From Ideonella dechloratans (GTDB taxonomy: Bacteria; Pseudomonadota; Gammaproteobacteria; Burkholderiales; Burkholderiaceae_C), in NCBI RefSeq assembly GCF_021049305.1, contig NZ_CP088081.1:2542001-2606000 (forward strand): DNA of 64,000 nucleotides. The letters are read 5' to 3'. A program made the translations under genes and the position numbers. The notes beneath the pieces are model-generated. The model was not told the DNA's origin. It searched no databases and was given only the letters and a program-made list of their open reading frames with translations. Positions 1 to 64,000 of this stretch are shown here, piece by piece (the stretch's first letter is position 1; the number at the start of each line of letters is the position of its first letter).

Positions 1-654
1 TGGCCCTCGGCGGAAGACCGGTCGCCCCCTTCCCCCGCTGCGCTGGCCGCCACCGCACCGCGCCAGCCCGCGCGGCAATTGTCCCTCTCGACAGCCCCGT
101 CCGCCCAGCCCCCGGCTCCGTCAGCCGCCGCCCTGTCAGCCTCGTCGGTGCCAGAGGAGCTCACGCCACAGGAATGGGCGCAGCTGCGCCAGGCTCTGGC
201 TGACACCCCCGACGCGGCCTCGGAGCTTCAGCGCATCGCGCGCTGGCTCGGCTTCCAGCGACGGGGGCAGCGCTTCCAGGACGCGCTGCACCGCCAGGAC
301 CACGGGCCCGGAACCCAGGCACTGGCCCGTCAGATCGACGGCGAGATCGACCCCCACCTGGCCCAAGGCGAGCTGAGCGGCCCCGAGGCGCTCGCCCTCA
401 AATCCGCCGTGCTCGCCGAACTGGAGCCCGATGCCCAAGCCCGCGAGCAAACCCTGGTGCGCTGGCGCCAAACCCAGGTGGACAAGGCCGCCCCGGCGGC
501 CGATCCACGAGACGCAGCCTACCTGGCCGCCCAGGCCCAGGTCCTGAGCCAGTGGCGTGCCCAGGCGGGCCATCCCCCGGACAACGCCGCGCTCCAGTCC
601 CGGCTGACCCAGGTGCGCACGCGCGTGTACGCCGCCTCGGCTCCGGCGCCCTGA
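1..654 (+). CDS. C-terminal part of an unidentified Ala/Gln-rich protein (5' end outside window)
   Basis: The frame is open from the first base, so the gene probably begins upstream; a TTG at 79 is the first candidate start inside the window. The first ~50 residues are Pro/Ala/Ser-rich and look like a linker. The remaining ~165 residues are helical and charged, with many Gln, Ala and Arg. The gene ends 42 bp before the esterase-like gene on the same strand, so the two may be co-transcribed. I do not recognise the family. A periplasmic partner of the esterase is possible but is only inference. Confidence 0.5.
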   Translation, partial: WPSAEDRSPPSPAALAATAPRQPARQLSLSTAPSAQPPAPSAAALSASSVPEELTPQEWAQLRQALADTPDAASELQRIARWLGFQRRGQRFQDALHRQDHGPGTQALARQIDGEIDPHLAQGELSGPEALALKSAVLAELEPDAQAREQTLVRWRQTQVDKAAPAADPRDAAYLAAQAQVLSQWRAQAGHPPDNAALQSRLTQVRTRVYAASAPAP

Positions 655-696
655 CCCGTCTTCGCCCCCACAACACACACGAGAGGAGACCCCACC

Positions 697-1974
697 ATGC
701 ACACGCTCTTCCTGCGGATGACCGGCACGCCCAGCGCACTGCGGCGCTGGCTGCTGTGTGGCGCCATGCTGCTCAGCCCCTGGGCCCAGGCGGGCTACTT
801 CACCTGGGACATGGTGGAACTGCCGGCCTCCTCCGGCGCCTCCTGCGGCAACGGCACGCCCTACCGCTTCTTCGTCAACCGCACCCCGCTGAACCACGAC
901 GTGGCCATCACATTCGAAGGTGGTGGCGCCTGCTGGGATCAGAACGCCTGCGAAGGCAAGGGCGAGTACGCCGCCAGCAATCCGGACGGCATCCCGCCGG
1001 ATTACATGAAGTCGCTGAAGTACATGGCGGCCCGGGGCCTCGTGACCCCGTTCTCCTCTCGCCTGGACCCGCTGCAGAAGGTCCGCACCCAGGACTGGAG
1101 TCTGGTCTACCTGCCCTACTGCACGGGGGATGTGCATGCCGGCCAGGCCCTGGTTGTCTATGCCGATGCCGACCCCGCACACCCGCGCGTCCAGCACCAC
1201 CAGGGTCAGGTGAACATCCGCGCCGCCATGGCCTGGCTGCGCAGCCATTGGGGCCGGCCTGACAATTTGCTCGTGGGCGGTTTTTCCGCCGGCGGCGTCG
1301 GCTCCACGGTCAACTACCAGACGGTGCGGCAGGTGCTGGCCCCGTCAGGACAGAGCAGCCTGCTGGCCGATTCGGGCCCCCTGTTCAGCGCGCCCCGCGG
1401 CAACACCCCGCAGCAGTCGCCCTCCCTGCCGCTGCATGAGCGCATCCGTCAGGCCTGGGGGCTGGACGGTCCCCAGGGCTTGGTGACACAGCTGGCCCGC
1501 AAGATCCCCGGTCTGGACACCAACAACCTCGGATCGCTCAACGCCGCACTGGCCCGAAAGTACCCGCAGGACCGTTTCGGCTACCTCGTCTTCCAGACCG
1601 ACGGCACCTTCTCCGGCTTCAGCTACACCGATTTCTTCCCGGACATCGCCAACGAGCCCGACCCGGACGTGCGCGCCCAGAAGCTCAACGCGCTGTGGCG
1701 CACCGACCTGGCCAACTGGCTCCCGCTGCTGGATGCGGCTCCCAACATCGACTATCACGTCCCCTTCTACCGCGACTTCAACGACAGCCACTGCCTGACC
1801 ATCGTGGACTTCTCGGGCACGGGCATCCAGGAACAGGGCCTGACCGACATCAGCCCCTTCGTCGACAACCTGCTGGACCGCGGACCGACGATGCGCAACG
1901 TCGAAGCCGACCAAGTCAGCGACCTGACCCAGTGGCTCAGCCCCATCCTGCGGCTGCTGAACCGCATCCTCTGA
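697..1974 (+). CDS. Secreted pectin-acetylesterase-family hydrolase
   Basis: 425 aa. An N-terminal basic stretch and hydrophobic segment ending in WAQA-G form a signal peptide (residues ~15-32), so the protein is exported. FEGGGACWD near residue 75 is the Gly-rich oxyanion-type motif of the pectin acetylesterase (PAE/notum-like) family, and GGFSAGGVGS near residue 195 is the nucleophile elbow with the likely catalytic Ser. Late Asp and His residues (HCLTIVDFSG) could complete the triad. A GAGGAG ribosome site lies just upstream of the ATG. In bacteria this family also includes esterases that do not act on pectin, so the substrate is uncertain. Confidence 0.75.
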   Translation: MHTLFLRMTGTPSALRRWLLCGAMLLSPWAQAGYFTWDMVELPASSGASCGNGTPYRFFVNRTPLNHDVAITFEGGGACWDQNACEGKGEYAASNPDGIPPDYMKSLKYMAARGLVTPFSSRLDPLQKVRTQDWSLVYLPYCTGDVHAGQALVVYADADPAHPRVQHHQGQVNIRAAMAWLRSHWGRPDNLLVGGFSAGGVGSTVNYQTVRQVLAPSGQSSLLADSGPLFSAPRGNTPQQSPSLPLHERIRQAWGLDGPQGLVTQLARKIPGLDTNNLGSLNAALARKYPQDRFGYLVFQTDGTFSGFSYTDFFPDIANEPDPDVRAQKLNALWRTDLANWLPLLDAAPNIDYHVPFYRDFNDSHCLTIVDFSGTGIQEQGLTDISPFVDNLLDRGPTMRNVEADQVSDLTQWLSPILRLLNRIL

Positions 1975-2071
1975 GCCTCACCCTTGATCTGACCGGCATC
2001 GCCCGCAGGAGCCGGAGGCCACACTCACGGCCTCCGTCCTCGCTGCGCTGCCGCCGATCGCCGCCGGTGCA

Positions 2072-2365
2072 TTGACCTACGTGTTCAACCCGGATGCCGG
2101 CCGCATCGGGTGGGCCGGATCGGCGGCCTTCACCTCGGCGGCACCGGTGGACTGGGCGGTCTTTTCGGCGCTGCGCGGTCCTTGGCTGCTGCGTTCGAAC
2201 GGATCCAACGCCGCTGGAGCTCTGGTGGATTCGCTGGTGTTCCCGCTGGCCGCCGGCTTCTCCCTCGCCTACGTCCCGCTGATGTTTGTTGCCAAATTGG
2301 CCGGCGGGGCCGCATGGACCTTGGCACTGGCCCGGCTGCGCAAGCTCGACACACAGCCCCGGTGA
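2072..2365 (+). CDS. Small hypothetical membrane-associated protein (doubtful)
   Basis: About 97 aa from a TTG start. The frame continues upstream to about 1988 with a hydrophobic, signal-like stretch but no ATG or GTG. The protein has two weakly hydrophobic segments and ends in basic residues. The absence of a clear start and ribosome site suggests a gene remnant or an annotation artefact. I do not recognise it. Confidence 0.25.
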   Translation: MTYVFNPDAGRIGWAGSAAFTSAAPVDWAVFSALRGPWLLRSNGSNAAGALVDSLVFPLAAGFSLAYVPLMFVAKLAGGAAWTLALARLRKLDTQPR

Positions 2366-2388
2366 GGCACCCTGATCCGGACGGACGA

Positions 2389-2418
2389 AAAAAAACGGGA
2401 ACCCTCTCGGGTTCCCGC
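2389..2418 (-). terminator. Rho-independent terminator at the end of the defence operon
   Basis: A 9-bp GC-rich hairpin (cgggaaccc / gggttcccg, 2396-2417) is followed on the minus strand by a run of seven T. It lies about 130 bp downstream of the minus-strand primase-helicase gene and could also slow plus-strand transcription from the esterase side. Confidence 0.8.
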
Positions 2419-2545
2419 TTCTGGGAGACGCCCTTGCGGGGCTTCTCCCGGGTAGATGGTGGTGGGTGGCTGACCATCTGCCGACCGGCCTCCCGAGCTT
2501 ATGAGCACTGGCGCGGGTTGCTGCAGGCACTGGCGAATTCACACC

Positions 2546-4905
2546 TCACTTCAAATCTTCACTGCTGATGCGATACCCCATCGCCCGGTAGCCACGCTGC
2601 CGCTTGTCCCACATCCGCAGCAGCGCCGGATGACCGGTGTCGACGAAGTCGATGATCCGCACGTCAGTCTTGCTGGCGTGCTCGCGGTGCAGGCGCCCGG
2701 CGTACTGCTGCAACGTGCCCTTCCAAGACACCGGCATCGCGAGAACCAGGGTGTCGAGCGGCGGGTGATCGAATCCCTCGCCAACCAGCTTGCCGGTGGA
2801 CAAAAGGACGCGCGGCGCGTCGGGCGGTAGTGCATCCAGGTCCGCGACCAGCGTCGCTCGTTGCTTCCTGGACATTCTTCCGTGCAAGACGAACGGGGCC
2901 GGTTGCAGGCTGTCGAGTTCCGTCTTGATGGCATCGAGGTGTTCTGTGCGTTCTGTCAGGACCAGCACCTTGCGTCCCTGCGCGACGGCATCGCGCACCT
3001 CGGCGGCAATGGCAGCTGTTCTGGCCGAATCGTTGGCGAGGTGCCGGAAGACGTCCTGAATGCCAGCATCGGTCGGCACGTCGATCCGGCCGAAGCGTGA
3101 ACGAGGCAGCACTTCCAGATCACGCGGTGCCCCGGCTGGCTTGGCGGCCGTGTATCGGATCGGCCCGCACTGCATGAAGATGATTGGCTGCTGCCCGTCG
3201 CGGCGAATCGGGGTCGCCGTCAGGCCCAGCACGTATTTCGCCTTGGTCCGCTTGAGGATCGCGTCGAAGGAGACTGCGCCGACGTGGTGGCACTCGTCGA
3301 CGATCACCTGCCCATAGTCCTCGACCAGCGGGTTCACCTCACCCTGGCGGGACAGGGACTGCATCACCGCGATGTCGATCTTGCCAGTCGGTTTGGCCTT
3401 GCCGCCGCCTATGGTGCCGACCACGCCCTTGGCGACACCCAGAAAAGCTTGCAGGCGCTCCTGCCATTGCTTGAGCAACTCCGTGCGATGCACCAGCACC
3501 AGGGTGTTGACGCCCCGCCGGGCGATCATCGCGGCGGCGGTGACCGTCTTGCCGAAGGCAGTTGGCGCGCACAGCACGCCAGCATCGTGGGTGAGCAGTC
3601 CTGCAACAGCGGCTTCCTGATCGAGGCGCAGACTGCCGACGAAAGACACGTCCAGCGGCTGGCCGCCGAAGCGTTCGTCTCGCAGGTCACAGGCAATACC
3701 GTTCTCTCGCAGCAAGGACAGCGCGGCATCCAGGCAACCGCGCGGCAGGGCGATGTGCTGGGGATAGCTCTCGGCGCATCCAATGACGCGCGGCTTGTCC
3801 CACACCGACATCCGCATCGCCTGGGCCTTGTAGAACTCAGGGTTCTGGAAAGCCGCCAGCCGGATCAGCCGGTTGGCCAGAGCCTGCGGCAACTCGGCCT
3901 TCTCGAAATAGATCAGATTGGCCAGCGTGACGGTCAGTGACTTCGGCATCGGACCGGCCAGTTTCTTGGCCGATGTATTCTCGCGCTTCCAGGGCGTGGC
4001 CAGGTCCTCGTCGTCGATGAAGGTGACGTCTAGCGGATGGACGCCACCCGAGGCCCGGAGGATGGTCGGCTCGATATCGTGCGCGGCCATCGGCTGGATG
4101 GACGCGAGGAACGCCCATTGATCAGGGTACGGTCGCAGATCGGGATCGACAAAGACGCTGAAACCCTGCTCCCTCGGACCTTTCTGCAGCGGCAAGGCGA
4201 TCAGGTTGCCGAACCCGCCTTTGGGCATGGTGTCCTGGTTCGGGAACAGTCGGTCATAGGATTCCAGCTTCAGTTGCCGGGTGCGAGCGCAGGTATGGGT
4301 GATGATGGCCGTGCCCAAGCGGCGGGCATCACGCGCTGAAACCCGGCTGGCGAAAAACACCCATGCATGCGCGCCATTGCCGGACCGCGAGATTTCCAGC
4401 GCAGCCGGAACACCCTGTGCTCTTCGCAGGACCGCATGAACGCTCGCGCGTCGTCGCTCCAGTCGGCCTCGTCGAAATCCACAGCCAAAAAATAGCAGGT
4501 GTCATCCTCCAGCAGCGGATAGACGCCTACTGTGTGCTCGCCGGCCAGGTGATCGTAGATCACCGCATCGGACAGTGGGGTCAGCAGGCGATTGCTGCAA
4601 TCGCCGCATTTGATGCGCGGCTTTTCGCAGATACCGGCGCGCCACTCATTGGCGCAGGCTGGTGCGTAGCCCGACTTGCCTGAGGTCTTGCCTTCCCATC
4701 GAACTGGATAGACATCGGTGCGGCCTCGAAACAGACGGCGGAACAGCGCCACCTTTTCGGCAGTGGAAAGCCGGGACGGTTCCGGCTCCCTCGCCACAAC
4801 GATAGCTGATTGCGGCGCACGCCACTCAATGCCGTGGGATTCAAGAAGCGCGATCAGGCGGGCGTTTTCGGCCTGCAAAGTTGAGAGAGCTGTCCGTTCA
4901 GTCAT
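2546..4905 (-). pseudogene. TOTE-type archaeo-eukaryotic primase fused to SF2 helicase, frameshifted
   Basis: Two overlapping frames encode successive parts of one ~780-aa protein. The first (4905 to ~4415) has a short coiled start, a Cys cluster (CANEW...CEKPRIKCGDC) and the acidic primase motif AVDFDEADW. Near 4411-4420 the frame shifts. The second continues with EISRSGNGAHAWVFF, a primase core matching the TOTE conflict-system AEP, then a helicase with Walker A APTAFGKT, DECHH, and late motif QYAGRLHREH. Such proteins are inferred to act in defence or genetic conflict. The ATG (4905) overlaps the stop of the upstream gene. The shift equals a 2-nt insertion (or 1-nt loss) and could be real decay, a sequencing error or, less likely, programmed. 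Confidence 0.75.
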
Positions 4906-5461
4906 CGCCCCCGTACTCGGAAAGCAACTCATCCATATCGTCGCCTACGCCGTAACCAAAGTTGTGGCTGATGTTTCGAACCACGCACAGACGTCCCCAG
5001 AGCGTGGATCGCGCCGCATCGGGCAATGCAGCAATCGCCTTCAAGGCCTGTTCGAACATTCGCACCAGTGCGTCGAAGTACCCCTCGTCCTGCAGGCCAA
5101 TGTCGTTGCTGAACCCGGCTGCACGCTCACAGTAAAACACCATCAGTTCCGCAAGTCCGTCGGGTTGCCCGACAGCTTTCTTGTAATCCGAAATAGCCTT
5201 TTTGGCCTTGGCTACCGAGGTGTCCTGGTTCTTGAACACGTCGGGCCAGAGCCAGCGGTCGATGGCGGCCTTGTAGGGCTTGAGCACATCTTCGCCGAGT
5301 CCGAAGCGGGCGTACAGGAATGCCTGGTTGTCTTTACTGGCGGCGTACAGGTCTTGCACAAGCCCCATCAGGCCAGCGCGGTCGAAGTCGGCCAGTTTGG
5401 TTTTAACGTCGCTCCAGCTGGGGGTCGATTTCGGAGTTTTCTTCGTTGCCACGCGCTTCAC
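4898..5461 (-). CDS. Unknown protein of the defence operon (possibly DUF6155-like)
   Basis: 187 aa, helical and rich in Lys, Ala and Asp, with no signal peptide or membrane segment. The N-terminus is basic (KKTPKSTPSWSDVKTKL). The body resembles the DUF6155 style of small helical proteins, but this is a weak impression. Its stop overlaps the primase-helicase start (ATGACTGA), implying translational coupling, so it is probably a partner or regulator of that protein. The 100-bp gap to the GmrSD gene is larger than the others in the operon. Confidence 0.6.
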   Translation of the reverse strand: MKRVATKKTPKSTPSWSDVKTKLADFDRAGLMGLVQDLYAASKDNQAFLYARFGLGEDVLKPYKAAIDRWLWPDVFKNQDTSVAKAKKAISDYKKAVGQPDGLAELMVFYCERAAGFSNDIGLQDEGYFDALVRMFEQALKAIAALPDAARSTLWGRLCVVRNISHNFGYGVGDDMDELLSEYGGDD

Positions 5462-5561
5462 TCCCTGGGCCGAATCGTTGCGCTGTGTTTAAAAGTCGGG
5501 GCCAAGAACTCCGTCGCCAACATACGAACGAGAATCCAGTTCCCGCCCACCAGCTGCGGAG

Positions 5562-7286
5562 TCATGCTTTGATCCCATATGACCCGGCCAGACGATTCAG
5601 CAAATCCTTATGCCGCACCTCTAGATCACCCAGAGTGAAGGTACCCAAGGCCAGGAGACGCTGGGAGTTTGGCAAGCTTTCAACTCGGTCCTCGAAGTAA
5701 CGCACCCGTTTATCGGCAAAGTCCAGGTTGCCCAGCGACGTGTTCTTACGTCGTGACAGAAGCATCAGGTTGCCGAGCCGGTGAAGCCATACCTCACGCT
5801 GCGCATCGGTGAAATCCTTGAGCCATTGGCTGGCTTTGCCCGGTGTCTGCGGCAGAATGTGCTCGACGCTGATCTCGTCGGGCAAGTTCAAGGGTGCGGC
5901 ATGACTGGCCAGCAGATATTCCAAACGCAACAGCACATACCTGGCAAAGCGCCGCCCATAGATCGCACCGTCGAGCAGATCCATCAGCTGCTTAGAGTCG
6001 AAATCGAAAACCCTGCTGGCCAAGACCTCGTCTGGAGTCCTGGCTGACTCGATGGCCTTGAGCACCTCGTTCATGTTGCTGATCCGCTGGGTTGGTGTCA
6101 GCTGCACAATCCAGTCGGCCGAAAATTTGTTATCGATGCGCTCGATCAGGTCGAGCAGTTTCTGAGCCTTGAATTTGCGATACCAGGCCAGCACCGGTGG
6201 AATCCAATCGGTGGCAGGCAAGCCACGGCGCATCACGTTGATGCGGTTGCGGTACGCGTTGCCAAGGCTGGTTGGCAGGCCATCAAACTGGATTGCCTCG
6301 TCGAAAGCGTCCTTGTAGGCTTTGACAGCCTCAAAACTGTCAGTGCCCAGCGCCAGCAACGGTGGTTTGGCACCGTAGATGCGCTCGTCGAATTCCTTGA
6401 GCAGACCTTCGCGCGCCTTATCTTTCACGTAGATCGTGCGCACCAGGGATAGGAATCGGTCGAATTCATCACGACCCATCTCGCCCTCGACCTCCTCCCA
6501 GTATTCGGCCCATTTGGTGCGCTCACTGTCCTTGCTGATGGCGCCAAGGTTTTTGGCCTTGAGGATGTCGCTGTTCGACAGGGGGATGCCCCGGTCGTTA
6601 AGGATGGTGAACAGGCGGAAAGCGTCGTCCAGATCCTCGGTGGAGACATAGATGAACAGTGCGTTGTTCAGCAAATATCCGACAAAGCGGTCAAAGTCTG
6701 CCTCAGACGGAAAACGGGTGGTGTCATCAATACTGGCATGTATGGTCTGCAAGCCTGCGGCCATATTCGACAGCGACAGGTTCTTGCTGGCTGCGATGCC
6801 CACCAAATCCGGGCTATGAGAGCCACCATCAGTTTTGATGTAACTTTCGATGAAGGTGCCAACGTTATCGCGAATGTCATAGACGATGCGATTGCGACCG
6901 GGAATCTTCTTCCACTTGTTCTCTTCCTGGAACAGCATTTCACGGCAAGCGGCTTTAAGCTTGTCATCCGTCACTCGGTCACGGATGCAGGCCAGCATCA
7001 GCATTAACGTGGTCAGACGCTGCTGGCCATCCAGTAGTTCGTACTCTTCAAAGCTCACCCCGTCGGTGGTGCGAGTTGCCTTACGCAGCACCATAGAACC
7101 CAGAAAGTACTGCCCTTCCGGGTTGTGCTCGCTGGCGTAATTCACATCATCGATCAGCTCGGAAATCTCATCTTTGCCCCAGACATAGGCTCGCTGGTAA
7201 TCCGGGATGCGGAACCAGAAACGCGAGAACACCTCGCCAATGACGATCTTGGCGCTCTCGATCTGCCCCTTTTTACTTGAACTCAT
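5562..7286 (-). CDS. GmrSD-type (DUF262 + DUF1524) type IV restriction endonuclease
   Basis: 574 aa from the ATG preceded by GGGAG; an in-frame GTG lies two codons earlier. The N-terminal DUF262 domain shows the NTP-binding/hydrolysis motif LLDGQQRLTTL near residue 85. The C-terminal DUF1524 domain has the HNH-like motif VEHILPQ near residue 480 and HRLGNLMLLS downstream. These domains define GmrSD/BrxU-like enzymes, which use NTP to cleave modified (for example glucosylated) phage DNA. The gene starts 15 bp after the type III res stop, so it is co-transcribed, combining defence against unmodified and modified DNA. Confidence 0.88.
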   Translation of the reverse strand: MSSSKKGQIESAKIVIGEVFSRFWFRIPDYQRAYVWGKDEISELIDDVNYASEHNPEGQYFLGSMVLRKATRTTDGVSFEEYELLDGQQRLTTLMLMLACIRDRVTDDKLKAACREMLFQEENKWKKIPGRNRIVYDIRDNVGTFIESYIKTDGGSHSPDLVGIAASKNLSLSNMAAGLQTIHASIDDTTRFPSEADFDRFVGYLLNNALFIYVSTEDLDDAFRLFTILNDRGIPLSNSDILKAKNLGAISKDSERTKWAEYWEEVEGEMGRDEFDRFLSLVRTIYVKDKAREGLLKEFDERIYGAKPPLLALGTDSFEAVKAYKDAFDEAIQFDGLPTSLGNAYRNRINVMRRGLPATDWIPPVLAWYRKFKAQKLLDLIERIDNKFSADWIVQLTPTQRISNMNEVLKAIESARTPDEVLASRVFDFDSKQLMDLLDGAIYGRRFARYVLLRLEYLLASHAAPLNLPDEISVEHILPQTPGKASQWLKDFTDAQREVWLHRLGNLMLLSRRKNTSLGNLDFADKRVRYFEDRVESLPNSQRLLALGTFTLGDLEVRHKDLLNRLAGSYGIKA

Positions 7287-7301
7287 TTCCACTCCCTGGG
7301 A

Positions 7302-9824
7302 TTACTTGGATGCAACAGCAAACAGATCATCAAGCAGCGGGTTGTTGTCGATCAGCAGCAGCTTCTTGATCGTGGCGGCCTGGTTGATTTCCAGGCGCGC
7401 GAAATGTTCGCCACCAGCCGAAGACTGCTTGCGGATCAGTTGGATGCGCCCGAACAGCCCGCCGTGCTTTTCCGCAAACTTTGCCAACCCGACGGCTTTC
7501 TCAAAGTTGTCACTGAGGCTAGGGTCATGGGGCTCCAGAATATCTATGACGAACTCGCTGCCGCTTTTGCGTACCACGACCAGATCTGGAAACATCGGGC
7601 GCACGTCACCACCCGTTTCATACGGAATTTCCAGAGACCACGGCTTGCGATCCAGATTGCGCAACCAGCCGACCACTTCAGGCTTGGCCAGTTCCTCCTT
7701 CAACACCCCGGCCTCCCAGGAGCCCAATTCGGAACGGAACTGGCCACTGCTTTCTACGTACAGGTGGCGCTCCCAAATCGGATCGGCAGGCGAGCGCTTG
7801 AAGTCGATGGATGCCGGCAAATGCCATGGCACTTCGTTAGGCTTGGCCGTCGCCAGCCGCAGCTTCTCGTAATTGACGCGCCGCTGCTCCTTGAGTTTGT
7901 AGATGGCCTTCTTGTGCTGGTCGTAAAGACCATCGAAGGCAGCCTCTGCTAACGATTCGAGAATAGCCATTTCTGCCGCGTTGCGTGCCAGGACGATGGC
8001 CTCTACCTTGACTTCCAGCGCATCACGATCCGCGTGGGCGCGCCAATACTCCATCTGCAAACCGTGACTGAAGGCGCGCCCAGCCTCTTCGAACAGCCGA
8101 TCAATGTCCACGTCCGAGGCATCAATGTGATAGTCCGCAGTCGGCTCAGCTACGCCAGTGCCGTTATTGACAGCCAAGGTCCGCAGGCCAACCTGCGTGA
8201 TCGCTTTGGTCGCCGCGTCAAACTGGCCTGCCGCCTTGATCGCTGCAATGCGCTGCCCCATCCACTCAACGATCTGCTGCTTGGCTTGGCCCCAGGCATC
8301 GTCATCAATCTCATCGATGGTCAGACTGCGTGAAATGGCCATATACCGGCGCAGTGGGCTTTGCGCCCGAGCGGCATTCACACGGTACGTGATCAATTCG
8401 TCGAGTGCCGCAAAGATGGACTCGCAGCCTTCGCGCCGCTTGAGCACCACCAAATTGCGGCTGGAGCCGGTTTCGGCGGGCGGCACATCTTCCGCGTTGT
8501 GCAGCGAGGCCACCACGCTTTCCACGGCCCCCGTATCGAAGTAGGGCAAAAACAGATGCACATCGTTGAGCGCCGCATCCTTTTCGATGCGGCGTGCCAG
8601 CGGCGTGCGCACCATCCGGCCCAGCAACTGGGCGATGTAGGTGTGGTCCTCCGCACGGCGGAACGACATCATCACTTCGGCGCGCGGGCAATCCCAGCCG
8701 GTGGACAGGCTGGTCTTGAAGAACACCACACCGATGTTTTTGTCCGCATCAATCCGCGAGGCTTCGACCTTGCGCACCCGGCGGCCGCCCACGTCCAGGT
8801 CACCCGTGTCGTGCATCGCATGGGCAACCTCGCCTTCGTTCAGGCGACGGCCAATGGCACTCTCGATCACGGTCAGCGCTGCGCCAAGATCGGTCTTGGT
8901 GAGTTGACGGTCGGAACCGTTTTCGACCTGCACCACCAGCACCGGCCAGATGGTTTGCTCTTTTTCTTCATGGCAGTACGCGCCCCAGGCGGCCGTCATC
9001 TGCCCCCACCGCCGTGCCGCCTCTTCCAAAAGCGCCATCTCAGCCGTGGTGGCGGCTTCCGGGTGATGAATCAGGATGCGGTCTTTCAGCAGGCCGGACT
9101 TGCGCACTTCTTCTGCCGGTACGGCCACCTTGTGCGTGGTCACGGTGTGTTCGGCATTGGCAATCAAATCCAGAAACCGCTTGGGCGTAGCCGAGACGCC
9201 AATCACCATCGGCATCTTGACCAGGCCCACCTCGGGGTACCCCAGCAAGAAGCGCTGCATCAAGGTTTGCGCGGCCTGCGCTCCCTTGCCCGAGGTCATG
9301 CCGCGGTGCGCTTCGTCGATCACCACATAGAAGCGATCCGGAATCGCCCGTGCCGTATTGGTCAGCGTTTCCCAGATCAAATGCTGCCGTCCGTCGCCAC
9401 GGTTGGTCAGCGGCTGATTGACGGCCAGCTTCTGCGTGTTGATGAAATAGATGCGCCCGCCATCCAGCCGGGGCGCGTCGAAATGCGCATCAATGGTGAT
9501 GAGCTGATTAACCCGGTACACCTTGTCCGATTTGCTCTCGATCTTGAGCTTGGTTTGCTCGTTGAGCTCGGGCATGTCCGACACCCACAAGATCACGGCA
9601 TCGGGCTGCGGCGCCCAGTCCAGCGGCCAGGCCAACTGGTCATCGGGCTCATCCAGAATCGCCTCGAACAGCGCCGTCATCATGATGGTCTTGCCGCTGC
9701 CCGTAGCGGCCGAGAAGGCCACGACTTGCTGGTTATCCGGCGACACGCTCTTGCGGGCGCTCACCAAGGCCTCGCGCAGTTTGCCCAGCGCGTCTTTCTG
9801 AAAATCGAACAGCGTGACCTTCAT
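7302..9824 (-). CDS. res: Type III restriction enzyme, Res subunit
   Basis: 840 aa. The N-terminal superfamily 2 helicase/translocase has Walker A AATGSGKT (~residue 42), DEAHRG (~170), the motif III-like VSATPKR, and late motif QLLGRMVRTP (~405). The C-terminal ~150 residues carry a PD-(D/E)xK-like nuclease core (FPDLVVV followed by FVIDILEPHD). Res needs Mod for recognition, translocates on ATP and cuts near paired sites. The ATG overlaps the mod stop by 4 nt, which is standard coupling for a two-subunit type III system. The length is usual for Res, and all key motifs look intact. Confidence 0.92.
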   Translation of the reverse strand: MKVTLFDFQKDALGKLREALVSARKSVSPDNQQVVAFSAATGSGKTIMMTALFEAILDEPDDQLAWPLDWAPQPDAVILWVSDMPELNEQTKLKIESKSDKVYRVNQLITIDAHFDAPRLDGGRIYFINTQKLAVNQPLTNRGDGRQHLIWETLTNTARAIPDRFYVVIDEAHRGMTSGKGAQAAQTLMQRFLLGYPEVGLVKMPMVIGVSATPKRFLDLIANAEHTVTTHKVAVPAEEVRKSGLLKDRILIHHPEAATTAEMALLEEAARRWGQMTAAWGAYCHEEKEQTIWPVLVVQVENGSDRQLTKTDLGAALTVIESAIGRRLNEGEVAHAMHDTGDLDVGGRRVRKVEASRIDADKNIGVVFFKTSLSTGWDCPRAEVMMSFRRAEDHTYIAQLLGRMVRTPLARRIEKDAALNDVHLFLPYFDTGAVESVVASLHNAEDVPPAETGSSRNLVVLKRREGCESIFAALDELITYRVNAARAQSPLRRYMAISRSLTIDEIDDDAWGQAKQQIVEWMGQRIAAIKAAGQFDAATKAITQVGLRTLAVNNGTGVAEPTADYHIDASDVDIDRLFEEAGRAFSHGLQMEYWRAHADRDALEVKVEAIVLARNAAEMAILESLAEAAFDGLYDQHKKAIYKLKEQRRVNYEKLRLATAKPNEVPWHLPASIDFKRSPADPIWERHLYVESSGQFRSELGSWEAGVLKEELAKPEVVGWLRNLDRKPWSLEIPYETGGDVRPMFPDLVVVRKSGSEFVIDILEPHDPSLSDNFEKAVGLAKFAEKHGGLFGRIQLIRKQSSAGGEHFARLEINQAATIKKLLLIDNNPLLDDLFAVASK

Positions 9825-12352
9825 GCCCGCGCTCCCTGTGTGCCAGCCGGACCGGCAGCGCGGTCCTGATTCTTGTTGATCATGAAATTGAGCAGGTAAT
9901 CGCGGTACAACTGCACCACCGCCAAGCCGGGGTTGGCCTTGCCCGCCACCTCGCGCACGTCCTGCGCCATGGTTTTGAAGGATTCGTCCGCGTCGGTGAC
10001 GATGAACACCCGCGACAAGCCGGTGCGACCTTCCAGCGACTTCAGCAAGCGGCCCATGCGGGTTTCATCCAGCAGCACCACGAAATTGCTGCCCTCCGGC
10101 GCAAACAGCACCGGCTCCGGCTCGCCGCGTTTCAATTCGGGCCGCGGCCCCACGGCGCCCGCCTTCAGCCACAGCAGCGGCAGTATTTCGCGGAAGGCGC
10201 GGCGCAGCGACACGCGCTCCTTATCCAAAAAATCCAGCTTGAAGTAGGCGAGGTTGGCGGCAAAGCCCGCGCTCATCGGGCGCTTTTCTTCCTCCGGCAC
10301 CAGGATCGGGCCGAGCAGTTCCACCACCTGCGCCTTCAACTGGTCGAACACACGCTTGACGGGCGTGACGATGTAGAAGTCGGTGATGTGTTCTTCCCCG
10401 TCGAGTGCTTCCAGCCAATCCTCCGCGGCCGCCGGGTCAAACAGCACGCTGGCCTTGTGACCTTCCGACACGATGAAGGGGCACGGATCTTTCACCAGCG
10501 TCTGCGACAGGTCATCGATCAGTGCCACCACCTGTTTCTTTTTGGCCGGTGTATTGAGTTGTGCCGGATCGACAAAGCCGATCTGTGTGAAGCTGCGCGC
10601 TTTCTCGCGCTCCACGGTTTTGCCGGTCAGGTATTCACCGGTCAGCACCGAGCCATTGTCCCGCCGGCCCAGGATGGTGTACTTGCTGCGCGGCCAGGTC
10701 ACCGAACGGCAGATGCCTTGGGCCTCCCACTCTGCATCGCCGGGTTGCAGGCCGCGTGCGCTCAGTGCCGCAGCCTCCTCGGCGGAGACTTCGTTATTGG
10801 TGACCAGAATGCAGCGGCGCTGGCCGCCGTCGGTGGCGTTGAGCAGGTTGACGGCATTTAGCGTGGTGCCGCTGCCTGCGAAGAAGTCCACCGTCAAAGC
10901 GGTGGGTTTGTCTTCGAGATAGAACCGTAGCGTGTCCCTTACGGCATACAAACTTTTGGGGAATGGGAAGCGGCGATCTGGAAGAATGTCGCCCAGTAGC
11001 CGAGAGCCATACTGAGTGGCATCGTGACTAGCGATTCGCCATTGACTACCGGGTACGGCCAGCACGAAGCTGGCGTCGGCATCCTCAACAATTATTGAAC
11101 CATCTGCCGCGCGTCCGGCCTCTTGGAACTCCCCGCGTTGAATCTTGGCGTATTCACCGTCCTTCAAAATGTAAATTACAAAACCGCGTTTTTCGTTACC
11201 CCCAACACGTACACGTCCAAGCCGCATACGCTCTTTGAACGTTTCAGGTGACCATTGCCAGTTGCCTTCTGTTTTGTTTTTGCGAATTGGCAGAACAGCA
11301 ACGAGACCTGGGATTTGTTCCGCAACGGAAACACCTTCAGGCAATGCTGAACCGACTTTTTCGATTGCCTTTGTCTTTGGATTAACGTAGATCGGATAAA
11401 AACAGCCAGGGGAGTGACTCCTCTCGGCATTCGTGCCCGAGCGCCGAAGTAGATCCCAACGAATATTTCCTGTGTGGGTTCGCCCCTTTCCTGAAACCCA
11501 TTCGCGACTGAGTCGAAGTCGATTTGGTGCTGCTTGACCAAACATAACCACAAAGATGTATTCGTCTGCCCGACCGAAGCCTCCAGCACGCGCAACTACT
11601 GCAGGGTTGATCATGGTGCTGATCATCTGAATTCGAGCTTCTGGAAACTGCTGTTCGAGCAACATCCCAAGGTGCAAATACTCTTTTTCGTCAATCGTGA
11701 CGATCAGCACCCCGGTATCCGGCTTGAGCAGGCGCTTGGCCAGTTTCAAGCGCTTTTCCATGAAGGCCAGCCACTTGCTGTGCCGCCAGCCATCGTTGCC
11801 GTCCACGTAGTCGTTGTTGTATTTCCAGTCCCGCGCGCCGGTGTTGTAGGGCGGGTCGATGTAGATGCAATCGACCTGACCGGCATACAGGTAATCCAGC
11901 AACTGCAGCGCGTGGTAGTTATCGGCCTCGATCAGCGTGTGCCAGGGGGCGTCAAGCGGGCCGTTGGCCACGGCATCCACCGGCACCAGCGCGGGGAAGA
12001 TCGGCTCGCCAAACTCCCGCACCACCAGCAGTTCATCCACCGGAAACTGCACCGGCTCTGCCGCTGCACGGGTCGGTTCGCTAGGGTGGACCTCGTTGCT
12101 GGGCTTGACGCAGGTGGCCACGCCCGCGTGGATGGACTGGATTTGCCACACATCTTTCAGCGCACCCTGACGGCGACACACCAGATCGCCCTTGCGTGGC
12201 TTGGCGCCGTGCAGCGGCAACAACTCCGGCAGGTGATCTTCAAACACCAGGCCGAATTTCTTTTCTTTCTTCGCGTTGTCCCACTCTGCGGTGAGTCGCT
12301 CGCGCAGTCGGGGATCGCTGATTTGGGCGATCAGGGTATCAATGGCGGACAA
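9821..12352 (-). CDS. mod: Type III DNA methyltransferase, Mod subunit
   Basis: 843 aa, starting at TTG 12352 with a strong AGGAGG five bases upstream. DPPYNTG (motif IV, ~residue 168) precedes DFFAGSGTT (motif I, ~residue 485), the order of beta-class N6-adenine methyltransferases. The ~310 residues between the motifs would hold the target-recognition region. The protein is longer than most Mod proteins (~550-700 aa) because of a long C-terminal region, which may contact Res. Mod methylates an asymmetric site and gives Res its specificity. I see no simple-sequence repeat suggesting phase variation. Confidence 0.92.
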   Translation of the reverse strand: MSAIDTLIAQISDPRLRERLTAEWDNAKKEKKFGLVFEDHLPELLPLHGAKPRKGDLVCRRQGALKDVWQIQSIHAGVATCVKPSNEVHPSEPTRAAAEPVQFPVDELLVVREFGEPIFPALVPVDAVANGPLDAPWHTLIEADNYHALQLLDYLYAGQVDCIYIDPPYNTGARDWKYNNDYVDGNDGWRHSKWLAFMEKRLKLAKRLLKPDTGVLIVTIDEKEYLHLGMLLEQQFPEARIQMISTMINPAVVARAGGFGRADEYIFVVMFGQAAPNRLRLSREWVSGKGRTHTGNIRWDLLRRSGTNAERSHSPGCFYPIYVNPKTKAIEKVGSALPEGVSVAEQIPGLVAVLPIRKNKTEGNWQWSPETFKERMRLGRVRVGGNEKRGFVIYILKDGEYAKIQRGEFQEAGRAADGSIIVEDADASFVLAVPGSQWRIASHDATQYGSRLLGDILPDRRFPFPKSLYAVRDTLRFYLEDKPTALTVDFFAGSGTTLNAVNLLNATDGGQRRCILVTNNEVSAEEAAALSARGLQPGDAEWEAQGICRSVTWPRSKYTILGRRDNGSVLTGEYLTGKTVEREKARSFTQIGFVDPAQLNTPAKKKQVVALIDDLSQTLVKDPCPFIVSEGHKASVLFDPAAAEDWLEALDGEEHITDFYIVTPVKRVFDQLKAQVVELLGPILVPEEEKRPMSAGFAANLAYFKLDFLDKERVSLRRAFREILPLLWLKAGAVGPRPELKRGEPEPVLFAPEGSNFVVLLDETRMGRLLKSLEGRTGLSRVFIVTDADESFKTMAQDVREVAGKANPGLAVVQLYRDYLLNFMINKNQDRAAGPAGTQGARA

Positions 12353-12369
12353 ACTTCCCTCCTTTTGGC

Positions 12370-12429
12370 CTACCAGCCCTCACGGGCTGCAGACTCGTGT
12401 TCATTCAGCAATTCGATGGGGCCGGTCAT
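12370..12429 (-). CDS. 19-residue micro-ORF between the HTH gene and mod
   Basis: The ATG shares one base with the HTH stop (TGATG) and encodes MTGPIELLNEHESAAREGW. It ends 17 bp before the mod TTG start and leaves the mod AGGAGG just downstream. It is not in frame with mod. The arrangement suggests a coupling leader peptide, but chance is possible with an ORF this short. Confidence 0.35.
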   Translation of the reverse strand: MTGPIELLNEHESAAREGW

Positions 12430-12635
12430 CACGAGCCCTTTTCTTCCGGAGCCGCATGCTCATCGGCACCACCGGCGCGCACCCAGTCATCCACCTCGGA
12501 CACCTGGAACTTCCACAACCGACCCACGCGGTGCGCTGGCAGGCCTTTGCGGTCGATCCAGCGGTAGATCGAATCGCGCGTGACACCCAGATGCTCGGCA
12601 ATCTGGTCCACGGAAACCCATGGTTCAGCGGTCAT
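12429..12635 (-). CDS. Small helix-turn-helix (excisionase/MerR-like) DNA-binding protein
   Basis: 68 aa from the ATG before TAEPW. WVSVDQIAEHLGVTRDSIY is a winged HTH of the excisionase/HTH_17 type, followed by WIDRKGLPAHRVGRLW and a wing-like KFQVSEVDDWV. The tail is acidic. It is the first gene of the defence operon, so it probably regulates the downstream restriction genes. Such proteins also appear as accessory subunits in restriction loci. It is divergent from the plus-strand module that starts at 12818. Confidence 0.75.
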   Translation of the reverse strand: MTAEPWVSVDQIAEHLGVTRDSIYRWIDRKGLPAHRVGRLWKFQVSEVDDWVRAGGADEHAAPEEKGS

Positions 12636-12817
12636 GGTAGGGCTCCGGCAGCAGCGGTTTTGGCGGCATAAAGTCGGTGTAAATCGCAAAGGATGCAATT
12701 TATCAGGTTGAAGGGCGGCAGACGAGGGTTCGATGCCGTGGGCATCATCTTTTTCTTGGCTTCTTGATCGTTCAGCGCGTGAATGGTGGCGTCATCCATC
12801 AACCAAGGAGCCCCGCG

Positions 12818-13021
12818 ATGAACACCAAGACCACCGCCATCGACACCTATCTCGCCCGCACCGCAGCCATCCACATCAAGGTAGCCCGGCTGCGCCAACT
12901 GGCCGACAACCACTTCGGCCACAACCTGGACGCCATCCACTGGGGCCACGCCGGTGACCTGGGGCGGGTGGATCAGGCACTAGATGATCTGCTGGCGATC
13001 TTCGACGATCAGGCTAAGTAA
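12818..13021 (+). CDS. Small conserved element protein of unknown function
   Basis: 67 aa from an ATG preceded by AAGGAG. It is helical and acidic at the end (VDQALDDLLAIFDDQ). I recognise the type as one that often precedes DUF3489 genes in proteobacterial integrative elements, but no function is known to me. Only 11 bp separate it from the next gene, so they are likely co-transcribed. Confidence 0.6.
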   Translation: MNTKTTAIDTYLARTAAIHIKVARLRQLADNHFGHNLDAIHWGHAGDLGRVDQALDDLLAIFDDQAK

Positions 13022-13032
13022 GGGAGGCCACG

Positions 13033-13518
13033 ATGGAGGCACTGCCGAAACTCTCCCCAGCCCAAGCCCTGTTGCTGCGTACCGCCACTCGCCGCGCTGA
13101 TGGGCGCGTGATTCCGCCCGAAACCCTGCGCGGCGGCGCGCGGGTCAAGGTACTGGCCGCGTTGCTGCAGCGTGGCTGGATCGAGCCTGCCGACGACGGC
13201 CACGTGATGACCGACGCGGGCTACGCAGCCATCGGTCTGCAGCGCCCCGCACCGCTGGATGACGTCCAGTCGATGGACACCACCGACGACCTCCAACTTC
13301 TGGAGGGCATCCCGGTGCGCCCTGGCACCAAGCTTGCCGCACTGGTGATGGTATTGCGCAGCCCGCAGGGGGCGACCAGTCTCCAACTGATGCTGGCCAC
13401 CGGCTGGCAGCCCCACACCGTGCGCGGAGCCATCTCCGGGATGCTGCGAAAGCAGCTCGGCCTGAACGTGGTGCTGGCGCACAACGACATCGGTGAACGG
13501 GTGTACCGGGTGGTCTGA
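13033..13518 (+). CDS. DUF3489 family protein
   Basis: 161 aa. The C-terminal ~70 residues (GTKLAALVMVL...GATSLQLMLATGWQPHTVRGAIS) match DUF3489, a winged-helix-like domain with the recognition-type segment WQPHTVRGAISGMLRK. The N-terminal half also looks like a winged helix (LLRTATRRADG...ALLQRGWIE). Both halves suggest DNA binding. DUF3489 proteins travel with DUF2924 proteins and serine recombinases on mobile elements, and both are present 6 kb downstream. The exact role is unknown. Confidence 0.8.
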   Translation: MEALPKLSPAQALLLRTATRRADGRVIPPETLRGGARVKVLAALLQRGWIEPADDGHVMTDAGYAAIGLQRPAPLDDVQSMDTTDDLQLLEGIPVRPGTKLAALVMVLRSPQGATSLQLMLATGWQPHTVRGAISGMLRKQLGLNVVLAHNDIGERVYRVV

Positions 13519-14148
13519 TTGGCTGCCAAGGGTGTCCAGTTTCTGGAGGCCCTTGCACATACCCCGGCGCGCCTGACGCATCGGACACAGGTTGTCGTAA
13601 CTTCCCGTGAGGCACGCGCACGCGTGCAGAGAGTTACGTAGAACTGTGTCTGTTGCGTCAGACCGTGCGCAAAGGCTCGTGGGCCGATTTCTGCAATCCA
13701 GGCAGCGAATCAGCCGCAAACCCGCGCCAGCATTGAGTTTTTATCCCTGGCCGTTTTTCGCATAGCCTGGGTGCAAACCTGCAAACCGGGTACGCACCCA
13801 GGTTCGCACCGTCTGCGTTGCCGCCATCCCCCACAGGCCCGCGTTCATCGGACATTCTTCCCACTGCCCCGCACCGCCGGGTGCGAACCGCAAACCCTGC
13901 AAACCTTGTTTTTGGGTCGGACGGTGGCGAGATGCTGCGCTCGCGCCCCCCGTATTGGAATATCGCCAGGAAGGACCCCTTTTGCCTGGGGCATGTATGC
14001 GTGCGCCGACCATAACAATAGACGCTGACCATCACCATCGTCACAACCATCACGGTCGATTGCCCGGCGTGACAGTGGTGATGGTTGTGACGGTTGCCGC
14101 CTGTTGTTTACACCGGCGAGCACGCAGATATGCCTGGCGATCCGACCG
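13519..14148. repeat. 630-bp gene-free region with iteron-like repeats, a dispersed repeat and a 15-bp inverted repeat
   Basis: No convincing gene is present. From ~13770 to 13910 there are repeated TGCAAACC and GGTGCGAACC/GGTTCGCACC units. At 13931-13990 there is a ~60-bp sequence (core GCGCTCGCGCCCCCCGTATT, then CAGGAAGGACCC) that recurs inverted at 18833-18892. At 14039-14053 and 14078-14092 lies a perfect 15-bp inverted repeat (CGTCACAACCATCAC) with a 24-nt spacer. The make-up suggests a control or replication region of the serine-recombinase module. Confidence 0.55.
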
Positions 14149-14478
14149 TCACACGCCGTCGGGCTCCTGCATCCACGCCGGGATATCCCGCTGGCCGTGC
14201 AGCACACGCCAGATATCGATGTGGTCCGGACGCTCGACGTAGAACACGAGGTGCGGGTAGCGCGTCAGCGGCCATGTGCGCAGGCCCGGCAAGTTGAGTT
14301 CATGGGCATAGCGAGGAGAGCCGGTGGCCGGGTGGCGACCGATGTGCCCGAAGGCCTTCTCCAGCGCATCGACGAAACCCAGTGCCACGGCTTCGCCCGC
14401 CTCACTCAGGTAAAAGGCCACAGCCTCATCCACATCCCGGTTGGCCTGCTCACGCGGGATGACTGGCTTGGCCTTCAC
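14149..14478 (-). CDS. parE: ParE-type (RelE/ParE superfamily) toxin
   Basis: 109 aa with GTG start overlapping the antitoxin stop (GTGA). The fold signature is visible: an N-terminal helix pair (ANRDVDEAVAFYLSEAG), then HPATGSPRY, LRTWPLTRYPHLVFYVERPDHIDIWRV in pieces, and a final HGQRDIP typical of ParE. ParE toxins inhibit DNA gyrase; RelE relatives cut mRNA. The ParD-like partner points to ParE. It probably stabilises the element. Confidence 0.88.
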   Translation of the reverse strand: MKAKPVIPREQANRDVDEAVAFYLSEAGEAVALGFVDALEKAFGHIGRHPATGSPRYAHELNLPGLRTWPLTRYPHLVFYVERPDHIDIWRVLHGQRDIPAWMQEPDGV

Positions 14479-14726
14479 GCCTTGGCTGCGGGTTTGGCGG
14501 CCTTGCGCACCCGATCCCGCAGCCCCTCGAAGTAGCTGGCATCGGCGGGGGCCGCCGGGGCGGATGCTGCTCCGGCCAACAACAAGCCGCGCAGCTGCAG
14601 ACGGTCCTGGTCCTTGCGGATCAACTCGCGCACGTACTCGCTGCTCGTGCTGTAGCCGCGCTGGCTAACCTGTTCGTCCACGAAGGACTTCAGAGTGTCG
14701 GGGAGAGAGATGTTCATCGTGCTCAT
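14475..14726 (-). CDS. parD: ParD-type ribbon-helix-helix antitoxin
   Basis: 83 aa from the ATG before STMNISLP. The residues MNISLPDTLKSFVDEQV followed by YSTSSEYVRELIR are the ribbon-helix-helix DNA-binding domain. The Ala-rich C-terminal third would wrap the toxin. It is the first gene of the pair and should autorepress the promoter upstream (14727-14790), which is shared divergently with the plus-strand gene at 14796. Confidence 0.88.
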   Translation of the reverse strand: MSTMNISLPDTLKSFVDEQVSQRGYSTSSEYVRELIRKDQDRLQLRGLLLAGAASAPAAPADASYFEGLRDRVRKAAKPAAKA

Positions 14727-14795
14727 GGCGCAAGTGTGGGTTCTTTGGCAAAATTTGGCAAGACCCATATTCCACCATACCGAAAGAAGGCATCC

Positions 14796-15407
14796 ATGCC
14801 CAACTCGAACAACTGCCTGCGCTACTGGGACCTGGCTGACCACATCCGCATCGATGACGCCATCGCCCTGTGGTGTGGCGTGGAGCCTGCAGAGCTCGCC
14901 AGCCTGAATTTCGAGACCCAGTGCATGAGCGCCAAGCGGGCCGCGCTGGTCACCGCCCTGCGCACGGAGCGCCTCGAATATGAAGACCTGGGCATCGTCA
15001 CCTCGCGTGGTCAGGTGTTCAAGGGCGCTCCCATCGACGAGTTGCTGGAGAAGGATCGTCTGGTCATCAACAAGGCCAGCCTGCGGCGGTGGTTCGAGCA
15101 ACTGCCGTTCGAGGACCGCCCAGCGTTTTTGTTCGACGAGGCCAGGCAACCCGTTCTGCCCGATGGCAGCGAGGCAGCCGAGATGAACAGCCTGAAGGCT
15201 ATCGCCCTCATGGCGCATCTGTTGGCCAAGTCCGCCAGCAAATACCAGGTCGGCAACCGCCCGAACGCCTCGGCCATCAGCGAGGCTGTTATCCAGGCGG
15301 CCGAAGAACTGATGCCCAGCGACACTCGCGGCCTACTGTCCTTCAACAAGAAACTGGGCGAGGCGCTCAAGCTGTTCGGGCCGGAGATCAATGGGCACCG
15401 GACTTGA
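14796..15407 (+). CDS. Unknown element protein
   Basis: 203 aa from the ATG preceded by AAGAAGG. Soluble and helical, with no signal peptide. Features are CLRYWDLADHIRIDDAIALW near the start, an Arg/Trp-rich middle (LRRWFEQLPFEDRP) and a helical end. I do not recognise a named domain. The N-terminal Trp-rich stretch resembles proteins that sit before AlpA-type regulators in integrative elements. It is divergent from parDE. Confidence 0.55.
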   Translation: MPNSNNCLRYWDLADHIRIDDAIALWCGVEPAELASLNFETQCMSAKRAALVTALRTERLEYEDLGIVTSRGQVFKGAPIDELLEKDRLVINKASLRRWFEQLPFEDRPAFLFDEARQPVLPDGSEAAEMNSLKAIALMAHLLAKSASKYQVGNRPNASAISEAVIQAAEELMPSDTRGLLSFNKKLGEALKLFGPEINGHRT

Positions 15408-15511
15408 TGATGGTTTTTTGAAGTTCAGAAAACCTTTTTGAACTTCCTGTTCGCCAAGTTCGAGGCGAACCACGATGGCGGTATTCCAAATGAACCCGAA
15501 GGAATGCCGCC

Positions 15512-15790
15512 ATGCCCAAAAGGGCCCGAACATCACACATTGCCAGCACCGCTGATCTGCGTGCTGAATTTTGGCAAGCGCCCGTCGAGGCCTTGCTCGA
15601 CCGTAAAACAGCGGCCGCCGGGATGGGCTACACCGTCGGCTGGCTGGAGTGGTCTGCCACGCACGGCGGCGGCCCCATCCTCACCAAGATCGGACGCACT
15701 GTCCGCTATCGCAAGGCCGATGTGCTGGCTTGGCTGGACGCCAACAGTCGCCGCATTGCGCGCACCTCTGAACTTACGGATCGGGGGTGA
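15512..15790 (+). CDS. AlpA/excisionase-like DNA-binding protein
   Basis: 92 aa. It contains LLDRKTAAAGMGYTVGWLEW, a helix-turn-helix-like segment, and TKIGRTVRYRKADVLAWLD, the wing motif of AlpA/HTH_17 regulators. Its ending overlaps the start of the primase-like gene, so it is probably co-transcribed with and regulatory for the replication part of the element. Confidence 0.65.
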   Translation: MPKRARTSHIASTADLRAEFWQAPVEALLDRKTAAAGMGYTVGWLEWSATHGGGPILTKIGRTVRYRKADVLAWLDANSRRIARTSELTDRG

Positions 15791-17604
15791 TGGTGAGCGC
15801 GTCCATCCCTTCCCCGGACGAAGTAGTAGAGAACGACCGTCACCACCATCACGACCATCACACGGTCGAGGTGGATACAGCGGCCACTCCGGCACCGACA
15901 CCAGACAGCGATCCCGTTGGCGTGATCGAGGCGGCACTGGTCCGTCTGGTCGATGACGTGGGCGTGCTGGCCGAGGAAGACGTGGTGCGCGCCTTCTCGA
16001 TCCTCAAGGCCACAGACCTGCCCGACTACTTGCGCCTGCGTCACGCCGCCAAGAAGGCCAACCGCGACTGCTCGGTGACGGTGCTCGACAAACTGGTGCG
16101 GGACGAACTGCCCGGCAGTGATGACGATGTCAGCGCGCTCGATGAACTGGTCGCCCTGGCCCGGGCGCAGTGCCAGTTGCACCACGACGCCGACCGCAAT
16201 GCGGTCGCCGTGATTCCGATGCCCACTCGGCGCGAAGTGTGGCGGGTGTATTCCTCAGGCTTCGAGGAATGGCTGCGGGCCGCGTACTGGCGTGCCAAGG
16301 AAATGGGCGTGCCGGAGACCACGATGAAATCGGCCCTGGCCACGCTCGCCGCTGCAGGCATCAATGATGGCGACGAGATCGAAGTTCACGTCCGTGCCGC
16401 CCGCTGCGACGACGGCTACCTGATCGATCTGGCCGATGAGCAGTGGCAGGCCATCCACGTCACCTCCCAGGGCTGGCGGATGGTCAACGAATCGCCGGTG
16501 TATTTCACCCGCACGCCTTCGATGCGTCCGCTGCCTATGCCAGTGGCTGATGGCGATGTCGGGTTGCTCTGGCAGCACACAAACATCCCGGCACACAGCC
16601 GCGTGATGGTGCTGGCGTGGCTGCTGGACTGCTTCCGTCCGAACACCGCTTTCCCGGTGCTGGAGCTGGTGGGCGAACAAGGCTCGGCCAAGTCCACCAC
16701 GCAGTCCGTGCTGCGCAGCCTGGTCGATCCCAACAAGGTGATGCTGCGTGGTAGACCCAAGACGGTGGAGGACGTGTTCGTCGCCGCCGCCAACAACTGG
16801 CTGGTCAGCTACGAGAACCTCTCTGGCCTCACGCCCGAGCAGCAGGATGCCTTTTGTACCCTGGCCACCGGCGGCGGTTTTGCCTCGCGTCAGCTTTACA
16901 CCAATGGCGAAGAGCACGTCATGGAAACCAAGCGGCCGGTGGTGCTCAACGGCATCGCAGTGGTCGCGACGCGCCCCGACCTGATCGACCGGGTGATCCA
17001 CGTCGATCTGCCGACCATTCCCGCCGATGCCCGGCGTGACGATGCCGATACGCACGCGGGCTGGGAACGCGATCAACCCAAGGTCTTCGCGGGTCTGCTG
17101 GATCTGTTCTCAGCGGCGCTGGCCATCCTGCCAACGGTCAAGCTCACCCAGAAGCAGCGCATGGCCGATTACGAACGGCTGGGCGAGGCAGTGGCACGCG
17201 CCTTGGGCTTCGCGCCCGGTGAATTCCAGCAGCAGTACGCCGAGCTCGTGCGTGCGGGCATCGACCGGGCCTTGGAAAGCAACGCTGTTGCCCAAGCCCT
17301 GGACAAGTACCTCGCCGAGCGCGTGCTGCCCATCAACTGGCAGGGCACCGCCGGCCAGCTCTACGACCTGCTAAACACCCACAGCATCCCCGACCGCAGC
17401 AGCTGGCCGCGCTCACCCAAGGGCCTGTCGGACCAGCTGCGCCGCATCGCCCCGGCCTACCGCGCCAAGGGCATCGACATCACCCACCTCGGCCACAGCC
17501 GTGAGGGGGCGCGCTGGCGCATTGCCCAGACCCGTTCCCAAACCAATCCTGCCACGCCACCCGGCATCGAGGGTGGCACTCGATATGGAGCTCACCGTGA
17601 GTAA
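15790..17604 (+). CDS. Element replication ATPase/primase-like helicase
   Basis: About 604 aa; a GTG one codon earlier is an alternative start. After an unusual His tract (RHHHHDHHTVE, residues ~17-27), the N-terminal region is helical. The central ATPase shows Walker A LVGEQGSAKST (~residue 290), a Walker B/sensor region (NWLVSYENLSGLTPEQQDA), and VVATRPDLIDRVIHVDLP. The C-terminal winged-helix part is LPINWQGTAGQLYDLL. This layout fits the phage/plasmid-type replication helicases carried by integrative elements. It likely drives replication of this module. Confidence 0.7.
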   Translation: MVSASIPSPDEVVENDRHHHHDHHTVEVDTAATPAPTPDSDPVGVIEAALVRLVDDVGVLAEEDVVRAFSILKATDLPDYLRLRHAAKKANRDCSVTVLDKLVRDELPGSDDDVSALDELVALARAQCQLHHDADRNAVAVIPMPTRREVWRVYSSGFEEWLRAAYWRAKEMGVPETTMKSALATLAAAGINDGDEIEVHVRAARCDDGYLIDLADEQWQAIHVTSQGWRMVNESPVYFTRTPSMRPLPMPVADGDVGLLWQHTNIPAHSRVMVLAWLLDCFRPNTAFPVLELVGEQGSAKSTTQSVLRSLVDPNKVMLRGRPKTVEDVFVAAANNWLVSYENLSGLTPEQQDAFCTLATGGGFASRQLYTNGEEHVMETKRPVVLNGIAVVATRPDLIDRVIHVDLPTIPADARRDDADTHAGWERDQPKVFAGLLDLFSAALAILPTVKLTQKQRMADYERLGEAVARALGFAPGEFQQQYAELVRAGIDRALESNAVAQALDKYLAERVLPINWQGTAGQLYDLLNTHSIPDRSSWPRSPKGLSDQLRRIAPAYRAKGIDITHLGHSREGARWRIAQTRSQTNPATPPGIEGGTRYGAHRE

Positions 17605-17854
17605 TTCCAATTTGCACCCCGTCTGGGCCAAGGCCCTCGGCGTTCCTACGCCGTCATCGACAGTGTTGCCGCCCAAGCCAGCAAACGCCTCGGTTATGGC
17701 ATCTGAAGCGACAGACGGCTGGCAAGTCATCGCCGCCGTCAATCCACGTCCCGGCGCACCGGTCGGCATCAAAAAGCAGGTCGGTCCACACCTGTGGATC
17801 AGCACGACCGTGCGTCCCGGCGACCCGCGCTACCCATCCGCCCTGCATGTCTGA
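17585..17854 (+). CDS. Small hypothetical element protein
   Basis: About 89 aa if it starts at ATG 17585, overlapping the previous gene by 20 bp; a GTG at 17597 is an alternative. It has a Pro/Ala-rich middle and no recognisable domain. It is followed 23 bp later by the next gene and looks like part of the same operon. Confidence 0.5.
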   Translation: MELTVSNSNLHPVWAKALGVPTPSSTVLPPKPANASVMASEATDGWQVIAAVNPRPGAPVGIKKQVGPHLWISTTVRPGDPRYPSALHV

Positions 17855-17877
17855 AACCTCAACCCATTGGAGCCACC

Positions 17878-18822
17878 ATGAGCCTGCTTTCTCAACTCAA
17901 AACCACTGTCAAGAAGTCACCTGCCAAGCCCGCCGTTCCGACCATTGAGCCCCCGACGCCTGCGGCTACGGAATCTGTTTCAACCAGTCCTGCCGACGAT
18001 ATCTGCGATCTGGAGACCCTGGCCGGGATGCTTCAGCAGCTGCAGACCCGTAATCAGCAGTATCAGCGCGCCGTCGATGCCTTGGTCGCAGCACGCCGTG
18101 TCGTCAACGGCTGGGACCCGAAGCCCGAACCCGAATTGATCTGGTCGGTGCGCCGCGAAGTGCTGGTGGCGATGGATGACCAGGATGCCCTGGCGCGCTT
18201 TGACCGCGACCACGCGCAAGACCTGGCGGCCGAGCAGGCTGCACGCCACGCGGCCACCCAGCAAGCGCTGGAGGCACCGGCACGGGTCAAGGCCCTGGAG
18301 CAGTACATCAAGGACCTCGCTGCTGAAATGGCGGGCGATGTGGATGAGGGCTTCATCCACAAGGAAATGAAACGGCTGTTCGAGCCCAGCGCACAGCGGA
18401 TGCTGACGGCGGCACAGGCTTTCGTACAGGCGTGGCGGGAGATGAGGACGGTCGAGTCCTGCCTGAAGAGCGCGTTTCGGCTGACCCACTACAGCGTCCA
18501 GGGTGATCGCCGCAGCGGTTACGAGATGTCCTTGATCGGCAAGGCCAACGATGGCGACCTGCTGCCCAACCTGATCGAAGGCGTTGCTTATGACGATCTG
18601 GTGGACCTGAATCGCCAGTTCCGCCGTGGTGACGATGTGCTGTCGCGCCAGATCAATCAGCAACTGACTGAAGCCGGAATTCCTGCAGGGACCCTGCGTG
18701 TGTATCACCCCGGCGCTGCCAGCGACGACCGTCCGATCTACGCACCCGATCCGAACCCGCCGCGCAAGCGTCCTCCGGAGTCGCCCTTCGGCGGTGCCAC
18801 CGTGGTCACGATCCAGACCTGA
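17878..18822 (+). CDS. Unknown helical element protein
   Basis: 314 aa from the ATG at 17878. An N-terminal Lys/Pro/Thr-rich stretch precedes a long Gln/Ala-rich coiled region (MLQQLQTRNQQYQRAV). Further helices follow, then a Pro/Arg-rich tail (PNPPRKRPPESPFGG). The tail looks like a flexible interaction or DNA-binding end. No named family is recognised. It lies between the replication ATPase and the inverted repeat copy. Confidence 0.55.
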   Translation: MSLLSQLKTTVKKSPAKPAVPTIEPPTPAATESVSTSPADDICDLETLAGMLQQLQTRNQQYQRAVDALVAARRVVNGWDPKPEPELIWSVRREVLVAMDDQDALARFDRDHAQDLAAEQAARHAATQQALEAPARVKALEQYIKDLAAEMAGDVDEGFIHKEMKRLFEPSAQRMLTAAQAFVQAWREMRTVESCLKSAFRLTHYSVQGDRRSGYEMSLIGKANDGDLLPNLIEGVAYDDLVDLNRQFRRGDDVLSRQINQQLTEAGIPAGTLRVYHPGAASDDRPIYAPDPNPPRKRPPESPFGGATVVTIQT

Positions 18823-18832
18823 AGCACTGCAC

Positions 18833-18975
18833 CACAGGCGAAATGGGTCCTTCCTCGCCAAAACGCAATACGGGGGGCGCGAGCGCGCTGCCCCGCTACC
18901 GACAGAACCCGAAACGGGGTTACCAGTTACCACCCCGGTTACCGCCCGGCGCCGTGCCGGGTTACCACTCAAGGA
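18833..18975 (-). repeat. Inverted copy of the ~60-bp dispersed repeat plus GGTTACC repeats
   Basis: 18833-18892 is the reverse-complement relative of 13931-13990, sharing GGGTCCTTCCT, CAATACGGGGGGCGCGAGCGC and neighbouring bases with a few changes. Next to it, 18916-18967 contains at least four GTTACC units around a GC palindrome. The following gene has a good AAGGAG ribosome site. Confidence 0.6.
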
Positions 18976-18982
18976 GCCTTTG

Positions 18983-19426
18983 ATGAACCACACGACAGAA
19001 CCCCAAGCCAGCGATGGCAATCGCCACGTGCCTGTTGAACGCCTGCAGCACTACAACCCCGAAGTCGAGCAGCGCGTGCAAGGTTGGCTCGACGGTGGGA
19101 AGCCACTGGTCTGGATTCCCATCCTCAGCCAAGAAAACTTTCCCGACACACCACCCGACCTCCTGCAGTGGGCAGATTCACATCAGGCCGCATTCCACGT
19201 ACAGATCCACGAACCCGCTGACCTGTTGCTGATGCCAGAAGGTGTGACCGGGTGGTTGATGCCCTCCGATGCGAACGACACCGATGTGGCCTGCGGCGTC
19301 TGGAACGGAGAGGTCTACATCCTGGGCGTCAAGGACCAACGCACCGGGCGTGCGCAGACCTTGTTGGGCGAGCGTTTCGATAAAGCGACAAATCAGGCCG
19401 ATGAAGGTGACCAGAGCGCGGTTTGA
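18983..19426 (+). CDS. Hypothetical element protein
   Basis: 147 aa from the ATG preceded by AAGGAG. The N-terminus (VERLQHYNPEVEQRVQGWL) is helical; the rest is mixed with several Trp residues, and the end is acidic. It has no signal peptide or membrane segment. I do not recognise the family. It is transcribed with DUF2924 and the recombinase. Confidence 0.5.
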   Translation: MNHTTEPQASDGNRHVPVERLQHYNPEVEQRVQGWLDGGKPLVWIPILSQENFPDTPPDLLQWADSHQAAFHVQIHEPADLLLMPEGVTGWLMPSDANDTDVACGVWNGEVYILGVKDQRTGRAQTLLGERFDKATNQADEGDQSAV

Positions 19427-19486
19427 CTTGGCTTCTGCCCGCCACAGAGCGTTCATGGAGCTGTCTCAACCACAGGAGTTTGTGCA

Positions 19487-19963
19487 ATGACAGATAGCAA
19501 GAACACGGGTGGCCCGGCCGCGCCCATCTCGGCCCAACTGGCCGCACTGCCGTCCCTGCCGATGGCCGAGCTCTGGGCGCTGTGGGATCAGCACTTTCCC
19601 CGGCGGCCCAGCCACCGCAACCGCAATTACGTCGAATCGCGTCTGGCCTACCGGATCCAGGAACTTACCTACGGCGCACTGCCCACCAACATCCGCAAGA
19701 TGCTGGTTGAGGCCGGTGCCAAGCATTCCAAGATCAAGTCGGCCGCCGGGCGCAGCGCGCAGACCCTGTTGATGCCCGGCACCACGCTGATCCGGGAATG
19801 GGATGAGCGCGAGTACCGCGTGACGGTCACGCCCGATGGCCTGTATGCCCTGGATGGCCAGGTGTTCAAGAGCCTGTCGGCGGCGGCGCGCCACATCACG
19901 GGCACGCGCTGGAATGGGCCGAAGTTCTTTGGTCTGCGCGATGGCAAGGGGGCTGCTCAATGA
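19487..19963 (+). CDS. DUF2924 family protein
   Basis: 158 aa. ISAQLAALPSLPMAELWALW and FPRRPSHRNRNYVESRLAYRIQEL are the DUF2924 hallmarks. The C-terminal part (LIREWDEREYRVTVT...YRSLSAAARHITGTRWNG-like) resembles a small DNA-binding fold also found in restriction enzymes. DUF2924 genes are almost always directly upstream of large serine recombinases, as here with a 4-nt overlap, so an accessory role in recombination is likely but unproven. Confidence 0.85.
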   Translation: MTDSKNTGGPAAPISAQLAALPSLPMAELWALWDQHFPRRPSHRNRNYVESRLAYRIQELTYGALPTNIRKMLVEAGAKHSKIKSAAGRSAQTLLMPGTTLIREWDEREYRVTVTPDGLYALDGQVFKSLSAAARHITGTRWNGPKFFGLRDGKGAAQ

Positions 19964-21300
19964 ACGCGCCCTTGCTCGTGCCACCCAAGCGCTGCGCGGT
20001 GTACTGCCGCGTATCCAGCGACGAACGCCTGGACCAGTCCTTCAACTCCATCGATGCACAGAAGGAAGCCGGGCACGCATTCATCAAAAGCCAGAGCCAC
20101 GAGGGTTGGATTGCCGTGGCCGATGATTACGACGATGGCGGCTTCTCCGGCGGCAACATGGATCGGCCTGCCTTGCGCCGCCTGATGGCAGACATCCAGA
20201 TGGGCAAGGTCGACATCGTGGTGGTTTACAAAATCGACCGGCTATCCCGCTCGCTGGCGGATTTCGCGCGAATGGTGGATGTGTTTGACCGCCATCGCGT
20301 CAGCTTCAGCGCCGTCACCCAGCAGATCAACTCGGCCACTTCGATGGGCCGGCTGATGCTCAACGTGCTGCTGTCGTTTGCGCAGTTCGAGCGCGAGGTC
20401 ACCAGCGAACGTATCCGCGACAAGATCGCCGCCAGCAAGGCCAAGGGGATGTGGATGGGCGGGCCGTTGCCGCTGGGGTACGACGTGCGGGATCGGCTGC
20501 TGATCGTGAATGAAACGGAGGCCACGCTAGTGCGCCGGATCTTCGATGATTTCGTCACCGTTCGCTCGGCCACGCTGATGGCCAAGGCCTATGGCGCGCA
20601 AGGCGTGGTCACCAAGGGCGGCAAGCCTTTCACCAAGCAGACCATCTACAAGATGCTGCACAACCGGATGTACCTGGGCGAGATCGTCCACAAGGGGCAG
20701 AGTTTCCCTGGCCAGCACCAGGCCATCATCAGCCAGGCGCAGTGGGACGCCGCGCACGCGTTGATCGCCACCGATGGCATCGAACGGCGGCGCGAAACCA
20801 ACGACCGCCAGAGCGAACCGGTGCTGCTGCGAGGCCTGCTGTTCACGTCTGATGGCGAACGGCTGGTACCCAGCTACACCAAGAAGAAAGGCAAGACCTA
20901 CCGCTACTACAGCCCGATCAAACACCGGCGCTTTGGCGCATGGGCCAGTCAGCACGGGCCGTTGCCTGCGGTGCCAGTTGAAGAACTGGTGACCGAGCAA
21001 ATCGTGGCGGCGCTGTCGGCCCCGCACATCGTGCAATCGGTGTGGGACCGAATGCAGCACATCCGGCCTGACCTCACCGAGCCGCAGGTCGTGCTGCCGA
21101 TGCGCAATCTTGCCAGTCTGTGGCGGGAGTTGTTCCCCGTCGAGCAATGCCGACTGGCGCAACTGCTGATCGAGCGCGTGGTGATTGCCGACAGCGGGCT
21201 GGAAATCATCTGGCGCGATCAGGGCTGGCAGGAACTGGCTGGAGAGTTGCTGCCCGGCACCATCGGTGCGGAATTGCAGGAGATGGAGGAAACCGTATGA
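19960..21300 (+). CDS. Large serine recombinase (site-specific integrase/resolvase)
   Basis: 446 aa. The resolvase catalytic domain (~1-150) has AVYCRVSSDE with the active-site Ser, DDGGFSGGNMDRPALRRL, VYKIDRLSRS and FAQFEREVTSERIRDK. A recombinase domain follows (KGMWMGGPLPLGYDV to MLHNRMYLGEIVHKG). The C-terminal zinc-ribbon/coiled-coil region is short compared with phage integrases (~500-600 aa), and I see no clear Cys pair for zinc. It would cut and rejoin DNA through a Ser-DNA link to move this module. No attachment site could be located. Confidence 0.92.
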   Translation: MNAPLLVPPKRCAVYCRVSSDERLDQSFNSIDAQKEAGHAFIKSQSHEGWIAVADDYDDGGFSGGNMDRPALRRLMADIQMGKVDIVVVYKIDRLSRSLADFARMVDVFDRHRVSFSAVTQQINSATSMGRLMLNVLLSFAQFEREVTSERIRDKIAASKAKGMWMGGPLPLGYDVRDRLLIVNETEATLVRRIFDDFVTVRSATLMAKAYGAQGVVTKGGKPFTKQTIYKMLHNRMYLGEIVHKGQSFPGQHQAIISQAQWDAAHALIATDGIERRRETNDRQSEPVLLRGLLFTSDGERLVPSYTKKKGKTYRYYSPIKHRRFGAWASQHGPLPAVPVEELVTEQIVAALSAPHIVQSVWDRMQHIRPDLTEPQVVLPMRNLASLWRELFPVEQCRLAQLLIERVVIADSGLEIIWRDQGWQELAGELLPGTIGAELQEMEETV

Positions 21301-21749
21301 AGCCCAAAGTGCAGCCACTGGGCGCAGCCATCGCCCGCGAACGCCGGGATGGCGGGCAGGTGAAACTGTCCACATTCATCCCGATGAAGATCAGGAAGCG
21401 CGGCGCCAGCAAGGTGGTGGTGCGGCCGGATGGGGCGGTCGAGTCGCCGGGCAAGGTCGCCAGCCAGATTGACCAGCCCCTGCTGGTGGCCCTGACGCGG
21501 GCTTTCTACTGGCAGCAACTGCTCGACGATGGGGTGGTGGGCAGCGGTAGCGAGATCGCCCAGCGCGAGGGGTTGCACCACTCGACGGTCAACGAGCTGC
21601 TGCGTCTGACGCTGCTGGAGCCGGCCATCATCCAGAGCATCCTGGCCGGGCAGCAGCCCAAATGCATGAGCCTGCTGTGGTTCCAGCGGCATCCGCTGCC
21701 GAACGACTGGGTGGCGCAGCGGGAGGTGGTGGCGGGGTTCGACGCCTGA
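21297..21749 (+). CDS. Recombinase-associated small HTH-like protein
   Basis: 150 aa. ATG overlaps the recombinase stop (ATGA). A basic N-terminus (MKIRKRGASKVVV) is followed by ARAFYWQQLL-like helices and GSGSEIAQREGLHHSTVNELLRL, a helix-turn-helix. Such small proteins follow DUF2924/recombinase pairs and may guide recombination direction or regulate the operon. This is inferred from position. Confidence 0.65.
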   Translation: MKPKVQPLGAAIARERRDGGQVKLSTFIPMKIRKRGASKVVVRPDGAVESPGKVASQIDQPLLVALTRAFYWQQLLDDGVVGSGSEIAQREGLHHSTVNELLRLTLLEPAIIQSILAGQQPKCMSLLWFQRHPLPNDWVAQREVVAGFDA

Positions 21750-21754
21750 CCGAG

Positions 21755-21982
21755 TTACGAGCCCTCGATGACCCGTGCCACATCACTGCGGCATTCGGCG
21801 CACTTGCCCACCAGCAGAAAGTCGCCACCCTTGATGGTGCCGCTGAAATTGGTGATCGTGGTTTCGTGACGGCACTGGCCGCACCAGACGTTGGACAGCA
21901 GCCGCTGGCGAATGTCGGCAGGGATGGACTCCCAGCGCTGGCGGGCCGGCTTGGTAAAAGTGGGCAGTGATTCGATGGTCAT
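21755..21982 (-). CDS. Small zinc-ribbon-like hypothetical protein
   Basis: 75 aa. Two CxxC pairs (CGQC and CAEC) about 25 residues apart suggest a zinc ribbon. There is no membrane segment. It is convergent with the recombinase operon and sits 3 bp downstream of the GNAT toxin gene on the same strand, so it may be the third gene of that operon. Confidence 0.55.
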   Translation of the reverse strand: MTIESLPTFTKPARQRWESIPADIRQRLLSNVWCGQCRHETTITNFSGTIKGGDFLLVGKCAECRSDVARVIEGS

Positions 21983-21985
21983 GGT

Positions 21986-22486
21986 TCAGCGGACCCAGCG
22001 ACGGGCGTCCTTCAAGAGCAGCAACAATTGCTGTTCGCGCAGCGGTGACGCGATGAACCCGAACCGGGTGTAGAACCTCGCCGCTTCTTCATCGATGGGG
22101 TGGGTCAGCATGGCACGGATGCCGGCCTGTTCGGCAATCAGCATCGTGCGGCGAATCGCGTCCTGCAGCAGGCCAAAGCCTATCCCTCGCCCCTGGTCCA
22201 CCACCGAGACAGCGAGCCTCGCCAGAATCACCACCGGCAACGGGTACTGCCCCATCCCCTTGCGAATGCGCTCCGGCGCCTCCAGCGTGTCGACTTGTCC
22301 CACGGTCAGGCTAAAGTAGCCCGCCACGCGGCCATCGTCCTCGGCAACGACAAAGGTCTTGGCCGAGCCACTGCCCTGCGCCTGGCGGGCGTGGCGCAAC
22401 AGCCAGTCATTCAACGCGGGCTTGCCGCAATCAAAACCTTCCAGCCGATGCTGCGCGGCCAGAGGCTCCGGTGCGCGCAACGTCAC
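21986..22486 (-). CDS. GNAT acetyltransferase toxin (TacT/AtaT type)
   Basis: 166 aa. GFDCGKPALNDWLLRHA is the substrate-side N-terminus of TacT-like toxins. VVAEDDGRVAGYFSL and LARLAVSVVDQGRGIGFGLLQDAIRR hold the acetyl-CoA-binding loop (Q/RxxGxG/A), and FYTRFGF is the C-terminal catalytic-Tyr region. These toxins acetylate charged aminoacyl-tRNA and stop translation. It starts 4 nt inside the end of the DUF1778 antitoxin gene, the usual arrangement. Confidence 0.9.
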   Translation of the reverse strand: MTLRAPEPLAAQHRLEGFDCGKPALNDWLLRHARQAQGSGSAKTFVVAEDDGRVAGYFSLTVGQVDTLEAPERIRKGMGQYPLPVVILARLAVSVVDQGRGIGFGLLQDAIRRTMLIAEQAGIRAMLTHPIDEEAARFYTRFGFIASPLREQQLLLLLKDARRWVR

Positions 22487-22776
22487 TTCGTATCCCAGGG
22501 CGCCTTGCGGGCAAACAGGTCACGCAACCCCTCGTTGGCTTGTTCGGGGCGATCCAGCAGATCCATCAGGGCCTGGTACTGGCTGCCCGAGACCATGAAC
22601 AATCGTTGGTCCAGCAGCGTCTGCTCGGCGGCCAGGCACGCGCTGTCGAGGATGAAGTCGGTCAACGACTTGTGGGCCACCTCGGCGGCACGGCGCAGCA
22701 CCACCTCCTGTTCGGGGGTAGCGCGCAGCCCAAGTCGGGCAGAACGGGCGGAAGGCGACGATGCAACGGCAGTCAT
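22483..22776 (-). CDS. DUF1778 antitoxin
   Basis: 97 aa. ARLGLRATPEQEVVLRRAAEVAHKSL is the ribbon-helix-helix of DUF1778 antitoxins, followed by a C-terminal toxin-neutralising tail (LDRPEQANEGLRDLFA). It is first in the operon, overlaps the acetyltransferase gene and should repress its own promoter just upstream (22777-22830). Confidence 0.9.
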   Translation of the reverse strand: MTAVASSPSARSARLGLRATPEQEVVLRRAAEVAHKSLTDFILDSACLAAEQTLLDQRLFMVSGSQYQALMDLLDRPEQANEGLRDLFARKAPWDTK

Positions 22777-23050
22777 GGCAGCACCTGTTTTGTTAGATCA
22801 ACTGCCGCAATGTTAGTACAAGTGACGCACACCGTCTAGTTGTACTGGTGACTGGTGGTCTTGGTTGACGATGAACCGCCGCGCGTAAGTGCTTGATTTT
22901 GCGAGAGCCAGAACTGCGCCTACCCGCAGGCCAAACGGAGAATAGAGACGGCTCTGGCCGAGAAAGTGGCCGATTTCGAGCGTTTCGGGTGATGGTCACC
23001 CGCAGCACAGGTGGCCGGAACCCCGCGTGGTGCGGGGATTTCAGGCAAGA

Positions 23051-23079
23051 AAAAGGGCCCGGAGATTGTCCGAGCCCTT
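23051..23079 (-). terminator. Terminator hairpin next to the presumed distal att site
   Basis: An 11-bp stem with one G-T pair (aagggcccgga / tccgagccctt) is followed on the minus strand by five T. It may be the original ssrA terminator left behind when the island inserted. Confidence 0.65.
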
Positions 23080-23084
23080 GTGTA

Positions 23085-23097
23085 TGGTGGGCCGGGG
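23085..23097. other. Candidate distal attachment site (att) of the ssrA island
   Basis: TGGTGGGCCGGGG matches the last 14 bases of ssrA at 37719-37732 (TGGTGGAGCCGGGG) except for one missing A, in direct orientation. A terminator lies on its outer side, and TTACCCT repeats lie on its inner side at 23140-23163, as they do beside the integrase. The match is short, so this is tentative. Confidence 0.4.
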
Positions 23098-23180
23098 TCA
23101 CTCACACTCTCCTATGAAAGTGTTGCTTGCGTGAGACGAGTTACCCTTAAAGTTACCCTCAACCGCTCTCCACTGAACGG

Positions 23181-23621
23181 CTAGCGCTTGGCCTTTACCG
23201 GCTTTGTTTCTGATCCATCTTCCTCAGGCGGCAATGCTGACCTTTTCGAGGGACGGCCCGTCACGAGAACAGTGACAATCCCAACCAGAGTCCCCCCACC
23301 CAGAACCATGCCTAGGGCCGGTTGACCATGCAGCCCGACATAGGCAGCGATGAGAAGCCCGAGAACCGCAATCACGGCGCCGAATACTAAGCCGCTAAGG
23401 CGCTCAATGAGGATAAACGTATCGACTCGATTGGTTCTAGCACGGCGGTGCGCCGCTTCCTCTTCCGTCGCAGTCTTCACCCAGTCAACCAGATCAGGAC
23501 GAAAGTTGTGCAGCTGCTCCAGCTGCGGCACAGGGAGAACGGGGCTATCTGACTCGTGAGCCGTCAGCTGCAGGCTGTCACCGTTCCTGGAGCGCGCTTG
23601 CAACTGTGCGTGCCTTGCCAT
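23181..23621 (-). CDS. DUF2335 small membrane protein
   Basis: 146 aa. PVLPVPQLEQLHNFRPDLVDWV followed by a charged helix (ATEEEAAHRRARTNRV) and two transmembrane helices (~80-100 and ~108-127) matches DUF2335. The C-terminus is charged. The family is common in prophages and islands and its function is unknown to me. It overlaps the upstream 77-aa gene by 44 bp. Confidence 0.7.
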   Translation of the reverse strand: MARHAQLQARSRNGDSLQLTAHESDSPVLPVPQLEQLHNFRPDLVDWVKTATEEEAAHRRARTNRVDTFILIERLSGLVFGAVIAVLGLLIAAYVGLHGQPALGMVLGGGTLVGIVTVLVTGRPSKRSALPPEEDGSETKPVKAKR

Positions 23622-23811
23622 CCCCCCGTCCCTTCATCTTCGTCTCGGCCTTAACAACGGCCTTTTTTACGTCTTTTCCGACCACGCGCACATCGCCATA
23701 CAGACGCACTGCGTCTGAAGCGAAACCGCCAGAAACAGGATATCGCCGGGGCGTCACATAGCTGTCAACAGACAACCTGAACCCATCAAGCAAAGTCAGA
23801 AATAGTTTCAT
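23578..23811 (-). CDS. Small basic hypothetical protein
   Basis: 77 aa from the ATG before KLFLTLL. It has a short hydrophobic N-terminus, then a basic Lys-rich C-terminus (KDVKKAVVKAETKMKGRG). It overlaps the DUF2335 gene in a different frame, suggesting translational coupling. No family is recognised. Confidence 0.45.
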   Translation of the reverse strand: MKLFLTLLDGFRLSVDSYVTPRRYPVSGGFASDAVRLYGDVRVVGKDVKKAVVKAETKMKGRGDGKARTVASALQER

Positions 23812-24744
23812 AGTCGCTCCTACTCTTCCCTGCAAGGCCCACTCCTTTCGGAGGAGAACAGAACACGGAGGCGTGATACATCCCTAGGAGTCACTCTCGT
23901 CGGCACCAGTTCCGCTAGCAGACGAAGCGGATCACTTAGTGCGCAGAATAGTGCGACTGTACACTGACTCCTCATTCCCTCGTATCGGACAGAAGAACGG
24001 CGTTTGTAGGTCAGAACCCACACGACCGACACGGATCATCACCGTGCACGACTTTGTTGGATGGAACCATTCCTACTAGCACACTAGGATGCGTCGCTGC
24101 CAGCTTCCTCGCCCCGCCCTCCTCTGCCTCCCCCTCGCATTCCTGCCGGGCGCATCTTTCGCCTGGGGCGCCATCGTCCACCGGGCCATCGCAGCGTAGA
24201 CCTACAGCTAGCTCTCGCCCAAGGCCCAGGCGCGATGTGGACGCGCGCGCCCCGGCGCGCTTCAGTGGGAGGGAAATCTTCAGTGACCTGAAATTTTCTT
24301 CAGAACCCCAGCGAGGCCAGATTTCTTCTTCAGGCGACACCGCTCCAGGATCTATGCGATGGGCCCGTGGCCACGCTGGCCAGCATCTCCATATGGGCCG
24401 ATAAGCACCGCTCGCCGGCCACAGCCCGGTGGCGCTCCGTCAACACCGCCGCGGACGCAGGCTGCCACTACGTCGCAGAGCGTGACTGCGCGGTTGGTGC
24501 GTGCGTGGTGGGCGCGATCGAGCGCAAGGCCGCAGTCTTCCGTTCAGCAGCGCCGGCACCGGAACGCCTAAAGGCCCTGAAGTACCTCATGTGCGCATTC
24601 CACTGATGGCGGACAGTGATTCCATTCCCATCGCGGACAGCGTTCCAGGCGATGGCGGACACGTTGCGCGGGTGTCCTGAGTGACGCTCAAATCGTAGCC
24701 GAAGTGTCCGCCATCAGCGTGGAATGGCGGTCGGCGCGGCCGGC

Positions 24745-25482
24745 TCAGACGGCCTTTGCCAGCTTTCTCATCGACTCGCCCTTGAGGGCTATCTTGTGCG
24801 AGCCGTGCACGATGCGGTCCAGGATGGCGTCGGCCAGCGTGGGCTCGTCCAGCCAGGCGTGCCAGGCCGTCACCGGCAACTGGCTGGTGATGAGCGTCGA
24901 GCGCGCACCCACCCGGTCGTCGAGCAACTCCAGCAGGTCGTTTCGCTCGTGCGCGGCAATCGGCGCGATGCCGAAGTCGTCCAGGATGAGCAGGTCCAGC
25001 CGCGCCAGTTGCGCCAGCCGTTTGCCCAGGCTGCCATCGCCGTGGGCCACGTGCAACTCCTGCAGCAGCCGTGGCGCGCGGGTGTAGAGCACCGAGAAGC
25101 CCAGACGCGCGGCCTGCTGCCCCAGTGCGCAGGCAAGCCACGTCTTGCCGCACCCGGTGGCGCCGGTCAGCAGCACGTTGTGGCCATGGCGCAGCCAGTC
25201 GCCGCCGGCCAGGCTGGTGATGACCTCCCGGCCCAGGCCCCGGCTGGCGCGCCAGTCGATGTCCTCCAGGCAGGCACTGGAGACCTTCAGGCGGGCCGCC
25301 TTGAGCAGGCGCTCCAGGCGTTTGCTGTCACGCCAGTCCACCTCGCGCTGCACCAGCAGCGCCAGACGTTGTTCAAAGGGCAGTTCGCTGGCTGTGATGT
25401 GGGTGGCCGCGTCGCTGAGGGCGGCCACCATGCCGTCCAGGCGCAGGGCGCGCAGTTGGTTCAAGGTCTGTTCGTTGAGCAT
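24745..25482 (-). CDS. istB: IS21-family helper ATPase IstB
   Basis: 245 aa. DnaC/IstB-type AAA+ protein with LLTGATGCGKTWLACALG (Walker A, ~residue 107) and LLILDDFGIAPI (Walker B, ~170). The N-terminal helical domain (LNQLRALRLDGMVAAL) is typical. IstB assembles on DNA and licenses the IstA transposase for target selection. It follows istA with a 36-bp gap. All motifs look intact. Confidence 0.93.
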   Translation of the reverse strand: MLNEQTLNQLRALRLDGMVAALSDAATHITASELPFEQRLALLVQREVDWRDSKRLERLLKAARLKVSSACLEDIDWRASRGLGREVITSLAGGDWLRHGHNVLLTGATGCGKTWLACALGQQAARLGFSVLYTRAPRLLQELHVAHGDGSLGKRLAQLARLDLLILDDFGIAPIAAHERNDLLELLDDRVGARSTLITSQLPVTAWHAWLDEPTLADAILDRIVHGSHKIALKGESMRKLAKAV

Positions 25483-25518
25483 GGTTCTTCCTTGTTGGGT
25501 TTGCTTGCGCGTTGGAGC

Positions 25519-27042
25519 TCAGTGGTAGTAGTCCGGCCCGCGCACGTTCTCGTGCAGCGGCAGGCTCGCCTGTGCGGCCATCGGCGCATCCAGCGGCCGC
25601 TGGTCCAGGCCGCAGCCCAGGATGGAGGCGATGCTCTTGTAGGACGGTGAGCGAATCGACTGCGCCCGCGCACAGGCGGCCTCCAGCCGGTCAGCCCCGT
25701 ACTCACGGCCCAGGCGCATGAGGCCCAGACAGGAGCGGTAACCCTGCTCGGGATGCTGGCGGTGCTCCATCTGCCAGCGCACCACGGCGGCGGTGGCCGC
25801 ACCCACGCGCTCGCCCCAGGCGATGAGCTTGGCCGGCGTCCACTGCAGGTGCGCCCGGTGCGAGGCCGGCATGTGCTCAGGTGTGGTGGTGTGTGCACCC
25901 CGGCGGGGATTGAGGGCGTGGGCGGCCACCCGTTTGCCGCCATGCAGGACTTCGACCGTGCCGGCCGTGATGCGCAACTCCACCGGCTCGCCCACCAGGG
26001 CGTGGGGCACCGAGTAGTAGTGGCCATCGAGCTCGACGTGGTAATCGATGTTGACGCGGGCGGGTTTGAAGCGCGCGATGGGCATGCGCACCGCCGGCAG
26101 GGGGCGCAGGGCCGGCCGGTCAAGCTCGGCGAAGGCACTGGCGCGGTTGCCCGGCAGCTTCTTGAACGCGCGCTGGTTCAAGTCCACCAGCAAGGCGGCA
26201 ATCGCCCGGTTGAGCTCGGCCAGGCTGAAGAAGGTCTGGTGGCGCAGCCGGGCCAGAATCCAGCGCTCGACCACCTGCACGGCGACCTCCACCTTGGGTT
26301 TGTCGCGTGGCTTGGCCGGGCGCGCGGGCATCACGGCCAGGCTGTAGTGCGCACAGAGTTCTTCGAGCAGGCGGTGCGCGGTGGGCTCGTAGCGGTCGGG
26401 GCGGGCCATGAGGGCGCGCGGCTGGTCGGGCACCAGCAGGCGGGGCACGCCGCCGATGAACTCCAGCGTGGCAATGATGCTGGCCACCCAGTCAGCGGCC
26501 TTCTGGCTGGCAGTGGCGCAGGCGTAGGTGTAGTTCGATGCGCCCAGCACTGCCACGAAGACCTGGGCCGGGCGTATCTCGCCGGTGCTGGCGTCCACGA
26601 CGGGCACGGTCTGGCCGGCGTAGTCCACGAAGAGCTTGTCACCGCCCGAGTGGGTCTGGCGCATGGAGCGCTGCAGGCGCCGGGCCCAAGCCTTGTACTT
26701 CTCGCAGAAGGCGCTGTACTTGTACGCCTGACCGCTGTGCTGTTGCTGGTATTCCTCCCACAGCAGCTGCAGCGTCACGCCAGGTCGGCGCAGTTCGCGG
26801 TGGATGTGGGCGTGGTCGGGTTCGAGGTGCCGGGACTCGCGCGCCACGGGTGGCTTGTAAAGCCGGGCCTGGAGTTCGTCGTCGTTCAGGCTCTGGGCCG
26901 TAGCCCAGTCCACGCCGGCCACGCGCGCGTAGCTGGCTATCTCGCTGACAGTGGATTTGGAGATGCCGAGGGCGGCACCGATTTGACGGGTGCTCAAGGC
27001 CCCGCGGTGCAGCAGTTGCAGTGTGTGTCGTAGTTTGCTCAT
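25519..27042 (-). CDS. istA: IS21-family transposase IstA
   Basis: 507 aa from the ATG before SKLRHTLQLL; an upstream in-frame start at 27063 is less likely. The N-terminal HTH (STRQIGAALGISKSTVSEIASYA) binds the terminal repeats. The DDE/rve integrase core shows KLFVDYAGQTVPVVDA (first Asp), an Asp region at LLVPDQPRALM, and later catalytic residues near PRDKPKVEVAVQ. The C-terminal beta-barrel domain (YHVELDGHYYSVPH) is typical. It cuts and joins the IS ends. Confidence 0.93.
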   Translation of the reverse strand: MSKLRHTLQLLHRGALSTRQIGAALGISKSTVSEIASYARVAGVDWATAQSLNDDELQARLYKPPVARESRHLEPDHAHIHRELRRPGVTLQLLWEEYQQQHSGQAYKYSAFCEKYKAWARRLQRSMRQTHSGGDKLFVDYAGQTVPVVDASTGEIRPAQVFVAVLGASNYTYACATASQKAADWVASIIATLEFIGGVPRLLVPDQPRALMARPDRYEPTAHRLLEELCAHYSLAVMPARPAKPRDKPKVEVAVQVVERWILARLRHQTFFSLAELNRAIAALLVDLNQRAFKKLPGNRASAFAELDRPALRPLPAVRMPIARFKPARVNIDYHVELDGHYYSVPHALVGEPVELRITAGTVEVLHGGKRVAAHALNPRRGAHTTTPEHMPASHRAHLQWTPAKLIAWGERVGAATAAVVRWQMEHRQHPEQGYRSCLGLMRLGREYGADRLEAACARAQSIRSPSYKSIASILGCGLDQRPLDAPMAAQASLPLHENVRGPDYYH

Positions 27043-27130
27043 GGTGACCCTGGGTGTGGGCATCGCTGGCTCCGGTCAAAAAAACCGGGCAGCGTATGCC
27101 GCGTTCGGGTCACTCAGAACACCCCGCAGG

Positions 27131-27247
27131 TGTCCGCCATCAGTTTGGAATGCTGTCCGCCTTCAGCGTGGAACACTGTCCGCCATCATGGTGGAACACT
27201 GTCCGCCATCAGCGTGGAATCGTGTCCGCCATCGCGTGGAATACGCA
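27131..27247. repeat. Five tandem 23-bp subterminal repeats of the IS21 element
   Basis: TGTCCGCC begins at 27131, 27154, 27177, 27200 and 27223, an exact 23-bp period, each followed by an ATCA/TTCA-like stretch and TGGAA. Relatives occur inverted near the left end (24605-24725). These are the multiple transposase-binding sites typical of IS21 ends. Confidence 0.85.
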
Positions 27248-27421
27248 CTCATGCACCTGGTCGCCGATGTGCACCAGCCGCTGCACGCTGGCCAGGCTGC
27301 GGACAAGGGCGGCAACCTGTACCAGGTGCATGCCTTCGGCCGGGGCACGAACCTGCACGCGGTGTGGGACTCGGGGCTGGTTCTAGAAGCGCGCAAGCTG
27401 TCAGCCATACGAACGGCCCTC

Positions 27422-27451
27422 TTGAAATTAGAGACAGCGGCCTCAACTAAT
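27422..27451 (+). promoter_or_regulatory. Possible sigma-70 promoter of the tRNA-Leu-like gene
   Basis: TTGAAA (27422-27427), an 18-bp spacer and ACTAAT (27446-27451) end 7 bp before the predicted tRNA 5' end. The -35 and -10 matches are moderate. Confidence 0.35.
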
Positions 27452-27458
27452 GTTCACT

Positions 27459-27575
27459 GCGCGTGTGGCGAAATCGGTATACGCGCCAACTTGCCCAAGG
27501 GCCTTAGATCACGGGCCTTTGGGAAGTTGGTGGGGTGTGAGCCCCATAGGGGTTCGATTCCCCTCGCGCGCACCA
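27459..27575 (+). tRNA. tRNA-Leu-like class II tRNA with a greatly extended anticodon arm
   Basis: 117 nt with encoded CCA. The acceptor GCGCGTG/CGCGCGC (7 bp with one G-T), D-arm (GCG AAATCGGTATA CGC), long variable arm (TGGGG/CCCCA) and T-arm (AGGGG TTCGATT CCCCT) are all regular. A73, A14 and the D-loop match tRNA-Leu. The anticodon arm is not regular: CCAACTT/AAGTTGG (7 bp) continues past one bulged G into CCCAAGGGCC/GGCCTTTGGG (10 bp with one G-T), closing a 10-nt loop TTAGATCACG. No 7-nt anticodon loop exists, so it cannot decode normally. It may be a degenerate gene, a tRNA with an inserted palindrome, or a non-decoding tRNA-like RNA. Confidence 0.7.
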
Positions 27576-27779
27576 TTCCCCGTCACGCCCCTTGCTTGGC
27601 GCCATCAGCACAGCGTCCCTTGACAACCCGCACGGGTAATCCGGGATTCTGAGGATCACTTTCGGCAGCCAACTCACGGGCTTGTTTCAGCCGAAGAAAG
27701 TCGGCTGGCTAGCCCGCGGTCATGGTCTCCGCTGTGGGCCGGTCCTGGGCGCGGCGCTTCCCGGGCTACCATTCCCATC

Positions 27780-27995
27780 ATGAGCACCGAACAACTCCAC
27801 GCCAAAGGCCCAAACGGCGAAATCTGCATCATCGAACGTATCAGCGCCAGCATCGATACGAGCAATCTGAGCGGACGGTCCAGCCTCACCGGTCTTGCAT
27901 CGTACCGGCTCGCCACGGGCGAACGACTCAACCCAACGGAAGACCCGAAGGTGTTCGCGTCGCTCGACGGGCAGCGCCGATACTCGTTGACCTGA
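27780..27995 (+). CDS. Small hypothetical protein
   Basis: 71 aa. Mixed, soluble, ending in SLDGQRRYSLT. Similar in size and C-terminal style to the 70-aa protein at 30226, but no family is recognised. It is flanked by gene remnants, so it may be cargo of the island. Confidence 0.4.
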   Translation: MSTEQLHAKGPNGEICIIERISASIDTSNLSGRSSLTGLASYRLATGERLNPTEDPKVFASLDGQRRYSLT

Positions 27996-28235
27996 GCCGA
28001 CACTGGCCAGCCCCGCCTCTACCGTCGCCACTGCCGTCTCAAAGTGCTCGCACGTATGGCGACGAGCTGTTGGTAGCGGCTGGATTCGTCCTTGGTCAAG
28101 CCCATTTCCGACGGAGGCAGAGCAGTGCGGTCGAACCAGGCGGCCGCACTGGTTCCTATGCCATGAGATCCGGCGTTCTTCTCTGTCAACGCCAGCAGCT
28201 CCCCGCACCGACGCTCTGCCCGCAATGTCCTGAAG
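27985..28235 (-). pseudogene. Remnant of a phage/element DNA-associated protein
   Basis: On the minus strand, LRAERRCGELLALTEKNAG, then SEMGLTKDESSRYQQLVAI, then in another frame CEHFETAVATVEAG form the pattern RAERRxGELL ... MGxTKxxSSRxQQLA ... FE of a widespread family found beside phage replication and methyltransferase genes. No start is present, and the frame shifts near 28050. Only this ~80-residue core remains. Confidence 0.5.
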
Positions 28236-28243
28236 AGGTGATG

Positions 28244-29350
28244 TCAGGCAGCTGACCTCTGAGGCGTGAGCTGAACGACATTGGCCGGCTGATCTCCAGT
28301 TGAGTAGCCCAGCAGGGACTGCATGATTTGGGGCCTCACACGCATCTCGCGAGCGACAGCGGCTTCTGGCACGCCGAAATGCTCCCTCATCACCTTGAGG
28401 CTCTCCACGATCACCTCAGGATCCTCGCGTGGAATCAAATGGTCTTCCGTCTCGCGCTGCGCTTCGCCATGCCGGTTAAGGCCGACATAGCCCGCCCTCG
28501 CTTGATCTTCGGTGAACAAGCCAAGCTGTCGAGCTCGGAAAATGAGCGCCGCCTTGGATACGCCCCAGCGCATCTTTAGCTCGGACAACCCCGTCCAATT
28601 CAAACGCGTACCTCGCAATGCCATCCGGCATTCGGTAGCAAAGGCACTGCGCGGTAGTAGCAGCGCACTAGCAAACCGGTTGGCCTGGGCCTCGGTCAAG
28701 CGATCACCGGTAAGGACACCGATGTGCAGCGAAAAGTGCCCCAACTCATGAGCGATGCCGAAACGCTCACGGCAAGCTGATCGCCCATCGGCGTTCAATG
28801 CAATCAGGGGCCGCTTGGTCGCAAAGGAAACTGCGTCGATCTCTGGCGCCAGCCCGCGCACTCGCATGACGACAGCCCCCGCGTTCTCAGCAATCCGCGT
28901 CACGCTGCTCAAGGGCCCCATGCCCAAGCCGAACAGTGCCCGGAAGGCTTCCGCAGCACGCTCAATAGCCTCCGTCGTCTCCGCATCGGCCTCCTTCACC
29001 CGGTACGAGGGCAACTCAACATGCTCGTCGAGCACGCCGATCAATCGCTTGAGCATTTCACCCCGCGCACGAGCAACCTGACGCAGCGCCACCTTAGTTG
29101 TTAGCTGTCTGCGGAAATGGCACTGCTCGTCAACGATGGGGTTGGTATCGACGTAATGAAAGAAGTCGGGCAGCACGCCCAACTCTTGGGCCAGACTCTC
29201 TTGGAGCTGAGTCGATGCGACCTCCGCACCAGTTTCGATGCGGCTGAGGAACTGCTTGGACACGCTGACCCTGTCGCCCAAGTCCGTGAGCGACAGGTCG
29301 TGAAATAAACGGGCCAGTCGCAGATTGCTCCCAATGAATCCTGTGCTCAT
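28244..29350 (-). CDS. XRE-family HTH regulator fused to ImmA/IrrE metallopeptidase
   Basis: 368 aa. Residues ~8-65 are an XRE helix-turn-helix (LTDLGDRVSVSKQFLSRIETG). The ImmA/IrrE peptidase domain has the zinc motif HELGHFS near residue 215, with a downstream helix (ANRFASALLLP). Such proteins cleave or sense partner repressors in mobile elements and toxin-antitoxin-like systems. It follows the 199-aa gene with a 4-nt ATGA overlap, so the two form one unit. The ~120-residue C-terminal extension after the peptidase domain is of unknown role. Confidence 0.85.
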   Translation of the reverse strand: MSTGFIGSNLRLARLFHDLSLTDLGDRVSVSKQFLSRIETGAEVASTQLQESLAQELGVLPDFFHYVDTNPIVDEQCHFRRQLTTKVALRQVARARGEMLKRLIGVLDEHVELPSYRVKEADAETTEAIERAAEAFRALFGLGMGPLSSVTRIAENAGAVVMRVRGLAPEIDAVSFATKRPLIALNADGRSACRERFGIAHELGHFSLHIGVLTGDRLTEAQANRFASALLLPRSAFATECRMALRGTRLNWTGLSELKMRWGVSKAALIFRARQLGLFTEDQARAGYVGLNRHGEAQRETEDHLIPREDPEVIVESLKVMREHFGVPEAAVAREMRVRPQIMQSLLGYSTGDQPANVVQLTPQRSAA

Positions 29351-29946
29351 TGAACAGCTTCTGTGGCCGCGTCGCCTTCGTCGCGGCGCTTGGGCCCGAT
29401 TTGCGGCTTGCCCACAGGCACCATTGGAGCCAGGGGCTGTTCACCTTCCATACGCAGTACACGCACAGTGTCAGAGACCCAGCGACAAGCAACCTCGTCA
29501 CTAGGCGTGAAGCCCAGGAGCTCAACGCGCGGCTCACCGGCCCCGTCCTGTCCGCGATCGATGATGAAGCAAAACCGCCCCGGCTCTCCAGGGCTAGCGA
29601 ACTCAAGAAAACCCATCTGATGGCGGTTCGCAGTCAGCACAGCCTTCTTGGAGGGGTTGACCGGATCATCGTTACTAAACCGACAAGGCACGCCTCCGAT
29701 TGTGAAGACGAGATCGTTGTTGCCGTTTGATAGACCAAGCCAATGATGCTTCCCAGATGCAACTTCGGCCACGATGCGACTGCGCTGCCGACCGAACGTC
29801 GTACAGCCGCGGGTATATCCAGTGTCAGTCCTCCGAGACAAGTCGTCCTCTGTCGCATAGAACTCCTCCAACAGCCAAGACGCCACCTCTTGAAGTCGAT
29901 CAGAGGACAGAGCGGAGTTGAAAGCGACAGGCAAAGGAAGCGTCAT
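29347..29946 (-). CDS. Unknown partner protein of the XRE-ImmA/IrrE gene
   Basis: 199 aa, soluble, with a good AAGGA ribosome site. It contains CTTFGRQRSRIVAEV and KHHWLGLSNGNNDLVFTIGGVPCRFSND in pieces, and a basic tail (GKPQIGPKRRDEG). I do not recognise a domain. The 4-nt overlap with a downstream regulator-peptidase is the layout of a toxin/antitoxin or effector/regulator pair; this protein would be the effector or substrate by position only. Confidence 0.55.
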   Translation of the reverse strand: MTLPLPVAFNSALSSDRLQEVASWLLEEFYATEDDLSRRTDTGYTRGCTTFGRQRSRIVAEVASGKHHWLGLSNGNNDLVFTIGGVPCRFSNDDPVNPSKKAVLTANRHQMGFLEFASPGEPGRFCFIIDRGQDGAGEPRVELLGFTPSDEVACRWVSDTVRVLRMEGEQPLAPMVPVGKPQIGPKRRDEGDAATEAVQ

Positions 29947-30225
29947 TTGTGCAGATCCTTGAAATCGTCAATCTCATTTTTGTGCGAATTCCTATTTTCG
30001 TCAACCTCCCCAGCAACAACTGCATTCGGCCGTCACGTCGAGACCCAGATCGCCTCCTCGTTGCAAAGCAACGGCTCGGTCACTGCTCACTCCAGCGCTA
30101 CGCGCCTCGCGGGTATCCGACGAGGTCGGCTGAAGCGCAACAGGCTGGAGACATCGCCCCAAGGACTGACCAAGGCCACCGCCGTCGATAACACTTGAGG
30201 CTGCTTCAGCACAACCGAACCGACC

Positions 30226-30438
30226 ATGCCCAGCCCGCCCAAGCCTGTTGCCACGCTCGACTGTCAGACCCTCGACGGCCGCACCATCTTCGTGACGGTC
30301 GCCAAGGAAGGACGCCTCTATCACCTATCCACACCCGGCGAACGATCCCACATTTGCCATCCATCCGTCAGCAGCCTTGACGGTGTCAGGCGAGAGATCT
30401 TGCTGGTGTACCGCGCCCGCGTCGTCCCAACGATCTGA
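30226..30438 (+). CDS. Small hypothetical protein
   Basis: 70 aa starting at ATG 30226. Beta-rich with DGRTIFVTVAKEGRLYHLST, no membrane segment. It ends 5 bp before the next gene, so they are probably one operon. No family recognised. Confidence 0.45.
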   Translation: MPSPPKPVATLDCQTLDGRTIFVTVAKEGRLYHLSTPGERSHICHPSVSSLDGVRREILLVYRARVVPTI

Positions 30439-30443
30439 CATAC

Positions 30444-30755
30444 ATGAAGCTCTTTGCTCGAGTCCTCTCGGCTCTCGCCGCGGTTGGTAGCCTAGTGTCG
30501 TCCGCACTCTGGCTGATATCAGCCAGCCAGCAGAAGAACGCGGCGTCACTAGCTAGCTCTGCTAGTTCGCTAGTCATGGTCGCGGCATCAGACACCATCA
30601 ACTCCCAGCAACGCGACCTGCTGATCAACGCAGCCCATGGAGCCTCCACCGCAGCGAATGCGCTCGGCATGATCTCAATCGACATGAACCTCTATGCCGC
30701 CATCTCTGCGTTCCTCACCGGCGTAGCCGTCCTCCTGATCGCTTTCAAAGATTGA
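30444..30755 (+). CDS. Small membrane protein
   Basis: 103 aa. There is one hydrophobic N-terminal segment (~8-26), a small-residue-rich middle (SLASSASSLVMVAAS) and a C-terminal transmembrane helix (~82-100, ISAFLTGVAVLLIAF). The topology resembles small holin-like or stress membrane proteins, but there is no sequence signature. Co-transcribed with the 70-aa gene. Confidence 0.5.
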   Translation: MKLFARVLSALAAVGSLVSSALWLISASQQKNAASLASSASSLVMVAASDTINSQQRDLLINAAHGASTAANALGMISIDMNLYAAISAFLTGVAVLLIAFKD

Positions 30756-30920
30756 ACGCCGGGGGTCTGCCTAATGGGCCAAATGCCCGGAGAGCGGGCC
30801 CAGCCGGCTCTCCGGATCATCGGGAATGGGCGCGGCAGCTGGGCCCATCCGCAACCCAGATGACAAGCCGCGTGGGTCTTTCCGGCTACCGTGGCATCTT
30901 CTCCCGCAGAGGAGAAGTTC

Positions 30921-31439
30921 ATGGAGAGACGTTGTTTGAAGTGCGACCACCTGAACCCGGCCGCGGACGGTGGTGACCTGGAAGCCTGCCCGAAGTGCGG
31001 CGCCATCTACAGCCGGGTCGAGGCGACGGCTGCAGCCAAGGGCATCGAAGCAGTCCGGCGGCCGCGGCGCGAGCCAACCCTGGAGGCCCCCGCAGATCCG
31101 GCGCCGATCTTCTCCGACCGGGTGGAGTTATCCAGCCCGCGCGGCTCGGACCTTCAGGCCTTTGCTGCAGTCATGCGTGGCCAGTCGCTGTACCCGACCT
31201 TCCGCGGCCTGGTGCAGCTTGGGTACTGGGTGGGGATCGTTCTTGCGGTGCTCTGTGCCTTGGCCGGCTTCCTCTCCCCGGTCTTCGGTAGCGGTAGCGA
31301 CCGGATTCTGGGGGCCATCGGCGGCGTCTTCTTTGCCCTCTTCTTCCTAATCAGCGCGAAGGTCGCCAGGGAAATGAGCCTCATGCTCGCGGACCTCAGT
31401 GATGCAGCGGTGCGGCTGGCGGCCAGGGCGGACAGGTAA
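30921..31439 (+). CDS. Zinc-ribbon protein with two transmembrane helices
   Basis: 172 aa from the ATG after GAGGAGAAG. The N-terminus MERRCLKCDHLN...EACPKCGAIY is a CxxC/CxxC zinc ribbon. A Pro-rich linker follows, then two transmembrane helices (~100-120 and ~128-150) and a cytosolic tail. Small proteins of this form are common and uncharacterised in Burkholderiales; a membrane-linked regulatory role is a guess. Confidence 0.6.
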   Translation: MERRCLKCDHLNPAADGGDLEACPKCGAIYSRVEATAAAKGIEAVRRPRREPTLEAPADPAPIFSDRVELSSPRGSDLQAFAAVMRGQSLYPTFRGLVQLGYWVGIVLAVLCALAGFLSPVFGSGSDRILGAIGGVFFALFFLISAKVAREMSLMLADLSDAAVRLAARADR

Positions 31440-31617
31440 GGAGCGCGGCGATACCCTGGGCAGCCGTCGTATTGCCGCGGGTAGACCCTCCTTCTTTGTG
31501 TCCAAGAGCGCCGGTTACCAACTGAGTTAACAGCAGAAGCGGGGCCACGGCGCACCGTCGGTACGCACCCGGTACGCAGCCAAACCGTCGGTTTAAGCTG
31601 GGGCTACCGGGCGCTTT

Positions 31618-32568
31618 TCACGCCCGTTCTCGTCCGGCGAACTGCCGGTAGTCCATGCGGGGGCATCGCGCTTCCACGCCGCCATGCACGCTGGGCATCT
31701 TGATCGGCTGGGGGTACTGGGATGGGTCGATCAGCGTGGCCTTCAGCTCCTCGACATCCCTGGCCCCACTGACTTTCATCAGAAAACGAACAAAGGTGGA
31801 CGCCGGCTTGTAGCTGCAGCACCAATGCAGCATCAGGAAGCGGTGGAGCCCATCGTCATCTCCGATGAAAGAGAGGTCGCCAAAGTAAAACACCGGTGCG
31901 CCCAGCATTGCCTCCAGCTGCTGCGCGATAGGACGCATCGCCTCCCGCCAGGCCAGATAGGGGTGATCGGAAGTTGTCCACTCCTCCTCCATGCTGTCGT
32001 TCCAAGGCGGGCCCGGCAGGTACTCGAACATGGCATTGGGCGGCGGCAGCGCGGGCAAGCTCTCCAGCGACCAGGGGTCTGACCGGTTACCTGGATCGCT
32101 AAACATCGGGGTGCGGCTGGCCAGCTCGGCCGATTGGTCAAGGAAGTTGAGCAGCGAGGGCGACACGGCACCACCCGTGGCCTTTGAACCATGGGGCCGG
32201 TCGTTCTCGGCTCGCAGCCAGGTGGTGAAGTCGGCCACGGGCAAGCATTCGGGCGAGTCGGGGACGAAGTAGTCGAAGAAGGTCACCCAGCGGCTGTCGT
32301 CGATGGCAGCTCGCATCCGGGCGCAAGCGCCTTGGGCGCGTGCTTGCGCCACGTCCGCCGCCATGCCGTGATGACGGAGCAACAGCGACAAGGCTCGCTC
32401 CGGATCGACGTAGGGCCGGCGCAGACCGGCTGGCGGCTCCAGCAGGTAGAGGCCCACCTCCCACTCGCGTTCCTTGGGGACGCTCACGATGCCGCTGAGC
32501 GACGCCACGTGGCCCGGCTCCACGGCCGAAACAGGCAGCGCGTGCATCAGGGCAGAGAGATCGACCAT
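31618..32568 (-). CDS. Unknown protein downstream of the element helicase
   Basis: About 316 aa if it starts at ATG 32568, 19 bp after the helicase stop; an ATG at 32613 overlapping the helicase is the alternative. Soluble, rich in Trp, Pro and acidic residues (ARAQGACARMRAAIDDSRWVTFF in pieces, PPWNDSMEEEWTTSD). No domain recognised. By position it is the last gene of the replication operon and may be accessory to replication or cargo. Confidence 0.5.
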   Translation of the reverse strand: MVDLSALMHALPVSAVEPGHVASLSGIVSVPKEREWEVGLYLLEPPAGLRRPYVDPERALSLLLRHHGMAADVAQARAQGACARMRAAIDDSRWVTFFDYFVPDSPECLPVADFTTWLRAENDRPHGSKATGGAVSPSLLNFLDQSAELASRTPMFSDPGNRSDPWSLESLPALPPPNAMFEYLPGPPWNDSMEEEWTTSDHPYLAWREAMRPIAQQLEAMLGAPVFYFGDLSFIGDDDGLHRFLMLHWCCSYKPASTFVRFLMKVSGARDVEELKATLIDPSQYPQPIKMPSVHGGVEARCPRMDYRQFAGRERA

Positions 32569-32587
32569 CGCAGGATTCTGCTGCACA

Positions 32588-33550
32588 TCACGGCTCGTGC
32601 GGCCAGCGTGCATAGTCAAGTTGGGCACGGGCGCTGGAGGGTGTGTATTGCTGGGACTCTGGATCAAACCACAGCGCGACGCGTCCCTCCCATTCGCCAT
32701 TGCGCTGCTTGTCGCAGATGAGCATGGCGTCGGGCATCGTGTCGTCAATTCGCTTGCCGGCCTGGCGGTCCCGCTCCTTGGGCTTGTTGCGCCACACCAG
32801 CAGGAGGTTGTCCACCTGGTCGGTGATGGCACCGGATCCCTTTACGTCGCTCTTGTCGGGCGTATCCCCCTCAGACCCGAGCTTGCGTAGGTGGTGCACC
32901 AAGTGGACGTGCATGCCGGAATCGCGCGCAATGGCGGTCAGCTCGTCCACGAAGTCCTTCTGGCCGTTGTAGTCGTCTTCGCCTCGCACGCACTTCATGA
33001 GCGAGTCCACGACGAAGTGCTGGCACCGGAGTTCGTAGGCCGCATACCGCATGACGCCCAGGATCGTCTTCGTGGCCACGGTCCCCTGCTGGTCGTAGAG
33101 CCAGAGGCGCCCGTCCGTGTAGGCCGCCAGTTGTTCGAAGACCTCACGGTAGGCGTCAAGCAACGCCGGATCGGAGAGGCTACCGTCGGGCAGGCGCGCA
33201 CCTGAGAACTGCCGTGTCATCCGGTCCAGCGTGCGGCTGGGCTTCATCTCGAACGAGGCGATGCACACCCGCTGCCCCTGAGCAACCAGCGACAGCGCGG
33301 ACAACCCGGTCACCTGGCTCTTGCCGTGGCCGTTGACCCCCGCCCACAGGGTGACTTCGCCCGGCCTGAACGCAAAGTGGGCGTGAGTCTTGTTCCAAGG
33401 CAGGAAGCTCCGGGCCTCCTGCCTGGGTTTGCCCAAGTTCTCGACCATCTCGGCAAACCATTCGCGTGCGGGGCGGACCTTCTGACGGGCTTCGGTTTCG
33501 GCCATGTAGGCCGCAAAGTCGATCGTGTCCGAAGAAATCACTTGCGCCAC
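32588..33550 (-). CDS. DnaB/RepA-like replicative ATPase (RecA-fold helicase)
   Basis: 320 aa. Walker A is WAGVNGHGKSQVTG near residue 70. CIASFEMKPSRTLDRM, FVVDSLMKCV (Walker B) and VHLVHHLRKLG are the motifs of the DnaB C-terminal/T7 gp4-like/RepA ATPase fold. The DnaB N-terminal domain is absent, so it is shorter than DnaB (~460 aa). It follows the iteron replication protein and a 127-aa gene that overlaps it by 13 bp, the standard layout of a phage or satellite replication module. Confidence 0.82.
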   Translation of the reverse strand: MAQVISSDTIDFAAYMAETEARQKVRPAREWFAEMVENLGKPRQEARSFLPWNKTHAHFAFRPGEVTLWAGVNGHGKSQVTGLSALSLVAQGQRVCIASFEMKPSRTLDRMTRQFSGARLPDGSLSDPALLDAYREVFEQLAAYTDGRLWLYDQQGTVATKTILGVMRYAAYELRCQHFVVDSLMKCVRGEDDYNGQKDFVDELTAIARDSGMHVHLVHHLRKLGSEGDTPDKSDVKGSGAITDQVDNLLLVWRNKPKERDRQAGKRIDDTMPDAMLICDKQRNGEWEGRVALWFDPESQQYTPSSARAQLDYARWPHEP

Positions 33551-33921
33551 GACATCACCCCCTTCGAGTCGATGATCTCGATTGAGGCGGTCTCGCCGCC
33601 CGGCCGCGGCGCATACACGATACCGATCACCCGCAATGCACCTGCCAGCGCCAAGGCCTCGACGACGGCATTCACTCGCTGCGGATCTATGCCTTCCACA
33701 CGGGCCTCAAGACCATGCACCCACCGAAGATCCAGCAGCGCCAGCCGATCTTCCGGCTCGATATGCACATAGGCTTGAGGGGAATGAACGCCATACTCCG
33801 CATGAAGCTGTGGCCATTGCTCGGGCCAGCCACTGCTGCGAGCGTCGGTTTCGATCTCGACGCCGTAGAGGGGGACCAATCCCCTCAGACGCATCTGGAT
33901 TAGCGCTTGATGTCCACGCAT
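33538..33921 (-). CDS. Small unknown protein of the replication operon
   Basis: 127 aa, mixed alpha/beta, with no membrane segment. Its stop overlaps the helicase start by 13 bp, and its start touches the stop of the replication protein, so all three are coupled. Position suggests a helicase loader or accessory factor, but I see no motif supporting that. Confidence 0.5.
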   Translation of the reverse strand: MRGHQALIQMRLRGLVPLYGVEIETDARSSGWPEQWPQLHAEYGVHSPQAYVHIEPEDRLALLDLRWVHGLEARVEGIDPQRVNAVVEALALAGALRVIGIVYAPRPGGETASIEIIDSKGVMSWRK

Positions 33922-34691
33922 CAGAGCACCCCCTGCAGGTCGAGTTGCTGGTGGCTCGCCGTCACACCGGCTGGCTCATCCATCCACCGCCCTCCGTTCA
34001 GCCAAGTTGCTGCGTGGGGGACGAAACGCCCCGCCTCCTTTCGCCAGTCAGCGCCCTGGCTTTGCTCCCGGACGGCCTGAAGGATCAACGCCTGCAACTG
34101 CGGGTCAGGCTTCAGCCTGGCCCAGGCCTTCAGGGCATCCTGCTTTGCTTTGCGATTCGGATACAGCCCCCAGAATGCGTCGAATCCTTCGAGGCAAGCG
34201 GCTCGGGTTTTGGCAGCTGGCCGAGTCGTCGAAGAACTTCTATCCTGCTTTGACGGTTCCTGTCGGTTCAATGACGGTTCGTCTGCAAGGCTTTGCAGGG
34301 GCTTCATGCACCCCTTTGCAGAGGTTGCTGCACCAGATTGCATGGCTGCAACAGGGTGCAGGGGTGCAACAGCTTGCAGAGATGCACCGGCCTGCAGGGG
34401 TGCACTGCCTTGCAGGGGATTGCCCCCCAGAGATGCCAACATGATCCGATAGAGGTTTGTTCCTCTCGGAGCCCCGTTCTTCACCACGCACAATTCACCG
34501 CTGGCCTGCAGAGCGGCGAGGATGTAATTCGCATTCCTCGACTTCATGCGGCATTTGCGAGCAAGCGTGGCCACAGAGGGGTAGCTGTTGCCGTGGTCAT
34601 CTGAATGGTCAGCGAGCGCCAGCAGCATCAGAAGCTCCGTACCTGTATGCCCGGATCGCTCGAAAACAGCGTTGATACACCGCACACTCAA
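33921..34691 (-). CDS. Iteron-type replication initiator with HTH domain (lambda-O-like)
   Basis: About 256 aa. The TTG at 34691 follows a strong GGGAGGGG; GTG 34685 or ATG 34754 are alternatives. The N-terminal winged HTH (HTGTELLMLLALADHSDDHG, then SVATLARKCRMKSRNANYIL) binds DNA. A hexapeptide-repeat linker (PLQGSA, PLQAGA, SLQAVA, PLHPVA) is encoded by 18-bp iterons in the gene. The C-terminal part (FDAFWGLYPNRKAKQDALKAW to ATWLNGGRWMDE) matches the FWxxYPxKxxK end of phage replisome organisers, which recruits the helicase. Origin-within-initiator is the lambda O design. Confidence 0.78.
   Translation of the reverse strand: MSVRCINAVFERSGHTGTELLMLLALADHSDDHGNSYPSVATLARKCRMKSRNANYILAALQASGELCVVKNGAPRGTNLYRIMLASLGGNPLQGSAPLQAGASLQAVAPLHPVAAMQSGAATSAKGCMKPLQSLADEPSLNRQEPSKQDRSSSTTRPAAKTRAACLEGFDAFWGLYPNRKAKQDALKAWARLKPDPQLQALILQAVREQSQGADWRKEAGRFVPHAATWLNGGRWMDEPAGVTASHQQLDLQGVL
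34284..34414. repeat. 18-bp iteron array inside the initiator gene (probable replication origin)
   Basis: TGCA occurs at 34284, 34294, 34307, 34317, 34329, 34339, 34347, 34357, 34365, 34375, 34383, 34393, 34401 and 34411. From 34329 the spacing is strictly 10 then 8, an 18-bp period held for five units, with two looser units before. Example units are TGCAACAGGGTGCAGGGG and TGCACCGGCCTGCAGGGG. Because 18 is a multiple of 3 the array reads as hexapeptides in Rep. Confidence 0.75.
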
Positions 34692-34996
34692 TTTCCCCTC
34701 CCTGCCTCTGGCCTGGCGCCCGGCAAACCCGCATATCGATCTGCGCTTCGGCATTCGGCGATCAATCGCAGAAGATCGGCGTGGCAGAAGTCATGCAACG
34801 GTGCCCAGTGGATGAAGCGATGTGTTTCCCACACGACTGAAAAGAAGCCGGATCCCTCGATTGCGCCGGTGGCTCGCCAGTAGCCTTTAATGCTCTCGTA
34901 GGTTAAGAGCTGCCCGGGAGGTGGGCGGAATCGACGCAGGGGCTTCTGGTTGGACTCGGGAGCGCTAGCGCGATCACACAACGATGCGTGACGCAT
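34688..34996 (-). CDS. Small hypothetical protein between regulator and initiator
   Basis: 102 aa from ATG 34996, just after the AlpA-like stop, with a GGGGAGTAA ribosome site. It has a Pro/Arg-rich start and then YESIKGYWRATGAIEGSGFF, an aromatic stretch. It ends at the start of the initiator gene (overlap of ~4 bp). Unknown family; part of the regulatory-replication operon. Confidence 0.5.
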   Translation of the reverse strand: MRHASLCDRASAPESNQKPLRRFRPPPGQLLTYESIKGYWRATGAIEGSGFFSVVWETHRFIHWAPLHDFCHADLLRLIAECRSADRYAGLPGARPEAGRGN

Positions 34997-35000
34997 GGCC

Positions 35001-35336
35001 TTACTCCCCTGTCCGTGCCGACTTGGCCCGCTTGGCAACAGCCGCCGCTGTCGCCTTCTGTGTGGTGGCGAACAGCCGGGCTGCGCCGGCTGTGTCCTGC
35101 GCACCCTGCTCGGCCAGGGCCGCCCAATAGGCACGCACGTCCGCCAAGCTCCACCGCGTGCAGCGGGGCCGGCGGATGACCGGCTGAGGCGCGCGAAGGG
35201 CGGCGACCTCGGCGTGCCACCAGCTCAAGGACATGCTGCCGATGCTGGCAGCTGTCGGAGCGTCAATAAGTGCGACGTCGGAAACCCCGCTCGGGAAGGA
35301 ATGGAGAGCAACGCCTGTCTGGGCTTTTGTCGGCAT
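35001..35336 (-). CDS. AlpA-like transcriptional regulator
   Basis: 111 aa from ATG 35336, or 77 aa from ATG 35234 (MSLSWWHAEV). APQPVIRRPRCTRWSLADVRAYWAAL is the AlpA wing-like motif ending in the RWxLxDVxxW pattern. AlpA proteins activate integrase/excision and replication genes in P4-like and satellite elements. It is the first gene after the intergenic region with a 12-bp inverted repeat and precedes the replication genes on the same strand. Confidence 0.6.
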   Translation of the reverse strand: MPTKAQTGVALHSFPSGVSDVALIDAPTAASIGSMSLSWWHAEVAALRAPQPVIRRPRCTRWSLADVRAYWAALAEQGAQDTAGAARLFATTQKATAAAVAKRAKSARTGE

Positions 35337-35379
35337 GTGTGAAGCCAGTGAGTGGATGAGGCTTCACACTTTTCCGCCG

Positions 35380-35432
35380 CCACCTTGCCACACGCAACCA
35401 CCCACCTTCCCACATGCGAAGTGGCAAGGTGG
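35380..35432. promoter_or_regulatory. Perfect 12-bp inverted repeat upstream of the AlpA-like gene (candidate operator)
   Basis: CCACCTTGCCAC (35380-35391) and GTGGCAAGGTGG (35421-35432) are exact reverse complements, 29 nt apart. The centre contains related CCACCTTCCCAC. It is 44 bp upstream of the 35336 start and just after the end of the 262-aa gene. Confidence 0.5.
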
Positions 35433-35451
35433 TTGGGCAAGGTCACCGAGA

Positions 35452-36240
35452 CTATTTGCCTGGTGTGTGCTTGACCCGCTCGAGATTCAGTAGCTCTTGC
35501 CAGGCGGGTCTGAACTTGCTGGATGGGAAGCGCTTTTGAAATTCGAGCCAAGCAATCTGCTTGGCAGGTGATGGCTGACCATTCCTGTACGTCAAGTTCA
35601 GGGGGTCAAATCCATTCGTGACCAGAATCTCTAAGATCGCATCCATCTGTTCTGCGAGCTTGGAGGCTTTTTCCTTTGAGGCGCCAGGGAGGAGAGAAAT
35701 CCCTTCCGGCTTGATGTAGCAATCCGGTTGCTCGATCCACAAGGCCTGCACCATTGCGCACCGCCATTCCCGCTCGGCTGCAGCGTCCCCAATGTCTAGC
35801 TGCATGGAAGCACCGAGCAGATGCGCAACGCGTTGACGCACCTCATACGCCTGTGACAACGCTGCTCGCACCTTCTTGCCCCGATCACCCAAACGGCCAA
35901 ACGCGCGTTCGGCGTTCTCCTCTGCAGTTGACTCGGAGTCAGCTTCAAATACCGCTTCCCAGACAAAACTGCCCCAACCGTCCAACATCCAAGCGGCCAA
36001 CTGTCCAGCTGTAAAGGGGAAAGGTAGCGCTGGCGTGCTGAGCGGATCAGGGCTGTCTGGGCCGTCGAGATCGCACGCAGGTGCCCATGCAAACAGTGTG
36101 CTCAGCGAAGATGGCAGCCAGACGCCTGTATCGCGTACTTCAAGGTCTCGCGCGCCCATGTCACCCAGATAGGTCTCCTGGATCGCGACGAACACCTCTC
36201 GACCGTAGCGGGGTACAGATAGCTGCTCCTGGCCGGCCAT
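35452..36240 (-). CDS. Unknown protein coupled to the integrase
   Basis: 262 aa. The ATG directly follows the integrase stop (TAAATG), so translation is coupled. Soluble and acidic in the middle (EADSESTAEENAERAFGR), with Trp-rich and Lys-rich helices at the end. No domain recognised. Its coupling to int suggests a role in integration/excision or a cargo gene read with int. Confidence 0.55.
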   Translation of the reverse strand: MAGQEQLSVPRYGREVFVAIQETYLGDMGARDLEVRDTGVWLPSSLSTLFAWAPACDLDGPDSPDPLSTPALPFPFTAGQLAAWMLDGWGSFVWEAVFEADSESTAEENAERAFGRLGDRGKKVRAALSQAYEVRQRVAHLLGASMQLDIGDAAAEREWRCAMVQALWIEQPDCYIKPEGISLLPGASKEKASKLAEQMDAILEILVTNGFDPLNLTYRNGQPSPAKQIAWLEFQKRFPSSKFRPAWQELLNLERVKHTPGK

Positions 36241-37545
36241 TTACGCGACCTCCTTGAACGGCAGCACCTTGGCTCCTTCGCGCAAGGCATCCAGGTAATC
36301 CGCCCACTGGGTCATCAAGGCCCGCCGCTGCTCAAGATACTGGGTCCGGTTGTAGGCGCGGCCGAGGGCGTCGGGCACTGCGTGAGCCAGTTGCGCCTCG
36401 ATCACCTCCGGGGCAATACCCAGGCGCTCCGCGGCCATGGTGCGCGCCATGGCACGAAAGCCGTGCGCGGTCATATCGTCGTTGCCGTACCCCATGCGGC
36501 GCAGCGCACTGCGCACCGTGTTCTCGCTCATGCAACGGGTCTTTGGCGAGGTGACCGACGGAAAGACGAACGGCGTGGCACCGGTCAGCGGCTGCAACTC
36601 GCGCAGGACGGCCACTGCCTGGGTAGCCAGCGGAACCACGTGCGGCGGGCCGTTCTCCTTGTCAGCCTTCTTTCGCTTCATCACCTCCCCCGGAACGGTC
36701 AGGGTCGCGGTTTCCAAATCCACCCATGCCCACTCCATCTGCCGTAGCTCACCCGGACGAAGCAGCAACAAGGCCGACAGCGCCAGCGCGGCCCGCGTGA
36801 CCGGGTGACCGTTGTAGTCGGCCACGTCGCGGAGAAGTTGCCCGGCCTGCTTGGGATCCACGATGGCCGCCAAGTGTTTCGTCTGGACGGGCGGCAGGGC
36901 GTCGCGCAGATCGGCGGCCGGGTTGCGTTGGCAGTAGCCCGCCGCGATGCCGTAGCGGAAGACCTGCCCGCAGGCATCCTTGGCGCGGTGAGCTGTCTCG
37001 ATGGCACCGCGACCGGTGATTCGGCGCAACACCGCCAGCAGTTCCGGTGCTTCGATTTCAGCCAGGGGGCGGGTGCCAATCCAGGGGAAGACATCTTGCT
37101 CGAAGCGGGTCTCAGTACGGTCGGCATGGCTGGCGCTCACCTTGGCGCGGTGCACGGTGCTCAGCCACTCGCGAGTCACCGCCTCGAACGTGCCAGGCAC
37201 AGGCAGCCCGGCCTCCACGATGCGCGTCACCTCCGCGGCTGCCGCCTTGGTGGACTTGTCGGCCTTGCGAACGTCGCTGGGGTCGATCCCCGTTGCGATC
37301 TGCGCCTGGGCCTCATCACGTCGCTGGCGGGCCAGCGTCAAGGGCACCGCCGGATAGACCCCCAGCGACAGCATGGACTGCCGGCCGCCGAAGCGGTAAC
37401 GCAGACGCCACCACCCCACTCCCGACGCCTGGACATCCAACCGGAGTCCACCCCCGTCCGTCATGCGCTCGCCGCTCCCGGTGTCGAGTGCACGCTTGCA
37501 GGCGGCTCGGATGGCCTTGTCGGAGAGGAGGTTCAGGGCTGCCAT
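36241..37545 (-). CDS. int: Tyrosine integrase of the P4/DUF4102 type, at ssrA
   Basis: 434 aa from the ATG at 37545; an in-frame GTG at 37575 lies in the arm-site repeats. An N-terminal DUF4102 arm-binding domain (DGGGLRLDVQASGVGWWRLRY in pieces, MLSLGVYPAVPLTLAR), a SAM-like core-binding domain, and a catalytic domain with LLRPGELRQMEW (Arg), MTAHGFRAMART (His-x-x-Arg) and AYNRTQY (Tyr nucleophile). It lies 174 bp from the tmRNA 3' end, pointing to ssrA as the target. It looks intact. Confidence 0.93.
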   Translation of the reverse strand: MAALNLLSDKAIRAACKRALDTGSGERMTDGGGLRLDVQASGVGWWRLRYRFGGRQSMLSLGVYPAVPLTLARQRRDEAQAQIATGIDPSDVRKADKSTKAAAAEVTRIVEAGLPVPGTFEAVTREWLSTVHRAKVSASHADRTETRFEQDVFPWIGTRPLAEIEAPELLAVLRRITGRGAIETAHRAKDACGQVFRYGIAAGYCQRNPAADLRDALPPVQTKHLAAIVDPKQAGQLLRDVADYNGHPVTRAALALSALLLLRPGELRQMEWAWVDLETATLTVPGEVMKRKKADKENGPPHVVPLATQAVAVLRELQPLTGATPFVFPSVTSPKTRCMSENTVRSALRRMGYGNDDMTAHGFRAMARTMAAERLGIAPEVIEAQLAHAVPDALGRAYNRTQYLEQRRALMTQWADYLDALREGAKVLPFKEVA

Positions 37546-37548
37546 GAG

Positions 37549-37719
37549 GGTAACTCTAGCAGCACCTACCCTCACATAGGGCCAGTTACCCTCAAAGCTA
37601 CCCTCACGCCCCCTGGATGAACCGGGGCGAATCTGGTCCCATATGGACGAGAAAAAGGCCCTAAGTCGTTGATTTACTTAGGGCCTTGATCGTTTTCACA
37701 CCTAAGTGTGAGGGTAAGT
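37549..37719. repeat. Integrase arm-type repeats between int and ssrA
   Basis: TACCCTCA-type units occur at 37566-37574, 37586-37594 and 37599-37606, and inverted (GAGGGTAA) near 37549-37557 and 37710-37717. Similar TTACCCTTAA/TTACCCTCAA units lie at 23140-23163. They are likely integrase arm-binding sites. Confidence 0.6.
37652..37687 (-). terminator. Terminator downstream of tmRNA
   Basis: A perfect 12-bp stem (AAGGCCCTAAGT / ACTTAGGGCCTT, 37655-37666 with 37676-37687) is followed on the minus strand by five T. It lies ~30 bp after the tmRNA 3' end and separates ssrA from int. Confidence 0.85.
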
Positions 37720-37732
37720 GGTGGAGCCGGGG
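37719..37732. other. Integrase-proximal attachment site at the ssrA 3' end
   Basis: TGGTGGAGCCGGGG on the plus strand is the reverse complement of the tmRNA 3' end and is the probable recombination core used by the adjacent integrase. A near copy lies at 23085-23097. Confidence 0.5.
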
Positions 37733-38089
37733 GGAATTGAACCCCCGTCCGCAAGCCATCGCCAGGTAGATCTACATGCTTAGCTGACTGATTTGATTCT
37801 CGTGCCTTCGGTCGCGCAGCAGCACGCTACCGATGACACCAGCCACTTGATCTCACCTCCTGATGCATGGCCAACCAGGAGACCAGCCCATGTGAATGAC
37901 CTCTCAGCGCTTGCCTTGCGGCTCACGCCCGGCCCATGGGCCAACCGTTGAGAGGCTCACCGGTGTTAAGCGGCGAGGGCGAAACGTTCGTCGTTCGCAG
38001 TTACTTTGTTTCCAGTGGTTTAACGAGCGAACTGGTGCTCGACATGCACTATCCCGACTCCGCACCCACGTCGAAACCAGGTCGGCCCC
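37719..38089 (-). ncRNA. ssrA: Transfer-messenger RNA (tmRNA)
   Basis: 371 nt. The 5' GGGGCCG pairs with 3' CGGCTCC before ACCA, forming the tRNA-Ala-like acceptor. The 5' GGTTTCGACGTGGG and 3' GGGGGTTCAATTCCCCC are the conserved tRNA-like parts. The tag reading frame (resume Ala then ANDERFALAA, stop TAA; 37966-37998) is typical of Burkholderiales. It rescues stalled ribosomes with SmpB. The last 14 bases form the island attachment core, and the 3' end is intact after integration. Confidence 0.97.
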
Positions 38090-38104
38090 AGGATGAGCCG
38101 TAGT

Positions 38105-38782
38105 TTAGGCCAGATCCAGCCACTTCAAGAGGGTCTGTGGTGTTTCGATGACCAGATCGGCCCCCCAATCGGTCACCGCCTCTCCCACGCCGAGGTAGCC
38201 CCAGGTGACGGCCACGGTGCGCATGCCGGCCGCGCGCCCGGCCTGGATGTCCCGCAGGTCATCGCCCACATAGACGCACTCGCCCGCCGGGACACCCAGC
38301 CGGGCGGCCGCCTCCAGCAGCGGCGCGGGGTGGGGCTTGGCGTGGGGCGTGGTGTCGCCGCACACCAGGGCGGCGCTGCGCGCATCCAACCCGAGGCCCT
38401 GCACCACCGGCTCGGCAAAGCGGGTGGCCTTGTTGGTGACGATGCCCCAGGGCAGCGACCGGGCTTCCAGTTCACCAAGCAGCCAATGGGCCTGCTCGAA
38501 CACCCGGGTCTCATCCAGAAAGCGCGCCTGGTACTCTGCCAGAAAGGCATCGCGCAGCGCCTCGAAACCATCGTCCCCCGGCTGGAGCCCGAACCCGGCG
38601 CCCACCATGCCACGTGCGCCACTGCCCACCAGCGGACGCAGGGCCTCGTAGGGCAAGGGCGGCAGGCCCTTCAAGGCGCGCAGCCGGTTGAGCGCCCCCG
38701 CCAGGTCAGGCGCACTGTCGATGAGTGTGCCGTCCAGGTCGAACAGCAGACCCGCGCAACCGCTCACGCGCTCTTGCGACAT
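38105..38782 (-). CDS. gph: Phosphoglycolate phosphatase, HAD family
   Basis: 225 aa from ATG 38782. The HAD motifs are LLFDLDGTLIDSAPD (motif I, nucleophile Asp), IVTNK (motif II), HAKPHP with the Lys of motif III, and YVGDDLRDIQAGRAAG (motif IV). It hydrolyses 2-phosphoglycolate from DNA repair and oxygenase by-products; the beta-proteobacterial ubiG-gph pairing supports this. It overlaps ubiG by 19 bp. The final residues end just before the tmRNA promoter region. Confidence 0.88.
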   Translation of the reverse strand: MSQERVSGCAGLLFDLDGTLIDSAPDLAGALNRLRALKGLPPLPYEALRPLVGSGARGMVGAGFGLQPGDDGFEALRDAFLAEYQARFLDETRVFEQAHWLLGELEARSLPWGIVTNKATRFAEPVVQGLGLDARSAALVCGDTTPHAKPHPAPLLEAAARLGVPAGECVYVGDDLRDIQAGRAAGMRTVAVTWGYLGVGEAVTDWGADLVIETPQTLLKWLDLA

Positions 38783-39465
38783 GCCACCAGATAGTTGACC
38801 GAGGTGTCGGCCGACAGCCAGTAACGCTTGCTCAGCGGGTTGTATTCCATGCCCTTGAAGCCCTCGACCGACAGACCGGCCGCGCGGATGTGCGCCGACA
38901 GTTCGCTGGGCTTGATGAAGCGGGCGTACTCGTGTGTGCCCTTGGGCAGCAGTTTGAGCACATGTTCGGCACCCACGATGGCGAACAGGAAGGACTTGGG
39001 ATTGCGGTTGATCGTGGAGAAGAACACCCAGCCCCCCGGCCGAACGAGTTGGGCGCAGGCGCGAACGACGGAGGCCGGATCCGGCACGTGCTCCAGCATC
39101 TCCATGCAGGTCACCACGTCGAAGCTGGCGGGCCGCTCGGTCGCGAGGTCTTCCACCGCCACTTCGCGGTAGGCCAGGTTGTCGACACCCGCCTCCAGAG
39201 CGTGCAATTGAGCCACCTTCAACGGCTTTGCGGAGAGATCGATGCCCAGCACCTTGGCCTTGCGACGGGCCATCGACTCGGCCAGGATGCCGCCGCCACA
39301 ACCCACATCCAGCACCTCAGCATCTTCGAGGCGTGCCTGTGCGGCAATCCAGTCCAGGCGGAGCGGATTGATCTGGTGGAGGGGCGCAAATTCGCCTTCG
39401 GCATCCCACCACCGATGGGCCAGCTCTCCGAATTTGTCGAGTTCTTGGGGGTCTGCGTTCACCAT
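38764..39465 (-). CDS. ubiG: Ubiquinone biosynthesis O-methyltransferase UbiG
   Basis: 233 aa from ATG 39465 (MVNADPQELDKF). Class I SAM methyltransferase with VLDVGCGGGILAESMA (SAM motif I), FDVVTCMEMLEHV and LVRPGGWVFFSTINR. WDAEGEFAPLHQINPLRLDWI is the characteristic UbiG start. It performs both O-methylations in ubiquinone synthesis. It is co-transcribed with gph and preceded by the ompA terminator. Confidence 0.95.
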   Translation of the reverse strand: MVNADPQELDKFGELAHRWWDAEGEFAPLHQINPLRLDWIAAQARLEDAEVLDVGCGGGILAESMARRKAKVLGIDLSAKPLKVAQLHALEAGVDNLAYREVAVEDLATERPASFDVVTCMEMLEHVPDPASVVRACAQLVRPGGWVFFSTINRNPKSFLFAIVGAEHVLKLLPKGTHEYARFIKPSELSAHIRAAGLSVEGFKGMEYNPLSKRYWLSADTSVNYLVACRKSA

Positions 39466-39485
39466 GAACGTGATGTTAGCGGCAG

Positions 39486-39515
39486 AAAAGAAAAAACCCC
39501 GCCTGAGCGGGGTTT
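39486..39515 (-). terminator. Terminator of the ompA-like gene
   Basis: A 9-bp stem AAACCCCGC / GCGGGGTTT (39494-39515) is followed on the minus strand by T-rich sequence. It lies 23 bp after the ompA-like stop. Confidence 0.88.
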
Positions 39516-39537
39516 CGAGCAACAGCCGGAGAGCTGA

Positions 39538-40185
39538 TTACTTGGCGCGGGTACCGACCACTTCGATTTCCACGCGGCGGTTCTTGGCGCGACCTTCGGC
39601 GGTCTTGTTCGAAGCCACGGGCTGCTTTTCGCCCTTGCCTTCGGTGTAGACGCGGGTCTTCTCGATGCCCTTGCTCACCAGGTAAGCCTTGACCGAGTCA
39701 GCACGCTTGACCGACAGCTTCTGGTTGTAGGCGTCGGAGCCAACGCTGTCGGTGTGGCCGACGGCGATGATGACTTCCAGGTTCATGCCGGAGGTCTTGG
39801 ACACCAGGTCGTCCAGCTTCTCCTTGGCGGCCGGCTTCAGGGTCGCCTTGTCGAAGTCGAAGAACGCGTCAGCAGCGTAGGTCACCTTTTCGCTGGTCGG
39901 CGCGGCGGGCACCGGAGCGGGAGCGGGAGCCGGGGCGGGAGCCGGAGCTGCCACAGGGGCGGGAGCCGGAGCCGGAGCGACCGGAGCAGGCACGCCATCG
40001 CAACCCTGAACGCCGGTGGCCGGGGTCCAGTTGCTGTCACGCCAGCACAGTTCGTTGGTGCCGTTCTTCCAGACGGTGCCGTCCGTGGCGCGCCAGTTGT
40101 CGACCGACTGGGCCAGAGCGCTCGACAGGGGAGCGGCAAGCGCAGCGGCTGCAAACAGCATCGCCACCTTGTTCAGTTTCTTCAT
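39538..40185 (-). CDS. ompA: OmpA-family outer membrane/peptidoglycan-binding protein
   Basis: 215 aa from ATG 40185 with an AGGAG site. A signal peptide ends SALA-QS. Residues ~26-65 (NWRATDGTVWKNGTNELCW) are a short N-terminal domain with two Cys. A Pro/Ala repeat linker follows (~67-98), then the OmpA_C domain with FFDFDKATLKPAAKEKLDDL, VGHTDSVGSDAYNQ and the peptidoglycan-binding NRRVEIE. There is no 8-stranded barrel, so it is a small periplasmic/outer-membrane anchor common in Burkholderiales. Confidence 0.9.
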   Translation of the reverse strand: MKKLNKVAMLFAAAALAAPLSSALAQSVDNWRATDGTVWKNGTNELCWRDSNWTPATGVQGCDGVPAPVAPAPAPAPVAAPAPAPAPAPAPVPAAPTSEKVTYAADAFFDFDKATLKPAAKEKLDDLVSKTSGMNLEVIIAVGHTDSVGSDAYNQKLSVKRADSVKAYLVSKGIEKTRVYTEGKGEKQPVASNKTAEGRAKNRRVEIEVVGTRAK

Positions 40186-40457
40186 GATTCTCCTCTCAAG
40201 GAAAGCCGCAGGTTGTCTGCGATATGTCCAAATCGGAAGCGAGATAAACAGCGAACGGCCCAAGGAAAGGACCGCTTGCCATCGACGACTGATTGTGCCA
40301 TAGGGCGTCCGATTGCCCGTATTGTGTGCCAGGGCCCGCCCAAAGCGACCAGCCTTGTTGCTCCGGAGCCACAAGAGCCCCGGTTTAGAATCGGCTGTTC
40401 GACCTGTTGCGCCCACCTCTGCGTGGCGTCTCTCCGGCCTCGCGTCACATTCCGTTC

Positions 40458-43088
40458 ATGACTTCATTCGCCAAGGAAACCCTGCCCATCAGTCTCGAAG
40501 AGGAGATGCGGCGTTCGTATCTGGACTACGCGATGAGCGTCATCGTCGGACGCGCCCTGCCCGACGCCCGCGATGGCCTGAAGCCGGTGCACCGGCGCGT
40601 GCTCTTCGCGATGCACGAGCTCAACAACGACTGGAACCGGCCTTACAAGAAGTCGGCCCGTATCGTCGGTGACGTGATCGGTAAGTACCACCCGCACGGC
40701 GACACCGCGGTCTACGACACCATCGTCCGGATGGCGCAGGACTTCTCGCTGCGCCACATGCTGGTGGACGGCCAGGGCAACTTCGGCTCGGTGGACGGCG
40801 ACAACGCCGCGGCCATGCGGTACACCGAAATCCGCCTGGCCAAAATCGCCCATGAAATGCTGGCGGACATCGACAAGGAAACTGTCGATTTCGGTCCGAA
40901 CTATGACGGTTCCGAGAAAGAACCCCTGGTTCTGCCCACCCGTCTGCCCAATTTGCTGGTGAATGGCTCGGCCGGTATCGCGGTGGGCATGGCCACCAAC
41001 ATTCCGCCGCACAACCTCAACGAGGTGGTGGATGCCTGCCTGCACCTGCTGAAGGCGCCGGACGCGACGCTGGAACAGTTGATGGAAATCATCCCGGCGC
41101 CGGACTTCCCGACCGCCGGCATCATCTACGGCGTCAACGGCGTGCGCGAGGGTTACCGCACCGGCCGCGGCAAGGTGGTGATGCGCGCCAAGGTCCACTT
41201 CGAGGACATCGACCGTGGCCAGCGGCAGGCGATCATCGTTGACGAGATCCCCTACCAGGTCAACAAGAAGACGCTGCTGGAACGCATCGCTGAGTTGGTG
41301 CACGAGAAGAAGCTCGAGGGCATCAGCCACATCCAGGACGAGTCCGACAAGTCCGGCATGCGGGTGGTGATCGAGCTCAAGCGCGGCGAAGTGCCCGAGG
41401 TGGTGCTCAACAACCTGTACAAGCAGACCCAGCTGCAGGACACCTTCGGCATCAACATGGTGGCGCTGGTGGATGGCCAGCCCAAGCTGTGCAACCTCAA
41501 GCAGCTGCTGGAGATCTTCCTGGAGCACCGCCGCGAGGTGGTGACCCGCCGCACCGTCTATGAACTGCGCAAGGCCCGCGAGCGCGGCCATGTGCTGGAA
41601 GGTCTGGCTGTTGCGCTGGCCAACATCGACGAGTTCATCCGCATCATCAAGGAATCGCCCACCCCGCCGGTGGCCAAGATGGCCCTGATGCAGCAGAGCT
41701 GGGACTCCTCGCTGGTGCGCGAAATGCTCTCGCGCGCCGAAGGCGAGAACCCCGGCGGTGCGGCCGCCTACCGGCCGGAAGGCCTGCCGATGCACTTCGG
41801 CATGCAGGCCGATGGCCTGTACCGCCTGTCGGAAGACCAAGCCGGCGAGATCCTGCAGATGCGCCTGCAGCGCCTGACCGGCCTGGAGCAGGACAAGATC
41901 ATTGGCGAGTACCGCGAGGTGATGGCCCAGATCGCCGACCTGCTGGACATCCTGGCCAAGCCGGCCCGGGTGACGACGATCATCAGCGAGGAACTCATCG
42001 CCCTGCGCCAGGAGTTCGGCCAGACCAAGATCGGCGCGCGCCGCTCGGTGGTCGAGCACAACGTGCAGGAGCTGGGCACCGAGGATCTGATCACCCCCAC
42101 CGACATGGTGGTGACGCTCAGCCACACCGGCTACATCAAGAGCCAGCCGCTGGCCGAGTACCGCGCCCAGCGCCGTGGTGGCCGCGGCAAGCAGGCCACC
42201 GCCACCAAGGAAGACGACTGGATCGACCAGCTCTTCATCGCCAACACCCACGACTGGATCCTGTGCTTCAGCGACCTGGGCCGGGTGTACTGGCTCAAGG
42301 TCTGGGAAGTGCCGCAGGGCGGCCGCGCCAGCCGTGGCAAGCCCATCGTCAACATGTTCCCGCTGCAGCCGGGCGAGAAGGTCACCGTGGTGCTGCCGCT
42401 GACCGGCGAGTTCCGCAGCTTCCCTGAAGATCACTACGTCTTCATGGCCACCAAGATGGGCACGGTCAAGAAGACGCCGCTGAACGACTTCAGCAACCCG
42501 CGCAAGGCCGGCATCATCGCGGTGGGCCTGGACGAGGGCGATTTCCTGATCGGCGCGGCGCTGACCGACGGCAAGCACGACGTCATGCTCTTCAGCGACA
42601 GCGGCAAGGCCGTGCGTTTCGACGAGGACGATGTGCGTCCGATGGGCCGCAGCGCCCGCGGCGTGCGCGGCATGATGCTGGAGGACGGCCAGTCGCTGAT
42701 CGCGATGCTGGTGGCCGAGGACGAGACCCAGTCCGTGCTGACCGCCACCGAGAACGGCTTCGGCAAGCGCACCTCCATCGTCGAGTACACCCGCCACGGC
42801 CGTGGCACCAAGGGCATGATCGCCATCCAGCAGAGCGAGCGCAACGGCAAGGTCGTGGCCGCCACGCTGGTGCGCCCGGAGGACGAGATCATGCTGATCA
42901 CCGACAAGGGCGTGCTGGTGCGCACCCGTGTCGCCGAAATCCGCGAACTGGGCCGTGCCACGCAGGGGGTCACGCTGATCGCCCTGGACGACGGCGCCAA
43001 GCTGAGCGGCCTGCAACGCATCGTCGAAAACGATGCAGGCGCCGCCGAAGGCGACGCGAACGGTACGACCGAGGACACTGCCGAATGA
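40458..43088 (+). CDS. gyrA: DNA gyrase subunit A
   Basis: 876 aa from ATG 40458. Catalytic Tyr122 lies in AAMRYTE. The quinolone region reads [10 protein letters not shown], with Thr at position 83. The GyrA-box QRRGGRGK in the C-terminal pinwheel domain (~555-562) distinguishes it from ParC. The acidic tail ([12 protein letters not shown]) is typical. With GyrB it introduces negative supercoils. It starts a long plus-strand run and overlaps the next gene by 4 bp. Confidence 0.98.
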
Positions 43089-43666
43089 CTCCCAAGATGA
43101 CCCGCTGGACCCTCGCCCTGGTGGCAGGCCTGATGCTGACCGGCCTGGCCCAGGCCCAGACCAAGAAGGAACTGATCGCCAAGGTCATCCAGCTGCAGCA
43201 ACCCTCGGTGGAGAACGTCGCCCGTTCCATCGCCGCCCAGACGGCCCAACAGATTCTGGAAGCCACGGGCCCGGCCGTGGCGCAGCAGCCCGCCGACAAG
43301 CGCGAGGCCGTGGCCAAGGACGTGCAAGCCGAGGTGAAGAAGTTCTACGGCGACATCGAGTCCGTCCTGCGCGACCGCGCCGTCAAGCTGGCCCCCACTG
43401 CCATGGCGCCGGTGCTGGAAGAGAAGTTCAGCGAGGACGAGCTCAAGCAACTGGTGGCCTGGCTGGAGTCCCCGACCGCCAAGAAATTCAACGAGTCGGC
43501 GCCGGTGTTGCTGGAGACCATGCAGCAGAAGCTGGTGGCTGACACACGCGGCACGGTCGAGCCCAAGATCCGCACGCTGGAAGGCACCTTGCGCAAGAAG
43601 CTGGGCCTGCCCGCTGCAGCCCCCGCCTCCCCGGCGGCCTCGGCGGCCAAGCCTGCCAAGAAGTAA
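43085..43666 (+). CDS. DUF2059 periplasmic protein
   Basis: 193 aa. A signal peptide ends AQAQ (~residue 25). The mature helical protein has [18 protein letters not shown] and [24 protein letters not shown] in pieces, the DUF2059 signature. The tail is Ala/Pro/Lys-rich. Its position between gyrA and serC is conserved in Burkholderiales; its function is unknown. Confidence 0.88.
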
Positions 43667-43698
43667 GCCTTTCCCGTTCGCCACCGCCCCTCAAGCGC

Positions 43699-44802
43699 AT
43701 GAGCACGCCGCACCGCCCCTACAACTTCTCCGCCGGCCCGGCCGTCCTGCCTGAAGAGGTGCTGCGCCAGGCCGCCGAGGAGATGCTGGACTGGCATGGC
43801 TCGGGCATGAGCGTGATGGAGATGAGCCACCGCGGCAAGGAATTCATCTCCATCTACGAGGACGCGGAACGCACGGTGCGCGCGCTGCTGCAGGTGCCCT
43901 CGAACTTCCGCATCCTGTTCATGCAGGGCGGTGGCCTGGGCGAGAACGCCATCGTGCCGATGAACCTCTCCCGGGGCGGCCTGGTGGACGTGGTCGTCAC
44001 CGGCTCCTGGAGCCAGAAGTCGCTGAAAGAAGCCGGCAAGTACGCCGACGCCCGCGCCGCCGCCAGCAACGAGGCCGACGGCCACCACAGCCTGCCCGCA
44101 GCGGCAGGCTGGCAGCTGCGCGAGGGTGCGGCCTACCTGCACATCTGTTCCAACGAGACCATCCACGGTGTCGAGTACCCCGAGCTGCCCGATCTGGCGG
44201 CCCTGGGCAGCACGGCCCCGCTGGTGATGGACGCCTCCTCCCACATCCTCTCGCGCCCGATCGACTGGTCCCGCGTGGGCGCGCTGTTCGCCGGCGCGCA
44301 GAAGAACATCGGCCCGGCCGGCGTGACCCTGGTCTTCGTGCGCGAGGACCTGCTGGACCGCGCCTTGCCCATCTGCCCCTCGGCCTTCAATTACAAGCTG
44401 GTGGCCGAGAACCAGTCCATGTTCAACACCCCGCCGACCTACGGCATCTACATTGCCGGTCTGGTGTTCCAGTGGATCGCGCGCCAGGGCGGGGTGCCCG
44501 AAATGGAGCGGCGCGCCATCGAGCGCGCCACCCTGGTCTACAACGCCCTGGACCACAGCGGCGGCTTCTACCGCAACCCGGTGGCACCCGCCGCCCGCTC
44601 CCGGATGAACATCCCGTTCTTCCTGGCGGATGAATCGCTCAACGACGCCTTCCTCGCCGGAGCACGCGAGGCGGGCCTGCTGCAACTCAAGGGCCACAAG
44701 TCCGTGGGGGGCATGCGCGCTTCTCTCTACAACGCCATGCCGCTCGCCGGTGCCCAGGCACTGGTGGATTACCTCCAAGACTTTGCCCGCCGCCATGGCT
44801 GA
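43699..44802 (+). CDS. serC: Phosphoserine aminotransferase
   Basis: 367 aa. [14 protein letters not shown] at the start and the PLP-Lys segment [17 protein letters not shown] (~residue 200) are SerC hallmarks. It converts 3-phosphohydroxypyruvate to phosphoserine and also serves pyridoxal phosphate synthesis. It overlaps pheA by 8 bp, forming the serC-pheA-tyrA-aroA operon. Confidence 0.97.
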
Positions 44803-45910
44803 CCCCCAAGCCACCCCGCCCGACGTTCCCGAAGAGCTGTTGGCCCTGCGCCACCAGATCGACACCCTCGACCGCGACCTGCTGGCCCTGATCAACCGCC
44901 GCGCGGCCCTGGCCCAGGCCGTCGGCGAGATCAAGAAGAAGGAAGGCTCGGTCGTCTTCCGCCCCGAGCGCGAGGCCCAGGTCATCGATGGCCTGAAGGC
45001 CGTCAACCCTGGCCCGCTGAAGACCGAAAGCATCGCCCCCATCTGGCGTGAGGTGATGTCGGCCTGCCGCGCCCTGGAGACCCCCACCCGCGTGGCCTTC
45101 CTGGGCCCGGCCGGCACCTTCAGCGAAGAGGCTGCCCTGGGCTTCTTCGGCTCCTCCATCGTGCGGGTGCCCTGCGCCAGCATCGACGACGTCTTCCGCA
45201 CCACCGCCGCCGGTGCGGCCGACTTCGGCGTGGTGCCGGTCGAGAACTCCACCGAGGGCGTGGTCGCCCGCTCGCTGGACATCTTCCTGACCACCCCGCT
45301 GTTCATCATCGGAGAGACCAGCCTCTTCGTGCGGCACAACCTGCTGCGCAAGGAAAACCAGCTCGAGGGCATCGAGGCCGTGGTGGCCCACCCGCAGGCC
45401 CTGGCGCAGTGCCACGGCTGGCTGTCGGCCCACCTGCCCCAGGTGGAACGGCGCCCGGTCTCCAGCAACGCCGAGGGTGCCCGTCTGGCGGCCCTGGACC
45501 CGAAGCTGGCTGCCATTGCCAGCGCGCGCGCGGGCAGCGAATACGGCCTGCACCTGGTCGCCCCGGCGATCCAGGACGACACCCACAACCGCACCCGTTT
45601 CGCCATCGTCACCGACCCGCACCGCCATCCGATGCCCCGCGCCTCGGGCCACGACTGCACCAGCCTGGTCGTCTCGGTGAGCAACCGTCCGGGTGCTGTC
45701 CACGACATGCTGGTGCCGCTCAAGCAGCACGGTGTCTCGATGACCCGCTTCGAGTCCCGCCCGGCCCGCTCCGGCCAGTGGGAGTACTACTTCTACATCG
45801 ACCTGCAGGGCCACCCGGACGACCCGCAGGTGGCCACCGCGCTGCGCGAGCTGCGTGGCGCCTGCGCCTATTTCAAGGTGCTGGGCACCTATCCGCTGGA
45901 TGTGCACTGA
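44795..45910 (+). CDS. pheA: Bifunctional chorismate mutase/prephenate dehydratase (P-protein)
   Basis: 371 aa from ATG 44795. An AroQ-type chorismate mutase (~15-100: [24 protein letters not shown]) comes first. The prephenate dehydratase domain (~105-285) has [16 protein letters not shown] and NRTRFAIV with the catalytic Thr. The C-terminal ACT domain ([16 protein letters not shown] ... ESRPAR) binds Phe for feedback inhibition. It makes phenylpyruvate for Phe synthesis. Confidence 0.96.
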
Positions 45911-45913
45911 CCG

Positions 45914-46798
45914 ATGGCGGCAATGTTCAAGCAACTGGGCCTGATCGGCTGCGGCCTGATGGGGGGCTCCTTCGCCCTGGCCATGAAGCAGGCCGGCCTG
46001 GTGGAGCGGGTGATCGGCTACAGCAAGTCGCCCTCCACCACCGAGAAGGCCAAGCAACTGGGCGTGATCGACCAGGCTGCCGAGAGCGCGCTGCTGGCCG
46101 TCTCCGGCGCCGACGTGGTGTTGCTGGCGGTGCCGGTGGCGGCCACCGAGTCCACCTTCAAGGCCATCCGCCACCTGGTCAGCCCTGGCACCCTGTTCAT
46201 GGACGTGGGCAGCACCAAGCGCGATGTGGTGGATGCCGCCCGCCGCGCCCTGAAGGACCGCATCGGCGCCTTCGTGCCGGCCCACCCGATCGCGGGCAAG
46301 GAACTCTCCGGCGTGCAGCACGCCGATGCCCAGCTCTACCGCGAGCAGCAGGTCATCCTCACCCCCTTGCCCCAGACCCGGCCGGAGCTGGTCGAGAAGG
46401 CGCGTGCCCTCTGGGGGGCGCTGGGTGCACGGGTGCGGGTGATGACGCCGGAGGCGCATGACGCCGCCTTCGCGGCCGTCAGCCACTTCCCACACCTGCT
46501 GGCCTTTGCCTACTTCACCGGCATCCTGCAGCAGCAAGAGGCCGAGGAGTTCCTGCGCCTGGCCGGCCCGGGCTTTCGGGACTTCACCCGCATCGCGGCC
46601 AGCGATCCGGCGATGTGGCGTGACGTGCTGATCGCCAACCGCGAGGAAATCCTCAAGCAGTCCGAATTCTTCCGTGGCGCCCTGGGCGTGCTGGAGCAGA
46701 CCCTGAGAGACTGCGAAGGCGATGCGCTGGAGGCGCTGGTCCGCGGCGTGTCCGAAGCACGCAGCCACTGGCGCATGGGTTCCGGCCGCCCACGCTGA
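45914..46798 (+). CDS. tyrA: Prephenate/arogenate dehydrogenase TyrA
   Basis: 294 aa. Rossmann motif LGLIGCGLMGGSFALAM (~8-24), then VGSTKRDVV and PAHPIAGKELSG in the active site, and AFAAVSHFPHLLAFAY. There is no fused mutase, so it is a monofunctional dehydrogenase of Tyr synthesis. It lies 3 bp after pheA in the same operon and is followed by a hairpin. Confidence 0.95.
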   Translation: MAAMFKQLGLIGCGLMGGSFALAMKQAGLVERVIGYSKSPSTTEKAKQLGVIDQAAESALLAVSGADVVLLAVPVAATESTFKAIRHLVSPGTLFMDVGSTKRDVVDAARRALKDRIGAFVPAHPIAGKELSGVQHADAQLYREQQVILTPLPQTRPELVEKARALWGALGARVRVMTPEAHDAAFAAVSHFPHLLAFAYFTGILQQQEAEEFLRLAGPGFRDFTRIAASDPAMWRDVLIANREEILKQSEFFRGALGVLEQTLRDCEGDALEALVRGVSEARSHWRMGSGRPR

Positions 46799-46817
46799 AG
46801 CCTTTTCTCTCTGACGC

Positions 46818-46845
46818 CGGCCCGCCGCCTTGCCGGGCCGCTTTT
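46818..46845 (+). terminator. Hairpin between tyrA and aroA (possible partial terminator)
   Basis: A 7-bp stem CGGCCCG / CGGGCCG (46818-46824 with 46834-46840) is followed by CTTTTCC. It may reduce rather than stop read-through into aroA-cmk. Confidence 0.5.
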
Positions 46846-46858
46846 CCTGTCGTCCGCC

Positions 46859-48874
46859 ATGTACACGACCGAATTCCTCGACCTCCCGCCCCTGGTCCGT
46901 GCCGGTGGACGCGTGCGCCTGCCCGGCTCCAAGAGCATCTCCAACCGCGTGCTGCTGTTGGCCGGTCTGGCGGCCGGCACCACCGAAGTCCATGACCTGC
47001 TGGATTCGGACGATACGCGGGTGATGCTCGACGCGCTGCGTCTGCTGGGCTGTGACCTGCAGCGTGACGGCGATGTTCTGAAAGTCACCGGCCTGGGCGG
47101 ACAACTGTCGCGCAAGGAGGCCCAGCTCTTCCTGGGCAACGCGGGCACGGCCATGCGCCCGCTCACCGCCGCGCTGGCGGTGCTGGCGGCCAGCCAGGGC
47201 GGGCAGTTCCAGCTCTCGGGCGTGGCCCGCATGCACGAGCGCCCGATCGGCGACCTGGTGCAGGCCCTGCGCCAGCTGGGTTGCCCGGTGGCCGACCTGG
47301 GTCAGCCCGGCTTCCCCCCGCTGCAGGTGGGCGATGGCGGCGTGCATGCCTTGAACACCGCCGCCCCCATCCGCGTGCGCGGTGATGTGTCCAGCCAGTT
47401 CCTCACCGCCCTGCTGCTGGCCCTGCCCCTGGTCACCGCACAGGGCCCGGTGGCCATCGAGGTCGACGGCGAGCTGATCTCCAAGCCCTACATCGACATC
47501 ACGCTGCGCCTGCTCGCGCGCTTCGGCATCGCGGTGGAGCGCGAAGGCTACCAGCGCTTCGTACTGCCCCAGGGCTCGGCCTACCGCACGCCCGGCCGCA
47601 TCCATGTCGAGGGCGACGCGTCCTCCGCGTCCTACTTCGTCGCGCTGGGCGCCATCGCGGGCACGGACCAGCCGGTGCGCATCGAAGGCGTGGGGCTGGA
47701 CTCCATCCAGGGCGACATCCGCTTCGTCGAAGCCGCCCAGGCCATGGGCGCGCAGGTGACGGGCGGCCCGGGCTGGCTGGAGGTGCAGCGCGGCGCCTGG
47801 CCGCTCAAGGGCCTGACGCTGGACTGCAACCACATCCCCGACGCGGCCATGACCCTGGCGGTGATGGCGCTCTATGCCGATGGGCCCACCCGGTTGAACA
47901 ACATCGCGAGCTGGCGGGTGAAGGAAACCGACCGCATCGCCGCCATGGCCGCGGAGCTGCGCAAGCTGGGCGCCACCGTCACCGAGGGCCCCGACTTCAT
48001 CGAAGTCCAGCCCCTGGCCGGCCCCTGGCAGGCCGCCAGCATCCACACCTACGACGACCACCGCATGGCCATGTGCCTGTCGCTGGCGGCTTTCAACCCG
48101 CTGGTGGCGGGTGAACCCGGTGTGCCGGTGCGCATCCTGGACCCCAAGTGCGTGGGCAAGACCTTCCCGGACTACTTCGAGACCCTGTTCGAAGTGGTCA
48201 CCCCCGCGGCCGACCAAGTGCCCGTGCTGACTGTGGACGGCCCCACCGCCTCCGGCAAGGGCACCCTGGCCAGCGAACTGGCCCGCCGGCTGGGCTTCCA
48301 CCTGCTGGATTCCGGCGCCCTGTACCGCGCCACCGCCCTGGCGGCCCAGGATGCCGGCGTGTCGTTGGACGACGAGGCACCGCTGGCCGAGCTGGCCGGG
48401 CGTCTGGCCCTGCGCTTCGAGGGTCAGCGCGTCTATCTAGCCGGGCGCGACATCACCGACCCGCTGCGCCTGGAATCCACCGGCGGCATGGCCTCCCGGG
48501 TGTCGGTGCACCCCGCCGTGCGCCAGGCCCTGCACCAGCTGCAGCTCTCCTTCCGCCGGGCTCCGGGCCTGGTGGCCGATGGACGGGACATGGGCACCGT
48601 GGTGTTCCCCGGCGCCTCGCTCAAGGTGTTTCTCACCGCCAGCGTCGAGCAGCGCGCCGAGCGGCGTTATAAGCAGTTGATTTCCAAGGGAGTTTCTGCT
48701 AACCTCCCACAGATTCAGTCTGACCTGCGGTTGCGGGATGAGCGGGATGCAAACCGATCGGTTGCGCCCTGCAGGCCGGCTGAAGATGCGATGCTGCTGG
48801 ACAACTCGGCGATGTCGATCGAAGACTCGGTCGTGCAATGCCTGGACTGGTGGCGGCAACGCAGGCCGTTCTGA
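46859..48874 (+). CDS. aroA-cmk: Fused EPSP synthase / cytidylate kinase
   Basis: 671 aa. Residues ~1-445 are 3-phosphoshikimate 1-carboxyvinyltransferase: [32 protein letters not shown] and [12 protein letters not shown]. Residues ~450-671 are cytidylate kinase: [20 protein letters not shown] (P-loop), [12 protein letters not shown] and [14 protein letters not shown]. There is no stop between them; they are joined by a short linker near [10 protein letters not shown]. In most bacteria these are separate adjacent genes. It supplies chorismate precursors and recycles CMP/dCMP. rpsA follows, the usual cmk neighbour. Confidence 0.95.
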
Positions 48875-49022
48875 GCTGCTCACTCGGTTCGGCTGGGCCC
48901 ACCGCCCTTCCCTCCTGGCGCGTCCTGTGCCGTCAAGGGCGGTGAATCCGTCAACCTAACCCCCGCGGCCTTGCAAACCGCACAGCTGTCGGCGGCGTCC
49001 GCCCGCTGACTCAGGAAATCCC

Positions 49023-50732
49023 ATGTCCCAGACTCAAACCGCCGATTTCGGTGGAGACTCCTTCGCCGCTCTGTTCGAGGAATCGCTGCAGAAGAGCGAA
49101 ATGCGCTCGGGTGAAGTCATCACCGCCGAGGTGGTGCGCATCGAGCACAGCTTCGTGGTCGTCAATGCCGGCCTGAAGAGCGAAGCCTATGTGCCCATCG
49201 ACGAATTCAAGAACGACCAGGGCGAAATCGAAGTCCAGGTCGGCGACTTCGTCTCGGTGGCCATCGACGCCGTCGAAAACGGCTACGGCGACACCATCCT
49301 GTCGCGTGACAAGGCCAAGCGCCTGGCCTCCTGGCTGTCGCTGGAAACCGCTCTGGAGTCTGGCGACTTCGTGACCGGCACCGTCTCCGGCAAGGTCAAG
49401 GGCGGCCTGACCGTTCTGGTCAACGGCATCCGCGCCTTCCTGCCCGGCTCGCTGCTGGACACCCGCCCCGTGAAGGACATGTCGCCCTTCGAGGGCAAGA
49501 CCATGGAATTCAAGGTCATCAAGCTCGACCGCAAGCGCAACAACGTTGTGCTGTCGCGTCGCGCCGTGGTCGAAGCCTCCATGGGCGAAGAGCGCGCCAA
49601 GCTGCTGGAAACCCTGCACGAAGGCGCCATCGTCAACGGCGTGGTCAAGAACATCACCGAGTACGGTGCGTTCGTGGACCTGGGCGGCATCGACGGCCTG
49701 CTGCACATCACCGACATGGCCTGGCGCCGTGTCCGTCACCCGAGCGAAGTGGTGACCGTGGGTCAAGAGCTGACCGCCAAGGTCCTGAAGTTCGACGCCG
49801 AGAAGAACCGCGTTTCGCTGGGCATCAAGCAGCTGGGCGATGACCCCTGGATGGGCGTGGCCCGTCGCTACCCGACCGGCACCCGCCTGTTCGGCAAGGT
49901 CACCAACATCGCCGACTACGGCGCCTTCGTCGAGATCGAGCCGGGCATCGAAGGCCTGGTGCACGTTTCCGAGATGGACTGGACCAACAAGAACGTCGCC
50001 CCCTCCAAGGTGGTCACCCTGGGCGAGGAAGTCGAAGTCATGGTCCTGGAAATCGACGAAGACAAGCGTCGCATCTCCCTGGGCATGAAGCAGTGCAAGG
50101 CCAACCCCTGGGAAGAGTTCTCGGCCACCGTCAAGCGTGGCGACCGCGTCAAGGGTCCGATCAAGTCGATCACCGACTTCGGCGTCTTCGTGGGCCTGGC
50201 TGCCGGCATCGACGGCCTGGTGCACCTGTCCGACCTGTCGTGGCAGGAAGCCGGCGAGACCGCCGTGCGCAACTACAAGAAGGGCCAGGAAGTCGAAGCC
50301 ATCGTTCTGGGCATCGACGTCGAGCGCGAGCGCATCTCCCTGGGCATCAAGCAGCTGGATGGCGACCCCTTCGCGACCTTCACCTCGGTCAATGACCGCG
50401 GCGTGATCGTCAACGGCGTGGTCAAGACCGTCGATGCCCGTGGCGCCGAAGTGCAACTGGCCGATGACGTGATGGGCTACCTGCGCGCCTCCGAAATCAG
50501 CCGCGACCGCGTCGAAGACGCCCGCAACGTGCTGAAGGAAGGCGACGAAGTCTCGGTGATGATCGTCAACGTGGACCGCAAGACCCGCAACATCCAGCTG
50601 TCGATCAAGGCCAAGGACCAGGCCGACCAGCAGGAAGCCATGCAGCGTCTGTCCGCCGAGAACACCGGCAACGCCGGCACCACCAGCCTGGGCGCCCTGC
50701 TGCGCGCCAAGCTGGACCAAGGCAGCAACTGA
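49023..50732 (+). CDS. rpsA: 30S ribosomal protein S1
   Basis: 569 aa. Six S1 (OB-fold) domains are visible by their repeated blocks, such as [41 protein letters not shown] and [21 protein letters not shown] in pieces. It binds mRNA upstream of the start and enables initiation on structured messages. It follows cmk, the conserved order, and is preceded by a 148-bp gap likely holding its promoter. Confidence 0.98.
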
Positions 50733-50785
50733 TCGCTGTCCACCGACGCCTGTTCCTCCACCCGTCCCGAGCCCTGTCCTGACCC

Positions 50786-51094
50786 ATGACGCGTTCTGAT
50801 CTCGTTGCCAAGCTGGCTGAGCGATTTGCCCAACTGACGCAGCGCGACACCGAGTTCGCGGTCAAGACCACGCTCGATGCGATGTCCGACGCCCTGGCGC
50901 GCGGGCACCGCATCGAGATCCGGGGCTTCGGGAGCTTCTCGATCAGCCGCCGACCGCCGCGCATGGGCCGCAACCCGCGCTCCGGCGAGAAGGTGACGAT
51001 CCCCGAGAAGCTGGTGCCACACTTCAAGCCGGGCAAAGCCCTGCGCGAGGGTGTGGATGCCAGCCTGCCGGTGGACAATACGGACGGTCGGTAA
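50786..51094 (+). CDS. ihfB: Integration host factor subunit beta
   Basis: 102 aa. HU/IHF fold: [14 protein letters not shown] at the start, [29 protein letters not shown] with the DNA-wrapping beta arm, and [10 protein letters not shown]. The rpsA-ihfB order is conserved. With IhfA it bends DNA at specific sites. Followed by a terminator hairpin. Confidence 0.96.
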
Positions 51095-51138
51095 GCGCCT
51101 GCTCTTCGGGGCAGGCGCCCCTCGGAACACTTCATCGA

Positions 51139-51163
51139 CGCTCGGGCCCTCCCGGGCGTTTTT
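51139..51163 (+). terminator. Terminator after ihfB
   Basis: An 8-bp stem with one G-T pair (CGCTCGGG / CCCGGGCG, 51139-51146 with 51151-51158) is followed by TTTTT. A further 8-bp hairpin without a T run lies upstream (51095-51118). Confidence 0.75.
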
Positions 51164-51167
51164 CATC

Positions 51168-52064
51168 ATGGCCCGCCTCGACGATATTCTTCAGACCCAC
51201 GACGACAGCGACTGGCAGCACGGCCAGCCAGGTGCCCGAACCCATGCAGTGGAGTCCTCGCTGGAGACCGGGCATGTGCTGGTCTTCCCCGAGTTGCGCT
51301 TTGTGCTGAGCGAGGCCGAGCGACGCTTTCTCGACACCCGCTACGCGGACCCGGCCACCAAGAACATCAGCCTGCGAGGCCCCCAGGCCCTGATGCGCGG
51401 CGCCGTGGGCAGTGCCGAGGACCTGGTCGAATTGCGGGCCATGCTGATCCGCTTCCGCGACCAGGCCACCGCGCTGGCGCAGCGCCTGTTCCCCCATTAC
51501 ACCGGCAAGCTGCAGGTCGCCAACACCTCCTACCGTCCGATCTCCGTCGAAGGCCGCGAGACCAGCTGGCGCAAGGACGACACGCGCCTGCACGTGGATG
51601 CCTTCCCTTCCAACCCGACCCAAGGCGCCCGCCTGCTGCGCATCTTCACCAACGTGAACCCGGGCAGCCAGCCGCGCGTCTGGCGTGTGGGCGAGGACTT
51701 CCAGGACTTTGCCCGGACCTTCCTGCCACGCATCAAGCGCCCCCTGCCAGGCTCCGGCTGGCTGCTGGAGACCCTGCACGTCACCAAACAGCGCCGCACC
51801 GAATTCGACCACCTGATGCTGGGCCTGCACGACGGCGCCAAGGCCGACATGGCCTGGCAGCGTGACTGCCCGCAACGCGAGGTGGCCTTCGCCCCCGGCA
51901 CCACCTGGGTGGTGTTCAGCGACCAGGTGCTGCACGCCGTCATGTCCGGTCAGTTCATGATGGAACAGACCTTCTGGCTCTCGCCGGCCGACCAGCAGCA
52001 GCCTGACACGTCCCCGCTGCATGTGCTCGAGCGCATGACCGGTCGCCGCCTGGGTCTCGCATGA
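51168..52064 (+). CDS. kdoO: Kdo 3-hydroxylase (KdoO-type)
   Basis: 298 aa from ATG 51168. Resembles the Fe(II)/2-oxoglutarate-dependent Kdo hydroxylases that turn Kdo into Ko in the LPS inner core. Candidate iron ligands are His and Asp of RLHVDAFPSNPTQ (~residue 143-148) and the later VFSDQVLHAVMSGQ His. SYRPISVEGRETSWRKDD lies before the iron site. It sits directly before a heptosyltransferase with a 4-bp overlap. Confidence 0.85.
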   Translation: MARLDDILQTHDDSDWQHGQPGARTHAVESSLETGHVLVFPELRFVLSEAERRFLDTRYADPATKNISLRGPQALMRGAVGSAEDLVELRAMLIRFRDQATALAQRLFPHYTGKLQVANTSYRPISVEGRETSWRKDDTRLHVDAFPSNPTQGARLLRIFTNVNPGSQPRVWRVGEDFQDFARTFLPRIKRPLPGSGWLLETLHVTKQRRTEFDHLMLGLHDGAKADMAWQRDCPQREVAFAPGTTWVVFSDQVLHAVMSGQFMMEQTFWLSPADQQQPDTSPLHVLERMTGRRLGLA

Positions 52065-53155
52065 GCTTGCTGGCCGACCGGGCGCCGGCCCTCGCCCCCC
52101 GCCGCATCCTGATCGTTCGGCTGAGCGCGCTGGGCGATGTGGTGCTCAGCTCCGGCCTGATCCCGGCCCTCAAGGCCCGCTGGCCCGAAGCGCGTTTGAG
52201 CTGGCTGGTGGATGCCCCTGCCGCACCGCTGCTGGCCCACAACCCGCGGCTGGACGAGCTGCTGGTGCTGCCCCTGGGGCAGTGGAAGCAGCTCTGGCGA
52301 TCGGGGCGACGGCTGGAGGCATGGCGCGCTTTCCGGACATGGGCCCGCGAGCTGCGCGCGCGCCAATTCGATCTGGTGCTCGATCCACAAGGACTGCTCA
52401 AGAGCGGACTGTGCGGCTGGTTCAGCGGCGCGCCGCTGCGGGTCAGCCTGTGGCCCCGAGAAGGCAATCAGTTCTTCGTCCATGACTGCGTGCGCCCAGC
52501 CGTTCCGCCTGGTCCCGAGCGCATCATCTCCTTTGAATACTGCGCCCTGGCCGCGGCCGTGGGCGCACCGGATTTCCGCCTTGATCTGGCGGTGGGCCAG
52601 GCGCCGCGCCAGCAGGCCATCCAGGTCATGCAGGAGGCGGGCATCCAGGGCCGGCCGGTGGCCATCCTGGCGCCCTTCACCACCCGGCCCCAGAAGCACT
52701 GGCTGGAGGAACGCTGGCCTGCACTGGGTGCGGCACTGTGGGAGGCCGGCTACCAGCCCGTGGTGCTGGGGGGACCTGGCGACCGGGAAGCAGCAGACCG
52801 CATTGCCGGCCAGGAAGCGCGGCTGGTCAACCTCACGGGCCGACTCAAGCTCGACGAGACCGTCGCGGCCATCGCCCAAAGCCAGCTGCTGATCGGTGTG
52901 GACACCGGCCTGACCCACATGGGCATCGCGCTGGGTCTGCCCACCGTGGCGCTGTTCGGCTCCACCGCCCCCTATCTGCACGCCGGCACCCCCCGGGTGC
53001 AGGTGCTTTACAAGGCTTTGCCCTGCTCCCCCTGCCACCGTGCCCCGAGCTGCGATGGACAATTCAATTGCATGCGCGATCTGTCCATTCCTGAGGTGAT
53101 GACAGCGGCCCGTCAGGTCGTCCTGGCCGCGGGCAATGCAACCCAGGCGCCCTGA
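52061..53155 (+). CDS. waaC: LPS heptosyltransferase I
   Basis: 364 aa. GT9 family: ILIVRLSALGDVVLSSGLIPAL at the start, DLVLDPQGLLKSGL, and LIGVDTGLTHMGIALGLPTVALFG near the end for ADP-heptose binding. The Cys-rich CSPCHRAPSCDGQFNCM is seen in many WaaC proteins. It adds the first heptose to Kdo. Coupled to kdoO upstream and 3 bp from the next GT9 gene. Confidence 0.88.
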   Translation: MSLLADRAPALAPRRILIVRLSALGDVVLSSGLIPALKARWPEARLSWLVDAPAAPLLAHNPRLDELLVLPLGQWKQLWRSGRRLEAWRAFRTWARELRARQFDLVLDPQGLLKSGLCGWFSGAPLRVSLWPREGNQFFVHDCVRPAVPPGPERIISFEYCALAAAVGAPDFRLDLAVGQAPRQQAIQVMQEAGIQGRPVAILAPFTTRPQKHWLEERWPALGAALWEAGYQPVVLGGPGDREAADRIAGQEARLVNLTGRLKLDETVAAIAQSQLLIGVDTGLTHMGIALGLPTVALFGSTAPYLHAGTPRVQVLYKALPCSPCHRAPSCDGQFNCMRDLSIPEVMTAARQVVLAAGNATQAP

Positions 53156-53158
53156 TCC

Positions 53159-55045
53159 ATGCCCATATCATCCGGCTCTCCCGACCCGCGCCCCAGCACC
53201 GTGGTGCTCCACCAGTTCGCCGGCATCGGCGATCTGGTCTGGCATGTACCCTACCTCCGGGCCATTGCGGCCCAGAGCCGGGGCGGGCAGATCGCGCTCA
53301 TCGCCTCGCCATCAACCTTCGCAAGAGAGCTGCTCTCCGGCGAGTCCTGCATCTCTCAGGTCTTCGATTTCGATCGCCGCCCCCGGCGCGCAGAGCGACG
53401 CCAAGGACGCCACACCGGCCCGCTGGGCATGCTGCGGATGGCGCGCGAGCTCAAGCCTCATCGCTTCGATCGCATCGTGATCTTCTCCGATCACGTCAAC
53501 CGCGCAATCCTCGCCCTGATGGCAGGCATCCCCGAACGCATTGGGTTCGGCTTCCACTGGATCGAGCGCCGTCTGCTCAGCCACGGCCCCTATATCCGGC
53601 CCTACCGTGGACCGTCTGTGCCCGTGCACAAGAATGCGACGACCCTGGCACTGGCCCACGGCTTCGTCACCGAGCCGGTGGTGCCCAAGCTCCAGCTGCC
53701 AGCCGATGCCATTGCCCAACAGGCAGAGACGCTGGCGGCCTTGCCACGCCCGCTCTACACCTTTGCCATCGGTTCTTCCGAGCCCCACAAGCAGTGGGGC
53801 TCGGCCCGCTTTGCCGCCTTGGCAACGGCCCTCGCCCAGCGGGGCTGCGGTGTGGTGCTGCTGGGTGGCCCGCCCGAGGCAGGGCTGGCCCAGGACATCG
53901 TGGCGAGCATCCCTGCCCCGTTGCGAGGCCAAGTGTTGGCGGCCACGGGCAATACCGTCTTGCAGAGCGCCGCCACGCTGGCCTTGTCCGATGCCAACAT
54001 CGGCAACGACACGGGTATCACCAACCTTGCTGCGGCCCTGGACCGCCCCAGCTTCGTGCTGCTAGGCAACCGGCCCCTGCTGGACCATGACCCGCTGATG
54101 CGGATGCTGCTGGCGCCCGAACCGGATATCCCGAGCCGGCGCCATACCCGGCCTCCCGTGCGGTTGCTTGACATCTCCGTTGCTGACGTACTGGCTCGGC
54201 TGGAGCAGGACAACGCCCCCGGCTTCGAGGCCACCGCCCCCAGCCCACCCCGGCCGCTGCCCACAGTCCTCGATCTGCGCGGGCGGGACTTGGCTGAGCA
54301 GTGCGCCCTGGCCTGGTGGGCGCAGCAGCGTCACCGGCGCACCGGCCAGCGTTTTGGCCTGCTGCAGTCGAAGGGCCCCTTGCCAGACCTGGCCGCCTGT
54401 TTCCCTGATACCTTCGCCCCCCTGCACCCCTCGGACCTCGATGCTGGCGGCTGGTCAGTCTGGCATCCCGGGCCGGTGTGGCTGACCGCCACGAATGCCT
54501 TTGCGCAGCATCCGCAGACTGCGGGGCCGCCCCAGTGGCCGGAGGCGGTGCATCAGCAGGCTGTCGCGCTGCGCGCTGCCGCGGAGGGTCGGGCCCGCGT
54601 CCTGGTTCACCTGGCGGATGCGGCCTGCCGGCAGGCAGCGCTGTCCACCCTGCAGGCGAAGGGCATGGTGGCCGTGGATGTGTGGAGTGGCCTCACCGGC
54701 GATGGCGACTCTCCTTCCCTGCTGGGTGAGATGCTGGCCGGCGATGCCTGGGTGGGCGGCTGCGACGGCCTCGACCATCTCTGGGCACTGATGCGTCCTC
54801 GGGCGCCGCAGCTGGCCCTGTCGCAGCGGCCGAAGCGGGAACAAGCATCCTGGGCGACGGTCCAGCGGGGTCTGGGCCTGCCTCAGCCCTGGAGCCGCTG
54901 GCCGCTGAACCCGAATCTTTCGCAGGTGGAGACCGCAGCCGAAAGACCCTCCGACGCCGAACTGGCGGCAGGACTTGCGCAGTGGCTCCCCTTGTTGACG
55001 AACACCGCCCCCAGCACCGTGTCTGCTCATGCAGCCCGTCCATGA
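53159..55045 (+). CDS. GT9-family glycosyltransferase with an extra C-terminal domain
   Basis: 628 aa. The first ~350 residues follow the heptosyltransferase plan: VVLHQFAGIGDLVWHVPYLRAI, FAIGSSEPHKQWGSARFAALA and IGNDTGITNLAAALDRPSFVL. The remaining ~270 residues, from about the PSPPRPLPTVLDLRG linker, form an additional domain with WAQQRHRR, HLADAACRQAAL and GGCDGLDHLWALM that resembles a second, degenerate GT9-like half. Usual GT9 enzymes are ~350 aa. It overlaps the next gene by 4 bp. Its substrate is unknown. Confidence 0.7.
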   Translation: MPISSGSPDPRPSTVVLHQFAGIGDLVWHVPYLRAIAAQSRGGQIALIASPSTFARELLSGESCISQVFDFDRRPRRAERRQGRHTGPLGMLRMARELKPHRFDRIVIFSDHVNRAILALMAGIPERIGFGFHWIERRLLSHGPYIRPYRGPSVPVHKNATTLALAHGFVTEPVVPKLQLPADAIAQQAETLAALPRPLYTFAIGSSEPHKQWGSARFAALATALAQRGCGVVLLGGPPEAGLAQDIVASIPAPLRGQVLAATGNTVLQSAATLALSDANIGNDTGITNLAAALDRPSFVLLGNRPLLDHDPLMRMLLAPEPDIPSRRHTRPPVRLLDISVADVLARLEQDNAPGFEATAPSPPRPLPTVLDLRGRDLAEQCALAWWAQQRHRRTGQRFGLLQSKGPLPDLAACFPDTFAPLHPSDLDAGGWSVWHPGPVWLTATNAFAQHPQTAGPPQWPEAVHQQAVALRAAAEGRARVLVHLADAACRQAALSTLQAKGMVAVDVWSGLTGDGDSPSLLGEMLAGDAWVGGCDGLDHLWALMRPRAPQLALSQRPKREQASWATVQRGLGLPQPWSRWPLNPNLSQVETAAERPSDAELAAGLAQWLPLLTNTAPSTVSAHAARP

Positions 55046-56121
55046 GACCGAACTCCAGTATCCGTCTTCGCTGGTGGCCGCACACGCGCGACAACACGGT
55101 GGCCAGTTACCGACTTCGGTGCTGCCAAATCGTGGAGCAACTGAGCCGGAACGGTGTGGACGCTGCGCTCTATGATCCGGCCGACACGACCTCGCCCGTG
55201 GAGGTTCTGGTGTTGTCCAAGCGCTACGACGCGGCTTCTCTGGAGCACGCGCTGCAATTGCGCTCTCGCCATGGCACGCGGGTGGTGCTGGATCTGTGCG
55301 ACAACCACTTCTACGCTGCCGATCCCTCACCCAAGTGGGTGGAGCGCTCGGACCGGCTTCGTGCTGCCGCCCGGGCAGCGAATCTCGTTGTTGCTTCCAC
55401 CGAAGCCCTGGCCGAGGTGATCCGTGCAGAAGCGGGCTCCGCGGTGCGAATCGCGGTCATCGGCGATGCGGCGGAGCCACCTCTGGAAGGAGACAGCCGC
55501 AGCCGCTGGCGTCATCCCCTCCACGAATGGCACTTGCATCACACCCTGAGGTGCCTGGCACGGTAGCCTGGATGCCATCTGGTGTGGTTCGGGCACCATG
55601 GCAGCGACTATGCGAGCGGCGGGATGCTGGATCTGGCCAAGCTTCAGGATGCCCTGGAAGCCCTGCACCGGCGGACGGCCATCAGCCTTACCGTGATCAG
55701 CAACAACCGGTCGAAGTTCAAGACACTGACTCGGAACTGGCAGGTTCCAGCGTTCTACCTCGAGTGGTCATCCAGCACCTTTTCGAGGGCGCTGCGCAGC
55801 CACCAGGTGGCGCTCATCCCCATCACCCGCAATCCGTTCACGGTCTGCAAGACGAACAACCGTTTGGCCACCGCCCTGCTGCACGGGCTGGGCGTGGCGG
55901 CCAACAGCATCCCCAGCTACCAGCCGTTTGCCGAGGCCTGTGTCCTGGACAACTGGACGAAGCAGTTGGAGCGGTTGGTCCGCGACACGCAGTGGCGTTC
56001 ACAGTTGAATGCGCGGGGCCTGGCCTCTCTGGCGCAGCACTGGCAGCTGCGCCAGATCGCTGCCCAGTGGCACGAGCAACTGAGTTCGCTCTGCAGCCCT
56101 TCTGTCCACAAGTCAGACTGA
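55042..56121 (+). pseudogene. Glycosyltransferase gene interrupted by an in-frame amber codon
   Basis: ATG 55042 overlaps the upstream stop. The frame runs to a TAG at 55564 (codon 175), then continues in the same frame to 56121, 358 aa in all apart from the amber. Before the TAG are RLRWWPHTRDNTVASYRLRC, VVLDLCDNHFYAAD and VVASTEALAEVIR; after it WFGHHGSDYASGGMLDL, LTVISNNRSKF and CKTNNRLATALLHGLGV. Together these form one glycosyltransferase of GT4-like plan. TAG would be CAG by one change. It may be a true null, read-through or a base-call error. Confidence 0.7.
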
Positions 56122-56122
56122 C

Positions 56123-56998
56123 TCAGGTACGGGGGACTCGCCCCCCGTTCAAGGCACCGACCAGCTTGGCACCGCCATGCCGCACCTGCTCGACCTTGCG
56201 GGCCCAGTAGCGTGGCTTGTGCGGAGCGCGGTAGAAGGCCTCGGCGATCTTGAGGTGCAGGGGCAACCTGCTGACTTCACGCTCGCGGTGCTTGGCCTGC
56301 CATAGCACACCGGGGCGCAGCCATCCCCGCCGGGTGCTCTCGGCCACTTCGTCCATGGTGACAAAACCATCGTCCAGTGCGGCAAAGAGAGCGTCCATCC
56401 AGACCGGCAGCAGCGGGTTGCGGGCATCGACCCACGGCTGCAGGTTCATGTCGGTGTAGTGCAGCAGCTGCGTCTTGCCTGCCTCATAGCGCTCTAGCGA
56501 GTTCCATGTGTAGGGAAGCGACACGGTCTTGGACGGCTCGAAACTCAGTTCGTACATCACGTCGCGGTAGTTCGACTGGGCCTTCTGATGGATCTCCTGC
56601 GGCTTCCAGCGGGCCAGCTCGCAATCGATCACCATGACGCTGAACTGGCGCTTGCGACCACTGCCAGGTGGCGTTTCCGCCGAGCTGACCGCGACCCCGG
56701 GGGCACGATGAGCGATCAGGTCGCGCACATCGTCGAACACCAGCATGTCGGAGTCGATGTACACCGCCAGTCCCTTGAACCCATTGATCTCAGGGATGAA
56801 GAAGCGCTGCAGGGAAAACATCGTCCGACCGGACACAGGCAGCCGATGCCGGGCCACGCACTCGTCCAGCCGGTGCACCGCCACGGGAATGCTGGCGTGC
56901 CGAAGGATGCTGTGCTCCAGCACGCGCGCGGCCACATGCTGCGGGGGTTCGCAACCCACATAAATATTCAGAGTCGATTCTTCTACGGGGGACACCAT
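56123..56998 (-). CDS. Glycosyltransferase with DxD motif (GT8-like)
   Basis: 291 aa from ATG 56998. LNIYVGCEPPQHVAARVLEHSI and VYIDSDMLVFDDVRDLI (metal/nucleotide-sugar DxD, ~residue 88) are typical of GT8-like transferases; HYTDMNLQPW lies in the acceptor side. Convergent with the interrupted glycosyltransferase and divergent from lapA. It probably decorates LPS or another surface glycan. Confidence 0.75.
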   Translation of the reverse strand: MVSPVEESTLNIYVGCEPPQHVAARVLEHSILRHASIPVAVHRLDECVARHRLPVSGRTMFSLQRFFIPEINGFKGLAVYIDSDMLVFDDVRDLIAHRAPGVAVSSAETPPGSGRKRQFSVMVIDCELARWKPQEIHQKAQSNYRDVMYELSFEPSKTVSLPYTWNSLERYEAGKTQLLHYTDMNLQPWVDARNPLLPVWMDALFAALDDGFVTMDEVAESTRRGWLRPGVLWQAKHREREVSRLPLHLKIAEAFYRAPHKPRYWARKVEQVRHGGAKLVGALNGGRVPRT

Positions 56999-57067
56999 AG
57001 GAAACTCTTTCTCTCGCCAAGCGACTGTCTTGGACGTCCGTAGAATGTACCCATTCGTGGAGTGGCG

Positions 57068-57376
57068 ATGCGTTTCCTCGTGTGGCTCTTGCGAGCTTTT
57101 CTCTTCTTTGCACTGTTTGCCTTTGCCCTGAACAACCAGCAGGTGGTCACGGTGCATTGGTTCTTCGGCTTCGTGTGGAACGCGCCGCTGGTCATCGTCG
57201 TGCTGGCCGCCCTGGTGGCGGGCCTGGTGTTTGGCGTGCTGGCCATGACGCCAAGCTGGTGGCGCCAGCGGCGCCGCGCACGACAGCGTCCCAGCGCCGA
57301 GCCCCCCGCTCCTGCCGAGGCGCCATCGGCCAGTGCAGCACGGGCCATCCCGGCCGATTTCCCCGATGGAATTTGA
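57068..57376 (+). CDS. lapA: LapA-domain inner membrane protein
   Basis: 102 aa from ATG 57068 preceded by GGAG. Two transmembrane helices (~4-22 and ~40-62) with NNQQVVTVHWFFGFV between them are the LapA/DUF1049 signature. The tail is basic then Pro/Ala-rich. LapA works with LapB in controlling LPS synthesis at the inner membrane. It overlaps lapB by 11 bp. Confidence 0.88.
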   Translation: MRFLVWLLRAFLFFALFAFALNNQQVVTVHWFFGFVWNAPLVIVVLAALVAGLVFGVLAMTPSWWRQRRRARQRPSAEPPAPAEAPSASAARAIPADFPDGI

Positions 57377-58514
57377 ACTTCAATGGCTGCTGATCGGCCT
57401 GCCGATCGCCTTCGCACTGGGTTGGCTGGGCTCCCGCCTGGATCTGCGCCAGGTGCGCCGGGAGCAGCGTGACGCCCCCAAGGCTTACTTCAAAGGACTG
57501 AACCTGCTGCTCAACGAGCAGCAGGACAAGGCCATCGACGCCTTCATCGAGGCGGTCCAGAACGATCCGGACACCACCGAGCTGCACTTCGCGCTGGGCA
57601 ACCTGTTCCGCCGGCGAGGGGAATTCGAACGCGCCGTGCGGGTGCACCAGCACCTGCTGGGCCGGGCCGACCTGGGCGAAACCGAGCGCGACCGGGCCCA
57701 GTATGCCCTGGCCCAGGACTTCATGAAGGCGGGCCTGTTCGACCGTGCCGAGGAAGCCTACCGTGCCCTGCTCGGCACCCCTTTCGACACGGAAGCGCGG
57801 CTGGCCCTCTTGAACCTGTACGAACGCTCGCGCGACTGGCATGCGGCCGCCGAGGTGGCCGCCGTCCTGGAGCACAACGGCATCGGCTCCTTCGGGCAGA
57901 GGATGGCGCACCACTGGTGCGAACTGGCACTGGAAGCCGACGCGCGCCAGAACACCGAGGAGGCCGACAAGGCATTGGCCCACGCCCGCAAGGCCGCGCC
58001 CCAGGCCCCCCGCCCCTTGCTGATCGCGGGTCAGCGGCTGGCTCGCCAGGGCCAGCCCGCCCAGGCGCTGGCCATCTGGAACGAACTGCGGGCCCGCGAC
58101 ATCCCGGCCTTTGCCCTGATCGGTGAGGACTACGTGAATGCCGCGCGCGCCTGCGGCCAGACCGAGGCTGCCCGCCAAGCCCTGCAGGAAGCCTATGCGC
58201 GTTCGCCCAGCCTGGACCTGCTGCGGGCCCGCGCCGCGCTGGACGGACACGAACTCAGCGCCGACCCTGCCCTGCTGCAACACCTCGAGAAGAAGCCCAC
58301 CCTGGGCGCCGCGGCCGCCATGCTGCAACGCCCCCTTTCCCAATGGGATGAACCGGCAGCCCAAGCGGTGCGGGTGGCGGTGGGCCGTGCGGCTCAGCCT
58401 CTGCAGCGCTACCGTTGCGCGGCCTGCGGGTTCGAAGCCCAGCGCCACTTCTGGCAATGCCCCGGCTGCCTGAGCTGGGACAGTTTTCCGCCTGAACGGA
58501 TCGAAGAGCTCTGA
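57366..58514 (+). CDS. lapB: LPS assembly protein LapB (YciM)
   Basis: 382 aa from ATG 57366. An N-terminal membrane anchor ([17 protein letters not shown]) is followed by TPR repeats ([21 protein letters not shown] onward). The C-terminal rubredoxin-type zinc site has CAACGF and CPGC. In E. coli LapB delivers LpxC to FtsH and so limits lipid A synthesis. All these elements are present. Confidence 0.95.
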
Positions 58515-58516
58515 CC

Positions 58517-59098
58517 ATGATGCCCTCTGCCTCCCTGCTGTTCCAGGCCAACCTGGATGAACACCTGCAGCTGTTCCAACAGCTGGCCGCGCTGACGCCC
58601 GACGTCAACGAGGCCGGCCGCCGCATCGCAGCAGCGCTGGCCCAGGGCGGTAAGCTGCTGCTTTGCGGCAATGGCGGCTCGGCCGCCGATGCGCAGCACA
58701 TCGCCTCCGAACTCACCGGACGTTTCATCCACGAACGGCGCCCTCTCGCCGGCATCGCGCTGACCACCGACAGTTCGGCCCTGACCTGCATCGGCAACGA
58801 CTATGCATTCGACGAGATCTTTGCCCGCCAGCTGCGGGCCCTGGGCCGTTCCGGCGATGTGCTGATCGGCATCTCGACCTCTGGCAATTCCGCCAACGTG
58901 GTCAGAGCCGCCCACGCCGCACGCGAGCTGGGCATCTCCTTCATCGGCCTGCTGGGCCGCGACGGAGGGGCCCTCAAACCGCTGTCGGACGTGGCCATCG
59001 TGGTGCCGTCCGCGGTCACCGCACGCATCCAGGAGGCCCACATCCTGATCGGCCATACGCTCTGCGGCTTGATCGAGCAGGAGCTGGGACTGACATGA
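58517..59098 (+). CDS. gmhA: D-sedoheptulose-7-phosphate isomerase
   Basis: 193 aa. SIS-domain fold: [24 protein letters not shown] and [19 protein letters not shown] are the sugar-phosphate loops, with [12 protein letters not shown] carrying the zinc/catalytic His and Glu. First step of ADP-heptose synthesis. It starts 2 bp after lapB and overlaps rfaE1 by 4 bp. Confidence 0.95.
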
Positions 59099-60042
59099 CG
59101 AACGCACGCGTTCCGTTGCCTCCGGCCGAGGCCATGCACCGCAGCCGCGTGCTGGTGGTGGGTGACGTGATGCTGGACCGCTATTGGTTCGGTGCCGTGG
59201 ACCGTATCTCCCCTGAAGCGCCGGTGCCGGTGGTGCGGGTCACCCGCGAAGAGGACCGCCTGGGTGGCGCCGCCAACGTGGCGGTCAACAGCCAGGCGCT
59301 CGAGGCCCAGGTGACGCTGCTGACCGTGGTCGGCGACGACGAGCCCGCGACCCGCCTGGAAGAACTGCTGGCGAGTCGGCAGATCCGCGCGGTGCTGCGA
59401 CGCGACCCGGCCCTCAAGACCATCGTCAAGCTGCGTGTCATCGGCCGATCGCAGCAGCTGCTGCGGGTGGACTTCGAGAATACGCCCGACCATGAGGTGC
59501 TCAATCAGATGTTCGCCAGCTTCGAGGAGCAGCTGAGCCAGCACGACGTTGTCGTCTTCTCCGACTATGGCAAAGGCGGGCTGGCCCACATTCCGCAAAT
59601 GATCCAGCGTGCCCGCGCGGCGGGCCTCCCCGTCCTGGTGGACCCCAAGGGCAGCGACTACGCCCGCTACGCGGGTGCGTCGGCGCTGACACCCAACCGC
59701 TCCGAGCTGGCCCTGATCACGGGCCCCTGGCGTGACGAGGCCCATCTGACCGAACTGGCCCAGAACCTGCGCCGCGAGTTGCGACTCCAGGCCCTGTTGC
59801 TCACCCGGTCGGAAGAAGGCATGACCTTGTTCGATGACGCAGGCGCCCACCATGTGCCCGCCGAGGCACGCGAGGTGTTCGACGTCACCGGCGCGGGTGA
59901 CACGGTCATCGCGACCTTGGCCTCTCTGCTGGGCACGGGCATGCCCTTGGCCCAGGCAGTGCCCTGGGCCAACCATGCCGCCAGCCTGGTCGTGGGCAAG
60001 TTCGGCACCGCCAGCATCAGCCATGCGGAACTCCTGGAATGA
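59095..60042 (+). CDS. rfaE1: D-glycero-beta-D-manno-heptose-7-phosphate kinase
   Basis: 315 aa. PfkB/ribokinase family: [38 protein letters not shown], and the anion-hole/catalytic motif [12 protein letters not shown] (~residue 265). The nucleotidyltransferase half of HldE is absent and encoded separately at 61662-62231. It phosphorylates heptose-7-phosphate at C1. Confidence 0.94.
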
Positions 60043-60593
60043 GCGGTGTCAAGACTGCCTTCCTGGACCGTGACGGGGTGATCAACGTCGACGTGGCCTA
60101 CCTCAGCCGTTGGAAGGACTTCCGCTTCGTGCCAGGCACGGTGGACGCTCTGCGGCAGCTCCAGGCCCTGGGCTATCAGCTGGTGGTAGTGACCAATCAG
60201 TCCGGCATCGCCCGCGGCTATTACACCGAGGACGACTACCAGGCCCTCACGTGCCAGATGCGCCAGGCCCTGGCGGACGAGGGCGTGACCCTGGCCGGCG
60301 TATATCACTGTCCGCACCTGCCCGGCGCTGAAGTGGCCCGCTACGCGCAAGACTGCGACTGCCGGAAGCCGGCACCGGGCATGATCCTGCGCGCAGCCCG
60401 CGAGCTGGGTGCAGACCTGCCCGCCTCCATCCTGGTGGGCGACAAGGACTCCGACATCCAGGCCGCGCGCGCAGCGGGCGTGGGTCGTGCCTTTCTGGTG
60501 CGATCCGGCCAGGACCTCACGCTACTGGAAAGCGCCCGCGCGGACGCCTGCTTCGACGACCTCGCCGACTGCGTCAGCGCCCTCGCGCCCTGA
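60039..60593 (+). CDS. gmhB: D-glycero-beta-D-manno-heptose-1,7-bisphosphate 7-phosphatase
   Basis: 184 aa. HAD family: FLDRDGVINVD (motif I), VVTNQSGIARGYY (motif II), and VGDKDSDIQAARAAGVG (motif IV). The zinc-binding loop CPHLPG...CDCRKPAPG is typical of GmhB. Third enzyme of ADP-heptose synthesis, coupled to rfaE1 by a 4-bp overlap. Confidence 0.94.
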   Translation: MSGVKTAFLDRDGVINVDVAYLSRWKDFRFVPGTVDALRQLQALGYQLVVVTNQSGIARGYYTEDDYQALTCQMRQALADEGVTLAGVYHCPHLPGAEVARYAQDCDCRKPAPGMILRAARELGADLPASILVGDKDSDIQAARAAGVGRAFLVRSGQDLTLLESARADACFDDLADCVSALAP

Positions 60594-60597
60594 AGGC

Positions 60598-61665
60598 TCA
60601 GGGCGCCGGAAGGCGCCGGCCGTCTGCGGTGTGGACCTCGACCCCGAAGCCCAGCAGTAGATCCCGCATCCGGGCCCGTGCGCCGTCGTCGAGATTGCTC
60701 AGCCGCTCCAGGCCGAACGAGGCGATCCGGCAGCCCGCGCCCTGGATCTGGCGGGCCGTGACCAGGGCTGTCGAGGCGACACTGCAGACGACGTCGTAGC
60801 GCGTGTGCGCCAAGTGCATTTCCAGGGGCTCCGACAGCGTCAGCTCCCGGTAGTGGGGTTGCGCAAACTCCCGCACCGCCGCCTCTCTCGGGTGGGCCTT
60901 GTAGCAGACCTCCTGCACACCGCTGTCCCGCAGCCACTGCGAAATCGCCCCCGCGATCATGGCCCGTTCCTCTTCGGTGATGAACCCGGAGCTGGCCAGC
61001 GGCTGGCCCAGCAGCAGCGCCCGGGAAAGGCCTGCCGAGCCCTTGCCGTCGGGCGCGCGCTCGACCAGTGGCCCCAACTCGACCACCTTTTCCTTGGGGT
61101 AGGGATGCGGGAAACCCTGGAGCACGTAGATGCGATCGACGAAGGGGGCATCGGATCCCATTCGGTCACCCCGGAAGACCGCATAGACCAGACGCCGGTC
61201 GTACAACCAGCGCAGTCGGCGCAGGCATTGCGTCGCCAGGCGTCCCAAACCCATCGGGTAACGACGCAGGCTGTCCATGCCGTCAGGCAGGAGACGCCCC
61301 ACCGCACGCCGAGCCCCAGTCAGCTTGGGCAGGCCGCGCAGGAAGTAGTTGATCGCCTCGGGCTCGAACACCGGGCTGTGGATGCGGATCTCATCGCAAG
61401 GTCCGATGGCCGCCGCCACCTTCTCGAGATTGTCCACCAGGCGATGCACCCGCCCGAAGCGCCCCGGCATCGGCCACAAGCGTGGCCACAGCATGGGCAT
61501 TACCACGTCCCAGGCTCCCGCCTCCACCAATTCGGGGGACATGTCGCGGTAGTACACCAGCACGCAACGGCTGCCCGGCTCGAAGTCCAGCGCCACCCGC
61601 CGGGCCGCCAGATAATTCAGCGGCGAGGCCACGAAGAAGACATTCACCCGCACCGCAGCGCTCAC
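60598..61665 (-). CDS. Polysialyltransferase-like (GT52-type) glycosyltransferase
   Basis: 355 aa. VFFVASPLNYLAARRVAL at the start and YKAHPREAAV near residue 265 (the HPRE-type motif) with SVASTALVTARQIQGAG resemble the bacterial sialyl/polysialyltransferase family. It likely adds a sugar to LPS or a capsule glycan; substrate unknown. It overlaps rfaE2 by 4 bp and is convergent with gmhB. Confidence 0.7.
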   Translation of the reverse strand: MSAAVRVNVFFVASPLNYLAARRVALDFEPGSRCVLVYYRDMSPELVEAGAWDVVMPMLWPRLWPMPGRFGRVHRLVDNLEKVAAAIGPCDEIRIHSPVFEPEAINYFLRGLPKLTGARRAVGRLLPDGMDSLRRYPMGLGRLATQCLRRLRWLYDRRLVYAVFRGDRMGSDAPFVDRIYVLQGFPHPYPKEKVVELGPLVERAPDGKGSAGLSRALLLGQPLASSGFITEEERAMIAGAISQWLRDSGVQEVCYKAHPREAAVREFAQPHYRELTLSEPLEMHLAHTRYDVVCSVASTALVTARQIQGAGCRIASFGLERLSNLDDGARARMRDLLLGFGVEVHTADGRRLPAP

Positions 61666-62231
61666 CCCTTCGGTACGACCGGCGCCGTGGCGCGGATGCG
61701 TTTGACCAGATCCGTGGTGGAGTAGCCGTCCACGAAGGGAATGGCCACGCTCCGCCCGCCCCAGGAGCGCACCAGCGCCGTCTCGGCCAGGGTCTCCATG
61801 TCGTAGTCCCCGCCCTTGACGTACCAGTCCGGGCGGATGCGGGCGATCAGCTCGACCGGCGTGCTTTCGTCGAAGAAGGTCACCAGGTCCACGCTGGCCA
61901 GCGCCCCCAGCACCCAGGCCCGATCTTGCTGGCGGTTGAGCGGCCGGTCCGGCCCCTTGCCCAGGCTGCGGGCGGAACGGTCGGTGTTCAGCCCCACGAT
62001 GAGTGAACCCCCCAGCATGCGGGCCGCCTGCAGATAGCTCACATGCCCGCGGTGCAGCACATCGAACACTCCGTTGGTGAAGACCCAGGGACGCGGCAGC
62101 CGGGCCAGCGCCGAAGCCAGCGCATCAGCCTCCACCACCTTGTGCTCGATCAGCGGCAGCCCCGGGCCCAAGGCTCCCTCTTCGGAGGGGGGGCAGGCGG
62201 CGGTGGAGGGACAAGAAGAAGGATGCGTCAC
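61662..62231 (-). CDS. rfaE2: D-glycero-beta-D-manno-heptose-1-phosphate adenylyltransferase
   Basis: 189 aa if it starts at GTG 62231; the true start is unclear because the frame stays open to 62384 and no strong ribosome site is seen. The nucleotidyltransferase motif VFTNGVFDVLHRGHVSYLQAA (HxGH), LIVGLNTDRSAR and VKGGDYDMETL are diagnostic. It makes ADP-heptose for WaaC. The kinase half is the separate rfaE1. Confidence 0.9.
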   Translation of the reverse strand: MTHPSSCPSTAACPPSEEGALGPGLPLIEHKVVEADALASALARLPRPWVFTNGVFDVLHRGHVSYLQAARMLGGSLIVGLNTDRSARSLGKGPDRPLNRQQDRAWVLGALASVDLVTFFDESTPVELIARIRPDWYVKGGDYDMETLAETALVRSWGGRSVAIPFVDGYSTTDLVKRIRATAPVVPKG

Positions 62232-62329
62232 GGGAAAGGCGATGCAAGCATCGTGAAGGAACCGAACTGCCGGAATTATCCGTTGCGGCAGGCGCGGACG
62301 GACCACCATTTCCCGGGAGAAGCGCAGAC

Positions 62330-62692
62330 ATGGACATCCACCAGGGCGACCGGCACACGCCCGGCCGCAGGCCACCAGGGCCACACCGCCGACGGCTGGT
62401 GATCGGGATTGGGATCGGGATCGGGCTGCTGCTGGCGGGCCGGCTGGCCCTGGCTGCCACGGGAGAGGGCCCGCCGGAAACCGAGGTGAACGGGGCCAAC
62501 CAAGCCGAGCTCGAGATGATCAAGGGCATCGGCCCTCAGCTGTCGACCCAGATCCTGGGTGAACGCGAGCGCGGCCCCTTCCGGGACTGGCGCGACTTCA
62601 TCGCCCGCCTGCCCGGCGTGGGGCCGGGCAAGGCGCGCAAGCTCTCTGCCGCCGGCCTGCGGGTGGGCGGTCAGCCCTTCTCAGCGCCCTGA
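62330..62692 (+). CDS. comEA: ComEA-type helix-hairpin-helix DNA-binding protein
   Basis: 120 aa. An N-terminal basic stretch and hydrophobic anchor (VIGIGIGIGLLLAGRLALAA) are followed by two helix-hairpin-helix motifs (ELEMIKGIGPQLSTQIL and FIARLPGVGPGKARKL). These bind DNA in the periplasm during natural uptake. The protein is short, so it may have a narrower role than full ComEA. Confidence 0.82.
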   Translation: MDIHQGDRHTPGRRPPGPHRRRLVIGIGIGIGLLLAGRLALAATGEGPPETEVNGANQAELEMIKGIGPQLSTQILGERERGPFRDWRDFIARLPGVGPGKARKLSAAGLRVGGQPFSAP

Positions 62693-62694
62693 GC

Positions 62695-63897
62695 TCATGC
62701 GCCCATCGTGGTGGGCCGCAGGAAGTGCAGCACGGCCTCGCGCTGGTCTAGTGTGTCCCGCTCGCCCAGCGCGATCAGCTCGCGGGTGAAGGCCTCCTCG
62801 AACAGCAGGTAGCTGGCCAGGGCCGCGCCGCGGGCGCCCGCGCCCTCCCCTTCCACACCCACGCCGCCCAGCAAGGCGCGCACCGGCAGCGGCAAGGCGG
62901 ACAGGTGGCGCGCGGCGATGTCGTCCAGCCGCTGGCTGGGGGAGATGACCAGCAATTCCACCGGTCGCAGCGGCGTGTGCTGACGGGCCTCGGGCGGCAG
63001 CAGGCTCAGCGTGTGGTTGATGCGCCGCAGTCTCTCCACATCCACCGACAGCGCGTCCAGGAAGATGCTGGACAAGGCGTGGCCACCGATCTGGGCCACG
63101 CTGGGGTAGTCCTCGCTCACAGGGCGCTGCTGGGCGGGCGGCTCGTGCATGCGCCCGGCGCCGATCACCAGCACCCGATCGGCGCCCAGATGCACCGCGG
63201 GCGAGACCGGGGCCGTCTGGCGCATGGAGCCATCGCCGAACCACTCCACACGCTCGCCCAGCGGCAGGGTCTGGGCGGGGAACACGAAGGGAATGGCCGA
63301 GGAGGCGAGCAGGTGGTCGCGGCTGAGCTTGCAGGGCAAGGCCAGCCGCTGGGAACGGTTCCAGGGCTGCCGCGGGTCGCCCGGCGCCACCTGGTAGAAA
63401 GTGACATGCAGGCCACTGCTGTAGCTGGACGCCGTGACCGCCAGGGCCTGGACATGGCCCTGCGCCAGCAGGCCCTCCAGTCTTTCCAAGGGCACCATGC
63501 GCTGCAACAGCTCGCCCAGCGGGGCGTTGTCCAGCAGGGAGCGCGGCCGCTGGCGCACCCATCGGGCGATCACCCAGCCCAGCGACATCAGGGTCAGCCA
63601 GCGGGCCCCGGTGCGGATGATGCCCAGCGCATCGGCCCGGTAGACCTGGTCGGCATGGAAGTTCGACCAGACCGCCACCATGGCGTCCACTGCAGCGTCG
63701 AAGTCGTCGGCCTGACAGGCCAGCGCGGCGGCGTTGATGCCCCCGGCCGAGGTCCCGGTGATGACCGGAAACGGGTTGCCGCCAGCCATGCCCGCTTCGT
63801 GGCGCAGGTGACGCAGGGCCTTCAGGACACCGACCTGGTAGGCCGCCCGGGCGCCGCCGCCGGTGAGGACCAGGCCGCGCACGGGGGTGGACGGCAT
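62695..63897 (-). CDS. Patatin-like phospholipase
   Basis: 400 aa from the ATG before PSTPVRGLV. LVLTGGGARAAYQVGVL is the oxyanion hole, VITGTSAGGINA holds the GxSxG nucleophile Ser (~residue 50), and EWFGDGSMRQTAPVSP carries the catalytic Asp, as DGS instead of the usual DGG/DGA. A Ser-Asp dyad hydrolase of lipid esters; it could also act on stored polymers. Upstream 63898-64000 shows no gene. Confidence 0.88.
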   Translation of the reverse strand: MPSTPVRGLVLTGGGARAAYQVGVLKALRHLRHEAGMAGGNPFPVITGTSAGGINAAALACQADDFDAAVDAMVAVWSNFHADQVYRADALGIIRTGARWLTLMSLGWVIARWVRQRPRSLLDNAPLGELLQRMVPLERLEGLLAQGHVQALAVTASSYSSGLHVTFYQVAPGDPRQPWNRSQRLALPCKLSRDHLLASSAIPFVFPAQTLPLGERVEWFGDGSMRQTAPVSPAVHLGADRVLVIGAGRMHEPPAQQRPVSEDYPSVAQIGGHALSSIFLDALSVDVERLRRINHTLSLLPPEARQHTPLRPVELLVISPSQRLDDIAARHLSALPLPVRALLGGVGVEGEGAGARGAALASYLLFEEAFTRELIALGERDTLDQREAVLHFLRPTTMGA

Positions 63898-64000
63898 GCG
63901 TGGCAGTCTAGTGCCGCGGCGCAACGCCGCCCAGGGGATCAGACGGGCAAAGCGCCCCCGTTACCAGCGACCACCCCGGTCGCCGTCACGGTCATGGCCG

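What the first reader, a model, noticed from the sequence alone, without database searches (positions are those of the whole stretch)
27459..27575. tRNA-Leu-like gene whose anticodon arm is a 17-bp hairpin with no anticodon loop
Seen: regular acceptor, D, variable and T arms, encoded CCA, A73, and a stem of 7 bp plus 10 bp with one bulged G replacing the usual 5-bp stem and 7-nt loop. A possible promoter (TTGAAA-18-ACTAAT) ends 7 bp upstream. Known: bacterial LeuRS does not read the anticodon, so such an RNA could still be charged with leucine. Inference: a non-decoding leucyl donor (for example for Leu/Phe transferase or peptide synthesis), a decoy RNA, or a tRNA with a ~28-nt inserted palindrome. 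The stem pairs throughout with G-T pairs, so structure appears to have been kept.
Basis: partly seen in the sequence, partly recalled or inferred. Interest (0 to 1): 0.75.

Follow-up and report, generated by a model that had tools for sequence, protein, structure and literature searches.

The report
Phage tRNA-Leu with hairpin replacing anticodon
A remnant of a virus-like element in a bacterial genome carries a leucine transfer-RNA gene that looks intact except that a 31-base hairpin sits where the three anticodon bases should be, so it may still accept leucine but should not read codons; whether it does anything is unknown.

Summary
Window 27459-27575 is a class II, Leu-type tRNA: Rfam tRNA 43.8 bits, 37 of 37 cloverleaf pairs standard, A73, encoded CCA, all LeuRS determinants that I checked present. 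The anticodon triplet is replaced by 31 nt that mostly pair with themselves, giving a 7+10 bp arm with a bulged G and a 10-nt apical loop. It is supernumerary: the host has Leu TAA, CAA, CAG (two), GAG and TAG. It lies on a mosaic phage-like element beside tmRNA and has a D-loop form typical of phage tRNA-Leu genes.

Full-length copies: own plus 1 other of 60 relatives, identical; so covariation cannot be tested, and the proposed promoter is not conserved. Analogues exist: two pairs of phage tRNA-Leu genes carry 26- or 32-nt hairpins in the anticodon loop with compensatory changes. Left out, those inserts give a normal UAA loop; here no placement gives a Leu anticodon. Best reading: a phage tRNA-Leu with a palindromic insert, chargeable, non-decoding, function unproven. 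A wider set of phage Leu-type tRNA-like RNAs with pseudoknots in place of the anticodon arm turned up in passing.

The parts
27459..27575 (+). tRNA-Leu-like RNA gene with encoded CCA (117 nt)
   Evidence: Rfam tRNA 43.8 bits; 37 of 37 pairs standard; identical copy in G013
27486..27530 (+). extended anticodon arm: 7 bp, bulged G, 10 bp, 10-nt apical loop
   Evidence: 0 of 5000 shuffles fold as well
27493..27523 (+). 31 nt in the place of the anticodon triplet, between TT (32-33) and AA (37-38); net +28 nt
   Evidence: sequence; alignment to the host Leu tRNAs shows 28 extra columns
27572..27575 (+). discriminator A73 and encoded CCA
   Evidence: 27449-27451 AAT reads GGG in G013; no site in the consensus scan
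36241..37575 (-). tyrosine integrase of the element
   Evidence: Pfam Phage_integrase and Arm-DNA-bind_3
37719..38089 (-). tmRNA gene beside the integrase, probable integration site of the element
   Evidence: Rfam RF00023 205.8 bits; ARAGORN tag ANDERFALAA; 37690-37724 recurs at 91% on the far side of the element in G013
32588..33550 (-). DnaB-like helicase of the element
   Evidence: Pfam DnaB_C 3e-14, PHROG 5482

Best explanation
It is a tRNA-Leu gene of phage type, carried on a mosaic prophage-like element beside the tmRNA gene. A palindromic segment (net +28 nt) stands in its anticodon loop and stacks on the anticodon stem as a 17-bp arm, so no anticodon can reach the decoding site. Shown: intact acceptor, D, variable and T arms as a cloverleaf; the long arm; a full host set of Leu tRNAs; a phage-type D loop. 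Inferred: if transcribed (read-through is likelier than an own promoter), it could be trimmed and charged with leucine, because LeuRS does not need the anticodon arm, but it would not decode. Inferred and uncertain: it is more likely a passenger that has lost decoding than a selected leucyl donor or decoy.
For: Rfam match and pairing. LeuRS determinants listed in PMC9976931 are present: A73, A15-U48, G18 G19, A20a, U8 and A14, U54 and A58, U55, C56, and C2-G71 against SerRS. Host Leu set complete. Phage-like element beside tmRNA. D-loop form TGGCGAAATNGGYATACGCG: 45 viral contigs, 34 of them with acceptor at least 6 of 7 and a canonical anticodon arm, against 3 of 399 order genomes, own included. 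Comparable hairpin inserts in phage tRNA-Leu: L171, L380, L137, L364. No conserved promoter.
Against: The energy minimum is not the cloverleaf (-66.5 against -58.4). No expression or charging data. No decay of the body after the insertion: 0 of 14 differences fall in the gene (p = 0.10), which would also fit selection. The source of the insert is not found: the arm occurs once in each of 2 of 16 genus genomes and not in viral contigs.
Confidence: 0.55

Rival explanations
1. A selected, non-decoding tRNA mimic of a mobile element: charged with leucine or bound by LeuRS, EF-Tu or a tRNA-targeting nuclease, and kept as donor or decoy, like other phage Leu-type RNAs whose anticodon domain is replaced.
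For: All pairs and determinants kept; 0 of 14 differences in the gene; covarying long arms in phage pairs L171/L380 and L137/L364; phage Leu-type RNAs with pseudoknots in place of the anticodon arm; a RosmerTA-type pair beside it.
Against: p = 0.10 only; two identical copies, so no covariation; no conserved promoter; the RosmerTA pair is in a stretch that G013 lacks; no partner protein identified.
Confidence: 0.25
2. A tRNA with a short intron in the anticodon loop that is removed to give a decoding tRNA.
For: In four phage tRNA-Leu genes (L171, L380: 26 nt; L137, L364: 32 nt, boundaries set by eye) leaving the insert out gives CTTAAAA, and ARAGORN lists no other UAA tRNA-Leu in the fetched parts of those contigs.
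Against: For the window RNA the possible 7-nt loops carry GGG, GCG or GCC, none a Leu anticodon; the host already has all Leu isoacceptors; no bacterial enzyme for such an intron is known to me (recalled).
Confidence: 0.07
3. A pure pseudogene or DNA-level palindrome: never made into an RNA.
For: No promoter or terminator in the scan; mosaic region with an IS21 insertion upstream.
Against: Every pair of the body is intact; a palindrome at DNA level would not need the tRNA body.
Confidence: 0.1
4. A decoding tRNA-Leu(UAG) with a very long anticodon stem.
For: The apical loop holds U-UAG-A.
Against: 13% of random 10-mers hold a U followed by a Leu anticodon; a 17-bp stem instead of 5 puts it far from the decoding site (established tRNA structure, recalled).
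Confidence: 0.03

Closest known systems
Phage-encoded tRNA-Leu (class II)
   Same: D-loop form, acceptor, variable and T arms, A73
   Different: 31 nt in place of the anticodon triplet; cannot decode
Phage tRNA-Leu(UAA) genes with a hairpin insert in the anticodon loop (L171/L380, L137/L364; found here)
   Same: paired insert in the anticodon loop of a Leu-type tRNA
   Different: theirs restores CTTAAAA if left out and covaries between phages; the window's does neither
L222 (Phycisphaerales MAG contig; found here)
   Same: best R1 score after the window, 68.0 bits; long arm of 14 bp plus outer stem with a bulge
   Different: other sequence; R1 scores ordinary host Leu tRNAs at 50.5-56.4 bits, so this is not proof of kinship
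Allo-tRNAs (Mukai et al. 2017, as reviewed in PMC7609411, section read)
   Same: odd class II-like tRNAs; some are tied to transposable elements and do not work in translation in E. coli
   Different: defined by a 12-bp acceptor branch (8/4 or 9/3) and Ser identity; the window has 7/5 and A73
tmRNA
   Same: tRNA-like domain with a long helix in place of the anticodon arm
   Different: no tag reading frame; D stem present; Rfam and ARAGORN call the neighbour at 37719-38089 the tmRNA
T4 stable RNAs C and D
   Same: phage small RNAs beside tRNA genes; a T-arm-like sequence near the end of RNA C
   Different: no Leu-type D arm seen in the sequence

Membership tests
tRNA-Leu (bacterial, class II) | cloverleaf with 7-bp acceptor, 5-bp T arm, long variable arm | tested here: met
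   37 of 37 pairs standard; Rfam tRNA 43.8 bits; energy minimum differs
tRNA-Leu (bacterial, class II) | LeuRS determinants A73, A15-U48, G18 G19, A20a, U8-A14, D-loop/T-loop contacts | tested here: met
   letters listed against the list in PMC9976931
tRNA-Leu (bacterial, class II) | 5-bp anticodon stem and 7-nt loop with a Leu anticodon | tested here: not met
   7+10 bp arm, 10-nt loop
tRNA-Leu (bacterial, class II) | accepts leucine | not testable with these tools
   inferred from PMC9976931 only
Intron-bearing tRNA | leaving out the insert gives a proper anticodon loop of the right identity | tested here: not met
   only GGG, GCG or GCC in 7-nt loops
Intron-bearing tRNA | group I intron | tested here: not met
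   Rfam search of the window gives only tmRNA and tRNA; 31 nt is far too short (recalled)
tmRNA | tag-peptide frame between the tRNA halves | tested here: not met
   only the 37719-38089 gene is called tmRNA
Allo-tRNA | 12-bp acceptor branch (8/4 or 9/3) with Ser identity | tested here: not met
   7-bp acceptor, 5-bp T stem, A73; definition
Phage pseudoknot tRNA-like RNAs (found here) | H-type pseudoknot between D and T arms | tested here: not met
   the window's middle is a nested hairpin plus a variable arm; the pseudoknot test was not run on it

The most novel reading that the evidence does not exclude
The window RNA is one form of a broad, undescribed set of Leu-type tRNA-like RNAs of phages and mobile elements. 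In these the acceptor, D and T arms are kept for charging or binding while the anticodon domain is replaced by a hairpin or a pseudoknot, so that they act as non-decoding aminoacyl-RNAs or as tRNA mimics.
Probability: 0.2. Interest if true: 0.8.

Novelty: new variant of a known kind. Interest (0 to 1): 0.5.

Why it matters
If charged, this is a natural aminoacyl-RNA with no decoding function, useful for asking what LeuRS, EF-Tu, RNase P and tRNA-targeting defences need from a tRNA. The search that it prompted turned up many phage RNAs with a tRNA body and no anticodon arm, some of which Rfam's tRNA model does not report. Whether phages keep non-decoding tRNAs on purpose becomes testable.

Tried and rejected
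T4 stable RNAs C and D as the same type: no Leu-type D arm seen; RNA C has a T-arm-like 3' part. The arm as a copy of a dispersed palindrome: 2 of 16 genus genomes, one place each, both this locus; none in viral contigs. Scans for more inserts of the L171 kind gave mostly ordinary tRNAs or unrelated matches; a scan for the L137 kind gave 3 contigs, L137, L364 and L815, of which L364 and L815 carry the same 121-nt RNA. BLAST of the RNA in phage and plasmid records: no match at E 1e-5; of two phage pseudoknot RNAs in phage records: no match. tRNA-dependent lysogeny (PMC10865867, abstract and passages): here the host Leu set is complete and the element sits at tmRNA. A loop-loop contact between apical and variable loops was seen by eye and left untested. 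The reading frame upstream resembles an S1/P1-type nuclease by eye (recalled); Pfam gave nothing for a 60-aa piece. R1, built from two identical copies, does not separate the analogues from ordinary Leu tRNAs, so I draw no kinship from it.

Full report
WHAT IS THERE. Window 27459-27575 reads as a class II tRNA with an encoded CCA. Rfam calls it a tRNA at 43.8 bits; ARAGORN does not. All 37 pairs that I wrote down are standard, 35 Watson-Crick and 2 G-U, and each leucine determinant that I checked is present: A73, C2-G71, U8 and A14, A15-U48, G18 G19, A20a, U54, U55, C56, A58. The list comes from passages of PMC9976931, which also says that E. [quoted passage not shown] The anticodon arm (27486-27530) is 7 bp, a bulged G, 10 bp and a 10-nt loop; none of 5000 shuffles of those 45 nt folds as well. 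Two points against: the energy minimum of the whole RNA (-66.5) keeps the long arm but re-pairs the variable and T arms, against -58.4 for the cloverleaf; and the apical U-UAG is what chance gives in 13% of 10-mers.

WHERE IT IS. The host genome (G000, 4.54 Mb, 2 contigs) has 60 tRNA matches, this one included. Of these I had anticodons called for the class II ones: Leu TAA, CAA, CAG twice, GAG and TAG. So the gene is extra. It lies on a mosaic element beside the tmRNA gene: integrase 36241-37575, DnaB-like helicase, replication-initiation-like protein, a RosmerTA-type pair and an IS21. G013, a second genome of the genus, holds the same 117 nt in a matching setting with tmRNA. In G013 a 35-nt stretch next to the tmRNA end recurs at 91% identity on the far side of the element; in the window the far end is less clear, near 23.1 kb. 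The RosmerTA pair lies in a stretch that G013 lacks.

IS IT CONSERVED? Full-length copies: 2 of 60 genomes, own included; a third genome gave only two pieces of 29-30 nt. A model of this RNA (R1, built from the two identical copies) scored 150 bits for those two among 399 family genomes; the next best was 67.5 bits and 89 nt long; at most 9 candidates per genome were scored and the printed list was cut. A pattern for Leu-type tRNAs with 50-80 nt between D and T arm matched 7 of 399 order genomes and 8 of 369 class genomes, with own and G152 in both samples. From the printed letters (some cut at 80) own is the only long anticodon arm; the rest look like ordinary tRNAs with a second chance match, except G509, which has a canonical anticodon arm and a long variable arm. 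Of 597 viral loci with a relative of the element's helicase the best 80 were kept, and R1 gave one weak match of 87 nt in them. BLAST found nothing in phage or plasmid records. In the 772-column block shared with G013 there are 14 differences, none in the gene; chance gives that with p = 0.10. Selection on this RNA is therefore not shown.

WHERE IT COMES FROM. The D-loop form TGGCGAAATNGGYATACGCG occurs in 45 viral contigs. Of these 34 have an acceptor of at least 6 of 7 pairs and a 5 of 5 canonical anticodon arm, by reading mostly with Leu anticodons; 3 more are near that (L663 at a contig end, L668 and L692 with 4 of 5); in 4 no T arm was found (L650, L657, L688, L691) and 4 are odd or broken (L669, L680, L685, L690). 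In the order it is in 3 of 399 genomes: own, the G509 RNA and a non-tRNA. The body is therefore of phage type. This rests on one motif, not on a tree.

ANALOGUES. Pattern scans for Leu-type D arm, long middle and T arm stopped at their limit of 120 rows in viral contigs (twice) and in genome contigs, so no frequencies can be given. 364 matches (132 and 232) gave 263 unique RNAs with at least 6 of 7 acceptor and 4 of 5 T pairs; 118 were set aside as canonical (5 of 5 stem, or the loop string TTGTCTC) and 145 were not, among them at least four Sphingobacteriaceae rows of the set-aside kind (L240, L255, L310, L311). Twenty of the 145 have a closed 5-bp stem at the anticodon position with an arm better than -8 kcal/mol. 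Those I hold closest to the window are L222 (Phycisphaerales MAG), L171 and L380 (phage), and, with an internal loop, L137. L364 resembles L137 but has only 4 of 5 outer pairs and was in the rest of the list. L171 and L380 differ on both sides of the helix (TTAACGG/CCGTTAA and TTAACAC/GTGTTAA); L137 and L364 at least once (GAACA/TGTTC and GAATA/TATTC). In these four, leaving out 26 or 32 nt (boundaries set by eye) gives CTTAAAA, the UAA loop. ARAGORN lists no other UAA tRNA-Leu in the fetched parts of those contigs. They may be real short introns. For the window RNA the same operation never gives a Leu anticodon, so I do not read it as an intron. R1 scores L222 68.0, L364 63.6, L171 58.4, L380 55.9 and L137 41.7 bits, and four ordinary host Leu tRNAs 50.5-56.4: it does not show kinship.

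THE WIDER SET. Most other non-canonical viral RNAs have no such arm. Of 140 viral ones, 123 remained after near-duplicates were dropped. In 21 of 123 a pseudoknot was reached by at most 1 of 100 single-base shuffles, against 4 of 123 for two nested hairpins; at 5 of 100 it is 29 against 13, at 10 of 100 it is 39 against 22. So most of the 123 are not explained by this test. In L094, L190 and L343 the second helix is TGTAAT/ATTACA, GAGCTTT/AAAGCTC and GCACAAT/ATTGTGC around a fixed GAGTA/TACTC. Near three of them are recombination genes: ERF by L107, NinG by L190, a Rad52-like gene near L104. Rfam reports some as tRNA (L126 40.6, L110 40.8, L190 40.1 bits) and does not report others (L084, L088, L343). 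Beyond the Leu-type body no kinship with the window RNA is shown.

LITERATURE. Ten searches of the open PMC library were made, nine of them on odd tRNAs or tRNA-like RNAs; none of the listings showed a paper on a tRNA with such an arm or on phage pseudoknot tRNA-like RNAs. Most subscription journals are not held. I saw: PMC7609411, abstract, passages and the allo-tRNA section; passages of PMC13092985, PMC9976931, PMC10440598, PMC9897764; abstract and passages of PMC10865867. [quoted passage not shown]

VERDICT. A phage-type tRNA-Leu whose anticodon is replaced by a hairpin; probably chargeable, not decoding; more likely passenger than tool, but a selected role is open.

Noticed in passing
L094, L190, L343, L084, L088, L126, L130 and others (viral contigs): Phage Leu-type tRNA-like RNAs with an H-type pseudoknot in place of the anticodon and variable arms; in L094/L190/L343 the second helix changes fully with pairing kept.
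   Followed up: partly
L171:7552-7667, L380:12499-12613, L137:6617-6733, L364:11409-11529: Phage tRNA-Leu genes with 26- or 32-nt hairpin inserts in the anticodon loop; left out, each gives a UAA loop, and no other UAA tRNA-Leu was called nearby: possible very short tRNA introns.
   Followed up: partly
L202-L320, many Sphingobacteriaceae contigs: Chromosomal Leu-type-D-arm tRNAs with a TTGTCTC loop and a long variable arm, in several tandem copies in L220 and L261.
   Followed up: no
L085, L089, L106, L118 and others (viral contigs): Phage tRNAs with a Leu-type D arm, a GTT-type anticodon loop and a long variable region.
   Followed up: no
L252:2686-2802 and L554:1483-1599: Two betaproteobacterial class II tRNAs with about 45-nt variable arms and loops TTAGCGA and TTTGGAA; L554 shares the window RNA's rare D-loop form.
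   Followed up: partly
window 28244-29946: RosmerTA-type pair (RmrA 1.1e-122, RmrT 8.4e-37) directly downstream of the RNA, in a stretch absent from G013.
   Followed up: partly
window 21986-22776: TacA-like antitoxin and GNAT acetyltransferase gene pair, left of the element; such toxins act on charged tRNA (recalled).
   Followed up: no
window about 24643-27245: IS21-type insertion (IstB 3.1e-73, Mu-transpos_C_2 in the partner) with a row of 23-bp repeats at its right end.
   Followed up: partly
L222:5-532: PIN-domain gene (9.7e-09) 138 bp from the long-arm RNA of the Phycisphaerales MAG.
   Followed up: no
L084:7609-8193: Group I intron next to a phage tmRNA, on a contig with a pseudoknot RNA.
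   Followed up: no
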